DNA of 35,697 nucleotides from a virus, in IMG/VR virus record IMGVR_UViG_3300023170_000082, positions 1 through 35,697 of that record. One strand, written 5' to 3'. Each line of letters opens with the position of its first letter. Position 1 is the first letter of the stretch. Shown piece after piece: positions 1 to 35,697 of the stretch. A program made the position numbers and the translations under genes. Under the pieces are notes generated by a model that saw only the letters and a list, made by a program, of their open reading frames with translations, searched no databases and was not told the DNA's origin.

Positions 1-212
1 TTACATTCAACAACGCATACAAGTTTCCAACTTCAGACGGCACAGCAAATCAAGTTCTCTCTACAGACGGTAGTGGGACATTATCGTTTTCTACTGTATC
101 TGTATCACAAACTTTAACTGTTCTTGGTAGAAGTTCAAACACAAACATATCAATAACATCTGGCACCCTTGCAGTAGAAGGTAGATCAGGCAATGTAAAT
201 ATAGGAGTATAA
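1..212 (+). CDS. Tail fibre protein, C-terminal end only (5' truncated)
   Basis: An open frame enters from the window edge (first full codon at 3) and stops with TAA at 210-212, giving about 69 residues. It has a Gly/Ser/Thr-rich fibre segment (SDGTANQVLSTDGSGTLSFS) followed by SQTLTVLGRSSNTN. The last 35 or so residues match the C-terminus of the 1214-aa fibre ending at 35257 (SQTLTVIGRSANVN), but upstream of that the two differ completely. The Asn-Gly-Gln-Val-Leu/Gly-Ser-Gly-Thr-Leu-Ser-Phe-Ser stretch instead resembles the N-terminus of the S74 fibre at 3758. It is therefore the tail of a different fibre allele, followed by the same 141-aa tip gene one base later. The rest of the gene is not in the window. 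Confidence 0.75.
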   Translation, partial: TFNNAYKFPTSDGTANQVLSTDGSGTLSFSTVSVSQTLTVLGRSSNTNISITSGTLAVEGRSGNVNIGV

Positions 213-213
213 T

Positions 214-639
214 ATGGCAGCAAGATTTCCATTAATCGTAGATTCATCAGGAACACCTGCAATCGAAGAGATTGCAAGTGGTGATGTACTTGATCTAACT
301 GGATGTCAGGTAAAATTAGGTAGTGAAGCAACATTGACAGATGGTGCAACTATCTCATGGGATGTATCGACTTCTCCGATAGCAAAAGTTACTTTGGGTG
401 GCAATAGAACATTGTCTGCGCCAAGTAATGCAGTAGGATCAGGACAATACATATCTTTACTTGTAATACAGGACGGAACAGGTAGTAGAACTCTAACTTG
501 GAATGCAGTGTACGAATTCACAGCGGACACAGCACCAACACTTACAACCACTGCATCTTATGGTGATCTATTCACCTTTAGATACAATGGTACTAAGTGG
601 TTAGAAGTAGGCAGGAATCTAAATTTAGTATTGAGTTAA
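214..639 (+). CDS. Small fibre-tip/adhesin-like protein (141 aa), copy 1
   Basis: A 141-aa all-beta-looking protein rich in Gly, Ser and Thr, with no cysteine apart from one near residue 31 and no signal peptide. It lies one base after a fibre stop codon and one base before the LamG gene, so it belongs to the receptor-binding block. Its role as a fibre tip or fibre-associated domain is inferred from position and composition. A second copy at 35259-35684 differs at only two residues (T29S, S68A), although I count about 40 base differences in the first 312 bases. That is divergence under strong purifying selection. The ATG is in the stop-plus-one spacing typical of this cluster. Confidence 0.6.
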   Translation: MAARFPLIVDSSGTPAIEEIASGDVLDLTGCQVKLGSEATLTDGATISWDVSTSPIAKVTLGGNRTLSAPSNAVGSGQYISLLVIQDGTGSRTLTWNAVYEFTADTAPTLTTTASYGDLFTFRYNGTKWLEVGRNLNLVLS

Positions 640-652
640 TATGAGTTTATTA
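526..652 (+). repeat. 127-bp exact repeat, left copy
   Basis: Identical over 127 bases to 35571-35697. It spans the end of the 141-aa gene and the first codons of the LamG gene. The base before it differs (G at 525 against A at 35570) and the right copy ends at the window edge. Confidence 0.9.
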
Positions 653-2104
653 GCAGTAGCAGGAGCAAATTCAGCAGTAGCAGGTGGCTACGATATTGAT
701 AACTCTTTGAAGTTTGAGGAAGATAATCTTGAGCTACTTTATAAAACTTTTTCAGGCGAAGGTACTGGAGCAGGTAGAACATTTACCATTTCTACATGGT
801 GCAAAAGAACTGAACTTGGTGGTATTGATATAATTTTTGGTTTCGGTAGAGATACAAATGATTATGGAGATGGTGGTTTTAGAATAAATAGCGACCAGAT
901 TCAGCTTGTTAGTTTTCCTTATTCAGGTGGTGTAAATTCGTATAATATAAGAAGCACACAAGTATTAAGAGATACTTCTGCTTGGTATCATCTTATAGCA
1001 GCAGTAGATACTACACAGGCTACTACTTCAGATAGAGTAAGATTATATGTAAACGGAACAGAGATTACAGATTTTACGACATCAGATTATCCTGCACAAA
1101 ACTTTCAGTGGAAAGTTGGAAGAGCTGAAGAACATATGATTGGTAATAGACCAGACGCTTCTGCAACTGAAGGAGCAGGTTTTTCTACTCAAAATTTTAG
1201 TGGTTACATGGCTGAGTTTTATTTTGTAGATGGTCAATCTCTAGCACCTACAGACTTCGGAGAGTTTGACGAAGATACAGGAATTTGGAAACCTAAAGCC
1301 TATACAGGCTCTTATGGCACTAACGGATTTTATTTAGACTTTGAAAACTCTGCAAGTTTAGGAGCGGATGGAAGCGGTAATGGTAATAACTTTACCCTAA
1401 ACAACATCACATCCGCAGACCAAGCAACCGATACGCCTACTAATAATTTTGCAACGCTTAATCCTTTACTAGCCATTGATACTGCTTGGACTTATACAGA
1501 TGGAGCAACAAGTGGTTATGATGCAGGTGGAGATTCCTTTGCTGAAGGAACTATAGGTTTTACAAATGGCAAATGGTATTACGAGATAGTTCAACCTGCT
1601 GAAAGTGGAAATCCAAGTGCAAATATGATGATGGGTTATGGAAGACCAAATCTTTGGGGTACAACTTCCAACGTAGGTGGAGATACTTATAGCTTTGCAT
1701 ACAATCGTACAGGGGTTGTTTTTTATAATGGTACTACTACAAGTGGATGGAGTGCTTATTCTAAAGATGATGTAGTTATGGTTGCGATAGATACAACTAA
1801 TGGATTTGCTTACTTTGGAGTTAATGGTACTTGGGGAAATGGTGGCGTTCCAACAAGCGGAGCATCAGGAACTGGTGCTTTTGATTATGATAGTTTAGTA
1901 ACTAATATATCTGTTGGAGATTTATTAATTCCTGCTCTAGCAGCAGGTAATGCAGGTAATATTATAGAAGTCAACTTTGGTGGCTTTACTGAGTTTCCAA
2001 TAGCATCAGGCAATACAGACGAGAATGGCTACGGAAACTTTGAATATGCACCACCTTCAGGCTACTACGCCTTATGCAGTAAAAACTTAGCGGAGTTCGG
2101 ATAA
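641..2104 (+). CDS. LamG/concanavalin-like plus SPRY-like adhesion protein
   Basis: A 487-aa protein with two beta-sandwich lectin-type domains. Residues about 20-210 read as a LamG/concanavalin A-like domain: NSLKFEEDNLELL, then FTISTWCKR, AWYHLIAAVDTT, VRLYVNGTEI and a closing AEFYFVDGQSL. Residues about 285-470 read as a SPRY/B30.2-like domain: GKWYYEIVQ, MMMGYGR, YSFAYNRTGVVFYNG, VMVAIDTTNGFAYFGVNGTW and PALAAGNAGNIIEVNFGG. Such domains bind glycans or surface proteins, so this is probably part of the host-recognition apparatus at the tail tip. The gene starts one base after the 141-aa gene and ends one base before the next adhesin. The final 12 bases of the window begin another copy of this gene. 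Confidence 0.7.
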   Translation: MSLLAVAGANSAVAGGYDIDNSLKFEEDNLELLYKTFSGEGTGAGRTFTISTWCKRTELGGIDIIFGFGRDTNDYGDGGFRINSDQIQLVSFPYSGGVNSYNIRSTQVLRDTSAWYHLIAAVDTTQATTSDRVRLYVNGTEITDFTTSDYPAQNFQWKVGRAEEHMIGNRPDASATEGAGFSTQNFSGYMAEFYFVDGQSLAPTDFGEFDEDTGIWKPKAYTGSYGTNGFYLDFENSASLGADGSGNGNNFTLNNITSADQATDTPTNNFATLNPLLAIDTAWTYTDGATSGYDAGGDSFAEGTIGFTNGKWYYEIVQPAESGNPSANMMMGYGRPNLWGTTSNVGGDTYSFAYNRTGVVFYNGTTTSGWSAYSKDDVVMVAIDTTNGFAYFGVNGTWGNGGVPTSGASGTGAFDYDSLVTNISVGDLLIPALAAGNAGNIIEVNFGGFTEFPIASGNTDENGYGNFEYAPPSGYYALCSKNLAEFG

Positions 2105-2105
2105 T

Positions 2106-3170
2106 ATGGCTTATACAACAATAGACGACCCATCAGCACATTTTCAGACTGCTACTTATACTGGTACAGGCTCTACACAATCTATTACAAATGATGGTAA
2201 TAGTGATTTACAACCTGATTGGTTATGGATAAAAGCTAGAAGCACAGGAACTAGTCATTTATTAAATGATTCAAGTCGTGGGGTTACTGAATATCTTTTT
2301 TCTAATTTAACTAATGCGGAAACAACAAGCTCTGTTGATGTTACTTCTTTTAATTCAGATGGTTTCAGTTTATCAACTGGTGCATCTGTTAATGGTAGCG
2401 GTCAAACTTTTGCAGCTTGGCAATGGAAAGCCAATGGTGGAACGACTAGCTCTAATACAGATGGAACGCTAACCTCTACAGTACAAGCAAATACCGATGC
2501 AGGTTTTAGTATTGTTACTTACTCAAATCCAGCTACAGGAAATAAAACTGTAGGACATGGATTAGGTGTGCAACCTGAAGTAATTATATTTAAAAATACA
2601 GTAGATGTTGTTGATTGGCATGTTGCGAGTAAATATCTAACAAACTACAGAACTTATGGGATGCAGCTTAATTCAGACAATTCACAAGCAATTTATTCAA
2701 ATGCAATGAATAGTACCGAGCCTACCTCTTCCGTATTTAGTATAGGTGGTATATCAAGAACTGGTGATAATGGAAACGAGGTTGTAGCTTACTGCTTCGC
2801 ATCTAAACAGGGCTACAGTAAAATCGGCAAATATGTGGGAAACGGAAGCACAACTAATGGAGCATTTGTTTATACAGGATTTAAACCTGCTTTTGTTATG
2901 ATTAAAGCTATTAATGCTACAAAAAATTGGGTTATGTTAGATAATAAAAGACTTGGATATAATGGTGGTATGTATTATCTTTACGCTAATACATCAGGAG
3001 CAGAAGGAGAAACACCAAGTTCAGGCGGACATATAGACCTTTTAAGCAACGGATTTAAAATTTATGATAACTGGACATTAACAAATCAAAATGGTGTAGA
3101 TTATCTATACATGGCATTTGCAGAAAATCCATTTGTAACATCAACAGGCATACCAACAACAGCAAGATAA
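2106..3170 (+). CDS. Tail adhesin with three internal repeats (DUF7483-like)
   Basis: A 354-aa protein made of three related modules of roughly 115 residues. Each begins with a Gly-Asn/Thr-Gly-rich turn, continues with a hydrophobic strand such as PDWLWIKAR, PEVIIFKNT or PAFVMIKAI, then a Trp-containing strand (TSHLLNDSSRG, DWHVASKYL, NWVMLDNKRLG), and ends in an aromatic strand (FAAWQWKA, VVAYCFASKQG, YLYMAFAENPF). This pattern is common in fibre-associated proteins of marine phages, which I recall being annotated as DUF7483. It sits between the LamG/SPRY protein and a fibre-assembly protein. A role in adhesion is inferred from structure and context; no enzymatic motif is visible. Confidence 0.6.
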   Translation: MAYTTIDDPSAHFQTATYTGTGSTQSITNDGNSDLQPDWLWIKARSTGTSHLLNDSSRGVTEYLFSNLTNAETTSSVDVTSFNSDGFSLSTGASVNGSGQTFAAWQWKANGGTTSSNTDGTLTSTVQANTDAGFSIVTYSNPATGNKTVGHGLGVQPEVIIFKNTVDVVDWHVASKYLTNYRTYGMQLNSDNSQAIYSNAMNSTEPTSSVFSIGGISRTGDNGNEVVAYCFASKQGYSKIGKYVGNGSTTNGAFVYTGFKPAFVMIKAINATKNWVMLDNKRLGYNGGMYYLYANTSGAEGETPSSGGHIDLLSNGFKIYDNWTLTNQNGVDYLYMAFAENPFVTSTGIPTTAR

Positions 3171-3189
3171 TATATAATAGGAATTAATT

Positions 3190-3756
3190 ATGTGGGCATT
3201 AGTAGAAAACAATCAGGTAGTAAAAGTCTTTACAAGACCTAAAGCTATTACTATTGGAGAGAACCAATATCCAAGCAATATAATGCAGGTTTGGTCTAAT
3301 GACGAACTAGAAGCTATAGGCATCTATGCAGTACATTCAGATTACTCCAATGTAAAAGATAAAGCATATTACATTAATGGTGCTGAATCTTTTGTCTTTG
3401 AGGATGGTCAAGTCAATCACAGCTTTGCAGAAGCTACACCAAAAGAAATAGACGATGTAACTGACGAAGATGGTAATGTTACTTTAGGTCTTAAATCTCA
3501 ACATAAAGAAATAATCAATCAACAAGCAGGCGGTTTATTACAACCTACTGACTGGTATGTCATCAGAGAATCAGAAGGCGGTTCAGCTTGTCCAGATAAC
3601 ATAGCATCTTGGAGAACTAGCGTAAGAACCAAGTCTAATGAGATGTGTGCCATGATTGATGGTGCTGCTGATGTCGATGCTCTTGCAGCTTTATACGAAT
3701 ACGACATTGAAACACATACAAGACCGCTTGGTGAGTTTCCAGTCTTAGGAAGCTAA
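3190..3756 (+). CDS. Tail fibre assembly-like protein
   Basis: A 188-aa protein. The N-terminus (MWALVENNQVVKVFTRPKAI) and the C-terminal segment LLQPTDWYVIRESEGG followed by IASWRTSVRTKSNEM match the pattern of phage proteins annotated as tail fibre assembly or DUF4376-like. These usually lie next to fibres and help them fold or attach. Here it lies directly before the S74 fibre (one base gap), which is its likely client. An AGGAA-type ribosome site precedes the ATG. The short gap upstream (3171-3189) contains a TATAAT hexamer but no convincing -35. Confidence 0.6.
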   Translation: MWALVENNQVVKVFTRPKAITIGENQYPSNIMQVWSNDELEAIGIYAVHSDYSNVKDKAYYINGAESFVFEDGQVNHSFAEATPKEIDDVTDEDGNVTLGLKSQHKEIINQQAGGLLQPTDWYVIRESEGGSACPDNIASWRTSVRTKSNEMCAMIDGAADVDALAALYEYDIETHTRPLGEFPVLGS

Positions 3757-3757
3757 C

Positions 3758-5101
3758 ATGGCAAATACGAAAGTACCAAGTGAATTAATAGCAGATAACT
3801 CTGTTGGCATAACTCAGCTTAATGTATCTGATGGAACTAATGGTCAGGTACTTACCACTAATGGTTCTGGTACTTTATCTTTTTCTACCATTTCAGGTTA
3901 TACGGATAGTGATGTAGAAACCTATCTAAACACCTCTGCTATCTATACTGATGCTACCAATGATAGATTGGGTATTGGTACGAGTTCGCCTTCTGGAAAC
4001 CTCCATGTAGACGGCGGAGAGGTATTCTTTACCTCCACAGGTAACTCAAAACTTCAAATTAAGGCAGGTAACACGTCGTCGTCGTTTATTGAGTTTGGCG
4101 ATTCAGATGATGGAAATGTAGGTCGATTGCTTTATTCACATTCTGACAACAGTATGCAATTTACTGTTAACGCAGCAGAACGCATGCGTATCGACTCATC
4201 AGGCAATGTTGGAATAGGAGCAACATCTCTACTATCATCTGGTGGTGCAGATGCAACAACCTTCACTGTAAAAGCTACTCAGTATCCTCAAATATTTATG
4301 ATTGCATCAAATGCTGCTGCTAATAGTACAACTTATAGACAAATTGTACGACATACGCGTGAGTATCAAATTCAAGCCATGAACGATGCAGGAAGTGGCG
4401 AACAAACTGCTTATGAAATCAATCGAGCAAGTGGTTCTAGTTCAATTGACTCCCAAAAATGGTTTGTTGGAACTTCAGAAGCCATGAGGATTGATAGTTC
4501 AGGGAATTTAAGAGTTGGCTTATCAAATTCTACACCTGCTAATAATACAGAAGCAGGATTTTTAGCAGGTTCAGCAAGTGGCTATGCTTCATGTTTTATA
4601 CAGATACCAAATAATGCAGTTAATGGTTACGGCATACTTGGATTTTATGCAGGTAGCACACTACTAGGTAATATTACTAAAACAGGTTCAAATAGCTGTG
4701 CTTACAATACTTCATCAGACTACAGACTAAAAGAAAATGTTAATTATGACTTTAATGCTCTTGATAGAGTTGCACAATTAAAACCTGCTAGATTTAATTT
4801 TATAGCCGATGCAGATAAAACAGTAGATGGCTTCTTAGCACACGAAGTACAAGACATAGTTCCTGAAGCTATTACAGGTGTTAAAGATGAAATGCAGGAA
4901 GAAGAATACGAAGTAACTCCTGCTGTTCTAGACGAAGATGGAAACGTAGTAACTGAAGCAGTTATGGGTACTAGAGAAGTTCCTAAGTATCAAGGCATAG
5001 ACCAATCTAAACTTGTACCGCTTCTTACCAAAGCCATCCAAGAACAACAAACCATCATTGATGACCTCAAAGCAAGAATAGAAACATTAGAAAACTCATA
5101 A
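3758..5101 (+). CDS. Tail fibre with C-terminal S74 intramolecular chaperone
   Basis: A 447-aa fibre or tailspike. The N-terminal part contains NGQVLTTNGSGTLSFS and RLGIGTSSPSGNLHVDGG, typical of trimeric fibre stalks. RMRIDSSGNVGIG and AMRIDSSGNLRVG are two copies of a repeat of the stalk. The C-terminus is a peptidase S74 (endosialidase-type) chaperone: TSSDYRLK at residues 318-325 gives the Ser-Asp-x-Arg-x-Lys autocleavage motif, then ARFNF, GFLAHEVQDIVPEAI and a final coiled coil (QQTIIDDLKARIETLENS). In this family the chaperone drives trimerisation and then cuts itself off before the Ser. It ends the adhesion block; a short AT-rich gap with a possible promoter follows. Confidence 0.85.
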   Translation: MANTKVPSELIADNSVGITQLNVSDGTNGQVLTTNGSGTLSFSTISGYTDSDVETYLNTSAIYTDATNDRLGIGTSSPSGNLHVDGGEVFFTSTGNSKLQIKAGNTSSSFIEFGDSDDGNVGRLLYSHSDNSMQFTVNAAERMRIDSSGNVGIGATSLLSSGGADATTFTVKATQYPQIFMIASNAAANSTTYRQIVRHTREYQIQAMNDAGSGEQTAYEINRASGSSSIDSQKWFVGTSEAMRIDSSGNLRVGLSNSTPANNTEAGFLAGSASGYASCFIQIPNNAVNGYGILGFYAGSTLLGNITKTGSNSCAYNTSSDYRLKENVNYDFNALDRVAQLKPARFNFIADADKTVDGFLAHEVQDIVPEAITGVKDEMQEEEYEVTPAVLDEDGNVVTEAVMGTREVPKYQGIDQSKLVPLLTKAIQEQQTIIDDLKARIETLENS

Positions 5102-5111
5102 AAAAATAATA

Positions 5112-5117
5112 TATAAT
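5112..5117 (+). promoter_or_regulatory. Possible -10 element before the lysis/accessory genes
   Basis: A perfect TATAAT lies in the 41-base gap between the S74 fibre and the 78-aa gene. The best -35 is poor (TTAGAA at 5087-5092 with a 19-base spacer, inside the fibre gene). It may give extra transcription of the lysis genes, but the region is so AT-rich that it could be chance. Confidence 0.3.
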
Positions 5118-5142
5118 TAAGTAAAACTTTTAGGAGAAAAAC

Positions 5143-5379
5143 ATGGAGAAAAAAGATAATAACAACATGAACGAAGATTCAATAATCATCACTTTAGACG
5201 ATAAGCAATTTAGAGCTTCTGAACTTAACGATGACCAGAAAGTTCTTGCTGCTGAGTTACATGGTATCGCTGATGAAATGCGACAACTGGAAGCTAGGTT
5301 TAACAAGCTCAACAGAGATAAAAACTATCGCATCTTGGATTTTCAAAACAGCTTAGAACAACCTGAAGAGGAGAAATAA
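5143..5379 (+). CDS. Small charged coiled-coil protein, function unknown
   Basis: A 78-aa soluble protein, strongly charged. It has an N-terminal Asp/Asn-rich segment and a helix around residues 28-60 (AAELHGIADEMRQLEARFNKL) with heptad-like spacing of hydrophobic residues. A clear AGGAG lies about 7 bases before the ATG. It opens the run leading to the holin and endolysin, and ends directly against the 30-aa membrane peptide (TAA followed by ATG with no gap). I do not recognise a family. A role linked to lysis or virion structure is only suggested by position. Confidence 0.6.
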   Translation: MEKKDNNNMNEDSIIITLDDKQFRASELNDDQKVLAAELHGIADEMRQLEARFNKLNRDKNYRILDFQNSLEQPEEEK

Positions 5380-5472
5380 ATGTTTGAAGTATTAACTATC
5401 GCAAATTCAATTTTCATTATTATGCTTTCTTGGATGCATAAAGATCTTATCGAAAAGGTATTTAAAAAATAA
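5380..5472 (+). CDS. 30-aa membrane microprotein in the lysis region
   Basis: A 30-codon frame starts immediately after the preceding stop codon and ends in TAA that shares its last base with the next ATG at 5472. GAGGAG lies just upstream of the ATG. The peptide has one hydrophobic helix (residues 4-18, about VLTIANSIFIIMLSW) and a basic C-terminus (EKVFKK). Tight coupling at both ends supports real translation. It is a single-span membrane peptide and might tune holin activity, but that is inference from its place. Confidence 0.55.
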   Translation: MFEVLTIANSIFIIMLSWMHKDLIEKVFKK

Positions 5473-5708
5473 TGCCTGCTCGTGTTACTGCATCTGATGT
5501 TAATTTGGAACTCCAGAAACATGAGGTGCAATGTAGTGAAAGATGGTCACAAAACTGGAACAGGATGAAAAAGATTGAATCCAGTATCGAAAATCTAGAA
5601 TCTAAACTTGATACTCAATTTGAAAGACTGGATAAAAAAATAACTTATATGATAGTCACTGGATTCTTTTTAATTCTTGGTACATTAGTAGCAGCAGTAT
5701 TTGCATAA
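5472..5708 (+). CDS. Coiled-coil protein with C-terminal membrane anchor (XhlA/holin-associated type)
   Basis: A 78-aa protein. Residues about 25-55 form a charged coiled coil (MKKIESSIENLESKLDTQFERLDKK) and residues 57-77 form one membrane segment (TYMIVTGFFLILGTLVAAVF). This layout is that of XhlA-like and other accessory lysis proteins. The start codon overlaps the previous TAA by one base. It lies three genes before the endolysin, so a helper role in lysis is likely, though not proved. It could also be a tail or virion membrane protein. Confidence 0.6.
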   Translation: MPARVTASDVNLELQKHEVQCSERWSQNWNRMKKIESSIENLESKLDTQFERLDKKITYMIVTGFFLILGTLVAAVFA

Positions 5709-5714
5709 ATCACA

Positions 5715-5864
5715 ATGGCTAAACCAAAAAAGTCAGTAGCCAAGACTCACGATTACCAGAGAGCCAAAACTAAACGAACCTCTATTGGCTCTTCACCAAA
5801 TACCTATCCCAAAAACAAAAACAAAAAAGCTCAGTTCAAAAAGTATAGAGGTCAGGGAAGATGA
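5715..5864 (+). CDS. 49-aa very basic protein, conserved type in phages
   Basis: A 49-codon frame from ATG 5715 to a TGA that overlaps the holin ATG as ATGA (5861-5864). The product is extremely basic: MAKPKKSVAKTHDYQRAKTK at the start, an SPNTYPKNKNKK stretch and the end KKYRGQGR. I recall short phage proteins with the same SxPNTxPKNK and KxYRGQGR pattern. No fold or function is known to me. High charge suggests binding to nucleic acid or acidic surfaces. Coupling to the holin supports expression with the lysis genes. Confidence 0.6.
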   Translation: MAKPKKSVAKTHDYQRAKTKRTSIGSSPNTYPKNKNKKAQFKKYRGQGR

Positions 5865-6244
5865 TTGATAAATTCATAGAGCCAGTCAGCAAGATTTTAG
5901 ATAAGTTTGTTGCTGATAAAGATTTAAAAGCTAAGTTGCAACACGAATTGAATACAGAATTACACAAAGCAAACATGGCTCAGATTGAGCTTAACAAAGT
6001 TGAAGCAGGACACAGATCAATCTTTGTTGCAGGATGGAGACCATTTCTAGGGTGGGCATTATCTTTTGCTATGGCATGGCATTATGTCTTAGCTCCACTA
6101 ATTCTTTTTATTGCAGCTTTCTTTGGCAAGACATTACCAACATTACCTCAGTTTGATATGGCAAGTCTTATGACAGTGCTAATGGGTATGCTTGGACTTG
6201 GTGGACTAAGAACTTATGAGAAGGCAAAAGGTTTAACCAAATAA
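5861..6244 (+). CDS. Holin, 3TM GTA-type (PF11351-like)
   Basis: A 127-aa protein. The N-terminal amphipathic part (residues 1-50) is followed by the family signature GHRSIFVAGWRPFLGW (about 50-65), membrane segments around 62-80 and 76-94, and a third hydrophobic stretch with LMTVLMGMLGLGGLRTYEK near the C-terminus. This matches the 3TM holin family found in gene transfer agents and many marine phages. Holins open the inner membrane to release the endolysin. The endolysin gene overlaps its stop codon by one base, the usual lysis cassette. Confidence 0.85.
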   Translation: MIDKFIEPVSKILDKFVADKDLKAKLQHELNTELHKANMAQIELNKVEAGHRSIFVAGWRPFLGWALSFAMAWHYVLAPLILFIAAFFGKTLPTLPQFDMASLMTVLMGMLGLGGLRTYEKAKGLTK

Positions 6245-6696
6245 TGTATTTAGCTATGAATGAAAATAAGATAGACTACGCTACTCTCAAAAAAGAGATC
6301 ATTGAAAAAGAAGGCATGGTGCTTCACTGCTATGATGACCCTTTAGGAAAGAAAACTATCGGGGTGGGTAGACTAATAACTGAAGATGGGGGAATCACAG
6401 AAGAAGAAGCACTATATCTTCTTGATAATGACATCAAGAAAATAGAACAGTTCTTAGATGAAAGGTGGGCAATCTGGAGAGACCTACCTCTTGATGCTCA
6501 ATACGTAACTTTTGATCTTTGCTTTAATGTCGGACTAAACGGATTCATGGCATTTAGAAAGACCAGAGCTTACATGGAACTAGGCGAATGGGATAAAGCA
6601 GCAGAAGAGCTGTTGAACTCAAAGTATCATGAGCAGCTTCCAAGACGAAGCATGATCAATTCTGAAAGATTAAGGAAGTGTGCTGATAGCTCATAA
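6244..6696 (+). CDS. Endolysin, GH24 phage-type lysozyme
   Basis: A 150-aa muramidase that cleaves the beta-1,4 bond of peptidoglycan. The T4-lysozyme triad is present: E23 (in EKEGMVLHCY), D32 and T38 (KKTIGVG). The conserved VTFDLCFNVG (NxG-type helix) and a final RRSMINSERLRKC follow. Length is slightly shorter than T4 lysozyme (164 aa). No signal peptide or SAR anchor is seen, so it depends on the holin. The ATG at 6244 overlaps the holin stop; a second ATG at 6256 (MNENK) would also leave the domain whole. Confidence 0.92.
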   Translation: MYLAMNENKIDYATLKKEIIEKEGMVLHCYDDPLGKKTIGVGRLITEDGGITEEEALYLLDNDIKKIEQFLDERWAIWRDLPLDAQYVTFDLCFNVGLNGFMAFRKTRAYMELGEWDKAAEELLNSKYHEQLPRRSMINSERLRKCADSS

Positions 6697-6701
6697 GTGT
6701 C

Positions 6702-7091
6702 ATGGCTCTGCATCATACTCACCACATAGGTAATGCAGGAGAGTTTTTAGCTGCAAGCATCATTGCCCAAGTTGCAGACCAAGTATTCATAACCAGTCAA
6801 GGCATCGCAGATATAGTTTTTGAATACGATTATCAATTCTATAGATGCCAAGTCAAAACCAAATCACAACACGAAATCCATCGCATCAATTGGCGATTTG
6901 ATCTGAGACGTAGCAAAGCAAAAGACAGACAATATCCAGAGAACACCATAGATCTGTATGCTCTGGTTTCTTTAGAGCTGCGGAACGTAGTCTTTATCAG
7001 AGATCACACTGACAAGCAGATCACCATTAAAGATGAGCATATGAAGCACAATGATGCGGTCAAAAATCTCTTAGATGTCCTAGAAAAATAA
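6702..7091 (+). CDS. PD-(D/E)XK endonuclease-like protein
   Basis: A 129-aa protein with a compact PD-(D/E)XK core: E14 in GNAGEFLAASII, D37 in GIADIVFEY and Q50-x-K52 in RCQVKTKS. Gln in place of the second acidic residue is accepted in several nuclease families (PDDEXK_5-like). It begins five bases after the endolysin and ends just before a promoter, so it is the last gene of the late block on the circular map. It may cut DNA in packaging, recombination or host DNA breakdown; the substrate is unknown. It is the first of four such nuclease-like genes here. Confidence 0.65.
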   Translation: MALHHTHHIGNAGEFLAASIIAQVADQVFITSQGIADIVFEYDYQFYRCQVKTKSQHEIHRINWRFDLRRSKAKDRQYPENTIDLYALVSLELRNVVFIRDHTDKQITIKDEHMKHNDAVKNLLDVLEK

Positions 7092-7104
7092 TTTAAATAA
7101 ATTG

Positions 7105-7134
7105 TTTACTTATATACTTATTAATGTGTATAAT
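7105..7134 (+). promoter_or_regulatory. Candidate early promoter (sigma70-like)
   Basis: TTTACT (7105-7110) and a perfect TATAAT (7129-7134) are separated by 18 bases, directly upstream of the first early gene. Transcription would start near 7141, inside the CCCTTAT/ATAAGGG palindrome. The position, between lysis and early genes, is where an early promoter is expected. The -35 match is 4 of 6. Confidence 0.55.
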
Positions 7135-7135
7135 A

Positions 7136-7157
7136 CCCTTATGTTAATCAATAAGGG
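7136..7157 (+). promoter_or_regulatory. Perfect 7-bp inverted repeat overlapping the early start site
   Basis: CCCTTAT (7136-7142) and ATAAGGG (7151-7157) pair perfectly around an 8-base loop. The repeat begins one base after the -10 box, so it spans the expected transcription start and includes the AAGGGA ribosome site of the next gene. It could be an operator for a dimeric regulator or an mRNA hairpin that masks the ribosome site. Confidence 0.5.
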
Positions 7158-7164
7158 AAAAAAG

Positions 7165-7398
7165 ATGACACAAAAACACAGAGCAAAAAAACTAGCGATA
7201 GGCAAATACCTTTACAGAGGTTATCAAATCGTCAGAGCATCAGATTATTATGATTCAGATTATGTTCATTGGAATATAGGTAATTGGGAAAAATGCCCTC
7301 TAACTGGTACTGAGGGATGGTCTTACAATGATTCAGCCAATACATTATCTGATGCTAAGTGGCTGATTGATAGTTGCGAAGATAGGAAGGTAGTGTAA
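7165..7398 (+). CDS. Early protein of unknown function (77 aa)
   Basis: I chose ATG 7165 because AAGGGA lies 6 bases upstream. The longer frame upstream would run through the promoter and palindrome. The 77-aa product is soluble, with a basic N-terminus (MTQKHRAKKLAIGKYLYRG) and many aromatic residues (DYYDSDYVHWNIGNWEK). No motif is recognised. It is the first gene after the candidate early promoter and its TAA overlaps the next ATG. Early position suggests a host-takeover role, which is only inference. Confidence 0.6.
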   Translation: MTQKHRAKKLAIGKYLYRGYQIVRASDYYDSDYVHWNIGNWEKCPLTGTEGWSYNDSANTLSDAKWLIDSCEDRKVV

Positions 7399-8204
7399 TG
7401 AATAATTTCGGTTCAACAAAAAGAGAATATTTTTATATAGCTTCTGGTGAGCTTAACAAAATGTATGTGCTTAGATACTTTTGCCATGAAGAATGGTTTG
7501 CTTATGACAACAGTGGTGAGAATCAAACAGATCACCACGTCAGAAATCTTTCTATTGATTGGAAAAAAGCTGTAGCTAAAGCTAATGAATACGTTAAGAG
7601 AGCTAATGCTAATCGTGGAAAAAAGATTAGATTACTAGGTGAGCCAGTGGTGCTTGATAAGATTGTTCGCAGAGATAAAGAAGTTATTGCTCAAGAGAAA
7701 GAAGCTGAAAGATTGGCTCAAGAAGAAAGAGCAAATAATATTCGCCTTCAAAACGAATATTGGGATGCCATAAGAGCTGAAAGAAACAACAATTTTATTA
7801 TGACTTGTTGGGCAAATCACATGGCTAGAGAGTGCAAAAGATTTGATGCTTTACAAACTGAGCCACTAGACACTGAGAATAGAATAACTATGAAAGGTAC
7901 TGTTAAAGCTATTAAACAATATCCTGATAACTATTCTTACTATAACGATTACATCTACAAAGCAATCATCGAGCTTGACGGCGGTCAAACAGTTTTTGGC
8001 TCTGTTCCAAGCTATGAGGTAACAAAATCTTATGATTATGACGGAGAGCAGATTACTAAGAAGTGGAAGCAGGGAGTAGACATTGGCGACAATGTAATGT
8101 TCGATGCAAAACTTGAGAAACCAGATAACTTTGATGGAACTTTTTATTACTACAAAAGACCAACTAAAGTTCAATTACTCAATCAAGTTAAGGAATGTGC
8201 CTAA
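7398..8204 (+). CDS. Early protein of unknown function (268 aa)
   Basis: A 268-aa protein. Residues about 88-125 form a charged helix rich in Glu, Lys and Ala (VIAQEKEAERLAQEERANN). The C-terminal part (about 160-265) looks all-beta, with ITMKGTVKAIKQ, IIELDGGQTVFGSVP and DIGDNVMFDAKLE, the strand pattern of an OB-like or similar barrel. Two cysteines flank a His around residues 137-147 (CWANHMAREC). I do not recognise the family. It overlaps its neighbours at both ends (TAATG), so it belongs to the early operon. Confidence 0.6.
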   Translation: MNNFGSTKREYFYIASGELNKMYVLRYFCHEEWFAYDNSGENQTDHHVRNLSIDWKKAVAKANEYVKRANANRGKKIRLLGEPVVLDKIVRRDKEVIAQEKEAERLAQEERANNIRLQNEYWDAIRAERNNNFIMTCWANHMARECKRFDALQTEPLDTENRITMKGTVKAIKQYPDNYSYYNDYIYKAIIELDGGQTVFGSVPSYEVTKSYDYDGEQITKKWKQGVDIGDNVMFDAKLEKPDNFDGTFYYYKRPTKVQLLNQVKECA

Positions 8205-8380
8205 TGAAATCAATCAGATTACTCAAGTGGGGTGGTGGCTATGTCACCATCCCTACAGAAAGCATCAGAGGTATTATCAACAGCTACGAAGGTACTTTGA
8301 TCTACACCACTGACAATGTGTACAAGGTCACTGCTTCTAAAGAAGAGATTGAAGAACGTTTAGTAAGGAGAGCATCGTGA
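8204..8380 (+). CDS. Early protein of unknown function (58 aa)
   Basis: The start at 8204 is preferred because its ATG overlaps the previous TAA by one base, as elsewhere in this operon. An in-frame ATG nine bases earlier exists. The product has a beta-rich start (SIRLLKWGGGYVTIPTESIR) and a short basic tail. The pattern of two or three strands followed by one helix (SKEEIEERLVRR) would suit a small DNA-binding or dimer domain, but no family is recognised. Confidence 0.55.
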   Translation: MKSIRLLKWGGGYVTIPTESIRGIINSYEGTLIYTTDNVYKVTASKEEIEERLVRRAS

Positions 8381-8595
8381 ATAAACCAGATATCAATATG
8401 AACCAACAACCAATAGACAGGATAGTGCAACTTTTAAATCTAGGTTTCTCTGAAAAAGATGTTTACCTAGATATGTTAAAGCATTGTTCTCTATCGCTAG
8501 ATACAGAATTAAAAAAAGAATCAATGAGATATTTGATTACACAAACAAACAAGATGAATGTGTTTGCAACAGGAGAGCATCATGAACACATCTAA
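8377..8595 (+). CDS. Early protein of unknown function (72 aa), GTG start
   Basis: GTG at 8377 overlaps the previous stop as GTGA, and AAGGAG lies about 7 bases upstream. The 72-aa product looks helical (RIVQLLNLGFSEKDVYLDML, then a second helix TELKKESMRYLITQTNK). No family is recognised. The next gene starts inside it, 14 bases before its end, in another frame. Confidence 0.55.
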   Translation: MNKPDINMNQQPIDRIVQLLNLGFSEKDVYLDMLKHCSLSLDTELKKESMRYLITQTNKMNVFATGEHHEHI

Positions 8596-8872
8596 CCACA
8601 AACTATATTTCACCTCTAGCAAAGGTGTAGTGCAATGGGATTGGAAGGGTGAGAACTTACCTAGTGACAATCCTAGTCCTAAGTACAAGGCATACAACCA
8701 TCAGTGGTACGTGCCTAAGAAATCAGAATTCACAATCATTAGTGACTTGCCTGCAACAGATAAGCAGCAAGTCAAAGATGAACTGTGGGCATCTCTGGAA
8801 GCTGAGATTGATTACATGAAGGCTATCAGGAAAATCCACTTAACTAACCATAAAAACAATAAGGGGGTTTAA
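8582..8872 (+). CDS. Early protein of unknown function (96 aa)
   Basis: ATG 8582 is chosen because AGGAG lies 6 bases upstream; the frame is open a little further. The 96-aa protein has an aromatic, beta-rich N-terminal half (KLYFTSSKGVVQWDWKG, NHQWYVPKKSEF) and a helical C-terminal part (KQQVKDELWASLEAEIDYM) ending basic. No known domain is seen. It is translationally linked with its neighbours in the early operon. Confidence 0.55.
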   Translation: MNTSNHKLYFTSSKGVVQWDWKGENLPSDNPSPKYKAYNHQWYVPKKSEFTIISDLPATDKQQVKDELWASLEAEIDYMKAIRKIHLTNHKNNKGV

Positions 8873-8873
8873 C

Positions 8874-9002
8874 ATGGTTAATTTTATATTAGGAATAATT
8901 GCAACTTTGGTTGTACAAAAGCTGTACCAAGCATACAAAATTAGACGTAGGCATTATCTTGCTTGGAGATATGTGCCACATCAATACAGGATAAAAGGAT
9001 GA
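8874..9002 (+). CDS. 42-aa single-span membrane microprotein
   Basis: A 42-codon frame starts one base after the previous stop, with a strong purine tract (AAGGGGG) about 7 bases before the ATG. Residues 3-15 are hydrophobic (NFILGIIATLVVQ) and the rest is very basic (KIRRRHYLAWRY). By the positive-inside rule the C-terminus should face the cytoplasm. The TGA overlaps the ATG of another membrane microprotein (ATGA at 8999-9002). Function is unknown. Confidence 0.6.
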   Translation: MVNFILGIIATLVVQKLYQAYKIRRRHYLAWRYVPHQYRIKG

Positions 9003-9076
9003 TAGATGATCAAGTAGTAGCGGTGCTTACTCTCTTGTTATTCATTGGCACAATATTTTTTATGGTGCAGAAATAA
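8999..9076 (+). CDS. 25-aa membrane microprotein
   Basis: ATG 8999 overlaps the preceding TGA, and the TAA at 9074-9076 overlaps the exonuclease ATG (TAATG). Between them lie 25 codons: an acidic start (MIDDQ) and one hydrophobic segment (VVAVLTLLLFIGTIFFMV) ending QK. Being hooked to neighbours at both ends is good evidence that it is translated. Two consecutive membrane peptides in an early operon could be superinfection-exclusion or membrane-remodelling factors, which is speculation. Confidence 0.55.
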   Translation: MIDDQVVAVLTLLLFIGTIFFMVQK

Positions 9077-10038
9077 TGGGCGAGAAAGAAGGTAAGTTAA
9101 CTAGAGACGATAGAGCAAGTGCAAGTGGTTATTCTCAACTTAAAGGCAATAGTCCTTATGGTACACGACAGGAATATTTACATAGAGCCATTAGGGCTAG
9201 CGAAGGAGAGAACGTGAGAGAGGAAATAGATAATGATTCAGTTAATATAGGTCATTTCATGGAAGGTCATATCATTCGCTATGCATGTGAGAAGCTAAAT
9301 CTCAGGGATGTGAAAACGGAGTTTGGTCAGAAGTTTGAGCATCCCTTCTTCCCTGTTGAATGTTCTTTAGATGGAACTGCAATCGCAGATGATCTGACGT
9401 ATGTAGAGAATCCAGATAAAGGAGTTTACATTCCAGAAGGTGATGAAATTCACTTAGATGGCATGGGTGTTATTGAGTGCAAGCTGACAAAAGCATATCC
9501 ACCGCAAGACGGTAAACCTGCTATTTGGAGAGGATGGGAGCAACTCAAGACTCAGGTCGAATGTGTTGGGTGCAACTGGGGTGTCTTAGTTGTCTTTTAT
9601 CATATTCAACCTGTGATGCATTGTTACTTCTATCAAAGAGACCCTGCTTTTGAAGCAGAGCTGAAAGAAGTTGTAGAAGACTTTCAATACAGAGTCGATA
9701 CCAAGACTTACTATGACCCTGTAACCTCTGATGATGCATGGTTGAAGTATCAGAAAGTTATTCCAGATGAGGTGGCAGAATTGCCTGCTACAGCGATTAA
9801 TTTATTGGCTCAGATAGAAAGACTAGATGAGAACATAAAAGCATCGCAGGAAGCACGAGATGCTCTGCAGGCTACGGTCATGGATATGATGGGTAATGCA
9901 GAGAAAGCTGTTGCAGGTGAGTACGAGATCTCATGGGGCAACATTAGGTACAAGGCACAACCTGAGAAGTTAGTGGAAGCTAAACCAGAAAGGATTGTGA
10001 GACGTAAGAATATTAAGTTTAGAAGGGTAGCAACGTAG
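9076..10038 (+). CDS. YqaJ-like viral recombinase/exonuclease
   Basis: A 320-aa nuclease of the lambda-exonuclease/YqaJ fold. The N-terminal helix has the Ser-Gln-Leu and Arg contacts typical of the family (SGYSQLKGNSPYGTRQEYL). Catalytic residues appear in order: E63 (HFMEGHIIRYA), D99 (CSLDGTA), E134-x-K136 (GVIECKLT), then Q157/Q160 (WEQLKTQ). It resects double-strand ends to allow annealing recombination with the SSB-like protein downstream. Residues 250-320 form a coiled coil and a basic tail (RIVRRKNIKFRR). Its stop lies inside a 10-bp inverted repeat. Confidence 0.85.
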   Translation: MGEKEGKLTRDDRASASGYSQLKGNSPYGTRQEYLHRAIRASEGENVREEIDNDSVNIGHFMEGHIIRYACEKLNLRDVKTEFGQKFEHPFFPVECSLDGTAIADDLTYVENPDKGVYIPEGDEIHLDGMGVIECKLTKAYPPQDGKPAIWRGWEQLKTQVECVGCNWGVLVVFYHIQPVMHCYFYQRDPAFEAELKEVVEDFQYRVDTKTYYDPVTSDDAWLKYQKVIPDEVAELPATAINLLAQIERLDENIKASQEARDALQATVMDMMGNAEKAVAGEYEISWGNIRYKAQPEKLVEAKPERIVRRKNIKFRRVAT

Positions 10039-10077
10039 GAGATATGTATATCTTGAAGGAGAGTTTTGTTGCTACCC
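10025..10077 (+). terminator. Long-range stem-loop across the exonuclease stop codon
   Basis: GGGTAGCAAC (10025-10034) and GTTGCTACCC (10068-10077) are a perfect 10-bp inverted repeat. The 33-base loop holds a second palindrome (AGATAT at 10040-10045 and ATATCT at 10048-10053). AT-rich sequence follows, but no clean T run. It may act as a weak terminator, attenuator or processing site between the exonuclease and the replication genes. The left arm is coding and the right arm is non-coding, so the pairing is not explained by the protein. Confidence 0.5.
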
Positions 10078-10094
10078 AAATTTTATTATATACT
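10066..10094 (+). promoter_or_regulatory. Possible promoter before the replication genes
   Basis: TTGTTG (10066-10071) and TATACT (10089-10094) lie 17 bases apart in the gap upstream of the 61-aa gene. The -10 matches 5 of 6, the -35 only 3 of 6. It overlaps the right arm of the 10025-10077 stem, so hairpin and promoter might interact. Evidence is modest. Confidence 0.35.
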
Positions 10095-10111
10095 CAGTAA
10101 AGGAGAGTTTT

Positions 10112-10297
10112 ATGGATACTGAAAAAGAAAATCAAAATAAACAAGTTGACAACAAGGATTTGAGGGCAGTCTGGATTGAACCAGATGTCCATGATCTTTT
10201 GTGGCAATACAAAGTTAAGAATCGTAAGAAGTCTATCGGTGAAGTTGCAGGGCATTTCATCAAGCTAGGTATTTGCAATGAGGAACTTGGGAAATGA
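10112..10297 (+). CDS. Small protein, possibly ribbon-helix-helix
   Basis: A 61-aa protein with a very polar N-terminus. It continues with a possible strand (LRAVWIEPDVHDLLWQY), then a loop rich in Lys/Asn/Arg and a helix (SIGEVAGHFIKLGI). Strand-helix-helix with PDVHDLLWQ followed by ..GEVAGHFIK resembles the Arc/MetJ ribbon-helix-helix pattern, so it could be a DNA-binding regulator of the adjacent operon. AAGGAG precedes the ATG. The first 12 bases of its leader (AAGGAGAGTTTT) are repeated at 10056-10067. Confidence 0.5.
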   Translation: MDTEKENQNKQVDNKDLRAVWIEPDVHDLLWQYKVKNRKKSIGEVAGHFIKLGICNEELGK

Positions 10298-10536
10298 GTG
10301 AGTACACAGACGAAGTGGCAAGACAAAGACTCAAGATAAGAGTTGAGAAATGGCGAAAAGGTGTTAAGAGCATTTACGCTGAAGCAACTCCTGATGGTTC
10401 TATGATGTCAGTTACTTATAACGATGATTCCGTTAAAAGAATAAATGAAGATGGTACTGAGAGTTACACAACTTCACCACATGATGAAGATAGATTGGTT
10501 ATGATGTTTGCAGAAGGAGAATCAACGCTGTGGTAA
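10294..10536 (+). CDS. Unknown protein (80 aa) in replication operon
   Basis: The ATG overlaps the previous TGA (ATGA). The product has a basic N-terminal helix (ARQRLKIRVEKWRKGVKSIY) and then three predicted short strands (GSMMSVTYNDDSVKRINEDG) with an acidic end. I do not recognise it. Its tail overlaps the following nuclease gene by seven bases, so the two are probably made together. Confidence 0.55.
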   Translation: MSEYTDEVARQRLKIRVEKWRKGVKSIYAEATPDGSMMSVTYNDDSVKRINEDGTESYTTSPHDEDRLVMMFAEGESTLW

Positions 10537-10946
10537 ATAGTAGAAATAAGGGTGCTGCATTTGAACGTAAGATTGTTTTAGCACTTAACATAAAACTCAA
10601 AGAATTAGGTTTTGAAGACAGAGTTAAGAGGAATCTATCACAGTATCAAACAAAAGGCGAAGCTGACATTTACCTGCGGAACTTAGCAATTGAATGCAAG
10701 TGCTATGCAGGAGACCCAATCAACTTTGCTAAAGGCTCTTGGTGGTCACAAGTTTGTGAAGCAGCAGGAAACAGTCATACTCCAGTGCTTGTCTATAAGT
10801 ACAATACTGGTCGTATTAAATATGTCATACCTGCTCATGCCATCTGTCCAGATGACAAGATGCCTAAAAATAACAACACGGTAATGTTTGGAGATTTTGA
10901 TGACTTTCTCGAGTCTCTTAATGTTATATTACAGGCATGTACATAA
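10530..10946 (+). CDS. Hjc/PD-(D/E)XK-type nuclease, probable Holliday junction resolvase
   Basis: A 138-aa nuclease with the Hjc-like order of motifs: NKGAAFERKI with E12, a basic strand (RVKRNLSQYQTKGEADIYL) with D46, then the core E55-x-K57 in LAIECKCYAG, and a helix with Q74 (WWSQVCEAAG). Archaeal-type and phage Hjc resolvases share this order. It likely cuts branched DNA produced by recombination and replication, before packaging. The start is GTG at 10530, inside the previous gene. Its TAA overlaps the next ATG. Confidence 0.75.
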   Translation: MVNSRNKGAAFERKIVLALNIKLKELGFEDRVKRNLSQYQTKGEADIYLRNLAIECKCYAGDPINFAKGSWWSQVCEAAGNSHTPVLVYKYNTGRIKYVIPAHAICPDDKMPKNNNTVMFGDFDDFLESLNVILQACT

Positions 10947-11116
10947 TGTATGACAATGCTTTTGAATTGTTTTGCCAACAGCGATATCAAAATTACTGTT
11001 TGGCTTGCGATATCATGGGAATTACTGAAATCGGTACGTACCATGATTGGAGAAACTCTAACATCGAATGGTTAGAGGATTTATATTTACAAAGTGAAGA
11101 TCGTTTGCTTCACTAA
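10946..11116 (+). CDS. 56-aa protein of unknown function
   Basis: ATG 10946 overlaps the nuclease TAA (TAATG) and the frame stays open for 56 codons to TAA 11114-11116. The product has four aromatic or Cys-containing clusters (ELFCQQRYQNYCLACDIMG) and a helical acidic end (WLEDLYLQSEDRLLH). Three Cys residues (10, 18, 21) could bind a metal, but a fourth ligand is not clear. It fills the gap before the SSB-like gene. I do not recognise a family. Confidence 0.55.
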   Translation: MYDNAFELFCQQRYQNYCLACDIMGITEIGTYHDWRNSNIEWLEDLYLQSEDRLLH

Positions 11117-11136
11117 TCACTTAATAGGAGATATGT

Positions 11137-11706
11137 ATGAGTGAAGATTTTTTCAGCAATGAAAGCAGCTCTGATGGCGGTTCTTTAAGATTCTTAAAGT
11201 ATCTGGTCAAAGAGAAAATGTGGATGGTAGGAGAAGATTCTGTTGATCTTTCTTACGTTCAAGTTGATGTAGAAACTATGAAAACAGGTATCGGTAGATA
11301 CTCAGGCGGTTATGAGTTTGAGTGGTCACCTGTATTTGGTTCTAGGTTATACAAAGACGGATGGTCTGATGCTGTTAGTGTTTGGCTAATGATTCATGGT
11401 GAAGATAAACCAGTATTGTTAGAGACTATGGCAGGACATCAGGTGAGAGCATTTAAGAGCATGTATGAGCAGATCAGAAATGATTTTAGGGATAACCTTC
11501 CCAATCTACCTGTCTTCTCTTATAAAGGCTCAGAGACGTTTAAAACCAAAAGCGGTTATGACAGTGCATCACACACATTTAAGCTAGAAGGCTACAAACC
11601 AAGAAAAGACGGTTTTGTTGTGCCAGAATGGTTTAAAGAAGAAGCAGCAGTTGATGCTGAGGTAACGAAGACAGAGGAACTTAAATCAGAAGACATTCCA
11701 TTCTGA
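11137..11706 (+). CDS. Single-stranded DNA-binding-like protein with SSB C-tip
   Basis: A 189-aa protein. The N-terminal and middle regions look beta-rich (MKTGIGRYSGGYEFEWSPVFG, DAVSVWLMIHG) and no enzyme motif is seen. The acidic tail (TKTEELKSEDIPF) ends in Asp-Ile-Pro-Phe, the conserved tip by which SSB proteins recruit partner enzymes. Placement between nuclease/exonuclease genes and the primase-helicase also fits an SSB, and the core may be of the phage SSB-like type often annotated as unknown. AGGAG lies upstream. Its TGA overlaps the next ATG by one base. Confidence 0.65.
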   Translation: MSEDFFSNESSSDGGSLRFLKYLVKEKMWMVGEDSVDLSYVQVDVETMKTGIGRYSGGYEFEWSPVFGSRLYKDGWSDAVSVWLMIHGEDKPVLLETMAGHQVRAFKSMYEQIRNDFRDNLPNLPVFSYKGSETFKTKSGYDSASHTFKLEGYKPRKDGFVVPEWFKEEAAVDAEVTKTEELKSEDIPF

Positions 11707-13631
11707 TGACTAACGAGGACTGGGCATCAATAGCTAGACCTGTTGCCTTAGAAGTATTAGGCGAGCCTACATCCGAATCATCTTCTGAGATGAGATGGAA
11801 TAAAAAGGGCAGCATGTGCTTGAATAAGGACACAGGTCAGTTCTATGATTTTGAAAATCGTGAAGGTGGCGGTACTCATTGGTTTCTTAATAAGTTTGAC
11901 GTAGATGTGAAAGAAACGTTAGATAGATTTGGTTTTAGTGATGTGGGAGAAAATTTAGGCACTACTTATTTTTTCCCTTCTCAAAAGGTGTCTAAACCTT
12001 CCGCATCACTATCCTCAGAAGAGCTGAGAAAGCTCTGGACTGAAGCGGTAGTTAAGATCAAGTATGCAGACAATTTTATTGTCCTCAGATTCCCTGAAGG
12101 GCATAAAAGAAGTTATCAAAAATATTGTCCATTTAGTAAACAAGAGAATGACCAATGGCTCATGAAGAGACCATCTGGAAAATTGCCTTTATATCTAACA
12201 CCTAACAGAGATGCGACACTACCTGTCGTATTGGTCGAAGGTGAGAAAGCAGCAATCGCTGCAGAGAAGATATATGAAGGGCAAGTAGCTTGTCATCATG
12301 GTGGTGTTAGCGGATGGAGCAAAACAGATTGGTCACCGTTGTTTGGTAGAGATGTATTTATTTTTCCAGATAATGATGATGCAGGTTTTGGATTTGCTAA
12401 CGATATTGGTACTTATCTAGAGACACATAAATGCAATGTTTGGAAAGCTAAACCACCTGTTGAATTAAATGAGAAAGAAGATCTGCATGAAGCATTAGAA
12501 AAAGGCATCTTTAGCAGTTCTGATGTGTTTGTGAATTATGTCAAAAGCAATCCATTGCAAAGACCTAAAGGAACTTTCTATTTAGAACGTGCTGATAAGC
12601 TAATGTCAGAAGTAGACCATCCTGAATGGTTAATCAAGAATGTGGTTGAGAGATCAAGTCTCTTGGGCATATTTGGTAAACCTAAAGATGGTAAGTCTTT
12701 TGTGGCTATCGCAATGGCAGCATCTATTGCTAAAGGCTCTAATTATTACGGTTATGAGACAACTCAAGCACCAGTAGTTCTGTTAGCAGGTGAGGGTCTC
12801 AGAGGAGTTAAGCGTAGACTTGCTGTATATTCGCAAGAAATGCATGATCTAAGCGGTTGTCCTTTATTCTTGTCTAACAGAGGAACAAGAGTTCTGGATG
12901 ATGATGAGTTTGAGAAACTAAAGCAAGAGCTAGACTTGATTGAAGCAAAACAAGGCTCAATCGGATGTATTATTTTCGACACCTTAAACAGAAACTTCGG
13001 TAGTGGCTCAGAGAACTCCACAGAGGACATGACTTTGTTTATCAGTAGGTTAGATAGCCTTATTCATAAATACAACGCTGCGGTGATCGTAGTGCATCAT
13101 ACAGGACATAATAACTTTGGCAGACAAAGAGGGTCATCTGTTCTTGGTGCATCTATGGACTATGAGTTTAAGGTCACGAGAGAAGATAGCGGTGGTGATA
13201 TGTTTGTAACTGTTGAGCAGACCCTTAATAAAGATGGTATGGGCATGGCTACTATGGACTTTAAGTTTGTGGAAGCTCAGATAAATGGTTTTGACGGATT
13301 AACATCTGGATATTTGGAACTTACGGAAGATAAACCTGAAATCAAGAAGTCTATGAATGCAGCTCATGCAATGATAGATAAAGCACTTACTAATCTTGCG
13401 ACACTTAAGGTCGTAGCAGATGGTGGTGCTTCAGAGGATTACTGGTTTAAGCCAAGTGATCTAACAGGCAAGGTTAGCAAGGTTAGAGGTGAAGGCATTA
13501 TGTCTGATGGCAATATTAGGACTTATTTAAGCAAAATGAAGGAGTCTGATGATATATGTCATGACCCTAAAACTGACACTTATCAATCCATTCAATACAA
13601 AAGAAAGGTCGATTTTGATGAAATTAACTAA
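11706..13631 (+). CDS. TOPRIM primase-helicase (RepA/DnaB-type replicative protein)
   Basis: A 641-aa two-enzyme protein. The N-terminal part (RWNKKGSMCLNKDTGQFYDF) resembles the DNA-recognition part of primases, although no full zinc finger is present. TOPRIM follows: VEGEKA with E178 and E180, then PDNDDAG with D222 and D224. Next is a RecA-type helicase: Walker A GKPKDGKS (324-331), Walker B-like IIFDTLNRN, and a sensor strand VIVVHHTGH. The C-terminus looks like a winged-helix domain (SDGNIRTYLSKMKE). It would unwind and prime DNA at the origin for the host polymerase. A candidate origin lies directly after it. Confidence 0.88.
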   Translation: MTNEDWASIARPVALEVLGEPTSESSSEMRWNKKGSMCLNKDTGQFYDFENREGGGTHWFLNKFDVDVKETLDRFGFSDVGENLGTTYFFPSQKVSKPSASLSSEELRKLWTEAVVKIKYADNFIVLRFPEGHKRSYQKYCPFSKQENDQWLMKRPSGKLPLYLTPNRDATLPVVLVEGEKAAIAAEKIYEGQVACHHGGVSGWSKTDWSPLFGRDVFIFPDNDDAGFGFANDIGTYLETHKCNVWKAKPPVELNEKEDLHEALEKGIFSSSDVFVNYVKSNPLQRPKGTFYLERADKLMSEVDHPEWLIKNVVERSSLLGIFGKPKDGKSFVAIAMAASIAKGSNYYGYETTQAPVVLLAGEGLRGVKRRLAVYSQEMHDLSGCPLFLSNRGTRVLDDDEFEKLKQELDLIEAKQGSIGCIIFDTLNRNFGSGSENSTEDMTLFISRLDSLIHKYNAAVIVVHHTGHNNFGRQRGSSVLGASMDYEFKVTREDSGGDMFVTVEQTLNKDGMGMATMDFKFVEAQINGFDGLTSGYLELTEDKPEIKKSMNAAHAMIDKALTNLATLKVVADGGASEDYWFKPSDLTGKVSKVRGEGIMSDGNIRTYLSKMKESDDICHDPKTDTYQSIQYKRKVDFDEIN

Positions 13632-13637
13632 TAATTT

Positions 13638-13680
13638 ACTGCATAAAACTGCATATAAACTGCATAAAACTGCATATAAA
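13638..13680 (+). repeat. Tandem iteron-like direct repeats
   Basis: The 21-base unit ACTGCATAAAACTGCATATAA occurs twice in a row (13638-13658 and 13659-13679), each made of two halves of 10 and 11 bases sharing ACTGCATA. The halves start at 13638, 13648, 13659 and 13669, so the same face of the helix is presented four times. Likely binding sites for a phage or host initiator. Confidence 0.75.
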
Positions 13681-13690
13681 TTATCAATTT

Positions 13691-13738
13691 TTCCGCATAT
13701 TTCTGCATATATACCCTTAGGGTATATGCAGTATGCGG
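13691..13738. repeat. Large imperfect palindrome with TATACCC-TTA-GGGTATA core
   Basis: The core TATACCC/GGGTATA is perfect around a TTA loop. It is flanked on the left by CCGCATA (13693-13699) plus CTGCAT and on the right by TGCAG plus TATGCGG (13732-13738); CCGCATA and TATGCGG are reverse complements. A further TATGCGGAA (13760-13768) matches the left TTCCGCATA (13691-13699). As RNA it would form a strong hairpin; as DNA it presents the GCATA motif in both orientations. Confidence 0.65.
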
Positions 13739-13760
13739 TAAATAATGGGCAGTAAACTTT

Positions 13761-14291
13761 ATGCGGAAGAAAAATACAATATTAGAAAAGAAAGAATTTA
13801 GTCCTCATGTTCTGAGACTGATAAAAGAGTACAAACAACAGGAGATTAATCTTCTGAATCTATGGGGCAGTGAAGCAAGAGTTCTATCGCTTGTGTCTAA
13901 CGAATTACGTCTTAAATTTAAAAAGGCACGTGATTTATACGGAGATGCCTATAACTCAAAAGACGATGCCAAGATGCTTGAAATGATCAATATGATGAAA
14001 CGTGCTTTTGATGTTTTGATTAAAGATCTAAGAGATCAGGGCTATCGAGAAGTAGAAGCTGATATCAGATGCTTTGATTGGGATGGTGATCTCTGGTATG
14101 TAACAGATATGGATTATCAATTACCAAGAGCAAGAGCAACAACTGGAGACCCTAATGGAAATTACATTAGCATTCAGGAACTATTGCGAGCTGTACCAAA
14201 AGAGATGATGGATATGAGACTGTTGTTAGCAAAACAATTTGAAGGCAGTAGCTTTCAGTATGTGAAGACAATCAAGGATAATAATGGATAG
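13761..14291 (+). CDS. Unknown protein (176 aa) after the candidate origin
   Basis: A 176-aa, mostly helical and highly charged protein (VLRLIKEYKQQEINLLNLWG, NELRLKFKKARDLYGDAY, MINMMKRAFDVLIKDL) with an acidic middle (ADIRCFDWDGDLWYVTDMDYQL). No family is recognised. The ATG overlaps the last GCATA motif of the repeat region, and no good Shine-Dalgarno is seen, so translation may be controlled by whatever binds there, or the true start may be further in. The next gene starts inside its last eight bases. Confidence 0.6.
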   Translation: MRKKNTILEKKEFSPHVLRLIKEYKQQEINLLNLWGSEARVLSLVSNELRLKFKKARDLYGDAYNSKDDAKMLEMINMMKRAFDVLIKDLRDQGYREVEADIRCFDWDGDLWYVTDMDYQLPRARATTGDPNGNYISIQELLRAVPKEMMDMRLLLAKQFEGSSFQYVKTIKDNNG

Positions 14292-14709
14292 TTTTGACAG
14301 AGACCTTTATGCAGGACAAAGCGTAGAGGATATGTTGTTAGAAAAACTGAGAAAGAAGTATCCCCAAGCTGAAAGATTTGAGGGCAAGTGTAAACCATTC
14401 GATATTTATATTCCTGAAACAAACATTTATCTAGAAGTTAAGTCAGATCAAAAGAGTCAGCATACAGGCAACATCGTTATCGAAGTTGAGATGTTTGGTA
14501 AACCATCTGGACTCAATGCAACTAAGTCTGATTACTGGGTCATCTATACAGGACAAGAGTGGTTATGGTTAAGACCACAAAGAATCTGGGAATGTGTATC
14601 AGTCAATATGCTTAAACCAGTACAGTTTATTGGGAAGGGAGATAGTACCGCTAAGACAGCATACTTAGTTCCTTTAGATTTATTGCAACAATACAAGGAG
14701 AAGAAATGA
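14284..14709 (+). CDS. PD-(D/E)XK endonuclease-like protein
   Basis: A 141-aa nuclease. The core is D40 in KCKPFDIYIPE and E51-x-K53 in IYLEVKSDQKS; an upstream Glu (E15 or E20) is the likely helix ligand. Then come strands VIYTGQEWLWLRP and a helical end. This is the fourth PD-(D/E)XK-type gene in the phage. It lies downstream of the candidate origin and could act in repair, recombination or degradation of host DNA; no subfamily is recognised. Its TGA overlaps the following ATG. Confidence 0.65.
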   Translation: MDSFDRDLYAGQSVEDMLLEKLRKKYPQAERFEGKCKPFDIYIPETNIYLEVKSDQKSQHTGNIVIEVEMFGKPSGLNATKSDYWVIYTGQEWLWLRPQRIWECVSVNMLKPVQFIGKGDSTAKTAYLVPLDLLQQYKEKK

Positions 14710-14819
14710 CAGGTAAAGGAGACAGACCTAGAAAGATTAAAGATCGAAAAAGGTTTGATGATAACTGGGATAAAATATTTGGTAACAAGAAAGACAAATC
14801 TAAGAAGGAGAAGAAATGA
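14706..14819 (+). CDS. 37-aa basic protein of a type common in phages
   Basis: ATG 14706 overlaps the previous TGA and the TGA at 14817-14819 overlaps the DUF3310 ATG. The product begins MTGKGDRPRKIKD and continues FDDNWDKIFG with a Lys-rich end. I recall many short phage proteins with the same GDxPR followed by xNxDxIFG pattern, usually in early or middle operons. Function is unknown. Coupling at both ends supports that it is translated. Confidence 0.65.
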   Translation: MTGKGDRPRKIKDRKRFDDNWDKIFGNKKDKSKKEKK

Positions 14820-15037
14820 AGAAAGACATGGTTAATCATCCACCGCACTACAACAATGGTGGCATTGAATGTATTGATTACATAAAGCAACAGTTAGGCT
14901 CAGGCTTTAAAAATTATCTGATTGGTTCTATCATTAAGTATATTCACAGACATGAATATAAAGACCAGAACATTCAGGATTTACAAAAGGCTAGATGGTA
15001 TCTGGATAAGCTGATAGAACATTATGAGAACTTATGA
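14816..15037 (+). CDS. DUF3310 protein
   Basis: A 73-aa protein that matches the DUF3310 consensus: VNHPPHYNNGGIECIDYI, then GFKNYLIGSIIKYIHRH and DLQKARWYLDKLIEHY. The family is very common in phages and has been discussed as possibly nucleotide-related, but its role is not settled. His, Glu and Asp are conserved in the first motif. It overlaps neighbours at both ends (ATGA), so it belongs to the middle operon leading up to the HTH protein. Confidence 0.85.
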   Translation: MKKDMVNHPPHYNNGGIECIDYIKQQLGSGFKNYLIGSIIKYIHRHEYKDQNIQDLQKARWYLDKLIEHYENL

Positions 15038-15210
15038 AACAAAAGAAGACTATTGATTTAGATTATAAATGGCTCAAGAAACAAATTGACTCAGGCAAGT
15101 CGTCACATGATGTGGCTAACAGTTTGGATATTAGCAAGAGTAGTGTGCTTAGATATGCAGATGAGTTTGGTCTTAAGTTCAAAGGTAAGTCTCATTGGAG
15201 AAAGATATGA
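15034..15210 (+). CDS. 58-aa helix-turn-helix protein
   Basis: ATG 15034 overlaps the DUF3310 TGA. The product has a basic start (MKQKKTIDLDYKWLKKQI) and a clear helix-turn-helix: SSHDVANSLDISKSSVLRYA, the form seen in HTH_23-like and Hin-type domains. The end GLKFKGKSHWRK resembles tails of HTH modules found beside homing endonucleases. It is the last small gene before the gpZ-like gene and the cos-like region, so it might switch on late genes or control packaging. That role is inferred. Confidence 0.65.
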   Translation: MKQKKTIDLDYKWLKKQIDSGKSSHDVANSLDISKSSVLRYADEFGLKFKGKSHWRKI

Positions 15211-15854
15211 CAATGCAGATTAACGTTAAGGCTAACACCAAAGAGGTTGCTAGGAAGCTCAGTCTATTTCAAAAGAAACATCTACCAAACATAGTATCTG
15301 ATGCATTGAATGAGGTAGGCACAGATGCAGTCAATGCATTAAGAAGTCAGTTCGCCAAGAAGTTAGACAGACCTAAACCAGACACTGTTAAATCACCAAT
15401 ACTCTTTAAAGCAAAACCTAAAGACCTATCTGCATTGGTATTCATTAAAGATAGGTGGAATAAAGGTAAAGCACCTGCTGAATATCTTGAGCCAATGCTA
15501 GAGGGCAGCACACGTCTACCAGAGAAGAACTTTGTTGTAACACCTAGAGACGTAACCAAGACTAATAAGTTTGGTAACATCACAGCAGCACAGCGATTGA
15601 AATACTTTGAAGATAAAGAGAAGTATTTTGTTGGTGTGCCTAAAGGATATCCTCAAGCTAAGTACGGTGTCTGGGAGAGATACGGAAGAGGTTCAAAAGG
15701 TGATACCAGTGGCTACAGAATTAGGAAGGTAGTCAACCTAGCCAAGTCACAACGCTTTGCCAAACGCTTTGACTTCTTTAAGACAATCAATGGAGTCGTT
15801 AAGGCTAAGATGGATAAGGCATTAGACAGGAATATGAAGCGTTATGTTAGATAG
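15207..15854 (+). CDS. Minor tail protein Z-like (tail completion)
   Basis: ATG 15207 overlaps the HTH stop (ATGA), which I prefer over an upstream TTG at 15195. The 215-aa basic protein has NTKEVARKLSLFQKKHLP, VSDALNEVGTDAVNALRSQF and later LPEKNFVVTPRD, consistent with the prophage minor tail protein Z family (PF06763-like). In lambda, Z helps finish the tail and sits between FII and U; here it lies upstream of the terminase genes. The match is by pattern only, so other minor head-tail proteins are possible. Confidence 0.5.
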   Translation: MTMQINVKANTKEVARKLSLFQKKHLPNIVSDALNEVGTDAVNALRSQFAKKLDRPKPDTVKSPILFKAKPKDLSALVFIKDRWNKGKAPAEYLEPMLEGSTRLPEKNFVVTPRDVTKTNKFGNITAAQRLKYFEDKEKYFVGVPKGYPQAKYGVWERYGRGSKGDTSGYRIRKVVNLAKSQRFAKRFDFFKTINGVVKAKMDKALDRNMKRYVR

Positions 15855-15859
15855 CTATA

Positions 15860-15950
15860 GACCCCCATGCATAGGTTCTTTTAGCGTACCTCATATGGGT
15901 TATTCGCGAGGTCAGAATTTTCCTAGTGTCAGTCGGTCTCAACTAGGGTA
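15860..15950. other. Candidate cos/packaging site upstream of the terminase genes
   Basis: This gene-free stretch has several short inverted repeats: CCCAT (15864-15868)/ATGGG (15895-15899), ACCTC (15888-15892)/GAGGT (15908-15912) and CCTAGT (15922-15927)/ACTAGG (15942-15947). GGGTTATTCGC (15897-15907) followed after eight bases by AATTTTCC (15916-15923) closely resembles the right side of lambda cos, where GGGTTTTCGC is followed by AAATTTTCC. Lambda cos also lies just upstream of the small terminase gene. The exact nick points cannot be read. Confidence 0.5.
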
Positions 15951-15963
15951 ATTAGAGCAACGT

Positions 15964-16488
15964 ATGGCTACACAGAGAGAAGTTGCTGAACATTTGGACT
16001 TATCAGTTAAAAGGGTCTCAGAACTCATTAGAGACGGTATTTTGCCCTCTAAAATGGGTAAAAGTCCGCTAAATATGGATGTTTGCAGGATTGCTTACAT
16101 TTCTTACCTTAGAAAACTGGGTGGATACCATAAAAGATCTGGTACAGGCGATATTGCAGAAGAAAAGACCAAACTTACCGCAGCTCAGGCAAGAAAGGCA
16201 GAATTAGAAGTAGAGCAGTTAGAAGGAAATCTTATTCCTGCTCAATTGGTACAGGATACATGGGTTGAGTATGTATCTAACGCTAGAGCAAAGTTAATAG
16301 CTTTACCCACAAGAATTGCACATCAAGTAATCTCTGTGGATAACTATGCTGAAGCAGAACAAGTCATCAAGGAGAGAGTTCACGAAGCATTGGATGAACT
16401 AGCAAACAATGGAATACCTAAGAAATATAGAAAAGGTGATACAGGAGACGAACCAGATATGGGCAGCTCCACCGAATCTCAAGATTAG
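15964..16488 (+). CDS. Terminase small subunit (Nu1-like)
   Basis: A 174-aa packaging protein. The N-terminal winged helix-turn-helix (TQREVAEHLDLSVKRVSELI, followed by GILPSKMG) is the Nu1/MerR-like DNA-binding domain that recognises cosB in lambda. The middle helix (TKLTAAQARKAELEVEQLEG) and IPAQLVQDTW, then ARAKLIALPTRIAH, match the Nu1 family, and the length is close to lambda Nu1 (181 aa). It forms the terminase with the large subunit, whose start lies 80 bases before this stop. The cos-like site directly upstream is its presumed target. Confidence 0.85.
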   Translation: MATQREVAEHLDLSVKRVSELIRDGILPSKMGKSPLNMDVCRIAYISYLRKLGGYHKRSGTGDIAEEKTKLTAAQARKAELEVEQLEGNLIPAQLVQDTWVEYVSNARAKLIALPTRIAHQVISVDNYAEAEQVIKERVHEALDELANNGIPKKYRKGDTGDEPDMGSSTESQD

Positions 16489-18229
16489 TTCTTGGGCAGA
16501 TACCTACCGCAAACTTTCACCTGAAGCATCTGCTGAAGCAGGTCAGTGGAGAACTGATAGGGCAGAATATCAAAGAGACATCATGGATTCATTCTGTGAC
16601 CCTAATATTGAAAGAATTGTGGTCATGACCTCAGCACAAGTCGGCAAAACGGAGATTCTGCTAAACTCCATTGCATATTACATAGATCAAGACCCATCAC
16701 CTATGCTTATAGTGCAACCTACCCTTGCTATGGGTCAGGCATTCTCAAAAGACAGACTTGCAGCAATGATTCGAGACACAGAAAAGATCAGAGACTGTGT
16801 AAAAGACTCAAAAAGCAGAGATAGTGGCAACACAACTATGCATAAGAAGTTCGCAGGCGGTAGTTGTACTATCGTTGGGTCTAATTCGCCAAGTGGATTG
16901 GCTAGTAGAAGTATCAGAATCCTCTTAATGGATGAGATAGACCGTTGGGAAACTTCTGCAGGAAGTGAAGGTTCGCCAATATCTTTGGCTATTGCTAGAA
17001 CCAAGACTTTCGCAAATCGCAAAATCTACATGTGTAGCACACCAACTATCAAAGGATTATCAGCAATTGAAGCTGCATTTGAGGAATCAGATAAACGTTA
17101 TTACTACGTTCCGTGTCCAGAATGCCAACATATGCAAGTTTTGAAATGGAAAAACGTAGTCTGGGAAGAAGACAAGCCTGAAACTGCTACTTATGCCTGC
17201 GAAGAATGCGGTTCAGTCATTGAAGAATCTAAAAAGCAATGGATGATCAAGAATGGTGAATGGAGAGCAACAGCAGAAAGTTTCAAAACAGCAGGATTCC
17301 ATATCTCGGAGCTTTATTCTGTTTGGTCAACTTGGGGTCAGATGGCTAAAGCATTTCTTGAGTCTAAAAAGAATCCAGAAACATTAAAGACGTGGGTCAA
17401 TACAGCTCTTGGTGAAACTTGGGAAGAACAAGGAGAAGCTGTTGAGTATGAAACACTTCTTGAGCGTAGATTGAACTATGATCACACCTCAGTTCCAGAA
17501 GATGTTTTAATTTTGACTACTGGTGTTGACGTTCAGAAAGACAGACTGGAATTACAAACTGTTGGATGGGGTAAAAATTATCAAGCATGGGTCTTGGATT
17601 ACAAGATTCTTTGGGGAGACCCAAATGCATTTAATGTTTGGAACGATTTAGACGCTTATCTCAAGAAAAGATTTAAAACTGAAAACGACAGAATGATTCC
17701 TATCTCTTGTTGCACCGTTGACTCTGGTGGTCATCATACTCAAAGAGTTTATGAATTCACTAAAGCAAGACAGGGTAGAAGGGTGTTTGCAATCAAAGGT
17801 TCAAATCAAACTGGTAAAGCAATTGCAAATAGACCTACTTTTGTTGGTAAAAATAAAGCTGTCCTTTATCCAGTTGGAACTGACACAGCAAAAGAAGCAA
17901 TTTTTGCAAGATTATCTACCGACAAAGAAAATACAACGCTAAATTTTTGCTCAGATCTAGACGAGGAATACTTTAAGCAGCTCACAGCAGAAAAAAGAAT
18001 CACAAAGTTTGTAAGAGGAAGAAAAACACTTGTCTGGAAACAAATTAGACCAAGAAACGAAGCATTGGATACATTGGTTTACAATTTTGCAGCTATCTAC
18101 ATCTTGAATCCCAACTTTGACATCATTGAAGAGAAAATACTGACCAATGAATCAAAACCGCAAGAAAAACAGGAAAATAGACCAAAAAGACCTATAAATA
18201 GACCAAATTTCGCTACTTCTTGGAAATAA
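16409..18229 (+). CDS. Terminase large subunit (GpA family)
   Basis: A 606-aa motor and nuclease, near lambda gpA in length (641 aa). WADTYRKLSPEASAEAGQWR is the GpA N-terminal signature. ATPase: Walker A SAQVGKT (75-81) and Walker B LLMDEID with D175/E176. A Cys-x2-Cys pair repeated (PCPECQH and CEECG) forms a zinc-binding site. The nuclease begins at TTGVDVQKDRLE, with later acidic motifs. It cuts at cos and pumps DNA into the prohead. ATG 16409 overlaps the small subunit by 80 bases; an in-frame GTG at 16436 is an alternative start. Confidence 0.93.
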   Translation: MEYLRNIEKVIQETNQIWAAPPNLKISSWADTYRKLSPEASAEAGQWRTDRAEYQRDIMDSFCDPNIERIVVMTSAQVGKTEILLNSIAYYIDQDPSPMLIVQPTLAMGQAFSKDRLAAMIRDTEKIRDCVKDSKSRDSGNTTMHKKFAGGSCTIVGSNSPSGLASRSIRILLMDEIDRWETSAGSEGSPISLAIARTKTFANRKIYMCSTPTIKGLSAIEAAFEESDKRYYYVPCPECQHMQVLKWKNVVWEEDKPETATYACEECGSVIEESKKQWMIKNGEWRATAESFKTAGFHISELYSVWSTWGQMAKAFLESKKNPETLKTWVNTALGETWEEQGEAVEYETLLERRLNYDHTSVPEDVLILTTGVDVQKDRLELQTVGWGKNYQAWVLDYKILWGDPNAFNVWNDLDAYLKKRFKTENDRMIPISCCTVDSGGHHTQRVYEFTKARQGRRVFAIKGSNQTGKAIANRPTFVGKNKAVLYPVGTDTAKEAIFARLSTDKENTTLNFCSDLDEEYFKQLTAEKRITKFVRGRKTLVWKQIRPRNEALDTLVYNFAAIYILNPNFDIIEEKILTNESKPQEKQENRPKRPINRPNFATSWK

Positions 18230-18231
18230 TC

Positions 18232-18260
18232 TTGACATTTCCCATATAGACCATAGTGTT
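18232..18260 (+). promoter_or_regulatory. Possible late promoter (perfect -35 only)
   Basis: TTGACA (18232-18237) lies in the 67-base gap after the large terminase gene. No good -10 occurs at the right distance: TAGTGT at 18254-18259 (16-base spacer) matches 3 of 6 and CATAGT is too close. An activator-dependent or phage-specific promoter for the head genes is possible. Confidence 0.3.
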
Positions 18261-18296
18261 TTATGTGGATATATCTAACTTAAATGAGGTTTTTGT

Positions 18297-18911
18297 TTGG
18301 CTAACAAATTTGATTCAACAAATTATCCTACTCAAGTTCCAAGCGAATTACAGCTTGGGGATTTCTGGGCATGGAAAAGAGATGATCTTGCTAGTGATTA
18401 TCCAGTAGCAGATTACTCATTATCTTACGAATTCAATTTAATTGATGGTGCAACTGCATCTAATTTTACTTTGACTGCAACAGAGTCAGGAGATGAATAC
18501 ATAATCTCAACCTCAAGCACCTCTTCATACGCTAAAGGCAACTACAACTGGATTTCTTACATCACTAGAAGCTCAGACTCAGCTAGAATTAAATTAGAAG
18601 AAGGTTTTGTAGAAGTACAAGATAATTATGCAACCACTTCTGCTTCAGTTAGAAGTCATGCAAAGAAAGTTCTAGACGCTATTGAAGCTGTGATTGAAAA
18701 TAGAGCAACTATGGATCAGCAATCCATGAGCATAGCAGGAAGATCATTATCGAGAATGTCTATCAATGAACTTTTAACATTTAGAGATAGATATAAGTCA
18801 GAATATTTACGAGAAGTTAAAAGAGCTAGAATTAAAAATGGTCGTGGCTCTGGAAACACAATAAAAGTTAATTTTGGACACAACGTCACAACACCTAAGA
18901 GTTATAAATAA
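18297..18911 (+). CDS. gpW-like head-tail joining protein with extra N-terminal domain, TTG start
   Basis: A 204-aa protein. TTG 18297 is used because TGAGGT lies 6 bases upstream and the N-terminus that follows (MANKFDSTNYPTQVPSE) is conserved-looking. Residues about 20-115 form an all-beta domain (YSLSYEFNLIDGATASNFTL). The C-terminal 75 residues (VLDAIEAVIENRATMDQQSM, then RMSINELLTFRDRYKSEYL) resemble lambda gpW, which joins head and tail. As in lambda, it sits between large terminase and portal. The W-like reading is by pattern and order. The last base of its stop codon overlaps the portal start. Confidence 0.55.
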   Translation: MANKFDSTNYPTQVPSELQLGDFWAWKRDDLASDYPVADYSLSYEFNLIDGATASNFTLTATESGDEYIISTSSTSSYAKGNYNWISYITRSSDSARIKLEEGFVEVQDNYATTSASVRSHAKKVLDAIEAVIENRATMDQQSMSIAGRSLSRMSINELLTFRDRYKSEYLREVKRARIKNGRGSGNTIKVNFGHNVTTPKSYK

Positions 18912-20416
18912 TGGCATGGTATAACAACATCTTTAATAGAACTGAAGTCAAGGCAAAAAAACGTCAAGCCTATAGAAGATCTTATTCTGGTGCTAATGCA
19001 GGAAGATTGTTTGCAGATTTTTTAACTACTTCCACCAGTGCTGATGCTGAAATAAAAGACAACATACGAGTCCTTAGAGACAGAGCAAGAGAGTTAGCAA
19101 GAAACGATAGCTATATTGCTAGATACTTAAATCTGATGGTGTCTAATGTTATCGGTAAGCATGGCATAAGAGTTAGCTCTAAGGCGAGACTAGATGACCC
19201 TGTTAACATGGGTAAGCTAGACCTAAGAGCTAACCAGTCCATTGAGGAAGCATGGAACGAATGGACAAGATTAGGAAATTGCACAACTAACAAAAGACTG
19301 ACTTTCCTAGATTGTCAGAAAATATTTATTGAATCTCTTTGCAGAGATGGTGAAGTTTTAATCAGAAAAATAAAAGATCTCAAATCACCTTTTGGTTTTA
19401 GAATTCAGTTCTTAGAAGCAGATCATCTGGATGAAAATAAAAATGATTACTACAAAGAAACTGGCAATCGTATCAAGATGGGTGTTGAAGTAGATAAGTT
19501 TGATACACCTGTTGCCTATCATCTCTACAAAGATCATCCTTACGAAAGAACCTATCTCAACAAGAACCAACACATTAGAGTTCCTGCTGATGAAATCATT
19601 CATGCTTTCTTACCACAAAGAGCAGAGCAGACTAGAGGTGTATCTTTAGTTGCAACAGCTATGTCTAATGTAAAAATGTATTCAGGCTATATGGAAGCAG
19701 AGGTCGTTGCAGCACGTGTTGCAGCATCTAAGATGGGATTCTTTGTAAGTCCAGATGGTGACGGTTACGTTGGTGACGGAGAATACGAAGACGGATTCAG
19801 TCCTACCATGAATGCTCAGGCAGGTGTCTTTGAGCAACTACCTGCAGGAATGGACTTTAGAGCATTTGACCCAAATCATCCTACATCTGCTTTTGAATCA
19901 TTCACAAAAACTGTGCTTAGAAGTATCGCATCTGGTTTAAACATTTCCTATCATTCACTTTCTAACGATTTAACTTCTGTGAACTACAGCTCTATCAGAC
20001 AAGGAGCTTTAGAAGATCGCAGCATGTATCAGATCTATCAACAATTTGTAATCGAACACTTCATTGAGCCAATATTCAGATCATGGTTAGAAATGGCAGT
20101 TTCAACAAACTACATTAAACTTCCTGTTTCTAAAGTTGATCAATTTGCTAATGCGGTAACATTTATTCCAAGAAGTTTTGCTTGGATAGACCCATTAAAA
20201 GAAATGCAAGCTAACGTGATTGGGTTACAAAATGGAACACTTACTTATTCTGATATTTCTGCTTCTTACGGAAGAGACACAGAAGAACTATTTGAACAAC
20301 ATCAAAAAGAAATAGAGTTAGCTAAACAATATGATATCGAATTAGCCTATCAACCATTCGGTGCAAAACTTCCTGTAGAAGCAAAGATACAAGGTGGAGA
20401 TGACGATGAGCTATAA
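18911..20416 (+). CDS. Portal protein (lambda gpB family)
   Basis: A 501-aa portal (lambda gpB is 533 aa), the ring at the capsid vertex through which DNA enters. ARELARNDSYIARYLNLMVSN, then VIGKHGIRVSSKA near the N-terminus, and the central FGFRIQFLEADHLDE and PADEIIHAFLPQRAEQTRGVS match the lambda portal family (PF05136). NYSSIRQGALEDRSMYQIYQQ is the stem region. No N-terminal cleavage site is evident. Its stop lies within the start region of the protease-capsid polyprotein, as portal and protease genes commonly overlap. Confidence 0.92.
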   Translation: MAWYNNIFNRTEVKAKKRQAYRRSYSGANAGRLFADFLTTSTSADAEIKDNIRVLRDRARELARNDSYIARYLNLMVSNVIGKHGIRVSSKARLDDPVNMGKLDLRANQSIEEAWNEWTRLGNCTTNKRLTFLDCQKIFIESLCRDGEVLIRKIKDLKSPFGFRIQFLEADHLDENKNDYYKETGNRIKMGVEVDKFDTPVAYHLYKDHPYERTYLNKNQHIRVPADEIIHAFLPQRAEQTRGVSLVATAMSNVKMYSGYMEAEVVAARVAASKMGFFVSPDGDGYVGDGEYEDGFSPTMNAQAGVFEQLPAGMDFRAFDPNHPTSAFESFTKTVLRSIASGLNISYHSLSNDLTSVNYSSIRQGALEDRSMYQIYQQFVIEHFIEPIFRSWLEMAVSTNYIKLPVSKVDQFANAVTFIPRSFAWIDPLKEMQANVIGLQNGTLTYSDISASYGRDTEELFEQHQKEIELAKQYDIELAYQPFGAKLPVEAKIQGGDDDEL

Positions 20417-22979
20417 ACCAACTGAAGGTATGGTGACTGAAGCTCAAAGAGGTTTAGATTGGCGTAGAGAACATGGCAGAGGTGGTACTGAAGTTGGTAT
20501 TGCTAGAGCAAGAGATATTGTTAATGGCAAAAATCTTTCTGAATCTACCGTTAAAAGAATGTATAGCTTCTTTTCAAGGCATGAAGTAGATAAGCAAGGC
20601 GAAGGATTCTCACAAGGAGAAGACGGATATCCATCTAACGGAAGAATTGCTTGGGCATTATGGGGCGGTGATGCAGGTTATTCTTGGTCAAGACAGATTG
20701 TTGAAAGATTAAAGAAAGAAGACGAGAGAATGTACGAAGCTAGACCATATCCCAACGAACATGCAGCAAGAATAAATAATCCAGATAAATACGTTGAATT
20801 TGCAAGAGACAACGATGAATTTGGTTCAGGCATACACGTTATTTATGGAATATTAGAAGATCGAAGCTCAGAAGTTCAATCAATAAGATTCGATTCAAGC
20901 AAGTTCACACCAGATGAAGCTAAGGCATGGCTAGAAGAGCATGATTATAATTATATTGAGTTTGAAGAAGCTATTGAAGAAAAGGCATTATCTGATAAAT
21001 TAGAAGAAGGCACACTATCAACCGACAAGGAGTTAACAATGGATAGTAAACAAGATAGACATATTCTTGAAGTGAATGAGACCGATGACTCTGTTGTTAT
21101 CTCATTTGCTAAAGAACACAAAGATGATATAGAAGAATCTGAGCCAGTAGAAATAGTGGATGAAGAGAATTCTATGCATGAGGAAGAAGAGAGAAAAGTA
21201 GTTGATCTTATGAGATACAGAACTATTGATCTTTCCAGAGCTGATCATATTGATGAAAAAAATCGTAGGGTCAGAGTTGGTGTATCTTCTGAATCACCAG
21301 TAGATAGAAGTTTTGGAAGAGAAGTCTTAGGACACAGAGCAGAAGATATTGACATGGAATTTATGTCAAGCGGAACTGCTCCTTTTCTATTAGATCATGA
21401 TATGACCAAGCAAATTGGTGTTATCGAAGAGTTCAAACTAGACGAGACTGCTAAGAGGACAATTGCAGTAGTAAGATTTGGAAAATCTGCTCTTGCTCGA
21501 GAAGTGTTTGAAGATGTAAAAGACGGAATTCGCATGAATATATCCGTTGGATACAAAATAAATAAAATGGAACGTGTCAGCGATGACAAAGGAGACTACT
21601 ACAGAGCTAACTGGACACCTTTAGAGGTAAGTTCAGTTGCAGTACCTGCAGATCAGTCAAAAGCTGTCGGAGTTGGTCGTTCTGAAACTAACCTTAATTT
21701 CAAACAGGAAATAAAAATGGAAAAAGAAATTAAACAAGATATTAATCTTGACGAGGTTAGATCTAAAACTGTTGAAGAAGCTAAAGCTGAGTTCAAAAGA
21801 AACTCTAAAGAGATCATTGATCTAGCTGTTAGACACAACAAAAGAGATCTAGCTGATAAAGCAATTTCTGAAGGTATTTCTGTGGAAGAATTTAGAGGTG
21901 TCCTCTTAGAGAATATCGCTAATGACAAACCATTAGAAACACCATCAGATATAGGTATGACAGCTAAAGAAGTCAAAAGATTTAGCGTAGTAAAAGCTCT
22001 TAGAGCTTTAGCTAATCCAACTGACAGAAAAGCTCAAGCAGATGCAGCATTTGAATTCGAATGTTCAGAAGAAGCTGCTAGACAAAATGGAACAACTGCA
22101 CAAGGCATCATGCTTCCTGCAGACGTTCTAGCTCAATGGGGTCAGAGAGACATTAACTCTTCTGATGATTCAACCTTAATCCCTCAGGATTTCAAAGGTG
22201 GAGATTTCATTGACGTTCTAAGAAACCAATCTTCAGTTATGGCTGCAGGTGCAACTATGTTACGTGGTCTTCAAGGCTCTGTAGTTATACCTAAGAAAAC
22301 TGCTGCTTCTAGCGGTGGTTGGATTGCTACTGAAGGAAACGCTGCTTCTGAATCAGAGTTCACATCTGGAAGCGTAACCATGTCACCTAAAGTGATTGGT
22401 GCTTACACAGATGTTACTAGATTGCTTTTACAACAAAGCTCACTAGACATCGAGAACTTAATCAGAGATGATCTTACTCAATCAATTGCTATCGCTATTG
22501 ACTTGGGTGCATTAGCAGGTTCTGGTTCTTCAGGACAACCTACAGGTGTCAAAAACACTTCTGGTGTTAACACAACTACATTTTCAGCAGCTAATCCAAC
22601 TTTCGCTGAGATCGTTGGAATGGAATCTGCAGTTGCAGCAGACAATGCTTTACTAGGCAACTTGTCTTACATTTGTAAGCCTGCTGACTACGGCACATTG
22701 AAAACTACTTCTAAAGATTCAGGTAGTGGTCAATTTGTAGTTGAGCCAGATGGCAGAATGAATGGCTACAACGTAGTTAGATCAAATCAAGTTACTTCAG
22801 GTGATTTCTACTTTGGTAACTTTGGTGATCTATTAATTGGTATGTATGGTTCTCTTGATATCACAGTTGACCCTTACAGCCTATCTAACACTGGTTCTAT
22901 CAGAATCGTTGCTCTTCAAACAGTTGATGTAGCAGTTAGACATGCTGTTAGCTTCTGTGTATCTAATGACGGTGCATAA
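20406..22979 (+). CDS. Protease-capsid polyprotein: XkdF-like region, prohead protease, HK97-type major capsid protein
   Basis: An 857-aa fusion. ATG 20406 has a GGAG about 6 bases upstream; GTG 20394 and ATG 20400 are also in frame. Residues 3-105: phage head-associated domain (TEAQRGLDWRREHGRGGTE, FSRHEVDKQGEGF, NGRIAWALWGGDAG). About 112-190: XkdF-like region (YPNEHAARINNP, SKFTPDEAKAWLEEHDYNY). About 280-430: S78/HK97-type prohead protease with H331 in LLDHDM and S380 in NISVGY, 49 apart as typical, then WTPLEVSSVAVPAD. M438 onward: coiled-coil delta domain (MEKEIKQDINLDEVRSK), then HK97-fold capsid (GGWIATEGNAASESEF, SGQPTGVKN). The protease should cut off the delta domain during maturation; the cleavage point is not evident. 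Two internal start sites are listed separately. Confidence 0.9.
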   Translation: MSYKPTEGMVTEAQRGLDWRREHGRGGTEVGIARARDIVNGKNLSESTVKRMYSFFSRHEVDKQGEGFSQGEDGYPSNGRIAWALWGGDAGYSWSRQIVERLKKEDERMYEARPYPNEHAARINNPDKYVEFARDNDEFGSGIHVIYGILEDRSSEVQSIRFDSSKFTPDEAKAWLEEHDYNYIEFEEAIEEKALSDKLEEGTLSTDKELTMDSKQDRHILEVNETDDSVVISFAKEHKDDIEESEPVEIVDEENSMHEEEERKVVDLMRYRTIDLSRADHIDEKNRRVRVGVSSESPVDRSFGREVLGHRAEDIDMEFMSSGTAPFLLDHDMTKQIGVIEEFKLDETAKRTIAVVRFGKSALAREVFEDVKDGIRMNISVGYKINKMERVSDDKGDYYRANWTPLEVSSVAVPADQSKAVGVGRSETNLNFKQEIKMEKEIKQDINLDEVRSKTVEEAKAEFKRNSKEIIDLAVRHNKRDLADKAISEGISVEEFRGVLLENIANDKPLETPSDIGMTAKEVKRFSVVKALRALANPTDRKAQADAAFEFECSEEAARQNGTTAQGIMLPADVLAQWGQRDINSSDDSTLIPQDFKGGDFIDVLRNQSSVMAAGATMLRGLQGSVVIPKKTAASSGGWIATEGNAASESEFTSGSVTMSPKVIGAYTDVTRLLLQQSSLDIENLIRDDLTQSIAIAIDLGALAGSGSSGQPTGVKNTSGVNTTTFSAANPTFAEIVGMESAVAADNALLGNLSYICKPADYGTLKTTSKDSGSGQFVVEPDGRMNGYNVVRSNQVTSGDFYFGNFGDLLIGMYGSLDITVDPYSLSNTGSIRIVALQTVDVAVRHAVSFCVSNDGA
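21027..21041 (+). promoter_or_regulatory. Internal ribosome site and ATG for a protease-capsid protein
   Basis: AAGGAG (21027-21032) lies 6 bases before an in-frame ATG at 21039 (M212 of the polyprotein, MDSKQDRHILEV). This is as good as any start signal in the window and lies between the XkdF-like region and the protease domain. Initiation here would give a 646-aa protease-capsid product. Confidence 0.55.
21706..21719 (+). promoter_or_regulatory. Internal ribosome site and ATG for the major capsid protein
   Basis: AGGAA (21706-21710) lies 6 bases before an in-frame ATG at 21717 (M438, MEKEIKQDINLDEV). The peptide that follows looks exactly like the natural N-terminus of an HK97-type capsid protein with its scaffolding delta domain. 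Initiation here would give a free 420-aa capsid subunit in high amounts. Confidence 0.6.
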
Positions 22980-22998
22980 TAGTTAATGCTTACTTGGA

Positions 22999-23020
22999 AT
23001 GGGGGGAGTAATCCCCCCAT
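22999..23020 (+). terminator. GC-rich hairpin with GUAA tetraloop after the capsid gene
   Basis: ATGGGGGGA (22999-23007) pairs with TCCCCCCAT (23012-23020) over nine base pairs, closing a GTAA loop (GNRA type). It is by far the most GC-rich element in this AT-rich genome and begins 20 bases after the capsid stop. There is no U run directly after it, so it is more likely an mRNA-stabilising or attenuating hairpin than a full terminator. Confidence 0.7.
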
Positions 23021-23027
23021 CTTAAAT

Positions 23028-23240
23028 ATGAAAAAATTTTTAATTACACAAGATACAGTGGCGAAAGGCGAAAGAGTCAGAGCAGGGGACGTGGTTGAAC
23101 TTCCTGAAGACGTAGGTTATGAGCTATGTGCTTATGGCAAAGCTGCTCCACACATTGAAAAAGCTAAACCAAAAAAAGAAAATAGAAGCGTGGGTTTAGA
23201 AAGCTCAGAGGAAGCTCCTAAGAAAAGAGCTAAAAAATAA
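23028..23240 (+). CDS. Small head protein after the capsid gene (lambda FI-like position)
   Basis: A 70-aa protein. I place the start at ATG 23028 because MKKFLITQDTVAKGERVRAG followed by DVVELPEDVGYEL is a typical short SH3-like phage head protein start; the longer frame from 22986 runs through the hairpin. No clear ribosome site is visible, so translation may depend on the capsid gene or on unfolding of the hairpin. The C-terminal 35 residues are highly basic (EKAKPKKENR, then APKKRAKK), suggesting DNA or RNA contact. Exact role unknown. Its TAA overlaps the next ATG. Confidence 0.6.
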   Translation: MKKFLITQDTVAKGERVRAGDVVELPEDVGYELCAYGKAAPHIEKAKPKKENRSVGLESSEEAPKKRAKK

Positions 23241-23641
23241 TGCCACCTATCGAAAGTGCTGCAGATTTTACTTCTTATCTTGATACCACAACAGGACACG
23301 GAGTAACTGCAACATTTTTCGAGACTGGTGCTTTATGGGATGATTTCCCCTTAATAGATACTCTTGGTTTTATAGATGATGGGTTATCTGTTCTAATCAA
23401 ACTTATCATTGACCAAGAATATTTCAGCATACAAGGTGAATCGGTTAATGTTGCAGGTCATCAACCTAGAGCAATCATTAAATATTCTGATGCACCTAAT
23501 GTTTCACAAAACGACAAAATTGTTGTTGATGCAATTACCACAGATCAAGGTAATGTCTTAAAAGCACAAACAGAATTCAGAGTCAGAGTTGTCGAGCCAG
23601 ATAACACAGGCATGGTTTCACTTGTGCTTGAGGAACAATAA
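23240..23641 (+). CDS. Head-tail connector-like protein, paralogue A
   Basis: A 133-aa mostly beta protein in the position of lambda FII. It shares its layout with the next gene: ESAADFTSYLDTTTGHGVTA, then IDQEYFSIQGESV, a middle DAPNVSQNDKIVVDAITTD with QGNVLKAQTEF, and a final MVSLVLEEQ. About 20 extra residues (ETGALWDDFPLIDTLGF) sit after the first motif and are missing from the paralogue. It likely forms part of the head completion or connector ring. Family membership is inferred from position and size. Confidence 0.55.
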   Translation: MPPIESAADFTSYLDTTTGHGVTATFFETGALWDDFPLIDTLGFIDDGLSVLIKLIIDQEYFSIQGESVNVAGHQPRAIIKYSDAPNVSQNDKIVVDAITTDQGNVLKAQTEFRVRVVEPDNTGMVSLVLEEQ

Positions 23642-23991
23642 TGTCTCAGTTTAGATTAGAGACAGAAGCAGATATGAGTGCTTATCTTGATATCAATTAT
23701 GGTCATGCAATCACTGCAACTTATACAAGAAACGATATAGATTCTACTATTAACATTATTTTAAATAATGAATACGTAGAACAAGAAGAAGGCATAGGAG
23801 TGGAAGCATTAAAACCTATTGCCTATTGCAGAACCGTAGATGCACCTAATGCATCTTACGGAGATACATTAGCAGCAAGTGCTGTTACTGATATAGAAGG
23901 AAACGTATTAAAAGCAGCACAAACTTATACGATAGTAAATGTGCAAACAGACAGAACAGGTTTTACAGCTATGGAGCTAGAGGAAGTATAA
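23641..23991 (+). CDS. Head-tail connector-like protein, paralogue B
   Basis: A 116-aa protein clearly related to its upstream neighbour: ETEADMSAYLDINYGHAITA, NNEYVEQEEGIGVEA, DAPNASYGDTLAASAVTDIEG with NVLKAAQTY, and a final FTAMELEEV. The two genes overlap by one base, so they are a tandem duplication that then diverged. Its FII/connector role is inferred from place in the morphogenesis block. It is shorter by a loop near residue 25. Confidence 0.55.
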   Translation: MSQFRLETEADMSAYLDINYGHAITATYTRNDIDSTINIILNNEYVEQEEGIGVEALKPIAYCRTVDAPNASYGDTLAASAVTDIEGNVLKAAQTYTIVNVQTDRTGFTAMELEEV

Positions 23992-24429
23992 ATGTCTCAT
24001 GTAAGACAACAGATCAGAGAATACTTTGGAACTACATTAACTGGTTTAGCAACCACAGGTTCTAACGTAACTGAATCAAGGGTTTATCCTCTTGAAACAT
24101 TACCTGCTTTAGTGATTTATACAAAGTCAGAAAGCTCAGAACCTATGGTTATAGGAACAAACAGAGTATTAATGAGAGAGCTAGAAGTTGCAGTAGAAGG
24201 CTATGCAAAAGCTACTACCAACTTTGACGATACTATTGATACAATATGCAAAGAGGTAGAAGAAGCAATATCGGCAGACGTAACATTAGGTGGTATTGCA
24301 AAAGATGTATTCATCAATTCTACTGAAATTAATTTTAACGGAGAAGGCGAAAAGCCTTTAGGTTACGTAAATATGACATTCTTGGTTCAGTATCATACTC
24401 AAGAACAAGATGTTGAAACAGCAGTTTAG
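23992..24429 (+). CDS. Tail terminator-like protein (gpU-like)
   Basis: A 145-aa protein. MSHVRQQIREYFGTTLTGL at the start, then VYPLETLPALVIYTKSESSE, RVLMRELEVAVEGYAKAT and a C-terminal GYVNMTFLVQYHT give the alpha/beta pattern of tail terminator proteins such as lambda gpU (131 aa), which cap the growing tail tube. It starts one base after the previous stop and precedes a small gene and the tail tube gene, matching lambda order (U then V). Confidence 0.75.
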   Translation: MSHVRQQIREYFGTTLTGLATTGSNVTESRVYPLETLPALVIYTKSESSEPMVIGTNRVLMRELEVAVEGYAKATTNFDDTIDTICKEVEEAISADVTLGGIAKDVFINSTEINFNGEGEKPLGYVNMTFLVQYHTQEQDVETAV

Positions 24430-24438
24430 GAGACAAAC

Positions 24439-24600
24439 ATGAAAATGATTAGTCCAAATGGAAAAGTTTCTATAGATGCTCATCCTTCTAAGGTTGAAGG
24501 TCTAAAGAATAAGGGTTGGAAAGAAGAAGCAATCCAAACAAAAATTAAATCTTCTTCTAAAAAGTCGAAAGACGAGGTAATTGAAAATGGCGACACATAA
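24439..24600 (+). CDS. 53-aa small tail-region protein
   Basis: A 53-codon frame with AGGAGA about 6 bases before its ATG. It starts MKMISPNGKVSIDAHPSKVE and continues GLKNKGWKEE, then a Lys/Ser-rich end (TKIKSSSKKSKDEV). The PxGxxxDxHPSKVExLKxKGW motif is common in short phage head or tail proteins and may be a small beta-hairpin plus helix. Function is unknown. Its end overlaps the tail tube gene by 14 bases in another frame. Confidence 0.6.
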   Translation: MKMISPNGKVSIDAHPSKVEGLKNKGWKEEAIQTKIKSSSKKSKDEVIENGDT

Positions 24601-24979
24601 AGGTAGTGAAGGTGTTATCAAGGTTGGAGCTAACTCTGTAGCTGAGATTAGATCTTATTCTATAGATGAGACTGCTGATACTCTTGAAGATACTTCAATG
24701 GGTGATTCTGCTAGAACTTACAAGCCATCATTAACTTCTTTTACAGGAAGTATGGATGTGTTCTGGGATGAAACCGATACCAACGGACAGGGTGCATTAA
24801 GCATCGGTTCAGAGGTTACATTGAATGTTTATCCTGAAGGAGAGACATCTGGTGACACTTATTATACTGGTACAGCTATTGTCACAGGCGTTACAAGATC
24901 AGCTTCATTCGATGGACTTGTGGAAGCAAGCATATCGGTGCAGGGGTCAGGTGCATTAAGCGAAAGCACTGTTTCATAA
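24587..24979 (+). CDS. Major tail tube protein (gpV-like)
   Basis: ATG 24587 is preferred (GAGG nine bases before); TTG 24581 would add two residues. The 130-aa protein carries the tail tube signature: MATHKGSEGVIKVGANSVAE, then YSIDETADTLEDTSMGDSAR, TSFTGSMDVFWDETDTNGQG and ASISVQGSGALS. It polymerises in rings to form the non-contractile tail. Shorter than lambda gpV (246 aa) because it lacks the extra Ig-like domain. Confidence 0.88.
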   Translation: MATHKGSEGVIKVGANSVAEIRSYSIDETADTLEDTSMGDSARTYKPSLTSFTGSMDVFWDETDTNGQGALSIGSEVTLNVYPEGETSGDTYYTGTAIVTGVTRSASFDGLVEASISVQGSGALSESTVS

Positions 24980-24980
24980 G

Positions 24981-25316
24981 ATGAAAGCAATAGAAAACGC
25001 TAAAAGACATTTTGATTCTTTAGGAATCAAGAAGATTGAAGTACCAGAATGGGGTGACGAAGGTCAACCATTAATTATTTATGCAAAGCCATTAACTTTA
25101 GCTGAGATGTCTAGGTTGCAAAAATTTGCACAAAACAACGATGTGGAGTTGATGGCTCATTGCATAATACAAAAAGCACTTGATGAGAATATGGAAAAAA
25201 TATTTGATTTAGGTGATAAACATGACTTAATGCATCATGTGGATAAGGATGTTTTAGCTAGAGTAGCAGGAGATATCATGACTAGCACAACTCTGGAAGA
25301 GCAAGAAAAAAAGTAG
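24981..25316 (+). CDS. Tail assembly chaperone G (short product)
   Basis: A 111-aa protein between tail tube and tape measure, the place of lambda gpG. It has ALENAKRHFDSL-like helices (AIENAKRHFDSLG), a beta segment PLIIYAKPLTLAEM and a helical acidic end. In lambda and related phages gpG and a frameshifted gpGT coat the tape measure before the tube assembles. The frame ends at a TAG placed immediately after a slippery heptamer, so most ribosomes should stop here and some should continue into the 51-codon extension. Confidence 0.85.
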   Translation: MKAIENAKRHFDSLGIKKIEVPEWGDEGQPLIIYAKPLTLAEMSRLQKFAQNNDVELMAHCIIQKALDENMEKIFDLGDKHDLMHHVDKDVLARVAGDIMTSTTLEEQEKK

Positions 25317-25468
25317 CTACAGATAAGGAATTATTTGCTAAATACTATCTTGCAGAGCTGTTAAGCTGTACAGTTGAAGAGCTAGAAGAAAAAATGACCT
25401 TATCTGAATTTAACGGATGGATTGCATATATACAGGAAAAAAATAAGCAGTTAACAAATGGCAAGTAA
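24981..25468 (+). CDS. Tail assembly chaperone GT (frameshift fusion, 162 aa)
   Basis: After the slip at 25307-25313 the -1 frame is open for 51 codons to TAA 25466-25468. The extension (VATDKELFAKYYLAELLSCT followed by VEELEEKMTLSEFNGWIAYI) is helical, like the T domain of lambda-type chaperones, where it binds the tail tube. The stop lies 11 bases into the tape measure gene. Neither half has a separate good start, so the fusion is the natural reading. How often the shift occurs is unknown. Confidence 0.8.
25307..25313 (+). promoter_or_regulatory. -1 frameshift slippery site A AAA AAG
   Basis: The zero frame reads GAA AAA AAG TAG here, so the heptamer is A AAA AAG with the stop codon next. 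This is the same class of slippery sequence as in E. coli dnaX. After a one-base backward slip reading goes on as GTA GCT ACA. An open frame without a start codon of its own follows, which it explains. Confidence 0.85.
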
Positions 25469-26969
25469 TTACAAATTAAGAATAACAGCAGAAGATCGCA
25501 CTAAGGGTGCATTTGGTGCTGTTAATAAAAATCTTAATAAAATTAAAGGTGCTTTAGCTGTTGCATTTTCCGCAAGCGTAATAACCAATTTTGCAAGAGA
25601 AACCTTGCAATTAGCAGACACCATTGGAAAGGTTGCTGATTCTATTGGTGTATCAACTGACTTCTTACAAAAATATCAATTTGCTGCAGAGCAATCTGGT
25701 TTAACTCAAGAAGAGTTTAACAAAGGTATGCAGAACTTTACCAAAATGGTTGGTCAGGCACAGCTTAGAACGTCTGAAGCAGGCAGAACTTTAGAAAAAT
25801 TAGGTGTACAAGTTAAAAATGCTGATGGTTCAGTAAGAGGTGCAGAAGAAGTATTTGTTGATTTATTTGAAGCCCTTGATGGCGTAGGAAGTCAATTTGA
25901 GAAAAATGCTATCTTAGCTGATCTCATGGGTAGAGCAGGTGTAAAACTTGCTGTGATGGGAGCTAGTGGTGCTGAAGCTATGAAAGAGTTAGCAGAGTCA
26001 GCAACAGGAGTTATACCAGAAAAATCTATTAGAGATGCTGAAAGATTTAACGACACGATGAATCAATTAAAGAGAGCTACTCTTCTTCCATTGCAAGGAG
26101 TGGTTATAGGAACTGCGAATGCATTTTTGGATTTATTAGAAGCGATAGGAATGCATACAAGATCTAAAACTATAATTCAGTTAGAACATGAGCTTGCTTC
26201 TCTAACAGAAAAAATTGAAGATTTAAGACCAGTAGTAGATAGATTAGGGCAAGAATTTAAAGAAACTGATGAAAGATATTTAAATAGTGCTTTACAGTTA
26301 GAAAGACTAGAGAAAAAATATGCAGAAGTTAATGCTAAATTAACAGAAGCAACAGATAAACAAGAAAAATATAATAGATTTGTTGCAGATAACACCATCA
26401 TTTTGAATGAAAATTCAAATGCTCAAGACAGTATTAAGAACTCATTAGAAACATCTATTCCAACTGTTGAATTATTTGCAAATACTGTAGAAGGGAAACT
26501 TACATCAGCATTTGAATCATTTTTTGATTTTACAAAAAAAGAATTTTTAAATTTTAAAGACCTTGCGATGAGTGTTGCACAAGCGGTTATAAATGAATTA
26601 ATCAAAGTGTTTATTATTGAACAGTTAGTGTCTTCAATAAAATCATCAATTATAGGAATACCAGATGGAATTAATGCAGATATAGATAGAATGTTAAGTT
26701 TAGATGGCGGTGGGTTCACTGGTTATGGTGCAAGAGCAGGCGGCTTGGATGGCAAGGGTGGATTCCCTGCAATATTGCATCCTAATGAAACAGTTATTGA
26801 TCATACTAAACAACAAGGAATAAACGGAACTACTCAAGCTAATGTTACATTCAATATATCAACAGTAGATGCAAAAGGATTTGATGAATTACTCAAATCA
26901 AGAAAGGGCATGATTACAACAATGGTAAATCAAGCATTTAACTCAAGAGGAAAAATGGGGATAATGTAA
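25458..26969 (+). CDS. Tail tape measure protein
   Basis: A 503-aa protein. MASNYKLRITAEDRTKGAFG, then VNKNLNKIKGALAVAFSASV are typical N-terminal tape measure sequence; LQKYQFAAEQSGLTQEEFNK is the conserved early core. Residues 245-320 form a long coiled coil (LEHELASLTEKIEDLRPVVD), and 365-400 are hydrophobic. The C-terminus has the GG-rich loop (DGGGFTGYGARAGGLDGKGG) and FPAILHPNETVIDH signature of this class. Its length sets tail length; by the usual rule of about 0.15 nm per residue the tail would be about 75 nm, so short. Confidence 0.9.
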   Translation: MASNYKLRITAEDRTKGAFGAVNKNLNKIKGALAVAFSASVITNFARETLQLADTIGKVADSIGVSTDFLQKYQFAAEQSGLTQEEFNKGMQNFTKMVGQAQLRTSEAGRTLEKLGVQVKNADGSVRGAEEVFVDLFEALDGVGSQFEKNAILADLMGRAGVKLAVMGASGAEAMKELAESATGVIPEKSIRDAERFNDTMNQLKRATLLPLQGVVIGTANAFLDLLEAIGMHTRSKTIIQLEHELASLTEKIEDLRPVVDRLGQEFKETDERYLNSALQLERLEKKYAEVNAKLTEATDKQEKYNRFVADNTIILNENSNAQDSIKNSLETSIPTVELFANTVEGKLTSAFESFFDFTKKEFLNFKDLAMSVAQAVINELIKVFIIEQLVSSIKSSIIGIPDGINADIDRMLSLDGGGFTGYGARAGGLDGKGGFPAILHPNETVIDHTKQQGINGTTQANVTFNISTVDAKGFDELLKSRKGMITTMVNQAFNSRGKMGIM

Positions 26970-27572
26970 ATGAGTGGAACTTTCCCAACAGATATAAAAC
27001 CAAGAGCATTACAATTACAGGACAATAGACCAACGCTTTTGAATCATGCTTCTTCTGGAAGAAGAGTTGTCAGAGCTTATGGGTCACAATATTTTACCTT
27101 ATCGATAAGCCTTCCACCTTTAAACAAAGATGATGCAATGGATGTGTTTGCTTTTTTACAAAAACAAAAAAATGCTTTTGAAACTTTCTCTTATGAATAT
27201 CCAACAATCAATAGAGGTGTTAACAGGGGTCAAACAGACATAACCGTTGATGGCTCTCATAGTGTTGGAGATTCAACAATCAATTTATCTGGGTTCGACA
27301 CATCCACTAGTGATGTCTTAAAAGCAGGAGATCTAATCAAATTCAATGGTCATTCAAAAGTTTATATGGTGCAGTCTGATTTAAACTCAGACGGAAGCGG
27401 AAATGGCACTGTATTAATATCGCCTTCTCTTGTTGAAACTTTATCTGATACAGAAGCGGTAGATGTAGATCAACCAAATTTCACCGTCTATTTAGATGGC
27501 GATGTTTTATTTTCAACAGATGCTTCAGGATTTTATGATATAAGTTTTAATTTAAGAGAAGTGATAACCTAA
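26970..27572 (+). CDS. Distal/minor tail protein (gpM-like)
   Basis: A 200-aa protein directly after the tape measure. PTDIKPRALQLQDNRPTLLN, then GSQYFTLSISLPPLNKDDAM and VFAFLQKQKNAFETFSYEYP match the layout of distal tail or gpM/DUF2460-like proteins. Residues 85-165 form a beta insertion (VGDSTINLSGFDTS, KAGDLIKFNGHSKVYMV). Such proteins link the tube to the tip. The assignment rests on order and pattern. Confidence 0.65.
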   Translation: MSGTFPTDIKPRALQLQDNRPTLLNHASSGRRVVRAYGSQYFTLSISLPPLNKDDAMDVFAFLQKQKNAFETFSYEYPTINRGVNRGQTDITVDGSHSVGDSTINLSGFDTSTSDVLKAGDLIKFNGHSKVYMVQSDLNSDGSGNGTVLISPSLVETLSDTEAVDVDQPNFTVYLDGDVLFSTDASGFYDISFNLREVIT

Positions 27573-28120
27573 TGTCTAGATCATTATCATCAGGATTAAT
27601 AACTCAATTACAACAAGACAATAACAATATTGCTTTTCTGCTTGAGTTAAATTTATCCACAATCTATAGAATCACAGACCATGCTTTTGATGTAACTTAT
27701 AATTCTAATTCTTATACCGCATCAGGAGAGTTAGTTACGATTGGAACTACGCCTGAAACTGGTGAGCTTAAAGTTGATGAAGCAACTATAAGATTAAGCA
27801 ACATTACTTCAACTTTTAGAACAATTATTGAAGCTGAAAACTATATTGATAATAGCGTAAACATTTACTTAGCATTCTTTGATTCAAATGATTCTTTTGT
27901 TGATGCATTTACTTATTTTTCTGGAAACATACAAAAAGCAGAAATCACTGAAAGCAAAAATGAATCCTCATTAGATCTTATTGTTGCGAATCATTGGAAC
28001 AACTGGAATCTAACTAAGGGAAGGCACTTTACTGATGAATCACAGCAAAATGTTTATTCTGGTGATAAAGGAATGGAATTTGCTCACATAACTAAATCAG
28101 ACATTAGGTGGGGTAGTTAA
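27572..28120 (+). CDS. Minor tail protein (gpL/DUF2163-like)
   Basis: A 182-aa protein. AFLLELNLSTIYRITDHAFD, then SYTASGELVTIGTTPETGEL and ATIRLSNITSTFRTIIEAEN match the hub-domain family DUF2163/gpL-like, which forms the tail tip hub. The C-terminus GRHFTDESQQNVYSGDKGME followed by DIRWGS is a common ending. No Cys-rich Fe-S pattern as in lambda gpL is visible. It overlaps neighbours by one base on both sides, next to the J-like protein. Confidence 0.7.
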   Translation: MSRSLSSGLITQLQQDNNNIAFLLELNLSTIYRITDHAFDVTYNSNSYTASGELVTIGTTPETGELKVDEATIRLSNITSTFRTIIEAENYIDNSVNIYLAFFDSNDSFVDAFTYFSGNIQKAEITESKNESSLDLIVANHWNNWNLTKGRHFTDESQQNVYSGDKGMEFAHITKSDIRWGS

Positions 28121-31100
28121 TGAATCCCCTGCAAATAATACAAGTCGTTCTTCTAGTTATCAGTGTTTTTACTGGTATCAAGGCTTATAGACAAGCACAA
28201 AAATTACAAAAAAGAGGGCAAGATATTCTTGCTACTAAAAACGCTGATGGTGGGAAAATACCTGTTATCTATGGAGCTAGAAGAGTTGGTTCAACCTTGC
28301 TATATATGGACACCGATTCTGGTAACTCAAAAGAACTATTTGTTGTTTATGCTTTAAGTGTTGGAGAAATTGAAAGCATAGATTTAGAAACAATAGAAAT
28401 AAACGGAGTATCCATTAAAGATTCTAAAGTATTTAGGCAAGGATATTATGCAGGATATGACAGTATTGCTTCTGGTGCAGGCTCTTTATGTACAGCATCG
28501 CAAATAGGTGATGTGCAAGAATCTAATGCAGGTGGCTCAGGAACTGACCCTACAAAAAGATATAGAATGGTTTTTAATGCACACTTGGGAGCTGACGATC
28601 AAACAGCAGACCCAATGCTTGTTGCTTCGATATCTAAATGGACTTCAGCTCATAGATTAAGGGGAATAGCCTATATTGCTGCTTCTTTTGAATACGATAC
28701 TAGAGGAATGTTTAGCAGTGTTCCAGAGTTAACTGTAGTTGTTAAAGGAAAAAAACTTTATGACCCTAGATTGGATGGTTCTATATCTGGTGGTTCTGGT
28801 AGTCATAGAATAGATGACTCAAGTACCTTTGAATGGTCAGACAATGCAGCTCTAGCTTTACTTGATTACATTAGCAATGATGAATACGGAAAAGGATTAT
28901 CAGCTTCTTTAATTAATTTGCAATCATTTCAAACTGCAGCTAATACAGCAGAAACCCTAGTAGATGTTCCTGACTTTGGCGGTTCTTATTCTTCTGGAAC
29001 TTTTAGTGGAACTTCTGGAAACAATTATCTTGATGTAGATTCAACAACTTGGAATAAAGTTAAGTCTGGAGAATATGTTTCTGTTAGAGATTCTGGAAGT
29101 AGTAACGAATTTACTGATGTTGCTGTTGTAGAAACACAACGATACACACCGCATACAGAAAGTCAGGTCAACAGGATTTTTGTTGATGGAACTCTAAGTT
29201 CTACCTATTCTTCTGAATCAGGGTCAGTGCTTGCTAAAGTAAAAAGATTTCATTGCAATGGTTTAGTTGATACTAATGAAAATGTTTTAGAAAACACTAG
29301 AGATCTATTATCAAATATTAGAGGTTTTTTAAATTTTGTTGATGGCAAGTACACAGTCTTAATTGAGGATACAGCTTCTTCTGCTTTTAGCATCACCGAT
29401 GATCATATTATTGATGATCAAGGAATAAAGATAAGCTACGAAGATAAAAGCAGCAAATATAATAAAGTTGTAGTTTCTTTCTTTAATGGTCAAAAAAAAT
29501 ACGAAGCTGATACTGTAACCATTTATCACGATGCTTCGCCAAATTATAAATCAGACGATGGTGGGGAAGAATTAGAAGCAAAAGTAGAGTTTGATTATAT
29601 TACCAATCCTTATATTGCTTATAACATTGGTAAGGCTATTTTAGGAAGATCAAGAAATCAAAAAACTCTTTCTTTCTTAGCTACTCCAGAACTTTATCAG
29701 TTAACGGTTGGAGATGTTGTAGATATTACTTATGCAGGTTTAGGTCTTAGCGGTCATCTTTTCAGAATTGAAGCAATAGATCTTCTGGATAATGGATTGC
29801 TAAACATACAAGCTATAGAGTATCTGGACATTTATACTTGGGATTCAGTTCCACCTGTTGAGAATGTTGGAGAATTACCAGATTTACCCACAGGTCTTGA
29901 AGCTAGACCGCCAACTAATTTAACCTTTACTGATTCAAACAGCTCTGCAACTGGTAGACCATTCTTGTCTTGGACTGCTGCAACGAATTATCCTGCAAAA
30001 GAATTTAGAGTAATCATAGAAGATTCTTCAAGCAATGAGCTGCATAACAGAATAGTAAGCAATGAATTTATTGATCTTAACTTCATTCCAGTAGGCTCTA
30101 ATTATGTTGCTTTTGTTTCTTCTATCAATTCAATAGGCTCAGAATCCGATGCTGCAACTCTTACTTTTAGTGTAGGAATAGAGCCAGTTGCTACTGCTGA
30201 TGTAAAAGATTCAGCTATAACCACAGTCAAGATTGATGATCTTGCGGTCACTAATGCGAAGATCAATGATCTTAATGCAACCAAGATTACAGCAGGCACG
30301 ATAGACACAGCAAGATTAAATGTATCAGACATTATTTCTACAGGAAGCATTATCGTCAGTGGAGATAATGTTTCTTCTTTAACTAATGATTCTGCTTATA
30401 TTAATGGTGGGCAGGTAAATACTAACGTGACTTCTATCTCAGGTGGTGCAATTACCACTGGAACAGTTGCAGCAGCAAGAATAGATGTTTCAGGAGTTAT
30501 CTCAGCAGGAAGTATTATTGTTAGTGGAGATAACATTTCTACACTTACTAATAATGCAAACTATATTGATGGTACTCAGGTTAATTCAAATGTTACCTCT
30601 ATTTCAGGCGGTGTTATTACCACTGGAACTATTAATGCGAACAGAATACAAATAGACAATGTAACTCTTGATACCGATGGTTCAGGCAATCTAATTATCA
30701 AAACAGCAGGGGTAGATACAACTCAACTAGCCACTGATGCTGTTACCACACCAAAACTAATTGACAGAGCTACTTCAGTATTTGCAACTGCGACAGGCAG
30801 TGTCGGATATTGGTATGTAGATAATTTAGCTCAAACAGCTATTGTTACTACAGGTGTATTTCAAGCACCATCTACTACAGGAAATACTTTTTTTGTAATA
30901 GGAAATACTTATATTAATGCTAACTCAGGAAGTTCTACTGCTGACTGGTGTGAGCTGCAAGTACAAAGAAGAAGTGCATCAACTAGCGGTGGTGTAAGTT
31001 CTGCTAGTTATTCAACCATTGCAACTATTAGAGCAAGGGGTGAAACAGGGGAAGCATTGCAGTCTATTATTGCTAACGATGCTTATACAGCAGATTATTA

Positions 31101-31203
31101 TTATCAATATAGAGTAACGCTACAAACCAATGGAACTGGAGTGCTTTACAGCACTAGAAGTTATGGAATAAGTGGCATACAAGTTATAGTGAATTACAAA
31201 TGA
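28120..31203 (+). CDS. Tail tip attachment protein (gpJ-like)
   Basis: A 1027-aa central tail tip. The N-terminus starts with one hydrophobic segment (IIQVVLLVISVFTGIKAY), unusual for a tip protein, then KIPVIYGARRVGSTLLYMDT, the conserved start of the J hub. Residues about 400-560 form the tail_3-like hub (DHIIDDQGIKISYEDK). A fibronectin-III-like domain follows (PPTNLTFTDSN to TLTFSV, about 600-690). The end has two perfect-length 55-residue repeats starting at 30334 and 30499 (ISTGSIIVSGDN, ISAGSIIVSGDN), a helical/triple-strand stalk. It likely holds the fibres that follow. Confidence 0.8.
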   Translation: MNPLQIIQVVLLVISVFTGIKAYRQAQKLQKRGQDILATKNADGGKIPVIYGARRVGSTLLYMDTDSGNSKELFVVYALSVGEIESIDLETIEINGVSIKDSKVFRQGYYAGYDSIASGAGSLCTASQIGDVQESNAGGSGTDPTKRYRMVFNAHLGADDQTADPMLVASISKWTSAHRLRGIAYIAASFEYDTRGMFSSVPELTVVVKGKKLYDPRLDGSISGGSGSHRIDDSSTFEWSDNAALALLDYISNDEYGKGLSASLINLQSFQTAANTAETLVDVPDFGGSYSSGTFSGTSGNNYLDVDSTTWNKVKSGEYVSVRDSGSSNEFTDVAVVETQRYTPHTESQVNRIFVDGTLSSTYSSESGSVLAKVKRFHCNGLVDTNENVLENTRDLLSNIRGFLNFVDGKYTVLIEDTASSAFSITDDHIIDDQGIKISYEDKSSKYNKVVVSFFNGQKKYEADTVTIYHDASPNYKSDDGGEELEAKVEFDYITNPYIAYNIGKAILGRSRNQKTLSFLATPELYQLTVGDVVDITYAGLGLSGHLFRIEAIDLLDNGLLNIQAIEYLDIYTWDSVPPVENVGELPDLPTGLEARPPTNLTFTDSNSSATGRPFLSWTAATNYPAKEFRVIIEDSSSNELHNRIVSNEFIDLNFIPVGSNYVAFVSSINSIGSESDAATLTFSVGIEPVATADVKDSAITTVKIDDLAVTNAKINDLNATKITAGTIDTARLNVSDIISTGSIIVSGDNVSSLTNDSAYINGGQVNTNVTSISGGAITTGTVAAARIDVSGVISAGSIIVSGDNISTLTNNANYIDGTQVNSNVTSISGGVITTGTINANRIQIDNVTLDTDGSGNLIIKTAGVDTTQLATDAVTTPKLIDRATSVFATATGSVGYWYVDNLAQTAIVTTGVFQAPSTTGNTFFVIGNTYINANSGSSTADWCELQVQRRSASTSGGVSSASYSTIATIRARGETGEALQSIIANDAYTADYYYQYRVTLQTNGTGVLYSTRSYGISGIQVIVNYK
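30334..30663 (+). repeat. Two 165-bp repeats (55 residues) in the J-like gene
   Basis: ISTGSIIVSGDNVSSLTN... and ISAGSIIVSGDNISTLTN... start at 30334 and 30499, exactly 165 bases apart with no gap, and share NVTSISGGxITTGT near their ends. They form the C-terminal stalk. Confidence 0.8.
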
Positions 31204-31586
31204 TGAAGCAGATAAGTTGGTATGATTCAGAAGGCAATATAAAACATTGCCAAACAGTGCAAGAAGGTCTTGAGGATGCTTCTTGTCCTGAAGATGGTTT
31301 GCAATGGATAGAAGGACATCCTGAATTAATACAAAATTCTAAAGTTGTTAATGGTGAAATAGTTAATGGCAATAACGATTCTATTCTTCCAATATTAGAA
31401 GAATTAAGAATATACAGAGATCTTAGATTAAGAAGATCTGATTGGACACAAATGATTGATTCGCCTTTATCTGATGCAAAGAAAGCAGAGTGGGCAAATT
31501 ACAGACAACAATTAAGAGATTTACCATCTCAATATACAGAGAATGACAATATTGATGATGTAGTGTTTCCTACACAACCAACATAA
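31200..31586 (+). CDS. Tail fibre assembly chaperone (PF16778-like)
   Basis: A 128-aa protein. The C-terminal segment RDLRLRRSDWTQMIDSPLSD, then AKKAEWANYRQQLRDLPSQY is the signature of phage tail assembly chaperones often found beside fibres. The N-terminal part reads ISWYDSEGNIKHCQTVQEGL. Its ATG overlaps the J-like stop (ATGA). It stands just before the 1214-aa fibre and so probably helps it fold or attach. Confidence 0.75.
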   Translation: MMKQISWYDSEGNIKHCQTVQEGLEDASCPEDGLQWIEGHPELIQNSKVVNGEIVNGNNDSILPILEELRIYRDLRLRRSDWTQMIDSPLSDAKKAEWANYRQQLRDLPSQYTENDNIDDVVFPTQPT

Positions 31587-31612
31587 ACTACAATAGGGGA
31601 AGAGGATTTTAA

Positions 31613-34600
31613 ATGGCAACTCATGATTATAATATAGTAAACCAGACTGGTGCTAACTTTAGAGCAGATCTAAACAATGCTCTATCAGCGATATTATCTA
31701 ATAATGCATCTGCTACAGAACCAACAACTACAGCAGCTTATATGCTTTGGGTGGATACAGGAAATAATCTGCTCAAAATGCGAAACAGTGCCGATAATGC
31801 ATGGATTACTTTACCAGTATCAATAACTACCTCAAACACTGTAGATATTGATGGTGGCACAGTTAACACAATTACTTCTCTTTCTTTCAGTTCTGGTGAA
31901 ACAGTTACAACCATTTTAGATGAAGACGATTTATCTTCTGATTCTGCTTCTGCATTAGCTACACAACAATCAATTAAAGCGTATGTAGATAGTCAAGTTA
32001 CAGCTCAAGATCTGGACTTTCAAGGCGACACAGGTGGAGCTTTATCTATAGACTTAGATTCTGAAACTTTTACTATTGCAGGTGGCAATGGTATAGATAC
32101 TAGCGGTGCTTTAAATACATTAACTATTGCTATTGATAGCTCAGTTGTAACTCTTACTGATACACAGACACTAACAAATAAAACTATAGATGCAGATAGC
32201 AATACTATTTCTAACTTAGAAGTAGATAACCTAAAATCAGGAGTTCTGGACACAGATCTCACATCTGTTTCTGCTTCAGACGATACTCTAGCTTCCTCTA
32301 AGGCGATTAAAACTTATGTTGATGCACAGGTAACAGCTCAAGATTTAGACCTCACAGATGGCACTACAAGCATTTCTATAGACTTAGACTCTGAAGAACT
32401 TTCTATACTTGGTGGCACAGGTGTTACCTCTACTGCTTCAGGCAATGGGGTTACTTTAGCTATTGGTCAAGATGTTGGCATAACTGCTGATGTTACCTTT
32501 AACACAGTTGCAGCAGATTTGACTGGAGATGTTACTGGTACAGTTTCTAGTATAGCCAATCATTCAACCTCAGATCTTTCTGAGGGTACAAACCTCTACT
32601 ATACAACTGCAAGATTTGATTCTGCTTTTAGCGGTAAATCCACCTCAGACTTAACTGAGGGAACTAATTTATATTTTACTGATGCAAGAGCAAGAGCTGC
32701 TATAAGTGCATCAGGTGATTTATCTTATAATTCCACCACAGGAGTAATATCATTTACAGAAAGAACTGATGCAGAAGTCAGGGGATTAATATCTGCTTCA
32801 GGAGACTTATCTTATAACTCTACTACTGGAGTTATGTCATTTACAGAAAGAACTGATGCAGAAGTAAGAGGTTTAGTATCTGCTTCTGGAGACCTTTCTT
32901 ACAATTCAACTACTGGTGTATTTAGCTTTACAGAAAGAACTGATGCAGAGGTTAGAGGACTTATATCTGCTTCTGGAGATTTATCTTACAACTCCACAAC
33001 TGGAGTTATGTCATTTACTGAAAGAACAGATAGTGAAGTAAGAGGGTTGTTATCTGGTGGTACAGGAGTTACTTATAACAATAGCACTGGTGAAATATCT
33101 ATTGGTCAGGCAATTAGCACAACTTCTGACGTTACGTTTAATGATGTCATAGTATCTGGAGACTTAACTGTTTCAGGAACTACTACTACTATCAACACTG
33201 AAACTATTAATCTTGCAGACAATATTATTCTCTTTAATTCTAATGCCACAGGAACACCTAGTGAAAATGCAGGCATAGAAATTGAAAGAGGAGATGCAAC
33301 TAATAAAACTCTTATCTGGAATGAAACAGACGATAAGTGGACTGTAGGTTCAGAAACTTTTGTTGCAGGAACTTTTGAGGGCAATGTTACAGGAACAGTA
33401 TCTAGTATTGCTAATCATGATACTGATGATCTTTCAGAGGGTGCATCTAATCTTTATTACACAACAGCTAGATTTGATTCAGCATTTAGCGGTAAAAGCA
33501 CAAGCGATCTAACAGAAGGAACTAATCTTTATTACACAACAGCTAGATTTGATTCTGCTTTCTCTGGTAAATCTACCTCTGACTTAACTGAGGGTGCTAA
33601 TCTTTATTACACAACTGCAAGAGCTAATTCAGACTTTGATACTAGACTTGCTACTAAATCTACTTCTGATTTAGCAGAAGGTGCTAACCTTTATTACACA
33701 GATGCAAGATTTGATACAAGACTTGCAACCAAGACAACCGACAATCTGACTGAAGGCTCTACCAATTTATATTATGCAGATAGTTTAGTAGATTCTCATT
33801 TATCTGGTGGAACTGGTGTTACTTATTCAAGCGGTACTATTTCTATAGGACAATCAGTAGGCACTGGTGATTCAGTTACCTTTGCAGGTGTTACTTCAGA
33901 CTTTACTGGTGACATTGAAGGAGCAGTTAAATTTACTGCTAAAGCTGATGTTGCTTTAACTAAGGGGCAAGTAGTTTATATCTCAGGTATCTCAGGCGAT
34001 GTGCCAACAGTTAATCTAGCAGATGCAGATAATGCTTCAGCTATGCCTGCTTTTGGTTTGGTTTATGCTAATGCCAATCAAAATGCAGAAGTTGAGATTA
34101 TCACTTTTGGTTCTCTTAGCGGTTTTGATACCTCTTCCTTTACAGTTGGAAAAACAGTTTATGTATCTACTACCGCAGGTGCTTTAACTACTACCGCACC
34201 TACAGGCGAAAGCTCACTAATTCAAAACATAGGTATGGTACAAAGATCTCATGCTTCCGCAGGGATTATTAAAGTAGGTGGTGCAGGAAGAACTAATGCA
34301 ACACCTAACCTAAACTCAGGCAAGATCTTCTATGGTAATGGTTCAAATCAATCTGTAGCTACTACCCTAGATACAAGCATAGTTCCTGAGAATACTAACC
34401 TTTATTACACTGATGCTAGATTTGACACTGCTTTCAGTGGCAAAGATACAGATTATTTAAGTGAAGGAGTAAGCAACCTCTATTTCACCGATGAAAGAGT
34501 AGATGACAGAGTAAGTAATTTACTGGTTGGCGGAACTGGAATTACAGTTACTTATAACGATGTAGCTAACACTTTAACCATTGATGGTTCTGCTCAATAT

Positions 34601-35257
34601 GGCGATAGCGATGTAGAAAGTTATTTAGATAGCGGTACATCTACACCTACTTTTGCTTCTGCAATCATTTCTGGTGATTTAACAGTTGATACTTCTACTT
34701 TAGCGGTAGACAGCACAAATAATAGAGTTGGTATATTAGATGCAACACCTGCTGTTACCTTAGATGTTGGTACTGCTACTGATGCTATTTTTGTTCCTAA
34801 AGGAACTACAGCACAAAGACCAACAGGTGTAGATGGTTACTTCCGATACAATACAGACGATGCACAATTTGAAGGTTATGTTAATGGCTCATGGGGAGCT
34901 ATTGGTGGTGCAGGTGGTAACTATTCTGCTTTATCTACAGATATTTTTTCAGGAGATGGGTCTACAGTAGACTTTACTCTTTCACAAAACATTACTGATG
35001 AAAATAATTTAGTTGTATTTATAGATGGTGTATTTCAAGCACATAATACTTTCACTGTATCTGGAACTACTTTAACATTTTCAACAGCTCCAGTAAGCGG
35101 TAGAGTTATTACTGCTTATGGAGTAAAAAACAATTTAGCAGCAACCATATCACAAACGCTCACAGTGATTGGTAGAAGTGCAAATGTAAATGTGGGCATA
35201 ACAAGCGGAAACTTAAATGTGGAAGCAAGAAGCGGAACAATTAGCGTAGGAGTATAA
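31613..35257 (+). CDS. Long repeat-rich tail fibre (1214 aa)
   Basis: The largest gene. The N-terminus (THDYNIVNQTGANFRADLNN, then AYMLWVDTGNNLLKMRN) is the usual tail-attachment start. The shaft has tandem repeats: DAQVTAQDLDL type, four copies of a 29-residue unit (ISASGDLSYNSTTGVISFTE) at 32702-33049, and repeated LYYTTARFDSAFSGKSTSDL. Later come QGDVPTVNLADAD-like and LDVGTATDAIFVPKGTTAQRPTG segments, and a short C-terminal tip (GRSANVNVGITSGNLNVEAR). It is a trimeric beta-helix-like fibre that reaches the host surface. GAAGAGG lies upstream of ATG. Its last 35 residues match the partial fibre at 1-212. Confidence 0.85.
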   Translation: MATHDYNIVNQTGANFRADLNNALSAILSNNASATEPTTTAAYMLWVDTGNNLLKMRNSADNAWITLPVSITTSNTVDIDGGTVNTITSLSFSSGETVTTILDEDDLSSDSASALATQQSIKAYVDSQVTAQDLDFQGDTGGALSIDLDSETFTIAGGNGIDTSGALNTLTIAIDSSVVTLTDTQTLTNKTIDADSNTISNLEVDNLKSGVLDTDLTSVSASDDTLASSKAIKTYVDAQVTAQDLDLTDGTTSISIDLDSEELSILGGTGVTSTASGNGVTLAIGQDVGITADVTFNTVAADLTGDVTGTVSSIANHSTSDLSEGTNLYYTTARFDSAFSGKSTSDLTEGTNLYFTDARARAAISASGDLSYNSTTGVISFTERTDAEVRGLISASGDLSYNSTTGVMSFTERTDAEVRGLVSASGDLSYNSTTGVFSFTERTDAEVRGLISASGDLSYNSTTGVMSFTERTDSEVRGLLSGGTGVTYNNSTGEISIGQAISTTSDVTFNDVIVSGDLTVSGTTTTINTETINLADNIILFNSNATGTPSENAGIEIERGDATNKTLIWNETDDKWTVGSETFVAGTFEGNVTGTVSSIANHDTDDLSEGASNLYYTTARFDSAFSGKSTSDLTEGTNLYYTTARFDSAFSGKSTSDLTEGANLYYTTARANSDFDTRLATKSTSDLAEGANLYYTDARFDTRLATKTTDNLTEGSTNLYYADSLVDSHLSGGTGVTYSSGTISIGQSVGTGDSVTFAGVTSDFTGDIEGAVKFTAKADVALTKGQVVYISGISGDVPTVNLADADNASAMPAFGLVYANANQNAEVEIITFGSLSGFDTSSFTVGKTVYVSTTAGALTTTAPTGESSLIQNIGMVQRSHASAGIIKVGGAGRTNATPNLNSGKIFYGNGSNQSVATTLDTSIVPENTNLYYTDARFDTAFSGKDTDYLSEGVSNLYFTDERVDDRVSNLLVGGTGITVTYNDVANTLTIDGSAQYGDSDVESYLDSGTSTPTFASAIISGDLTVDTSTLAVDSTNNRVGILDATPAVTLDVGTATDAIFVPKGTTAQRPTGVDGYFRYNTDDAQFEGYVNGSWGAIGGAGGNYSALSTDIFSGDGSTVDFTLSQNITDENNLVVFIDGVFQAHNTFTVSGTTLTFSTAPVSGRVITAYGVKNNLAATISQTLTVIGRSANVNVGITSGNLNVEARSGTISVGV
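32702..33049 (+). repeat. Four tandem 87-bp (29-residue) repeats in the fibre gene
   Basis: The unit ISASGDLSYNSTTGVxSFTE plus RTDAEVRGL occurs at 32702, 32789, 32876 and 32963. Protein copies differ at only a few residues (I/V first, I/M/F at the variable x, a late A/S), while codons differ widely (for example GGT/GGA, AAT/AAC, TCC/TCT/TCA). Confidence 0.85.
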
Positions 35258-35258
35258 A

Positions 35259-35684
35259 ATGGCAGCAAGATTTCCATTAATCGTAGATTCATCTGGTACA
35301 CCTGCTATTGAAGAAATAGCAAGTGGTGATGTTCTTGATTTATCAGGATGCCAAGTAAAATTAGGTAGTGAAGCAACTCTAACCGATGGTGCAACTATCT
35401 CATGGGATGTATCAACTTCGCCAATAGCGAAAGTTACTTTGGGTGGCAATAGAACATTGGCAGCACCAAGTAACGCTGTAGGCTCAGGACAATACATTTC
35501 TTTACTGGTCATTCAAGATGGAACAGGAAGCAGAACTCTAACATGGAACGCTGTGTATGAATTTACAGCAGACACAGCACCAACACTTACAACCACTGCA
35601 TCTTATGGTGATCTATTCACCTTTAGATACAATGGTACTAAGTGGTTAGAAGTAGGCAGGAATCTAAATTTAGTATTGAGTTAA
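35259..35684 (+). CDS. Small fibre-tip/adhesin-like protein (141 aa), copy 2
   Basis: The near twin of 214-639, two bases after the TAA of the 1214-aa fibre. Protein differences are T29S and S68A only. Base differences are frequent and mostly third-position up to 35570, then absent over 35571-35697. The copy is in the same order (fibre, tip) as at the window start, and the start of the LamG gene follows it. It is either the same locus seen twice because the genome is circular, or a second copy. Confidence 0.7.
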   Translation: MAARFPLIVDSSGTPAIEEIASGDVLDLSGCQVKLGSEATLTDGATISWDVSTSPIAKVTLGGNRTLAAPSNAVGSGQYISLLVIQDGTGSRTLTWNAVYEFTADTAPTLTTTASYGDLFTFRYNGTKWLEVGRNLNLVLS

Positions 35685-35697
35685 TATGAGTTTATTA
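35571..35697 (+). repeat. 127-bp exact repeat, right copy, at window end
   Basis: The window stops exactly where this 127-base match to 526-652 ends. The offset between copies is 35,045 bases, which would be the genome length if the molecule closes here. Confidence 0.9.
35686..35697 (+). CDS. Start of the LamG/SPRY gene (partial, 12 bases)
   Basis: ATGAGTTTATTA (MSLL) at the window edge is identical to the first 12 bases of the gene at 641 and has the same one-base gap from the preceding TAA. It shows that the gene order continues from the right edge into position 653. Confidence 0.7.

What the first reader, a model, noticed from the sequence alone, without database searches (positions are those of the whole stretch)
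13632..13768. Helically phased GCATA iterons plus large palindrome: candidate replication origin
Six forward GCATA motifs start at 13641, 13651, 13662, 13672, 13695 and 13705, spaced by 10, 11, 10, 23 and 10 bases, so all face one side of the helix; three reverse copies follow at 13725, 13732 and 13760. The region directly follows the primase-helicase gene, is non-coding and AT-rich, and holds a strong palindrome. No described phage origin with this exact unit comes to mind.
Basis: partly seen in the sequence, partly recalled or inferred. Interest (0 to 1): 0.65.

Follow-up and report, generated by a model that had tools for sequence, protein, structure and literature searches.

The report
Marine phage iteron replication origin
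A short non-coding stretch just after a marine phage's primase-helicase gene carries phased repeats and a palindrome that look like the phage's DNA replication origin, and across about 80 related phages the repeat word keeps changing together with the helicase's C-terminal DNA-binding domain, like a lock and its key.

Summary
In detail: six direct and three inverted GCATA copies plus a palindrome sit at 13639-13766, between a TOPRIM/RepA-type primase-helicase (11706-13631) and a 176-aa gene. They are non-random and cluster only once in the window.

About 100 non-redundant relatives share the locus. In about 80 an array passes a strict threshold, with a conserved layout: usually four direct repeats 10-12 nt apart, an A+T-rich gap, one or two more direct repeats, a palindrome, then inverted repeats. 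The repeat word itself differs between groups (CYGCATA, AGGGAAG, CGGAAG, CAGGGAA, TTGGTTTGG, TGGATAT, CTCTGCC, TTTGTAG and others).

The word tracks the helicase C-terminal domain, modelled as a winged helix. Partial rank correlation is 0.48-0.59 for that domain, against 0.17-0.20 for the core, about 0 for the N-terminus and about -0.15 for the equally close downstream protein. In natural recombinants (L207/L187) the helicases differ strongly only in the C-terminal domain, and the word differs too.

Best reading: an iteron replication origin recognised by the primase-helicase's own C-terminal winged helix. It works like SaPI Rep/ori and P4 alpha, but on a RecA-fold (RSF1010 RepA/T7 gp4-like) helicase. 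Origin firing and binding were not shown here. New variant of a known kind.

The parts
13639..13676 (+). Four direct iterons CTGCATA at 13639, 13649, 13660, 13670 (spacing 10, 11, 10); two identical 21-nt units
   Evidence: invariant GCATA in relatives; layout counterpart in other word classes
13677..13692 (.). A+T-rich gap (ATAAATTATCAATTTTTC region), candidate strand-opening site
   Evidence: counterpart such as AAATCAACAATTA in relatives; melting function inferred
13693..13709 (+). Two further direct iterons, CCGCATA 13693-13699 and CTGCATA 13703-13709
13709..13727 (.). Palindrome ATATACCC-TTA-GGGTATAT; with flanking iterons it forms a longer imperfect hairpin over 13693-13738
   Evidence: centre TTA to TAA in L008; palindrome present with other sequences in relatives
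13725..13738 (-). Two inverted iterons (CTGCATA on minus strand 13725-13731, CCGCATA 13732-13738)
13760..13766 (-). Ninth, inverted iteron CCGCATA overlapping the ATG of the next gene
11706..13631 (+). Primase-helicase, 641 aa: TOPRIM-type N-terminal half, RecA-fold RepA/T7 gp4-like helicase (about residues 300-525)
13338..13628 (+). Its C-terminal domain (residues 545-641), modelled as a winged helix; proposed iteron reader
   Evidence: fold; covariation with iterons
11137..11706 (+). Putative single-stranded DNA-binding protein (189 aa, acidic C-terminal tail), upstream neighbour in the module
   Evidence: the gene at this place is annotated ssDNA-binding protein in CRP roseophages
13761..14291 (+). 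176-aa conserved protein of unknown function downstream; its divergence does not track the iteron word

Best explanation
Positions 13639-13766 are the phage's iteron-type replication origin. The neighbouring primase-helicase probably reads the iterons with its C-terminal winged-helix domain, several subunits lining up on one face of the helix over the direct repeats and meeting oppositely oriented subunits across the palindrome. This would place and load the ring helicase at the A+T-rich gap, where it unwinds and its TOPRIM half primes, with the phage SSB encoded next door. Shown here: the array, its conserved layout, its co-switching with the helicase C-terminus, and a predicted winged-helix fold. 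Inferred: physical binding, helicase loading, strand opening at the gap, and replication start.
For: Array and palindrome real, with a single cluster in the window. Locus order SSB-like gene, primase-helicase, array, P0002-like gene kept in relatives with 36-45% identical helicases. Of 101 non-redundant loci, 80 have a strong array with conserved layout but different words. Iteron similarity against helicase C-terminus: partial rank correlation 0.48 (74 loci) and 0.59 (36 loci with C-termini under 80% identical), no permutation of 200 reaching it; core 0.20/0.17, N-terminus about 0, first 97 aa of the downstream protein -0.15/-0.14. Recombinants: L207/L187 helicases 94% identical in N-terminal half and core, 39% in the C-terminus, words CAGGGAA against TCGGAAG; CRP-811/CRP-821 core 99%, C-terminus 70%, TTTGTAG against TTATACA; L167/L168 share most of the TOPRIM half and the start of the downstream gene but differ in helicase core, C-terminus and word. 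82 pairs with similar downstream protein but different C-terminus have median iteron similarity 0.25; 88 pairs with both similar, 0.98. C-terminal model: helices then two-stranded wing, best PDB matches winged helices. No sigma-70 promoter, terminator, Rfam or nearby DnaA-box match. [quoted passage not shown]
Against: No replication start, binding or origin activity was measured. GC skew shows no turning point at the array in the window or in three cultured relatives. The C-terminal codons adjoin the array, so linkage could create part of the covariation, although the downstream gene on the other side shows none. Foldseek E-values for the small C-terminal domain are not significant, and winged-helix similarity is generic. 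About 20 of 101 loci had no array above threshold in the scanned stretch.
Confidence: 0.8

Rival explanations
1. The array is a transcriptional operator: a phage regulator (possibly the helicase C-terminus itself) binds the repeats to control the downstream gene or late operon.
For: It lies directly upstream of a gene and the last inverted copy overlaps its start codon; repeats plus palindromes are common in operators.
Against: No sigma-70 promoter-like site in 13400-14000 (0 found, 2.7 expected in shuffles; other promoter types not covered). The word tracks the helicase rather than the downstream gene. In some relatives a roughly 500-nt gene lies between helicase and array with the word unchanged. 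A dual role cannot be excluded.
Confidence: 0.08
2. The array is an origin, but a separate initiator reads it (the 176-aa P0002-like protein, a host protein or another phage protein) and the helicase is only recruited.
For: RSF1010 and lambda use separate iteron-binding initiators (general knowledge; RSF1010 RepC in PMC8965321).
Against: P0002-like divergence does not track the word (partial correlation -0.14 to -0.19); the cultured CRP phages have arrays but no detectable P0002-like gene; closely related contigs change word where the helicase C-terminus changes.
Confidence: 0.08
3. The covariation is mostly hitchhiking: recombination moves the helicase 3' end and the adjacent array together without functional matching, and the array serves another purpose (packaging, recombination hot spot).
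For: The helicase stop codon is about 10 nt from the first iteron.
Against: The downstream gene is about equally close and shows no association; the layout persists while the word changes; inserted genes do not uncouple word and C-terminus; the likely packaging end is 2.2 kb away at about 15.9 kb.
Confidence: 0.04

Closest known systems
SaPI Rep/ori (staphylococcal pathogenicity islands) and SCCmec Cch2 (PMC7581432)
   Same: Replicative helicase reads short iterons with its C-terminal domain; origin directly downstream of the helicase gene.
   Different: Those are AAA+ helicases of the DUF927 or D5 type; here a RecA-fold RepA-type helicase fused to a TOPRIM half, in tailed phages.
Satellite phage P4 alpha protein with its iteron origin (as compared in PMC4234260; details from general knowledge)
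   Same: One protein with TOPRIM primase, helicase and C-terminal winged-helix origin-binding domain.
   Different: The P4 alpha helicase is SF3/AAA+ (general knowledge); P4 needs a second site (crr), whereas GCATA clusters only once here.
Plasmid RSF1010 RepA/RepB/RepC and oriV
   Same: RepA is among the closest solved folds for the helicase domain (TM up to 0.73 normalised to target); iterons and A+T-rich region.
   Different: RSF1010 uses three separate proteins, with RepC melting oriV so that RepA can load; here helicase, primase-like half and proposed reader are one chain.
CRP-822-type roseophages (PMC12629253)
   Same: Terminase up to 52% identical, same gene order, arrays in the same place.
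   Different: That paper's text has no occurrence of 'iteron' or 'repeat'; iteron words differ, and the CRP-811/821 helicases are only about 21% identical to the window's.

Membership tests
Iteron-type replication origin | Several short direct repeats at helical spacing next to an initiator gene | tested here: met
Iteron-type replication origin | Adjacent A+T-rich strand-opening region | tested here: inconclusive
   A+T-rich gap at 13677-13692 with counterparts in relatives; opening not tested
Iteron-type replication origin | Cognate initiator binds the iterons | not testable with these tools
   Only covariation evidence
Iteron-type replication origin | Replication starts there / supports autonomous replication | not testable with these tools
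   GC skew uninformative
SaPI-type Rep/ori | Origin directly downstream of the helicase gene, helicase C-terminal domain determines iteron specificity | tested here: inconclusive
   Position met; specificity supported by covariation only
SaPI-type Rep/ori | AAA+ Rep helicase (DUF927 or D5/Primase_Cterm type) | tested here: not met
   Pfam AAA_25 and RepA/T7 gp4-like fold instead
P4 alpha-type initiator | TOPRIM primase plus SF3 helicase plus C-terminal winged helix | tested here: not met
   TOPRIM-like (Pfam Toprim below gathering cut-off; phage primase profiles) and winged helix fit, but the helicase is RecA-fold RepA-like
RSF1010 RepA-type (SF4) hexameric helicase | RecA-fold helicase domain with conserved motifs | tested here: met
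   AAA_25 E=1.2e-30; near-invariant KxGKS, DT, HHxGH motifs; RepA and T7 gp4 fold matches
DnaA-dependent origin | DnaA boxes at the origin | tested here: not met
   No TTATCCACA within one mismatch between 8.3 and 15.0 kb

The most novel reading that the evidence does not exclude
A RecA-fold (SF4) TOPRIM primase-helicase is its own origin recogniser and self-loader, and in this marine phage group the origin word is switched often and modularly by exchanging only the C-terminal winged helix together with the iterons, so that co-infecting relatives keep separate replication specificities.
Probability: 0.5. Interest if true: 0.68.

Novelty: new variant of a known kind. Interest (0 to 1): 0.57.

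Why it matters
No origin is described in the one paper found on this marine phage group. The alignment supplies a natural library of more than a dozen iteron words paired with helicase C-terminal domains, including near-isogenic switches, so the DNA-reading code of a winged helix on a ring helicase can be tested directly. If true, it joins origin recognition, helicase and primase in one RecA-fold protein, a job that RSF1010 splits among three proteins, and it suggests selection for distinct replication specificity among co-occurring phages.

Tried and rejected
DNA search of 50,697 phage records found nothing similar, and an IMG/VR scan with the bare iteron pair was unspecific. A single-protein scan of genome contigs found no relative. 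GC skew was uninformative. DnaA boxes, sigma-70 promoters, terminators and Rfam families gave nothing at the array. Five phages with more distant RepA-type helicases (two Manatee Spring genomes, Caulobacter GB2A, Mycobacterium Knocker, Salmonella NBSal006) show no comparable array after the gene, so the arrays are not a general property of RepA-type phage helicases. P4 or SaPI initiator structures were not among the listed PDB matches of the C-terminal domain, which excludes nothing. The 176-aa protein as reader was rejected because its divergence does not track the word. A first motif comparison had a column-correlation warning and was recomputed.

Full report
Observation. The window holds six direct and three inverted GCATA copies exactly where stated, between the stop codon of a 641-aa ORF and the ATG of a 176-aa ORF. 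GCATA is not enriched in the window as a whole; nine copies in 128 nt against 0.26 expected gives P of about 1e-11. A word-blind detector finds arrays in the 300 nt after the helicase gene in 59% of 101 loci, in 1% of control stretches inside the helicase gene and in none of 505 dinucleotide shuffles. The first four copies lie within 17 degrees of one face of the helix, the next two 34-51 degrees off. The palindrome ATATACCCTTAGGGTATAT (13709-13727) is overlapped by the inner iterons, and the strand folds far better than shuffles (z = -5.1).

Surroundings. The upstream ORF matches phage primase/helicase families and Pfam AAA_25. Its AlphaFold2 model (mean pLDDT 83.5) matches T7 gp4 primase-helicase and RSF1010 RepA. 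Before it is a 189-aa protein whose counterpart in cultured roseophages is annotated ssDNA-binding protein. A RecE-like exonuclease lies further upstream. The terminase is up to 52% identical to Roseobacter phage CRP-821, placing the window near the CRP-822-type phages of PMC12629253; that paper's text has no occurrence of 'iteron' or 'repeat'.

Close relatives. Six contigs with 93-100% identical helicases keep all copies. In the most divergent (L008), the base after the first C toggles between T and C in several copies while GCATA is invariant, and the palindrome centre changes TTA to TAA, so the element is under constraint as CYGCATA.

Distant relatives. Loci found through the terminase and through helicase alignments keep the order SSB-like gene, helicase, non-coding array, P0002-like gene, with helicases 36-45% identical to the window's in the first set. 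Among 101 non-redundant loci, 80 have a strong array. The layout recurs: usually four direct repeats 10-12 nt apart, a 20-30-nt A+T-rich gap, one or two more direct repeats, a palindrome, then inverted repeats. The word differs between groups: CYGCATA, AGGGAAG, AAGGAAG, CGGAAG, CAGGGAA, TTGGTTTGG, TGGTTGG, TTGGGTG, TGGATAT, CTCTGCC, TGGTGTA, TGGTGTC, TTGGTTC and, in cultured roseophages, TTTGTAG (CRP-811), TTATACA (CRP-821) and GCTGGAA (CRP-406). Some relatives carry an extra gene of about 500 nt between helicase and array without change of word class.

What reads the word. Pairwise similarity of iteron motifs was compared with protein identity. With the other segments held constant, the helicase C-terminal domain (residues 545-641) has partial rank correlation 0.48 in 74 loci and 0.59 in 36 loci after removing similar C-termini; none of 200 permutations came near. 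The core has 0.20 and 0.17, the N-terminal half about 0, and the first 97 residues of the downstream protein -0.15 and -0.14. That last figure is the control for physical linkage, because the downstream gene abuts the array on the other side. Natural recombinants sharpen the point. L207 and L187 helicases are 94% identical in N-terminal half and core, then drop to 39% in the C-terminal domain, and the word goes from CAGGGAA to TCGGAAG. CRP-811 and CRP-821 have 99% identical cores, 70% identical C-termini and different words in the same layout. L167 and L168 share most of the TOPRIM half and the start of the downstream gene but not helicase core, C-terminus or word. The C-terminal domain is modelled as helices followed by a two-stranded wing, and its best structural matches are winged-helix domains, though Foldseek E-values are not significant.

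Mechanism. The most economical reading is a replication origin recognised by the primase-helicase itself. Direct repeats at one helical turn would line up several C-terminal winged helices, the palindrome would set a second, oppositely oriented group, and the ring helicase would enter at the A+T-rich gap. Array, layout, covariation and predicted fold are shown; binding, loading, opening and replication start are inferred. Absence of DnaA boxes, sigma-70 promoters, terminators and Rfam matches at the array fits but does not prove it. GC skew gives no support.

Comparison. [quoted passage not shown] P4 alpha combines TOPRIM, helicase and winged helix (PMC4234260, and general knowledge). The present system works like these but fails the helicase-type test for both: its motor is RecA-fold, close to RSF1010 RepA, whose plasmid uses separate proteins. 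Phages with more distant RepA-type helicases lack such arrays. Hence a new variant of a known kind.

Limits. The correlations treat related loci as points; the 36-locus subset and the recombinants reduce but do not remove this. Linkage may add to the signal. Words were derived by a simple exact-word detector, and loci without a detected array were left out of the correlation.

Noticed in passing
window 15898-15911: Likely physical genome end (cos-like): contigs of near-identical relatives start exactly at 15898 (GGTTATTCGCGAG) and an upstream contig (L003) ends in GGGTTATTCGCGAGA, a short overlap about 66 nt before the terminase small subunit gene.
   Followed up: partly
window 499-652 and the last ~150 nt: The last about 150 bases repeat window 499-652 with few mismatches, so the record may be a circular or permuted assembly although it shows no plain end repeat.
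   Followed up: partly
L150, L189, L192, L235, L184, L194 just after the helicase stop: Relatives carry a gene of roughly 500 nt, by eye resembling DNA methyltransferases (not searched), inserted between helicase and array.
   Followed up: no
L255 (SAR86 single-cell assembly), L256 (Flavobacteriaceae MAG): Same helicase-array module on contigs filed under SAR86 and Flavobacteriaceae genomes, hinting at hosts beyond Roseobacter.
   Followed up: no
window 9076-10038: RecE-like recombination exonuclease upstream of the replication module.
   Followed up: no
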